DNA of 20,594 bases from a virus, in the IMG/VR virus record IMGVR_UViG_3300010318_000077, positions 1 through 20,594 of that record. One strand, 5' to 3'. The position numbers were made by a program, and so were the translations under genes. The notes beneath the pieces are model-generated. The model saw only the letters and a list, made by a program, of their open reading frames with translations. It did not search any database and was not told the DNA's origin. Position 1 is the stretch's first letter; each line of letters opens with the position of its first letter. Positions 1 through 20,594 of this stretch are shown here, one piece after another.

Positions 1-3000
1 GTGGAAGTTTCTCCACTCATCCTTCCAGTAAGCATCACCCTTGGTGTGGTAAGCAACGGTAGCAAAAGCATCAGACAGTGATGCCTGATTCCAGGTGTTA
101 GTGAATTCATCGTAGCGGATGAAGGCACGATCGTCTTTTTGTAGCGAAACACCCGTGTACTGGGCAACAACCATTGACTTGAATCCAGTTGCCTTGGATC
201 CATCTGCCCACATACCACACTGACCCCAGGTCGAACGAATAGAGCAGTTAAAGACGTATGGAGAAGCAGATTCAACAGAGTCAATCTCTGCCTGTACTCT
301 AGCATTAAGATTTAGATCTGGTACAGAATATCCATCTTCATTAATATCAAGTCCCAATTGTTGTGGTGTTAGATCTACTTGATATTCAAACTGCTTGGGA
401 TTGTCATCAAAAATAGCAGTAACTTTGAAGGTGCCGTTTAGACCATCATTAAGTCCAGTGTCAATGACAGCAACATACTGCTCTTTAAAGTATCCATGAG
501 CAACTTTAGTGGTTGCTTTAATAATTGTCTTACCAGTTACAGTTTGACCAGTCAATCTAATATTGACAATATTTCTGGTATCGGACAGAGGACCAACAAT
601 TCTGTTTTCCTGAGGTAGTGCTTCGAAGTCACCGTCATCAATAGTTGGCTGGAATAGAGCAAATGCTGTACCAACTTTTCTATAATACAACTCAAGATCA
701 TCCTTATCAGCATAAGTCATGATAGTGATCTTATGGTGAGAATACTCAGGAATAGCGAGTTGAGAGTTATTACCCTTCTGGAAATAAACTTTACCTACTT
801 GTGCTTGAGTATCATAAAGAGGTGAATTTTCAGACAAATCACCGTCTTTAATAGTAAACTGCCAGATGTAGCAACCACCAGTTAGATTAAAGATCGAAGT
901 TCTTTCTTGTGTTCCATCAGCAGGATCGGGAACATACAAAGGACGAACAACAGTACGACGGAGGTCGTAACCGATTAGAGAACAACCTCTAGGAACGATA
1001 CAACCACCCGTTGAAGAGTTAAATTTGTAAAGAACGTTATCTGGGTTGGAAAGATCAAGAATAGAATTATCTTGCCACTCTTGTAATGCTCTATTGTAGT
1101 TGAATACTGGAATATCGCCAGTTACTTGTACACTAGAAAGACTTGTTAGGGATCCTTCATCAATAACAGTAACAATGATACTGATAAGGGTGTCGATTGA
1201 TGCCTGTACATCAATACAGGTAGCAGAGTTTCCAGATGGTAGATTAGGAACCAAAGGATCGCCATTTTCGTATCCAGCATAAGTAGCAGGACCAGGAAGA
1301 ACGGTAAGATCTTTGTTGTATAACTGATTGGTGATTGCCTTCTTCATCCACTCACCAGCAGCGGAGAAAGCAACAACAGATTGTGCCTCTTCGCCTACAA
1401 GACCATTGCTGATAGGAGTGCCATTTTTGTTGAAGTAGGACTTGGCAGCAGCAATGATATTGCCATTACCACCGTTTCCGAGGTCAGCAGCAACGGCGTC
1501 AACAATATATCCAATATCACGCTTACACTTAGTAGCACCAGAACTTTCTAATGTAGATACTGTTTCTTGTACAAAATTCTCTAGAGTTCCCTGAGTGAAA
1601 TACGTTGTAGCAATATTAACCAAGGTAGAAATCATACCTTGAACATCAGCACAGGATGCTGGATTGTCGTTTGCTGTATTTGAACCAGCAGTACCATAGG
1701 CACCACCAGGATTAGGATCAGCAGTAATTGTTAGATCTCTATAAGGGAATCCACTCTGGTTGGTGATGGATGCCATCATCAAGTCTCTTGCCTTGTTGAA
1801 TACGGCATTAGACTGTGCTTCCTCACCTTGTAGACCGTCATCGATCCATCCAGATCCAGTACGATCAAAATAGTTTTGAACAAACTTACGAGTATAAACG
1901 TTACCACCACCAAGACTTACATCGAGAGAAACGGCATCGATCAAATACCCAACGTCACGACGACACTTCAATTGTCCAGCACGACCAATTTCTGTACCTT
2001 CGGGAGGAAGTGAATTAAGGTTGCCAGCAGTGATGACATCAGTAACAATAGTTACTAGGTTATCAATTTCTAACTGAATACCAGAACAAGAAGCAGGATC
2101 GGTATTATTAGTAGTTACACCAGGAGTGCCGTATGGAGGAGGATTTCCACCAGGGTTTGGATCACCAGTAATTGTGAGATCTTTATACCAAGAAGAGAGA
2201 TCAATAACTTGACCGTTAATAGTTACCGTGCTTTGGTTAGTGATCGCTGCCTTCATCAAATCTCTGGCAGCATTAAAAGCATAAACAGATTGTGCTTCTT
2301 CTCCTACAAGACCATTGCTGATAGGATTGCCGTTTTGATCAAAATAGTTAAGAGTAAATTCTCTTGTCCATCTGTTAGTTTCCCAGAAAAGATCTAGAGA
2401 AAGAAGATCAACCAAGTGCCCAATATCACGCTGACACTTAGTATCGGTAGGAGCAAGAGCAACATCTGGATAAACAAGAACTACGTTATCATATGCTGCC
2501 TGAATAATAGCAGCTCTGTTTTCTTGAATTAGACGATATGAGTCAGAACGTCTGCTCCACTGATCTGTTTGTGGTTCATCAGGGAAATAGAAGTCTGGAA
2601 ATTGAATAGCAGTTTCAGCAACTGCCTTGTCAGCAATATACTGTCTATTTTTCTGGATAAAGCGATAAGAATCACGATATCTAGAAATTTCTTCTGTTTG
2701 TGGATCGTATGGAGTGTAGAAATCTGGATATTCTACAGCAATCTGAGCAAATGACCTATCAATAATTTCTTGACGGTTTGCTGTAATTAGTTCTTTGGCG
2801 TCATAGTAGCGTGGACGCTCACCAGTATTTAATTCTACCAGACCAGGACGGTTATCGATATAGTGATCGCCAGGCATCAACATGATGCTGAACTGGTCAA
2901 AGCGATCAGGCACACTTTGTCCGTTGCTAGCAGGTAAGAATGAATACCTAGCAACCTCAATAAATGCTCTCTGGATTGTCTTAAAAGGACGTAGAGGACT

Positions 3001-3108
3001 ATTGCCTCTATTGTCTAGTTCATCAGTAGCGTTAAAGTCGTCTGGTGATACGTATAGGTACTTACCAGTCTTACTTGAGTATAGATTATCAAGTCTTGTT
3101 AGAGCCAT
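1..3108 (-). CDS. Large repeat-containing virion structural protein (C-terminus off left edge)
   Basis: Open from the ATG at 3108 to the left edge, 1036 codons with no stop, so the gene is partial. The N-terminus (MALTRLDNLYSSKTGKYLYV, then a P-L-R-P-F-K-T-I-Q-R-A segment and IMLMPGDHYIDNRPG) matches from memory the start of big structural or tail-fibre-like proteins of T4-like cyanophages. Residues about 98-223 hold three ~44-aa repeats (NR-I-D ... YPDFY-P-DPQT). Residues about 223-656 hold three ~130-155-aa repeats, each starting KC-RDIGY-VDA and containing GEEAQS and ITNQ. After about residue 700 comes a GCIVPRGCSLIGYDLRRT motif followed by beta-rich sequence. A late promoter lies 39 bp upstream. 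The ribosome site is weak (AGGG, 14 nt from the ATG). The role is inferred to be tail- or baseplate-associated; receptor binding is possible but not shown. Confidence 0.8.
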   Translation of the reverse strand, partial: MALTRLDNLYSSKTGKYLYVSPDDFNATDELDNRGNSPLRPFKTIQRAFIEVARYSFLPASNGQSVPDRFDQFSIMLMPGDHYIDNRPGLVELNTGERPRYYDAKELITANRQEIIDRSFAQIAVEYPDFYTPYDPQTEEISRYRDSYRFIQKNRQYIADKAVAETAIQFPDFYFPDEPQTDQWSRRSDSYRLIQENRAAIIQAAYDNVVLVYPDVALAPTDTKCQRDIGHLVDLLSLDLFWETNRWTREFTLNYFDQNGNPISNGLVGEEAQSVYAFNAARDLMKAAITNQSTVTINGQVIDLSSWYKDLTITGDPNPGGNPPPYGTPGVTTNNTDPASCSGIQLEIDNLVTIVTDVITAGNLNSLPPEGTEIGRAGQLKCRRDVGYLIDAVSLDVSLGGGNVYTRKFVQNYFDRTGSGWIDDGLQGEEAQSNAVFNKARDLMMASITNQSGFPYRDLTITADPNPGGAYGTAGSNTANDNPASCADVQGMISTLVNIATTYFTQGTLENFVQETVSTLESSGATKCKRDIGYIVDAVAADLGNGGNGNIIAAAKSYFNKNGTPISNGLVGEEAQSVVAFSAAGEWMKKAITNQLYNKDLTVLPGPATYAGYENGDPLVPNLPSGNSATCIDVQASIDTLISIIVTVIDEGSLTSLSSVQVTGDIPVFNYNRALQEWQDNSILDLSNPDNVLYKFNSSTGGCIVPRGCSLIGYDLRRTVVRPLYVPDPADGTQERTSIFNLTGGCYIWQFTIKDGDLSENSPLYDTQAQVGKVYFQKGNNSQLAIPEYSHHKITIMTYADKDDLELYYRKVGTAFALFQPTIDDGDFEALPQENRIVGPLSDTRNIVNIRLTGQTVTGKTIIKATTKVAHGYFKEQYVAVIDTGLNDGLNGTFKVTAIFDDNPKQFEYQVDLTPQQLGLDINEDGYSVPDLNLNARVQAEIDSVESASPYVFNCSIRSTWGQCGMWADGSKATGFKSMVVAQYTGVSLQKDDRAFIRYDEFTNTWNQASLSDAFATVAYHTKGDAYWKDEWRNFH
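1140..2445 (-). repeat. Three tandem ~130-155-aa protein repeats inside the structural gene
   Basis: Three successive units begin near 2445, 1975 and 1535 (minus strand). Each starts with TKC/LKC followed by RDIGY-VDA, continues through NYF--G, GEEAQS, an ARDLM/AITNQ helix and DLTI, and ends with C-D-Q--I-TLV-I. The units are diverged, so they are old duplications rather than recent copy-number variants. They occupy about residues 223-656 of the structural protein. Confidence 0.8.
2440..2815 (-). repeat. Three tandem ~44-aa protein repeats inside the structural gene
   Basis: These directly precede the larger repeats. Each unit has an NR--I-D/A helix, then YPDFY or FPDFY, then P-DPQT-E--SR (truncated in the third unit, which runs into the first large repeat as YPDVALAP). 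The spacing is about 44 residues. Confidence 0.75.
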
Positions 3109-3146
3109 AATTAGCCAAACCCTGGGTTATTCTTTCTTCTTCAATG

Positions 3147-3154
3147 TATTTATA
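3147..3154 (-). promoter_or_regulatory. Late promoter -10 box (TATAAATA) of the large structural gene
   Basis: An exact match to the T4 late -10 consensus TATAAATA on the minus strand, 39 bp before the ATG at 3108 and in the only gap upstream of it. It forms the downstream end of the ~77-bp element that resembles the one at 5229-5303. The leader between box and ATG contains a short palindrome (AACCC-T-GGGTT, 3118-3128). Confidence 0.8.
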
Positions 3155-3223
3155 CACAACCTTTTTGGCGATTTTACCTCGGAGAATTTTTTTCGAGTTT
3201 TATGTAACCAAAATACGAATTTT
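3147..3223 (-). repeat. Direct-repeat element A, copy at the left end of the accessory cassette
   Basis: On the minus strand this segment aligns by eye along its whole length with 5229-5303. A central 57-base ungapped block matches at 43 positions, with shared exact runs CGAAAAAAATT and GCCAAAAAGGTT. It begins 4 bases after the 3' end of tRNA-Leu(UAG) and ends in the late -10 box. Near its 5' end is a hairpin CAAAAT-TCGT-ATTTTG followed by GTTACA; the other copy has a different-sequence hairpin at the same place. Confidence 0.75.
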
Positions 3224-3227
3224 GAAA

Positions 3228-3310
3228 TGTCGGTAAGAGGACTTGAACCTCCACGTCACAAGGACACTGGAACCTAAACCCAGCGCGTCTACCAATTCCG
3301 CCATACCGAC
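3228..3310 (-). tRNA. tRNA-Leu (anticodon UAG)
   Basis: The minus strand folds as a class II tRNA. Acceptor GTCGGTA pairs with TACCGAC, the discriminator is A, the D-loop region reads TTGGTAGACGCG, and the anticodon loop TTTAGGT carries TAG in a CTGGG/TCCAG stem (one G-U pair). There is a variable arm, and a T-loop TTCAAGT in a GAGG/CCTC stem. No CCA is encoded. It is the last gene of the cassette before element A and lies 1 base past the CCA of tRNA-Thr, so both are probably processed from the cpeT transcript. Confidence 0.93.
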
Positions 3311-3385
3311 TGGAGCCAAATGTCGGACTTGAACCGACGACCTACCGCTTACAAGGCGGTTGCTCTACCACTGAGCTAATTTGGC
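3311..3385 (-). tRNA. tRNA-Thr (anticodon UGU), CCA encoded
   Basis: A full cloverleaf on the minus strand: acceptor GCCAAAT/ATTTGGC, D-arm GCTC-AGTGGTAGA-GC, anticodon stem ACCGC/GCGGT with loop CTTGTAA (TGT), T-arm GTCGG-TTCAAGT-CCGAC, and discriminator T followed by an encoded CCA at 3311-3313. The 5' ten bases overlap the 3' end of cpeT, whose stop codon TAG lies in the tRNA 5' end. Processing this tRNA would therefore cut the cpeT mRNA inside its last codons. Confidence 0.95.
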
Positions 3386-3900
3386 ATACGAGCGAACTCA
3401 AACCTACCATGCTTAGAACCCCAAATTTGGTGCCCATGAATAGCACAAAATCCTAGATCCTTTACATAATAATGGGTAGGGGTGAGTTCAATCTCATTTT
3501 GGAGATACGTATCTCTACCTCTCCATTCTACCTTACAATCACAACCTTGTAAACCACCTACAAAAGAATTTTCTTTTAATTCTAGAAATACATCACAACC
3601 CGAACGAATCTTAAGTTTAGACTTGTTCAAGGTATTGAGATTTTTAAAATTAACATAAAGATGTTGATCTAGAATTTCATAATTGATAATTCTAATCTTA
3701 CCATCCTCTTCAATAGGTTCTAAGACAAATTGTCTATAGGGTTTATTAAGTTGATAATTATATGCTTGTTCTCCGTAAAACAATCCATTACCAACATCTC
3801 TGTGGGTAACACGGATGAAAGCGTATTTAGATGGATGTGAAAATGCTTGAATTTTATTTTCAAAAGCACCAACAATCAATTCATTAAAATATTCAATCAT
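3376..3900 (-). CDS. cpeT: CpeT-type phycobiliprotein chromophore lyase
   Basis: A 174-residue protein of the CpcT/CpeT family (T-type bilin lyases). These bind an open-chain bilin such as phycoerythrobilin and help attach it to a phycobiliprotein cysteine. Family features visible are FYGEQAYNYQ (41-50) followed by PYRQF, GCDVFLE (101-107), GCDCKVEWRG (119-128), TYLQNE (131-136) and QIWGSKHGRFEF (158-169). The length is typical of the shorter phage version. Phage CpeT from P-HM1 is known to bind phycoerythrobilin; whether this copy does so is inferred. The ATG overlaps the stop of the 88-aa gene by 8 nt, giving translational coupling. The stop lies within tRNA-Thr. The nearest promoter is the late box at 4179, so expression should be late in infection. 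Confidence 0.88.
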   Translation of the reverse strand: MIEYFNELIVGAFENKIQAFSHPSKYAFIRVTHRDVGNGLFYGEQAYNYQLNKPYRQFVLEPIEEDGKIRIINYEILDQHLYVNFKNLNTLNKSKLKIRSGCDVFLELKENSFVGGLQGCDCKVEWRGRDTYLQNEIELTPTHYYVKDLGFCAIHGHQIWGSKHGRFEFARMPN

Positions 3901-4159
3901 CTTGAGGTAACAAAGTTGGGTCGTCTACTTCGATTTCAAACATACATGGATGACATCCTTCTTCAATCAAATAAGAAGATGCTCTATACAACTCCTCATC
4001 ATCGTAATCATGGTGACCCAATGCTTGTTGTAGTACAGATGGATGATCTTGTACTAGTTGAGGAAGTTCATCGAAAGTATAAGGGATGTTTTGGATGAAA
4101 TACATGCGTACCACCTGTCCCATATAAAAACGGTATCCTTGGGTTACAGAGTATTTCAT
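3893..4159 (-). CDS. Small acidic conserved-type phage protein of unknown function, coupled to cpeT
   Basis: An 88-residue protein that I do not recognise. It starts MKYSVTQGYRFYMGQ and is acidic toward the end (DDPTLLPQDD), with an HDYDDEELYRASSYLIEEG helix and two cysteines (G-C-H-P-C). There is no signal peptide or membrane segment. The ATG at 4159 is preferred over an in-frame GTG at 4171, because GGA lies 7 nt before the ATG and the GTG would fall at the expected transcript start of the late promoter (4179-4186). Its stop overlaps the cpeT start (ATGATTGA), so the two are made together. A role connected with bilin metabolism or CpeT is only a guess from context. Confidence 0.75.
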   Translation of the reverse strand: MKYSVTQGYRFYMGQVVRMYFIQNIPYTFDELPQLVQDHPSVLQQALGHHDYDDEELYRASSYLIEEGCHPCMFEIEVDDPTLLPQDD

Positions 4160-4178
4160 CTTGATTTCCACACATAAC

Positions 4179-4186
4179 TATTTATG
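4179..4186 (-). promoter_or_regulatory. Late promoter -10 box (CATAAATA) for the 88-aa gene, cpeT and two tRNAs
   Basis: CATAAATAG on the minus strand, in the 32-base gap between the 3' end of tRNA-Leu(UAA) and the ATG at 4159. The box sits 5 bases from the tRNA 3' end, so upstream transcripts would run through it. It matches the one- to two-base-degenerate late boxes seen elsewhere in this window. Confidence 0.7.
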
Positions 4187-4191
4187 TGGAA

Positions 4192-4275
4192 TAGGACGAG
4201 AGGGACTTGAACCCTCACGAGCGTAATGCTCAACAGATTTTAAGTCTGGTGTGTCTACCATTCCACCACCGTCCC
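4192..4275 (-). tRNA. tRNA-Leu (anticodon UAA)
   Basis: A class II tRNA on the minus strand. Acceptor GGGACGG pairs with TCGTCCT (wobble pairs at both ends), the discriminator is A, and the D-arm region is TGGAATGGTAGACAC. The anticodon loop CTTAAAA (TAA) lies in a CAGA/TCTG stem. It has a long variable arm (GAGCATTACGCTC, a clear hairpin) and T-arm GAGGG-TTCAAGT-CCCTC. No CCA is encoded. It starts 4 nt after the stop of the oxygenase gene, so it is probably excised from that mRNA's 3' end. Confidence 0.93.
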
Positions 4276-4279
4276 TTGA

Positions 4280-4843
4280 TTACTCCCAAATTATATCACT
4301 GGGACCTTGTTCTGTCAACCAGTTAAAATTGATAACAATTCTGGTTGGAGAGTCTGTTTGATGTCTAGCAGAATGTTTCCAACTATTTGGAAATATAACC
4401 ATTCTATTTTCAATTGATTCTACCACATCACCACGTTCAAATAACGTAGCACCATTACACGTATTAATATAGTATATTCCTGTCATCCCTTTGCCTAACA
4501 CCACGTCTGGAACGTCAACGTGATAACCAGCAACAAATGGTATATGTTTACAGAAATTTAAATTTGCCTTGATTCTCAATACATTGTCTGATCTAATGTT
4601 CAAAGGTTTCAATATAGGTGTTATTAAACGAATTAAATCGGGCTCTAGGGTATTTCCAGGAGCATACAACAATCTGACACACTGATATTCAAAAAGAGGA
4701 TCCATTTGTCTAGAATTTTCCGACAAAGAAGGACCAACCCTCCAAATAAAAGTTTGATTTGTTATGGCATCTCGAACATGTTCGAATCTTTCTTGTTCTA
4801 AGAAATTATCGATAATTGTCAAGTCATTATGTTTATACAGCAT
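4280..4843 (-). CDS. 2OG-Fe(II) oxygenase-superfamily protein
   Basis: A 187-residue protein with the iron-binding triad of the 2-oxoglutarate/Fe(II) dioxygenases: H108-x-D110 in GYHVDVPD, then H157 in FPNSWKHSARHQ, and R168 in TRIVINFNW as the likely 2OG ligand. The IYYINTCNGATLFE strand pair (123-136) is also typical. The cytoplasmic enzyme probably hydroxylates a protein or small molecule; the substrate is unknown. Many marine cyanophages carry several such genes. It follows the 105-aa gene after 45 nt with no late box between, so it probably shares the promoter at 5228. The ATG at 4843 has AAGG directly against it, tighter than usual; no better in-frame start was found. The next gene is tRNA-Leu(UAA). 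Confidence 0.85.
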   Translation of the reverse strand: MLYKHNDLTIIDNFLEQERFEHVRDAITNQTFIWRVGPSLSENSRQMDPLFEYQCVRLLYAPGNTLEPDLIRLITPILKPLNIRSDNVLRIKANLNFCKHIPFVAGYHVDVPDVVLGKGMTGIYYINTCNGATLFERGDVVESIENRMVIFPNSWKHSARHQTDSPTRIVINFNWLTEQGPSDIIWE

Positions 4844-4888
4844 CCTTAAACTGCCACAGAGTTATCCTACTGAGGTTTTTTGATTTTG

Positions 4889-5206
4889 TCAATCCCTTTG
4901 TCGCCAATCATCAGATTTGTCTTGACTAAACCAGTCTACGATCTCATCAGCACTATCAAAGCGTGTCTTGTGGTTGCTGGGATCGGGGTCTCCAAGGTCC
5001 ATGGCGTTCATGAAATCATCTAGACTACCTTCTACCATATCAGGATTGCTGGCACGTCTTCTTGCCTGTCTTAGAATGGTTGCTGCTGATCTATTTGCCT
5101 TTGCCAATTTTTCAGCCCAAATCATGTCTTCGAGTTTAACTTCTTCACCTTTTACTATACGCTCACAAATAAACTCTAGTCTAAGACGATACTGGGTAGA
5201 CAGCAT
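4889..5206 (-). CDS. Conserved-type cyanophage protein of unknown function (105 aa)
   Basis: Begins MLSTQYRLRLEFICERIVKG. The ATG at 5206 is preferred over an in-frame GTG at 5221, because AGGGG lies 4 nt before the ATG and the GTG is too near the expected transcript start of the late promoter (5228-5235). The sequence is a helical N-terminal half (EDMIWAEKLAKANRSAATILRQARRRA) and an acidic, Asp-rich C-terminal half (DFMNAMDLGDPDPS, DSADEIVDWFSQD). From memory, similar small proteins occur in many T4-like cyanophages, but I know no function. No membrane segment or enzyme motif is visible. It is the first gene transcribed in the accessory cassette. Confidence 0.75.
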   Translation of the reverse strand: MLSTQYRLRLEFICERIVKGEEVKLEDMIWAEKLAKANRSAATILRQARRRASNPDMVEGSLDDFMNAMDLGDPDPSNHKTRFDSADEIVDWFSQDKSDDWRQRD

Positions 5207-5227
5207 AAAACCCCTGTTCACACCTGA

Positions 5228-5235
5228 CTATTTAG
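5228..5235 (-). promoter_or_regulatory. Late promoter -10 box (CTAAATAG) for the 105-aa gene, oxygenase and tRNA-Leu
   Basis: CTAAATAG on the minus strand, 21 bp before the ATG at 5206 and at the downstream end of element B. It matches the CTAAATA late-box form seen elsewhere here. The 12-base exact run GCCAAAAAGGTT lies just upstream, as it does for the 3147 promoter. Confidence 0.75.
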
Positions 5236-5303
5236 GATAACCTTTTTGGCAATTTTTTGGCGGGAAATTTTTTTCGGAATTCCTGTAACTAAAATTCAAT
5301 TTA
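5229..5303 (-). repeat. Direct-repeat element B, copy at the right end of the accessory cassette
   Basis: Second copy of the element at 3147-3223, in the same orientation. It starts at the stop codon of the spike gene and ends in a late -10 box. It carries CTAAA-TTGAAT-TTTAG, a hairpin at the same place as the CAAAAT/ATTTTG hairpin of the other copy but with different bases, followed by the shared GTTACA, CGAAAAAAATT and GCCAAAAAGGTT blocks. Confidence 0.75.
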
Positions 5304-6543
5304 GGTAAATCTTAGGACCAACAATATCAACTTGTGAAGCACCTACCTTAATGTATGATGATTTGTTCTGTTCGATCTTAATTTCTTTACTACTCAGGTT
5401 GATTTTTGTGTTGGGATTAAACTCCCACACCGCTTGCTTTTTATCAATGACAAACGATCCTAGTTTCTTTCCTGTTTCAACTTTGAACTCACCACTCTTT
5501 AGTTCTAACAGACCTGCTTGCTTAGCAATCTCAAATTTAAAACCGCCCTCTGTATTGGTAAGTTGAATTAAACTGCTCGAATTAATTTCAAATCCTGGTT
5601 GACTCTTCTTCGAGTTTGTGAGAACATCAATAAGATAGTTTGCTGTTTGACTGGATTTAGATCCAACACCATTAACTTTTGTCAAACCTTTGCCAGATAC
5701 TACGTTGGCGTAGTCTCCCAAGACTTTCAAACCATAATCTTTATCTACATTCAGTGTGTATTTTCCTTCGACATCTGTGGTATACTTACCCTTCACACCT
5801 ATAGTATAGTCTCCATTGACAATATATCTAACACTACCAGGAGTATTGATTGTAACTTCTGATCCTGCTTTGTCTTGATCAATCCTAACCTCGCCAGCTC
5901 CCTTCGTATATTCACCACCAGTGATGTTTTTATTGAAGGTGTTGACATTCATATCAACTACGCTACCATACATCTGAATCTTGCCGCCATTCTCTCCTGC
6001 TTGTAGAGTAATGTCTTTGTTTGATTTTAGATTCAATGTGCTGCCAGCACTAACTGTTACGTTGTCTCCCTTTACTGCCACTTCACCACCAATTGATTCG
6101 ATATGAGTAGCACCATAAACTTTTAATGAATATGATGGAAGATTTTTTTCCTCCACATTGCCATCAGCATCTGTAGTTTTTTCTAATGTACCGCCTTCGT
6201 CTCTACCAGTCACTTCAACAGCAACAGATTTAGACTTCTGAATTTGCTGCTGGGTATTCATTACCAACTTACCACCACATCCAGACTGTGATGGTGGACC
6301 AGCAGATAGAATAATATTATTGTTTACATCAAAGTGTAGTGATGCCTTACCATTGTATAGAGCAGCACCATAATCATCTCCCTGTTTGTAGACAGTAAAG
6401 TTAAATCCTTCGAACGTTTGACTCCATACTGGAGATGGACCTTCGGAGAATAAATTCTTACCCAACTCTGGGTCGTAACTAAATCCATTATTAACTTTAT
6501 TCTGTGTGTCCTTTGAAGGAGCTTTGTTAGTAGAATTTGCCAT
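5296..6543 (-). CDS. gp5-type baseplate spike protein, C-terminal beta-helix encoded as a separate gene
   Basis: A 415-residue protein resembling the triple-stranded beta-helix of T4 gp5 (the membrane-piercing spike). Residues about 244-291 run in octads such as GDYTIGVK, GKYTTDVE, GKYTLNVD and GDYANVVS, the T4 gp5C pattern. The end DIVGPKIYLN resembles the T4 gp5 end. Residues about 50-240 also look like stacked short beta-strands (NVTVSAGSTLNLKSNKDITL). There is no OB-fold or lysozyme. The ATG at 6543 is preferred over a GTG at 6546, because AAGGAG lies 8 nt upstream. It starts 12 nt after the stop of the enlarged gp5-like gene, so the two are co-translated and probably assemble together at the tail tip. 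Confidence 0.8.
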   Translation of the reverse strand: MANSTNKAPSKDTQNKVNNGFSYDPELGKNLFSEGPSPVWSQTFEGFNFTVYKQGDDYGAALYNGKASLHFDVNNNIILSAGPPSQSGCGGKLVMNTQQQIQKSKSVAVEVTGRDEGGTLEKTTDADGNVEEKNLPSYSLKVYGATHIESIGGEVAVKGDNVTVSAGSTLNLKSNKDITLQAGENGGKIQMYGSVVDMNVNTFNKNITGGEYTKGAGEVRIDQDKAGSEVTINTPGSVRYIVNGDYTIGVKGKYTTDVEGKYTLNVDKDYGLKVLGDYANVVSGKGLTKVNGVGSKSSQTANYLIDVLTNSKKSQPGFEINSSSLIQLTNTEGGFKFEIAKQAGLLELKSGEFKVETGKKLGSFVIDKKQAVWEFNPNTKINLSSKEIKIEQNKSSYIKVGASQVDIVGPKIYLN

Positions 6544-6555
6544 CACTTATACTCC

Positions 6556-9500
6556 TTATGGACAATCAACATAACGACCTGTGCCAATCTTGGCATAACC
6601 TTGGTTCTCATACTCATTATTATCTAGGCAGACAACAGAAGGAATAACTCTGGCACCAGATCCACCACCACCGATGATTCTTACCTGTGGAATCTCATTC
6701 CATGTTGTTGTTCTATCGGTAGGTCTGACACTGATAACATATCCTCTATCATCGATGACTGCCTCAGCACGACCAGCAACACCGTCAACATAAACTTCTG
6801 GAGTAGATGTGTATCCAGTGCCAGGTTTAATTAAAGTATAAGAATCAATGACACACCTCAATCCAAAATCATCTGGCTTGTTGATGTTATATCCTTTACC
6901 AGATCTAGTGACTCGGATCTCGCTAACTTTGTTGTTAGCATCGAGCAGAGCAATAGCGGTGGCACCGAATCCAGGACCAGTGATGATAACTTTGGGCGGG
7001 AAGATGTAAGGACATCCACTATCAACAACAGGAATGCTGATGATAGATCCATTGCCATCGGTGATAGGTTTGCCTGCCACTGGTTTATCGAAGCATGGTT
7101 TTTTCTTTTCTGGGTCTGGTTTCTGCTGACCTGCTGGACTAGTATCTACTATGAATACACTGGCTGATGCTCCTGTACCAGTAATCAGTAGAGTAACCTG
7201 TTCGATCTCTTCGACTTCTGTGTCTTCTTTGATGGTGATATAAATTTTTGCTGTGTTATTGATGACAACAAAGGAACCGAACAATGATTCATTTACAAAA
7301 TCATTTTTACTAATGCCACTACCATACAATGTGTAACCTAACTTAGTGCCATCAGCAATGTTAGTAGTAGTTAGTGTGAAGACAATAGTCTCCCCTTCTT
7401 TGTACTCTAACTTGTCTGAAGAAACAAAGTATGATGGTTGAGTATCCAACACTACAGGGTCTGCTTCACCTAGAAGAATTACTTGAGTTTGTACACCAAC
7501 TTCTTGTTGATTGCCTTGCTCATCGACATAGAAGTCAACAACAAAATTAAAGTACTCATTGGTTTCAGTCTCTCCATCTAAAGCAATTGTAATTGGAACT
7601 ACACAAGTACCATTGACTATCTTTAAAGGAAGATTGTTGAAGTCTTTATTTGATTCTAGTTTGTATCCAACAATATCTGTTGCTGTGATGTCTCCAACCA
7701 ATTTGTAAGTGAAGTTCGTACCATCGGGTACATTCTTAGTTGTGATTGTAAAGGTTACTGTTTCACCTTCACTTACATAAGATAAGTCACTAGTAACAGA
7801 CCACAAAGCATTAACATTATCTGTGTCATCATCAGCGAGGATGTAATTAGTTACAAATGCTGGAGTGTCATCGATAGAGAATACAATACTCTCTGCTGGA
7901 TCGACACCATCATCAACTACATTACCATCTTCATCTGTAATGATAGGAGCATCATCATTAGCTACTAGAGGAATAGAAACTACCGCTTCACCATTAGAAT
8001 CTAGTTGGAAATTACCTGTCAATGAATTTGTACCTAGATCATCTGCTGTTACATCACCATCAATCGTGTAGGTATATGTTGTTCCGTCGAATGGAACATT
8101 TTTTGTGGTGATATTGTAGACAATAGTTTCGCCTTCACTGTAGTAAAGTTTCTCGGTAGTAACAGAGAATACAGGAAGCGCTGGTTGAGATGGTCCAATG
8201 ATACCACCGACTTGGACAGAATCAACTGCTACCTTAGATGGAGGAATGAAGGGGGTGTTGGGTGGTAGTTCTGGTTGCTGACTGTTTGATACACCGCTGA
8301 TAAAATCATTGATGGTACACTTATGTACATTGCCTCCAGGATATGTCACAAAATATCCTTGGGGTGTAACATTCTCTTCGAGCTTAATGAAAAATGTTTC
8401 TGGTCCTTCAAATTCATTGTCTTTATATGTTTCGAAGACAATTTTCTTGGTCGATTGTCCAGGAGCAAATCCTATTGAGCTACCAGTAAAGATCTTATCA
8501 TAGTCTACTCCTTGTGTAGCAGTGCCACCAAGCACAGTCATTGTCAAACTGGATGCTGTATTGATAGCACCACCTCTAGTAATAGTGAAGACAGCTTGCT
8601 GACCTTCTGTCACTTCGATATCTTCTGAAGAATATGTAATGAAAATATCTGCTGGTACTGTATTTTCTATAGGATCTTCTTCGCCTGTTGGTTGTGTACC
8701 TCCAATGAATACAACATCAGTTGGTGGAAGAGAGTCTAGAGCAGATGTATTCTTTGCTTCATCACAAACATAAGTTGTATTGTCTAGTGCTCCATCAGTA
8801 AGTGCAGCAATAAGATCATCCAACCAATCCTCATTCTTCTCATCTGTGCCACAATCAACACATTCTTTCTTTACTTTTTCACACTGAGCTGGAGGTCCAT
8901 CACAAGAGATGCCTAAGAGAGATAGAACTTTATTAATAGCGTTGCCAATAATATCTAGAGGTGCTGCTAGTAGTGATAAGATCTCTTGGATTGGTCCCAA
9001 GACAGAAGAGATTAATTCATCTAAGAAAGATAAGATTTGATCTAAGATACCATTCACCACGTTATCAACAAGGCAAACAGCGTTAGAGTAGGCATCCATC
9101 AGATAACCTAGAAGTAGATCAGTCAACCACTGTGCCAATCTATCTGTTAGATCTGCCATCGAGCAACCAAGATCATCTAACACATCGTTGATGGTGTCAA
9201 AGATTGGTTTCAATCTACTTTCTTTCTTGGTAGCAGGTTCTTCAGGATTCTCTGCCTCTTTATCAATCTGTGACTCTTCTGCTTTTTCTGCTGCTTTCTC
9301 TGCTGTTTCTTCTACTACCTTTTCATATAGAATGAGCTCAACAAGTTGGTCTACACCTTCACGAATTAACTTAACGATCTCACCTTTAACTCTAGCAACA
9401 AAACTCTTGACAAGAAGTACTGCCTTGTTAACATACTCCATGCCATGATCAATGTAGCTGTTGAGTTCTCCATTGATCTTGCTGACATAATATGTTCCCA

Positions 9501-10239
9501 AATTTCCACCAGATTGTTGTGTTGCCTTGAGCATGTCACCAATAATCTTGGTAAGTCCACCCTGAAGATCATTCTCAGATCCACAGTTGGGGTTGGCAAT
9601 CTCCACACATACTTTATTGCCAGTAGGGTTAGTTGTTGATGCTTCGGCAAACAATCCATAGAATGCTGCTGGCATTTGGTTGGGAACCGAAGAAGCAGTT
9701 TGTCCTGCCTCTCCTGGTTTTGTTGTGCCATTAGTTTCTGCTGTTGTTGCTGCTGCTGGTTGATCTCCGTTCCTTTTCTCATCCGACGCCATTGGTTTGG
9801 CAAGATTTGGATTGGATGTGTCGTCTATGTATGTGGTGAATGATTTACATGTACTACCAGGATTTGGATCTGATTCTACATTAGATTTCTGTGTGGCACC
9901 AGCAGTGTGACCAATCGATCCCATGATGATTGGTTTCTGTCTATCATTATCTACATAGAAACCTACAACCCAGTTGCCTTGTCTAAGATCTACAGTAGCA
10001 CCAGTTGTTCCTCCGTCAGTGAATGGGGAGGTGACGGGCATCATTACCTGTGCCCAAGGTAATGATTCTGTTGGGGTAGCATCACAATCTTTTAAATGTA
10101 CACCTACTATACGTACACGATATCTACCAGAATTCTTTGGGTCTTTTCCCTTTTCGGATTCTACCTGACCGATCCACCAAGAAAAACCATCGGAACCAAT
10201 CTGATTTACTGGAAATAAAGAGGATAATACTGGATCCAT
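6556..10239 (-). CDS. 5: gp5-like baseplate hub protein: OB-fold plus Calx-beta-like repeats, no lysozyme seen
   Basis: A 1227-residue protein. Residues about 21-114 match the gp5/VgrG OB-fold (WWIGQVE ... GRYRVRIVGVHLKD ... PTESLPWAQVMMPVTSPF ... GNWVVGFYVDNDRQKPIIMGSIG). Residues about 260-443 are amphipathic helices with a charged linker (EKAAEKAEESQ). Four Calx-beta-like beta-sandwich units follow, at about 530-643, 686-793, 811-923 and 933-1030, each with a Y-S/K-EGE/Q--VFTITT signature. From about 1040 on are glycine-rich repeats (GKGYNINKP, GTGYTSTPEVYVDG). T4 gp5 is 575 aa with a lysozyme and a beta-helix; here neither is present, and the beta-helix is the next gene. The start overlaps the gp27 end region (stop 1 nt upstream of the ATG). 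It likely sits in the hub on gp27. Confidence 0.82.
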   Translation of the reverse strand: MDPVLSSLFPVNQIGSDGFSWWIGQVESEKGKDPKNSGRYRVRIVGVHLKDCDATPTESLPWAQVMMPVTSPFTDGGTTGATVDLRQGNWVVGFYVDNDRQKPIIMGSIGHTAGATQKSNVESDPNPGSTCKSFTTYIDDTSNPNLAKPMASDEKRNGDQPAAATTAETNGTTKPGEAGQTASSVPNQMPAAFYGLFAEASTTNPTGNKVCVEIANPNCGSENDLQGGLTKIIGDMLKATQQSGGNLGTYYVSKINGELNSYIDHGMEYVNKAVLLVKSFVARVKGEIVKLIREGVDQLVELILYEKVVEETAEKAAEKAEESQIDKEAENPEEPATKKESRLKPIFDTINDVLDDLGCSMADLTDRLAQWLTDLLLGYLMDAYSNAVCLVDNVVNGILDQILSFLDELISSVLGPIQEILSLLAAPLDIIGNAINKVLSLLGISCDGPPAQCEKVKKECVDCGTDEKNEDWLDDLIAALTDGALDNTTYVCDEAKNTSALDSLPPTDVVFIGGTQPTGEEDPIENTVPADIFITYSSEDIEVTEGQQAVFTITRGGAINTASSLTMTVLGGTATQGVDYDKIFTGSSIGFAPGQSTKKIVFETYKDNEFEGPETFFIKLEENVTPQGYFVTYPGGNVHKCTINDFISGVSNSQQPELPPNTPFIPPSKVAVDSVQVGGIIGPSQPALPVFSVTTEKLYYSEGETIVYNITTKNVPFDGTTYTYTIDGDVTADDLGTNSLTGNFQLDSNGEAVVSIPLVANDDAPIITDEDGNVVDDGVDPAESIVFSIDDTPAFVTNYILADDDTDNVNALWSVTSDLSYVSEGETVTFTITTKNVPDGTNFTYKLVGDITATDIVGYKLESNKDFNNLPLKIVNGTCVVPITIALDGETETNEYFNFVVDFYVDEQGNQQEVGVQTQVILLGEADPVVLDTQPSYFVSSDKLEYKEGETIVFTLTTTNIADGTKLGYTLYGSGISKNDFVNESLFGSFVVINNTAKIYITIKEDTEVEEIEQVTLLITGTGASASVFIVDTSPAGQQKPDPEKKKPCFDKPVAGKPITDGNGSIISIPVVDSGCPYIFPPKVIITGPGFGATAIALLDANNKVSEIRVTRSGKGYNINKPDDFGLRCVIDSYTLIKPGTGYTSTPEVYVDGVAGRAEAVIDDRGYVISVRPTDRTTTWNEIPQVRIIGGGGSGARVIPSVVCLDNNEYENQGYAKIGTGRYVDCP

Positions 10240-10240
10240 A

Positions 10241-11635
10241 TCACTTTACATTGCTCGTGCCGTCTTTCATACCATAGATGTCACGAATTAATTCTAATCT
10301 AGTGGTACAGCTACTACTATTTAGAAAGGTATTGTTATGAGATAGAGCAGAGATTAAATATGTACCACTGTTTTCTGTATCATACTTTTCAGTCTCTCTT
10401 GTTTTTTCTGCCGCCATGTTAGGTAACATGACTTTAATTTTATCACCAACTTTGAGATTCATATTTCCAGGCACCTGAATTTCCATCTTCTGATTCTCCA
10501 TAAAATAATGACGGGCAATGCTTTGTCCTAACCAATGCTTTTGGTAGTCTGGAAAGCTAGATCCATTTCCGTTTGGATTATCCCTCTCGTCGGTGGATCC
10601 AGGAGTCTCATCGTCATGCCAAGTTTCGTGGTCTATTACTAATGACATAACTCTACTAGGATTAGTAGAGAGTTCACTTTGCATCGAACCTAGTTTAGAT
10701 TGACTGCCTAGGTGTGCCATGTTATTATAATTCTCTTGTAAATTATATCGATACTCTTCATAGTATCCTGTTGACCAGTTATACATTACGAGTTGACTGG
10801 CGAAAGTTCCATTTCTCATTTGATCTAGAATATCTAGTTCATTTGTATACTGATACTCTTGTATGACATATCTGTCGCCTGGTTTGGTTGGCTTTGCTTC
10901 ATAGGTAGCAACCTCTGCTTTTCCTTTGAAGTTATCATCTCCAGTACTGTAATAGTAATCAACTGAGTTGAAATTAAATCCATCTTTGTTTTCAAAGAAA
11001 AGATATCCAGCAGTACCAGATGATGTCTTTGTATCTCCAGACAATCCAGTCTTCCCTCCAGTTGTTGTCTTACTAGCAGACTCACTAACTTTAGATGAAG
11101 TATTTGAAACTGCTTTCTGTGCTATCGATTGAATAATTGAGTGTGCTTTCTTACCGTTGGGATAAAACTGTACATGATACTTACACGTCTCTTTATTAAC
11201 TTCTTTGTCTGTGTTGAGATATTCTTTTAGAATTTTTTCAACGATAGTATCTGGTGTTCCTTTAAGAATCTCTGTTAACCTAACACCTTCATTATATAAT
11301 GCTTCTTTAGATATCAGTGCTAAGTTATATGTCTGTAAACTCTTTGTGAATGATCTATTGTATACCTTCCACACATGTAAATTATAATCAAACGTCTCAC
11401 CAGCAAAATCTTTTACCTCTACATATACTTGCTCGCCACCTTGAATTGGTAAAGTACCGATCAAGTTGTTACCAGAGTCAACAATGTTTGCTACAGCAGT
11501 TACAAAAGGATTTTTAATACTTTCGTAGTAAAAGAATCCAGTGATTGCTTTTGTGATATCTGTGGCGTTCCCTTTGATATCATAAATGAGTGCTTTGATT
11601 AGTTCAATTGAACTGGTAGTAGAATCGTTTGCCAT
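10241..11635 (-). CDS. 27: gp27-like baseplate hub protein
   Basis: A 464-residue protein, identified from fold-like features and position just before gp5. It has an N-terminal tail-tube-like beta domain (SIELIKALIYDIKGNATDI ... FFYYESIKNPFVTAVANIVDSG), then GGEQVYVEVKDFAGETFDYNLHVWKVYN. T4 gp27 (391 aa) forms the trimeric cylinder joining the tube to the gp5 spike. A Ser/Thr/Lys-rich stretch (about 193-226) interrupts the protein and suggests a flexible insertion; C-terminal beta domain IQVPGNMNLKVGDKIKVMLP. The ATG at 11635 (MANDSTTSS) is chosen over an in-frame ATG at 11686, because it follows the upstream stop by one base (TAAGATG) and has GGAG about 9 nt upstream. Confidence 0.78.
   Translation of the reverse strand: MANDSTTSSIELIKALIYDIKGNATDITKAITGFFYYESIKNPFVTAVANIVDSGNNLIGTLPIQGGEQVYVEVKDFAGETFDYNLHVWKVYNRSFTKSLQTYNLALISKEALYNEGVRLTEILKGTPDTIVEKILKEYLNTDKEVNKETCKYHVQFYPNGKKAHSIIQSIAQKAVSNTSSKVSESASKTTTGGKTGLSGDTKTSSGTAGYLFFENKDGFNFNSVDYYYSTGDDNFKGKAEVATYEAKPTKPGDRYVIQEYQYTNELDILDQMRNGTFASQLVMYNWSTGYYEEYRYNLQENYNNMAHLGSQSKLGSMQSELSTNPSRVMSLVIDHETWHDDETPGSTDERDNPNGNGSSFPDYQKHWLGQSIARHYFMENQKMEIQVPGNMNLKVGDKIKVMLPNMAAEKTRETEKYDTENSGTYLISALSHNNTFLNSSSCTTRLELIRDIYGMKDGTSNVK
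10317..10324 (-). promoter_or_regulatory. Possible internal late promoter (CTAAATAG) for the gp5-like gene
   Basis: CTAAATAG on the minus strand, 77 bp before the gp5-like ATG and inside the end of the gp27 gene. The sequence equals the box at 5228. Because it lies in coding sequence it may be chance. Confidence 0.35.
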
Positions 11636-11636
11636 C

Positions 11637-13871
11637 TTAATAACTCCATTGATACAAGCTACTAATACCAGTTGGATTTGTAACACTGTACAAACTACGA
11701 CTAGTCATATCAGTTCGTTGCCTTTGTTGATTGGATGCTGCTGCTTGCTGTAACATCAAAGTTACGAATGGGTTTTGTGCTGGAGCTCCTGGTGGTGCTG
11801 GAGCAGCAGGGGTTAGCAATGGATTTGCTGCCTGTGCTCTTGGGTCGGATCCAGGTAGAGCAACTGGTGGTTGGTTGGCAACCTGAGGCATAGCGGCACC
11901 CTCTACTGAGTTAGCAGATCCAGCAGCACCGTGAGCAAGTCTAACGTTGGTGCCAATGATACGTGCTGTCCTACCACTACCACCACTAATATCATTAGTA
12001 ACATTGGTAACTTTGAGTGGGAATTTGAGTCTCATGTTACCATTCTGTGACTCTTGCATATCAATGCCACCCTGAGTTCTTCCAGGTTTTGTGTGTGCTT
12101 GCTGTTCGGCAGCAATCTGGGCATCTAATGTAGATGGGTTAGCATACTGTTTAATGTTACCAAAGTATACTCTAGATCCTCTATTCAACATCATTGTTGC
12201 TGATGTCTTGGCTACTGCTCTAGACTGTGCCCATCCAGCAGCATCATTAGATGGAGGAGTTAAATGATAGTGTGTGGCATATCCGCTATTAGTATTCTGT
12301 CCACCCTCACTACCTAAACCAGAACCACCTTGAATAAAACCACCAGGACCATTGGGATCTTGTGCTTGAATAGTTTCTCCCGCCCTCATGCTAGCACCGA
12401 GATCAGCACCACCAGCACCAGGAGGAGCTGTTGGAGATCCACTAGGACTAGTGCCATCACTACCAGTTTCGGATTCTGATTCTCCGTCAAAATATTTTGT
12501 TGGATCAAACGTTGCTGCCTGAGCAGAACCTCCAAACATGGAAGTGACCAGGGTTGCTGGCAATCCAAATGCCCCAGCAAGAGGAGCAGCAATAGGATTA
12601 ATGACTGGCTTTAACATGTCGCCAAGTCCACCAAGTTTTTTCATCACGTTAGACAGGAGACCCAGCATTAATCCACCACCCACTTGTGATGGTAGTTGCA
12701 TGACCTTGGACATCGGATCTGTAATGTCTTTACCAGCAGATCCTTCCCCTGCTGCTTTAAACATTTTACCCATACTGTTATTCCTATTGAGAGGAATAAC
12801 ACTATCTCCAGGATTTAATTTAGTAACAGTAGGATTGTCTACAATACCACCTGATGCCATTTTTACTGGGGCAGATGGCATCCTAGGAGTGAATCCGCCA
12901 CCACCAAACATACCACCACGGTCACCAGCACCCTTTGCTGCCCATGGTGTGGGAGAATTCATTGGTTGGGGACCAATAGGATTAGTGTATTGTGTTTTGC
13001 CTGCTTTATTTTTACCACCACCAAACAGTTTCATTAATTTGCCACCCCAGTCCATCACAGTACCTAGGATGCCACCACCTTTTACTTCTTCATTTCCAGG
13101 TCCAGCAGCAGCAAGATTATCACTACGATCAATCTGATTCTCCATGCTATCTTCTTTAGCAGTGGCTTCAGCATCTTCTCGTTGGTCTAATGCCAATTCT
13201 AGTTGACCAGTCTCAATAGTATTCTCTGTTTCTTTTAGATCATTATCTTTATTAAAATATTCTTTAATTGCTTGTAAACCAGCAGTTATATTAGATAAGA
13301 ACTTGCTGTTATCACTATCATTAACTACACTCTTTTTCTCTTCGGAAGCAAGCGATGACACACGATCAGCAATGCTATCATAAGACTTAGCAACTTTATC
13401 AAATGCTCTCTCTAATATGTTTGGTGTTTTTTCTTCCCCAGCTGATTCTAATCCAGGAATCGTAGGTTGATATGGTGTCTCGGGTTCGACTGGTGTTTCT
13501 GCTGGGTTGACTCTATCTAATACAGCAGAAAACCTTTGCTCTTTTGTTAAAGCAGGGTCGTTAGCAGCAGAAGGATCCTTAGAGAATGTTCCTTTCAGTC
13601 TTCTTGCTCTATCACCACCAAACTCAGACATCATTGACTTGAAGAAGAAGGATCCTTTCCTACCTCCCTGTTGTTCTGTTAAAAAATCTAACCTCTCTTG
13701 TTCTTCGTCGGTGAGACTTTGTTTTTCCTGTAAAGATTTAATCTCTTCGTCTCTTGATTTTCTTTCTGCCGCTGCCATCTTTGCAGCATTTCCTACCTTG
13801 CTGGCAATGTAACCAGAGAGTGATTCTTTATCTGAATATGGACTAGTAGCTCTAAGAAAACCGTGTGCCAT
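11637..13871 (-). CDS. Tape-measure/hub-like structural protein, paralogue of the 1052-aa protein
   Basis: A 744-residue protein, mostly low-complexity Ala/Gly/Pro. Residues about 79-122 (EFGGDRARRLKGTFSK-PSAANDPAL--EQRF) are clearly homologous to residues about 262-309 of the neighbouring 1052-aa protein. The helical linker ending EDSMEN-IDRSDNL also matches that protein's EASMEKGSDLSDNL. ASGGIVDNP--TKLNPGDSVIPLNRN is a motif common in tape-measure proteins. The C-terminal third has a HYHLTPPS / GGIDMQ stretch I cannot assign; it might be a metal-binding or peptidase-like fold. Late promoter at 13895; ribosome site AGGGGAAAG about 11 nt before the ATG. T4 gp29 (hub/tape measure) is the closest positional counterpart, but I see no convincing sequence match. 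Confidence 0.75.
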   Translation of the reverse strand: MAHGFLRATSPYSDKESLSGYIASKVGNAAKMAAAERKSRDEEIKSLQEKQSLTDEEQERLDFLTEQQGGRKGSFFFKSMMSEFGGDRARRLKGTFSKDPSAANDPALTKEQRFSAVLDRVNPAETPVEPETPYQPTIPGLESAGEEKTPNILERAFDKVAKSYDSIADRVSSLASEEKKSVVNDSDNSKFLSNITAGLQAIKEYFNKDNDLKETENTIETGQLELALDQREDAEATAKEDSMENQIDRSDNLAAAGPGNEEVKGGGILGTVMDWGGKLMKLFGGGKNKAGKTQYTNPIGPQPMNSPTPWAAKGAGDRGGMFGGGGFTPRMPSAPVKMASGGIVDNPTVTKLNPGDSVIPLNRNNSMGKMFKAAGEGSAGKDITDPMSKVMQLPSQVGGGLMLGLLSNVMKKLGGLGDMLKPVINPIAAPLAGAFGLPATLVTSMFGGSAQAATFDPTKYFDGESESETGSDGTSPSGSPTAPPGAGGADLGASMRAGETIQAQDPNGPGGFIQGGSGLGSEGGQNTNSGYATHYHLTPPSNDAAGWAQSRAVAKTSATMMLNRGSRVYFGNIKQYANPSTLDAQIAAEQQAHTKPGRTQGGIDMQESQNGNMRLKFPLKVTNVTNDISGGSGRTARIIGTNVRLAHGAAGSANSVEGAAMPQVANQPPVALPGSDPRAQAANPLLTPAAPAPPGAPAQNPFVTLMLQQAAASNQQRQRTDMTSRSLYSVTNPTGISSLYQWSY

Positions 13872-13894
13872 TCTTTAATTACTTTCCCCTATCA

Positions 13895-13902
13895 TATTTA
13901 TC
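13895..13902 (-). promoter_or_regulatory. Late promoter -10 box (GATAAATA) of the 744-aa gene
   Basis: GATAAATATG on the minus strand, 24 bp before the ATG at 13871. The box contains the stop codon (TAA, 13898-13900) of the upstream 1052-aa gene, so promoter and gene end are fused. It lies in the only intergenic gap between the two paralogues. Confidence 0.7.
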
Positions 13903-16900
13903 GGACACCCAAAGAAAGTCTTCTCAGTTCCTCGTATGATGTGAATGGAAGTGCTGATGTTTGAGGTTGTGAGTAACTAAAGATAGAACTAGGTTGAGAA
14001 GCTGGTGGTGCCTGTGAAAGTAGAGGGAGAGTCAAGACACTTGGTTGTGTTGGTGGGAGCAATGGTTGTGGTGGTGCAGGTTGCTGAGCAACGGGAACGG
14101 CAGGTGGAGCAGCGGCACCAGCACTGGCATTAAAAGCAGATTCTCCAGCACCGATTCTCTTAGACATTGATGCTGCCAGTTCATGTGCTCCAGCTCTTTC
14201 TACTTCATGAGCAAATCCCCTAGTCTTACTAGCAATGTCTGGACCATAAGCCATTGCCTTTTGGAATTGAGAAGTCTCGTATTGGTTGCCACCCTTAAGT
14301 TCCCAAGCAATGTAATCTAATTGTACACCCAAATCAGTTGGCGATTTGCCTTTCTCTCTAGCAAACGAAATGAGTTTGGCTTTTCTTCCATCCGTCCATT
14401 GCATCAAACCAAAAGCACCAGACTTTGGATTGACAGCACCAGTATTGAATGAGGATTCTGCCCAAAGATTGCCGACAATGGCAGATGCCTCTTCTCTAGT
14501 GAATCCACGTGACATTAATCCCGTCACAAGTTCTCCTGCCTTAGCAGTTTCTCCCTCGCCCAAGGGGATTCCTGTAACAGGAACTGGACTGATACCACTA
14601 GACCTAGATCCTTTTTTACCAATTTTTTTCTTACGTTTTTTAAATAATTTTGCTAACCATCCGAGTGGTCCTGTCCCTTCTTCTTTTTTATCTTCTATCT
14701 GTGGGATAGATCCTTTACCAATTTCAGTTTCCATAGGAGATACTGGAAGATTCAAAGACTTGGCAATTGGATCTGTAGTCTGTCTCACAAAATTCTCGAT
14801 AGGATCTGCCCATGTACCAGCACGTTTGGTAACTTCTCTGGCAGCAAGGATCATTGGAGCTAAAGATTGTAATGGGTTGACTGCTCCCATACCATTTCTC
14901 AGCAGCATTTCTGGTCCAGCCTCACCAATCATAGCATTGACACCACCATCAGCAAGTTTTACAGTGCCACCTTCCGACATTTTCTCTGTGCCATAAATCC
15001 AATTCTGATATCCATCCCTCATCTTCTCGAAGATGTTTCTTCTATCAGAACCTTGTACAAGTTGTGGGATGGATCCATCAGAAGGCATAACAGACTTAGG
15101 TTCCCCAGAAGAGAATCCTAAACCAGACATCACATTAGCAGGATCATTTCTTTCTTCGTATGCTGCTCGATTTTTACTTGCTAGCATCTTGCCACCTTCG
15201 CCAAGCAACTCGCCAGCAAGGAATCCCCATCCAATAGGACCAGGAATCATACTACCAGCGGCAAGTGCTGCTCCAAGATAATCACCCTCGGCAAGTCTAG
15301 ATGCTGTTAAAGCGCCACCAATAACAACGTTTGCTCCAGGTAAGAACCTAGAAACAGTTTTTCCTACTGGAGATTTAGCAGCGGCTCCTAACATTCCTTT
15401 TCCAGGAATCTTATTTAATATTCCGCCAGCTTTAGAAAGAAATCCACCACCTCTAGCAACTTTAGCAGTATCACCAGCAGCATCAACAGCCTTAACAGCA
15501 TTAGTTGCTTTATTACCACCGAAGATATTTCTCAAACCTTGGAAAGGTTTCTTGTTTTTCATCCAGTTGTTAACTCCTTTAACTCCTGGGATCTTCTTGA
15601 GTTTTTGTTTAGTTAATCTCTTAATTGCTTTCCATGTTTTACCAGGATTTTTAAGTCTTCTCCCCCACTTTTTAAGATTCTTGAGCCATTTAAAAGGATC
15701 AGGACCATCACCACCATCATCTTGTTTTTCGGGTGGTTCGAGTCCATTCTCATTAAAAAGATTGTCACTAAGATCCGAACCTTTCTCCATGGATGCTTCT
15801 TTAGCATTCACTTTATCATCCTGAGCAATGTCAAAAAGTAAATCTAATTGCTGTTGTTTTACATCATTAATTTTATTCTGAGTATCGACATTCTTAAGAA
15901 CAGATTTCTTTAGATCATCAACAACACTGGATAGTTTAGAAAGATCAGATTGTACTGAAGATTTTTTTGTTTCAATAAGATTACGAAACTTATTATCTAC
16001 TCTCTCGAAAGAAGATTGTAGTTTATTAATACCATCAGATACTACTTTAGATACACCAGTCTTAGTAGTGTATTGATTAGTATTAAAAAGTTCTCCCTGT
16101 TTTGTGGGAGGTGGTGTGATATCAGAATTAATGCCAGCAAGAAATCTTTGATCCGCTGATAACGCTGGATCCTTTGCTGCTACAGGTGACTTAGAAAATG
16201 TTCCTTGTAACCTGTTTATTCTGTCGCCACCAAATTCAAAACCTAATGCTTTAGTTAGATAATGTACTCTACCCTTTTCATCAGCACCTTGTTCCTTAGC
16301 AATACGTCTTGCTTCAGCAGCACGACCAAATGATTTCTTAAGTTTGAGTCCAACAAATGATGATAATGTTTTTGCTTTCCAAGGATCATCACTCTTGCCA
16401 AAAGATGCTTTAACTTTCTTGGATTTTTTTATTAATACTTCTTTCTTTTTTCTTACCTTAGGTGGGGATCCAGGGTCTGGATTTCTAATGTTATCCAGCA
16501 GATCATCCAACCTATTATCAAAAGACTCTGCCATTCTTGTGGCAGCATCTTTCTTTTGTTGGCGATTAATTCTTGACTTAGGAATTGTATTCCTAACTCT
16601 TGGCAACTTAACTCTACGAGGAGCACCAGTCGTTTCTGGATTCTCAAATGGTGCTTCTACTCTAACTACAATGGGTTCGTCAGGTTCTTTCTGCTCTACC
16701 TCTACAACTTCAATCTCTACAGGAATTTCTTCTGGTTCCTGTGTAGTCTTGGGAGTATCAACTAAGTACCTATCAATAATCCACTCTTGATATTCTCTCT
16801 CTGCTTCACCACTAGTGCTACCAGTTTGAAGCATGGGATATCCATCTTCATCCTGCTTCATGTTAGCGATGATCTTATCAGCATCGCTACTAGATAAACT

Positions 16901-17056
16901 TCTATCGTGTAATTTAAAATAACTGGTGCCGCTATCGTCTTTGCCACCAATTAGTTTTGCCTTAACTCTATTAAAGATACGATCGTTCTGCCCACCACCA
17001 GCCACGCCTGGTCTATACCATTCTACTGATGCTGGTGCTGGTAGGGTGAACTTCAT
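13898..17056 (-). CDS. Tape-measure-like hub protein with C-terminal tail lysozyme domain
   Basis: A 1052-residue protein. About 262-309 is the domain shared with the 744-aa protein. About 316-400 is predicted helical (NKLQSSFERVDNKF, DLSKLSSVVDDLKKSV). About 559-622 is a Gly/Ala hydrophobic stretch (GALTASRLAEGDYLGAALAAG). About 692-722 is the EGG-V-LADGGVNAMIGEAGPEMLL motif typical of tape-measure proteins. About 837-972 resembles the Phage_lysozyme2 family: EEASAIVGNLWAESSFNTGA with candidate catalytic E867, then GAFGLMQWTDGRKAKL. A Pro/Ala-rich tail follows. It likely threads the tail tube and cuts peptidoglycan during DNA entry (inferred). The ATG overlaps the stop of the 58-aa ORF (ATGA), and it lies right after the gp26/58-aa pair, where tape-measure genes usually sit. 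Confidence 0.8.
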   Translation of the reverse strand: MKFTLPAPASVEWYRPGVAGGGQNDRIFNRVKAKLIGGKDDSGTSYFKLHDRSLSSSDADKIIANMKQDEDGYPMLQTGSTSGEAEREYQEWIIDRYLVDTPKTTQEPEEIPVEIEVVEVEQKEPDEPIVVRVEAPFENPETTGAPRRVKLPRVRNTIPKSRINRQQKKDAATRMAESFDNRLDDLLDNIRNPDPGSPPKVRKKKEVLIKKSKKVKASFGKSDDPWKAKTLSSFVGLKLKKSFGRAAEARRIAKEQGADEKGRVHYLTKALGFEFGGDRINRLQGTFSKSPVAAKDPALSADQRFLAGINSDITPPPTKQGELFNTNQYTTKTGVSKVVSDGINKLQSSFERVDNKFRNLIETKKSSVQSDLSKLSSVVDDLKKSVLKNVDTQNKINDVKQQQLDLLFDIAQDDKVNAKEASMEKGSDLSDNLFNENGLEPPEKQDDGGDGPDPFKWLKNLKKWGRRLKNPGKTWKAIKRLTKQKLKKIPGVKGVNNWMKNKKPFQGLRNIFGGNKATNAVKAVDAAGDTAKVARGGGFLSKAGGILNKIPGKGMLGAAAKSPVGKTVSRFLPGANVVIGGALTASRLAEGDYLGAALAAGSMIPGPIGWGFLAGELLGEGGKMLASKNRAAYEERNDPANVMSGLGFSSGEPKSVMPSDGSIPQLVQGSDRRNIFEKMRDGYQNWIYGTEKMSEGGTVKLADGGVNAMIGEAGPEMLLRNGMGAVNPLQSLAPMILAAREVTKRAGTWADPIENFVRQTTDPIAKSLNLPVSPMETEIGKGSIPQIEDKKEEGTGPLGWLAKLFKKRKKKIGKKGSRSSGISPVPVTGIPLGEGETAKAGELVTGLMSRGFTREEASAIVGNLWAESSFNTGAVNPKSGAFGLMQWTDGRKAKLISFAREKGKSPTDLGVQLDYIAWELKGGNQYETSQFQKAMAYGPDIASKTRGFAHEVERAGAHELAASMSKRIGAGESAFNASAGAAAPPAVPVAQQPAPPQPLLPPTQPSVLTLPLLSQAPPASQPSSIFSYSQPQTSALPFTSYEELRRLSLGVR

Positions 17057-17229
17057 CTTTGTGCTGCTTTTCTAGCTTCTTCTTGTTCTTTAATCCAAGC
17101 ATTCAATAGGGAAACATAAACAGTCCTTTCCCATGGCATCATATTTTCAATCTCTGTCAATGAATATTTATGGTGTTGCATGAGAGAGAAGTTTGTTCTA
17201 TAATAGTTCTCTAGAGTATTATAGAACAT
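17053..17229 (-). CDS. 58-aa ORF, candidate frameshift partner of gp26 (tail assembly chaperone-like)
   Basis: A 58-residue protein starting MFYNTLENYYRTNFSLMQHH and including SLTEIENMMPWERTVYVSLL and a charged C-terminal helix (KEQEEARKAAQR). The ATG lies 2 nt after the gp26 stop (TAAGCATG) with GGA 5 nt upstream, so independent starts are possible. It is in the -1 frame of gp26, and a slippery heptamer at 17238-17244 plus hairpin 17194-17228 would fuse it to gp26. Its stop overlaps the next ATG. By position it may be what some cyanophage annotations call gp51, but I am not sure. ENMMPWER-VY resembles small downstream tail-chaperone frames from memory. Confidence 0.75.
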   Translation of the reverse strand: MFYNTLENYYRTNFSLMQHHKYSLTEIENMMPWERTVYVSLLNAWIKEQEEARKAAQR

Positions 17230-17244
17230 GCTTATCCGAAAAAA
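17194..17244 (-). promoter_or_regulatory. Candidate programmed -1 ribosomal frameshift signal
   Basis: In the gp26 frame, codons TCT TTT TTC form the heptamer T TTT TTC (17244-17238). A 9-nt spacer (17237-17229) and then a perfect 12-bp stem (17228-17217 with 17205-17194, TGTTCTATAATA / TATTATAGAACA) with an 11-nt loop follow. A -1 slip reads RIS and then the 58-aa ORF in frame, giving a fusion of about 301 aa. The 3 bases of the downstream ATG lie at the foot of the stem. Confidence 0.8.
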
Positions 17245-17957
17245 GACTGTAAGCCCTCCAACGTATAGGTAGAAGTAACTCCAGTGTTTGGATTGGTGAC
17301 TTCAAGTTCGTGCTTGAGTACAGGCATGGTCTCAAAGAACTGCTGTACTTTCTCGAACTGCTGTTGTGTCATACCATCCAGGAAAGTAATGATCTGATCA
17401 AGTTTCATATCAGCAGCGTCCCAAACCTCTTCACCTTGGAAGATTTGATCCACACACTTAGCGATAAGCACAAACAACTCATCAGTAGTTGTAAGATCTT
17501 TATTAAGAAGAGTGATTTGAATGAACTGATCGATACCAGGATACTTCATAATCATTCCAACATCATCCTGTAGAATGATCTTATTCGTGTGTCCTTCTGG
17601 TTTCTGTACTTGAACATCATCAATATTAATATCAACCGTAACTTGAGTGACACCATCGTCAATACAAGTTACCCTCATTTTAATATCTTCACCAGCAGAT
17701 ACCGAACGGATCTTCAGGAAAATATATTCTAAATCAAATGATGCTAGGTTATCAATCTTGATCCCTCTACTGAGGATACAATTCTTGAGGGTATCTTTTA
17801 CAGCAGACTCAATTTCTTTTGGGTCTTCTGATTCCATAGCAAGGAGTAAAATCTTTTCTTCCTTGACTAAGAATGGTCTGTATTTGATTGTTTTCCCAGT
17901 CGATGGTAGTGCCAATTCATATGATGGCACTGACAAAGTAGGTAATTGTGATGGCAT
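17232..17957 (-). CDS. 26: gp26-like baseplate hub assembly protein
   Basis: A 241-residue protein with the T4_baseplate (gp26) family signature: GKTIKYRPFLVKEEKILLLAMES at about 21-43, then EIESAVKDTLKNCI, DLEYIFLKIRSVSAGE, and a second helical half ending MTQQQFEKVQQFFETMPVLKHE. T4 gp26 (208 aa) is a minor hub assembly protein. Late promoter at 17981, 24 bp upstream of the ATG. Its final codons carry the slippery heptamer of the candidate frameshift, so two forms (241 aa and a ~301-aa fusion) are predicted. Followed by the 58-aa ORF and the tape-measure-like gene, the same order as chaperone/tape-measure loci in lambda-type phages. Confidence 0.85.
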   Translation of the reverse strand: MPSQLPTLSVPSYELALPSTGKTIKYRPFLVKEEKILLLAMESEDPKEIESAVKDTLKNCILSRGIKIDNLASFDLEYIFLKIRSVSAGEDIKMRVTCIDDGVTQVTVDINIDDVQVQKPEGHTNKIILQDDVGMIMKYPGIDQFIQITLLNKDLTTTDELFVLIAKCVDQIFQGEEVWDAADMKLDQIITFLDGMTQQQFEKVQQFFETMPVLKHELEVTNPNTGVTSTYTLEGLQSFFG

Positions 17958-17980
17958 GACAATGAATTATTATATAATGC

Positions 17981-17988
17981 TATTTATG
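17981..17988 (-). promoter_or_regulatory. Late promoter -10 box (CATAAATA) of gp26
   Basis: CATAAATAG on the minus strand, one base past the stop codon (TGA, 17990-17992) of the upstream tube-like gene and 24 bp before the gp26 ATG. It should transcribe gp26, the 58-aa ORF and the 1052-aa gene. Confidence 0.75.
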
Positions 17989-17989
17989 T

Positions 17990-18796
17990 TCACTTCTTAC
18001 CTCTCCATTGAGTAACATCATTATAGATGATGGAGTACTTGCTGTAGTAGAAGTTAGCAGTAACTTTAGTTATCTGAGATGCTCCGTAAGAAAGAGGTAC
18101 AGCATCAATAGAATATGGAAACACATCCATCAATGTATACATCATAGATGACCTTTGGTTTGGTGCCAGGTCACCTTTCTCTGTCTTGACAATAGTTACA
18201 TTACATTGATACTCTTCTGGAAATCTTAATCTGATAGACTTGTCGGCACTAGATCTAGTACCATTCATATCTTTATTCTTTAATTGCTCTAGACTTTGAC
18301 TAGCAACAGAGTATGCCGATGTCCCAGATCCTGATTCTCCCAAGACTTCTTGACCCTTGGGATCATACTCAGAAAAAATAAATCCATACCAAGCATTGAG
18401 AAACTTGAGTGGTGTCATGTTAGCATCACACATCCAACCCAATTGGAAGTCAGTATATAATTTAGTGTGAGCATAGTTTACAGAACCTTCACCCATACGA
18501 TACCCAGAGAGCTGTCCCGTAGCTGCTTGTACGTTCGGTAGTTGTGCTTCCTCACAAAACATTTTCATAAGACTTGGAGTTGTAGTATCCATGTCTTCAT
18601 CGGTAGCACGCTGCATCCCCGTGGCAGTCATCTTCAATCCTAGACCATTAAATCTATCAAGCAGATCTTTATTTGCTCCCGTAGGTGAAGGAAATACAAA
18701 TTCCACATCAAAATTATTACTGTAAGACATACCGCCTTGCTGGGCGATGGTCTCTAGAAAGATTCCTAAACTTTTATCTTTTCTTGTTGATGCCAC
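17990..18796 (-). CDS. Tail tube/tube-initiator-like protein (gp54/gp19 family candidate)
   Basis: A 268-residue protein with tail-tube-type beta sequence: NNFDVEFVFPSP near 25-37; LPNVQAATGQLSGYRMGEGSV-YAHTKLYTDFQLGW in the middle; KFLNAWYGFIFS; and a C-terminal YTLMDVFPYSIDAVPLSYGASQITKVTANFYYS, close to the ends of T4 gp19 and gp54 tube proteins. T4 gp54 is the tube initiator on the baseplate; length and place in the hub cluster favour gp54. No clean ribosome site: the GTG start at 18796 has AGG directly against it. A later ATG (MSYSNNFDV, preceded by AAGGCGG) is an alternative. Promoter box at 18824, overlapping the divergent gp4 leader. Confidence 0.6.
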   Translation of the reverse strand: MASTRKDKSLGIFLETIAQQGGMSYSNNFDVEFVFPSPTGANKDLLDRFNGLGLKMTATGMQRATDEDMDTTTPSLMKMFCEEAQLPNVQAATGQLSGYRMGEGSVNYAHTKLYTDFQLGWMCDANMTPLKFLNAWYGFIFSEYDPKGQEVLGESGSGTSAYSVASQSLEQLKNKDMNGTRSSADKSIRLRFPEEYQCNVTIVKTEKGDLAPNQRSSMMYTLMDVFPYSIDAVPLSYGASQITKVTANFYYSKYSIIYNDVTQWRGKK

Positions 18797-18797
18797 C

Positions 18798-18804
18798 CTA
18801 AATA
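18798..18804 (+). promoter_or_regulatory. Late promoter -10 box (CTAAATA) of the gp4 operon
   Basis: CTAAATA on the plus strand, 27 bp before the gp4 ATG at 18832. It lies inside the 5' end of the divergent minus gene's leader region (its GTG is at 18796). Confidence 0.7.
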
Positions 18805-18829
18805 AAAATAGTTGGTCCAACTATATTTA
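18803..18829. promoter_or_regulatory. 13-bp imperfect palindrome between divergent late promoters
   Basis: Two arms (18803-18815 and 18817-18829) match as reverse complements at 12 of 13 positions around one central base, with the inner 8 bp perfect (ATAGTTGG / CCAACTAT). It covers the gp4 leader and both late boxes. It could be a DNA operator or an RNA hairpin with a 3-5-nt loop just before the ATG. Confidence 0.7.
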
Positions 18830-18831
18830 TC
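18824..18831 (-). promoter_or_regulatory. Late promoter -10 box (GATAAATA) of the tube-like gene
   Basis: GATAAATA on the minus strand, 27 bp before the GTG at 18796 and directly touching the gp4 ATG of the opposite strand. With the plus box at 18798 it forms a face-to-face pair whose transcripts start within a few bases of one another and overlap slightly. Confidence 0.65.
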
Positions 18832-19269
18832 ATGGCATACTCTGGAATTTATAAACCAACAAACCCCTCAAAATATAGGGGCAATCCCACTAGAATTATC
18901 TATCGTTCCATGTGGGAAAGAAAGTTTATGTTTTTCTGTGATCATAATGTTAGCATAGTTGAGTGGGGTAGTGAGGAAGTAATCATTCCTTATCGTTGTC
19001 CCACTGACGGTAGGGTACACAGATATTATCCAGACTTCTATATTAAAGTTAAGTCCAAGACTGGAGTGATCAGTAAGTATCTTATTGAAGTAAAACCCAA
19101 GAAACAAACACAAGCACCGAATGAAAATCCAAAACGTAAGACTGCCTCTTGGAAGAGGGAAGTCCTAACCTACGCTAAGAACCGCGCTAAGTGGGAGGCA
19201 GCAGAGGACTTCTGTGAGGACAGGCAGATGAAATTTTTAATCCTCACCGAAGAACACTTAGGAGTCTAA
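18832..19269 (+). CDS. 4: gp4-like head completion nuclease-type protein
   Basis: A 145-residue protein, close to T4 gp4 in length and motifs (KPTNPSKYRG-PT-IIYRSMWERKF, then EWGSEEVIIPY, HRYYPDFYIKV and YLIEVKPKKQT-AP). The PD (67-68) ... E86-V-K88 arrangement with E29 upstream resembles a PD-(D/E)xK nuclease core. In T4, gp4 acts in head completion before tail joining; whether this copy cuts DNA is unproven. No Shine-Dalgarno is visible in its 20-base leader, which instead contains the ATAGTTGG palindrome. The gene is followed after 2 nt by the 229-aa gene, which has AGGAG inside the gp4 end. Confidence 0.85.
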   Translation: MAYSGIYKPTNPSKYRGNPTRIIYRSMWERKFMFFCDHNVSIVEWGSEEVIIPYRCPTDGRVHRYYPDFYIKVKSKTGVISKYLIEVKPKKQTQAPNENPKRKTASWKREVLTYAKNRAKWEAAEDFCEDRQMKFLILTEEHLGV

Positions 19270-19271
19270 CA

Positions 19272-19961
19272 ATGGCAACTGGATTTAGAGACGTACAAAG
19301 AAATACAGTCAATAAGAATCCTGGTTATGAAACTTTGTTTGAAAAGATAACAAAGAAAACTGAGGGAGAAAAGAAATCTCTCTCATGGTATCGTGCTGCT
19401 GTAAAGTCTGAATCAAAACTTTATGCTAAAGATGCTTCACGATATATCACTGCTGAAAAAAGAGACAGCACTGGCAGTAGCAATGAGCAAGATCAAAACA
19501 TGGTCCGTCGTTATGTAGTAGCAGGACATCTCTATATGTTTGAGTACAAAGCAAAGATGAGATGGTTACCTTACTATGATAGGTTCCCTCTTGTTTATGT
19601 GATCAAGTCAAATAAGAATGAGTTCTTTGGTGCCAACCTACACTACCTACCGATGAAGCGTAGGATCATGGTAGTAAATAAACTACTAAAAAATAATCGT
19701 ATTGAAATTCCTAAAAAGTGCTTCCATAAATATCTACATAATCATGTCGAGGGTTTTTACCTTGATCTTGCTGCGGATGAATGGGACACTGCCATACTTC
19801 TGCCGACCGAAGACTTTGTTAAAGATGTGAACGGTCATGTTTTTCCCTACTCCAAAGAGGATGTCTGGAAAGAAACTAACGATTCATACTACGACAACAT
19901 CAAAGCACAAAGAGTCATCGAAGGTTATGGTAAAGCACAAGACAAGGAGATGGTAAAATAA
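19272..19961 (+). CDS. Conserved-type T4-like phage protein of unknown function (229 aa)
   Basis: A 229-residue protein, MATGFRDVQRNTVNKNPGYE, with a core GHLYMFEYKAKMRWLPYYDR / FPLVYVI / FFGANLHYLPMKRRIM. The LPYYD-FPLV and NLHYLP elements recall a domain I have seen in other myoviruses without a firm function. In T4 the gene after gp4 is gp53 (baseplate wedge), but I see no gp53 signature, so I do not name it. The ATG has AGGAG 7 nt upstream. The C-terminus is basic and hydrophilic. It is likely a minor structural or assembly protein, given gp4 before it and gp48 after it. Confidence 0.7.
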   Translation: MATGFRDVQRNTVNKNPGYETLFEKITKKTEGEKKSLSWYRAAVKSESKLYAKDASRYITAEKRDSTGSSNEQDQNMVRRYVVAGHLYMFEYKAKMRWLPYYDRFPLVYVIKSNKNEFFGANLHYLPMKRRIMVVNKLLKNNRIEIPKKCFHKYLHNHVEGFYLDLAADEWDTAILLPTEDFVKDVNGHVFPYSKEDVWKETNDSYYDNIKAQRVIEGYGKAQDKEMVK

Positions 19962-20594
19962 ATGGCAGAAAAGTTAGACTTGGGTGCTAAAGGGGAGAAC
20001 AATAAAACAACTTCCCTGAAGTACCCAAACAATCTATTCGAAGATTATACTGACTATGTGTACTTTAAATTTCATAGGTACAATGGTCCGTTTTCTGGCA
20101 TCGCTACTCAACAAGAAACTGCTGCTAACGGTGAAACAGAAACCAAAAAAGATACAGCATCTCCTTATGATATTTACAACAGCACTGAGTATGAAGCGGA
20201 TCCAGATCTGCCCGCTATTATGCTTTACATGCCAGAAGATATCTCAACTGGATACCAAACTGACTGGGGCAGCAAAGGATTTACTAACATGGCAGCAGAT
20301 GTTCTTCGTGGTGGTGGAGCCGCTATGTCTGGTCAGGGTGGAAGAACCCTAGAGGCAGTTAAAAATATGATTACTAGGGCAGCTGGAGCAATGCCAACTA
20401 TGGGTGCTGAAGGTCTTGCTGGTGCTATCAATTCCATGCCTGGCGGACTAGGTGGAGGTGGAGTAACTACCAATGATGTTCTACAAGGAACTATGGGGGT
20501 TGTTTTAAATCCAAATACCGAATTGATGTTTAATGGTTATAGCTTAAGAAATTTTTCGTTGAGATTTAAACTAGCACCGAGATCTGCCAAAGAA
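19962..20594 (+). CDS. 48: gp48-like baseplate tail tube cap protein (C-terminus off right edge)
   Basis: 211 codons visible, still open at the right edge. MAEKLDLG ... YPNNLFEDYTDYVYFKFHRY, then LPAIMLYMPEDISTGYQTDW, a Gly/Ala/Met-rich segment (GGGAAMSGQGGR, AAGAMPTMGAEG), and TMGVVLNPNTELMFNGYSLRNFSLRFKLAPRSAKE. The NPNTELMF-G---R-F---FKL-PRS block is the hallmark of the gp48/gp54 group, in T4 the tube cap that closes the baseplate hub and nucleates the tube. The ATG begins directly after the TAA of the 229-aa gene; AAGGAG is about 12 nt upstream. gp54 itself cannot be fully excluded without the C-terminus. Confidence 0.72.
   Translation, partial: MAEKLDLGAKGENNKTTSLKYPNNLFEDYTDYVYFKFHRYNGPFSGIATQQETAANGETETKKDTASPYDIYNSTEYEADPDLPAIMLYMPEDISTGYQTDWGSKGFTNMAADVLRGGGAAMSGQGGRTLEAVKNMITRAAGAMPTMGAEGLAGAINSMPGGLGGGGVTTNDVLQGTMGVVLNPNTELMFNGYSLRNFSLRFKLAPRSAKE

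Follow-up and report, generated by a model that had tools for sequence, protein, structure and literature searches.

Does the small open reading frame (ORF) that follows gene 26 in this viral DNA encode a protein of its own, as the annotation of its relatives has it, or is it the second part of a longer gp26 protein made by ribosomal frameshifting? The window, meaning the whole stretch of 20,594 nt that was analysed, is IMG/VR record IMGVR_UViG_3300010318_000077, which is itself a 20.6-kb fragment. From comparison of the sequences we consider it highly likely that a T4-like cyanophage encodes its tail assembly chaperones in this region, with gp26 as the short form and a predicted 301-aa fusion arising from a minority -1 slip that is probably aided by stimulators.

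Anatomy of the gp26 locus

The gp26 gene lies on the minus strand (17232–17957), as do all features below unless stated otherwise, and encodes 241 aa that match Pfam T4_baseplate (PF12322, E=9.6e-71) and phrog_150. Its 3' end reads TCT TTT TTC GGA TAA. The slippery heptamer TTTTTTC (U UUU UUC in the mRNA; 17238–17244) starts on the third base of a codon, as the X XXY YYZ register demands, and the TAA stop (17232–17234) stands one codon past it. The heptamer is followed by the 9 nt GGAUAAGCA and then by a perfect 12-bp stem (UGUUCUAUAAUA/UAUUAUAGAACA) with the 11-nt loop CUCUAGAGAAC, the hairpin spanning 17194–17228. The initial annotation had described this in-register heptamer, spacer and hairpin, and each element was recovered where it had been placed (17244–17194). 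A Shine–Dalgarno (SD)-like GGAGGG 9 nt upstream of the heptamer (17254–17259) was absent from that annotation.

The -1 frame is open for 72 nt upstream of the ATG of the 58-aa ORF (17053–17229), into conserved protein. Gp26 residues 1–240 joined to the 61 residues that begin RISM give a predicted fusion of 301 aa (17053–17957), the length that had been estimated beside the 241-aa gp26. The 58-aa ORF, called “gp51” in the annotation of relatives, matches phrog_634 (E=4.4e-28) and positions 240–278 of phrog_150. It has no direct Pfam match to any chaperone family; a search of NCBIfam returned no relevant match, and one of Rfam nothing above gathering scores.

The gene order is tail tube, gp26, 58-aa ORF and tape-measure-like protein. 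The tail tube gene (17990–18820; Phage_TTP_2, E=2.4e-50) is directly upstream of gp26, and the 1052-aa protein directly downstream (13898–17056), with a tail lysozyme domain (Phage_lysozyme2, E=2.6e-26), would be the presumed client of the chaperones. Its putative role as tape measure draws on a match to the phrog_9570 tape measure (E=3.4e-21) that falls in the lysozyme region. Within this protein the Phage_lysozyme2 domain occupies residues 842–976. Both the 1052-aa protein and its 744-aa neighbour (11637–13871, minus strand) match phrog_5453 (compare FGGDRINRLQGTFSKSPVAAKDPALSADQRF with FGGDRARRLKGTFSKDPSAANDPALTKEQRF), and this common module suggests a duplication within the tape-measure region. 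On the plus strand, the head closure protein at 18832–19269 (phrog_218, gp4-like) matches a TnsA-like endonuclease N-terminal domain with E=2e-22.

In the mechanism that we propose, most ribosomes would read gp26 to its stop and release the 241-aa short chaperone (TAC-N). A minority would move back by one nucleotide when decoding the U UUU UUC just ahead of the stop, where tRNA-Phe in both the P and the A site would pair again with UUU. Continuing in the -1 frame, these ribosomes would make a long form of 301 aa (TAC-NC); the annotated “58-aa gp51” falls within its 61 C-terminal residues. The slip would probably be aided by the upstream GGAGGG and, in the clade of the window, by the downstream 12-bp hairpin. 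If the pair works as gpG/gpGT does in lambda, the tape measure protein would be coated by the short form, and the long form would bring in subunits of the tail tube.

The second ORF as part of a predicted fusion

Relatives were compared in two sets: 81 loci, of which one is the window and 80 are from IMG/VR, gathered by searching with the 58-aa protein and not with the motif; and 119 distinct sequences, made up of these loci, a further scan and named phages. The sequences share ancestry, so that counts out of 81 and 119 are not independent trials.

As databases annotate it, the 58-aa ORF would be a separate gene, gp51, translated from its own ATG by termination–reinitiation past the gp26 stop (TAAGCATG). 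An ATG does lie 2 nt after that stop, both in the window and in the phages S-PM2, S-RIM32 and S-H9-2, and the public records of these three phages start a separate gp51 there; none of the public cyanophage records that we viewed joins “gp51” to gp26. Against this, annotators disagree on the start: in Syn1, Sf-FP1 and S-RSM4 “gp51” is annotated from an internal ATG, and in S-WAM2 no gene is annotated at all. Moreover, no ATG, GTG or TTG occurs close to where the second ORF begins in 39 of the 81 loci and, over a slightly different search range, in 51 of the 119 distinct sequences; in these 51, frameshifting is therefore the only obvious route by which it could be expressed.

The residues before the ATG tell the same way, in that they keep a fixed length to the core. 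A KYS motif stands at residue 24 after the slip in all 81 loci, and this constant spacing means that the length of the linker is fixed, as expected within one protein. The position of the window's ATG encodes Leu in 48, Met in 16, Phe in 14 and Val in two of the 80 other loci, a pattern that in the alignment looks like a hydrophobic position of the fusion and not like a start codon. Two independent genes would also leave unexplained the in-register heptamer present in 119 of 119 sequences, and we judge this reading very improbable. The reading that best fits the 58-aa ORF is that of a C-terminal portion (TAC-C) in a predicted -1 frameshift product, and to annotate it as a gene “51” of its own is probably a mistake.

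Conservation of the slip site

TTTTTTC alone is frequent in the AT-rich window (14 matches versus 6.6 expected), and since the motif by itself is common, it is its conservation, and not its presence, that excludes chance. T TTT TTN was found in register, directly before or near the gp26 stop, at all 81 loci and in register in all 119 distinct sequences, with 3 nt between heptamer and stop in 109 of the latter. The heptamer ends in TTC at 76 of the 81 loci, in TTA at three and in TTT at two. Among the 119 sequences are those of KVP40 and Stenotrophomonas phage DLP6, which carry the same slip site; T4-like phages of Acidovorax, Cronobacter and Aeromonas likewise have the same heptamer in register. 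Three loci (L075, L072 and L008) naturally have U UUU UUA, which encodes Phe-Leu, in place of U UUU UUC, and Sinorhizobium phage phiM12 has a run of seven T at the junction.

Codon choice around the site is skewed. The codon before Phe-Phe is AAT, AGT, TCT, GAT or GCT, so that the amino acid varies (Asn, Ser, Asp or Ala) while the final T is invariant; third-base T is present here at 81 of 81 loci, versus 39.5% of codons in the bodies of these gp26 genes. The first Phe is TTT at 81 of 81 loci (71% of Phe codons in the gp26 bodies), and the second is TTC in 76 of 78 cases (29% TTC usage in the gp26 bodies).

Transcriptional slippage on the homopolymer T run at the joint, giving an mRNA population that joins gp26 to the 58-aa frame, would result equally in a fusion protein. 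Efficient slippage of this kind in bacteria normally needs runs longer than six T, whereas the run is exactly six T followed by C in 110 of the 119 sequences; what has been conserved is a ribosomal feature, the X XXY YYZ register, and hairpins exist downstream. We regard slippage during transcription as highly improbable. That the heptamer is a by-product of a Phe-Phe pair conserved near the gp26 C-terminus, with no recoding role, is the least credible reading and can practically be dismissed: FF is indeed conserved in the protein, but neither Phe codon follows the usage of the gp26 bodies, the codon ahead of them has T as its last base whichever amino acid it encodes, and gp26 of Erwinia phage Gravdalen (GAATTCTTTAAG), a T4-group phage with a separate fused gene, keeps FF and not the heptamer.

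In Vibrio phage K475 (L090:3657-3735), a gp26-like gene and a -1 ORF meet at a junction with CTTTTTG and an overlapping TAATG, without an X XXY YYZ heptamer. A switch to coupled initiation or to single-tRNA slippage is possible in this phage.

Candidate stimulatory elements

The window's hairpin is predicted to fold with -14.1 kcal/mol (z -3.24 versus dinucleotide shuffles). Among the 10 nearest sequences the stem is kept, with 96.7% of cells paired, and no compensatory change was seen among them; the stem is thus conserved but not proven by covariation. Across the 81 loci, folding downstream of the slip site exceeds that of synonymous resampling with a mean z of -2.0 (z < -2 in 44 of 81), and stems of at least 9 bp occur at 22% of loci versus 4% in the null. 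The position and sequence of the hairpin vary between clades, and about half of the relatives are without a comparable stem. The hairpin is probably a stimulator in the clade of the window, and not a universal one. The initial annotation had proposed to align gp26 ends across T4-like cyanophages and to look for conservation of heptamer, frame offset and hairpin with compensatory changes; the first two turned out to be conserved in nearly every relative compared, while the hairpin is not general and compensatory changes were not found.

A pseudoknot between the hairpin loop and the downstream sequence is not supported: the loop AGAGAA is complementary to a downstream TTCTCT (17185–17210, minus strand), but a connector of 3 nt is too short to bridge the 12-bp stem, and the doubt already voiced on this point was justified. 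By eye, the AGAGAA/TTCTCT complementarity is only partial in several close relatives. In S-PM2, GAAAA and TTTTC are also complementary, both through synonymous changes, again as judged by eye and with too few cases to argue for a pseudoknot.

The upstream GGAGGG may be a second stimulator. Its predicted duplex with the anti-SD sequence (-9.8 kcal/mol) is stronger than that of synonymous alternatives in the window (z -2.6 versus synonymous resampling), and the same holds in part of the family; AGGG is found at the same place upstream of the heptamer in 39 of the 81 loci. Ribosome-binding-site-like motifs 5' of slip sites are discussed as promoters of frameshifting by the authors of PRFect (PMC10885494). 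Neither a hairpin nor an SD-like element was detected at 10 of 80 loci, and the two show no trade-off; if anything they are weakly associated. Tentatively, and with some doubt, we suggest that the slippery heptamer has stayed fixed while its stimulators turn over, so that some clades would rely on hairpins, in varying positions, some on an SD-like element and some on neither of these, and the ratio of short to long chaperone may differ per lineage or host. T4 would then stand at the far end, with recoding replaced by a second gene.

Relation to T4 gp26 and gp51

PF12322 takes in T4 gp26 (208 aa; E=8.8e-64) as well as T4 gp51 (249 aa), and it is T4 gp26 that matches the window's short form. T4 gp51 is a continuous ORF, and the profile of the cyanophage fusion aligns with it from near the start to near the end (hhalign E=1.9e-13), with no gap at the frameshift junction. 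Its C-terminal extension is homologous to the 58-aa ORF (hhalign E=1.6e-6; phrog_634). T4 gp51 thus aligns with the whole of the predicted fusion, the difference being that in T4, gp26 and gp51 are two genes on opposite strands, so that no frameshift is needed.

A search of phage records with the window's gp26 found exactly one gp26-like place in each of 641 matched records, which agrees with the two genes of T4 corresponding to a single cyanophage gene plus a slip. For the window's own genome, the search for a second gp26/gp51 copy covered the 20.6-kb fragment. The proposal that T4-like cyanophages may use a frameshifted chaperone pair made from gp26 draws support from these comparisons: site, register and fusion are kept in nearly every relative, in many relatives the second ORF lacks a usable start, and T4 gp51 corresponds to that fusion in a single gene. 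The initial annotation was very probably right about the mechanism.

Comparison with known tail assembly chaperones

The AlphaFold prediction for the window's gp26 is of good confidence (pLDDT 89), and T4-like gp26 proteins are its best matches among named viral models. In a Foldseek search of the PDB, the HK97 chaperone 2ob9 ranked third and sixth among the 50 matches listed (E=1.6 and 2.9), with the two highest match probabilities among these 50 (0.54 and 0.38), and it was the only tail chaperone among the matches listed. For the predicted model, this suggests a weak likeness to the solved HK97 chaperone.

The order of tube, chaperone gene, ORF and tape measure is also that of phage lambda, whose slip site, G GGA AAG, is unlike the T TTT TTC of the window. 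In lambda gpG/gpGT, the short gene is joined through a -1 slip at its 3' end with the ORF that follows, ahead of the gene for the tape measure (PMC5009743), and the slip predicted in the window is likewise -1, at the 3' end of gp26 and ahead of a tape-measure-like gene. Our Foldseek comparison with the PDB gave no significant sequence or fold similarity to lambda gpG/gpGT.

The tail assembly chaperones of T4-like phages were reportedly identified by Vladimirov, Gautam and Davidson in Virology 2022, 566:9-15, in whose abstract frameshifting is said to appear conserved in several T4-like groups and T4 genes 26 and 51 are said to be named. These chaperones, by inference of the gp26/gp51 family, have short and long forms, as proposed for the window. 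In a later paper, poly-T slippery sequences are given as known in TAC-N genes of T4-like phages (PMC12846349, citing Vladimirov et al. 2022). Another states that some T4-like phages do without frameshifting and have a short gene and a fused gene (PMC10885494, citing Vladimirov et al. 2022); compared with these, the window would use the frameshift version. Pakpunavirus Adele and the Vandenendeviridae also have a poly-T -1 site, conserved where TAC-N ends, and a C-terminal ORF that is usually misannotated as a gene (PMC12846349); they differ from the window in their GTTTTT motif and in belonging to another phage family.

The initial annotation had recognised a lambda-type arrangement and knew of no description of it for T4. 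The arrangement is present, but the idea is not new, the chaperones of T4-like phages having reportedly been identified in 2022 and T4 having been reported with two separate genes. Our literature search, which extended to sources other than the text of Vladimirov et al. 2022, found no description of a gp26 frameshift in cyanophages specifically. The kind of system is known from lambda and several T4-like phages, and the window is a well-supported new case of it.

Implications

The fusion reading would explain the small gene annotated as “gp51, baseplate hub assembly catalyst” in hundreds of cyanophage genomes, which should be annotated as a frameshift product joined with gp26. It also gives independent sequence support for the view that T4 gp26 and gp51, long listed as a part of the baseplate hub and its catalyst, would be the short and long tail assembly chaperones.
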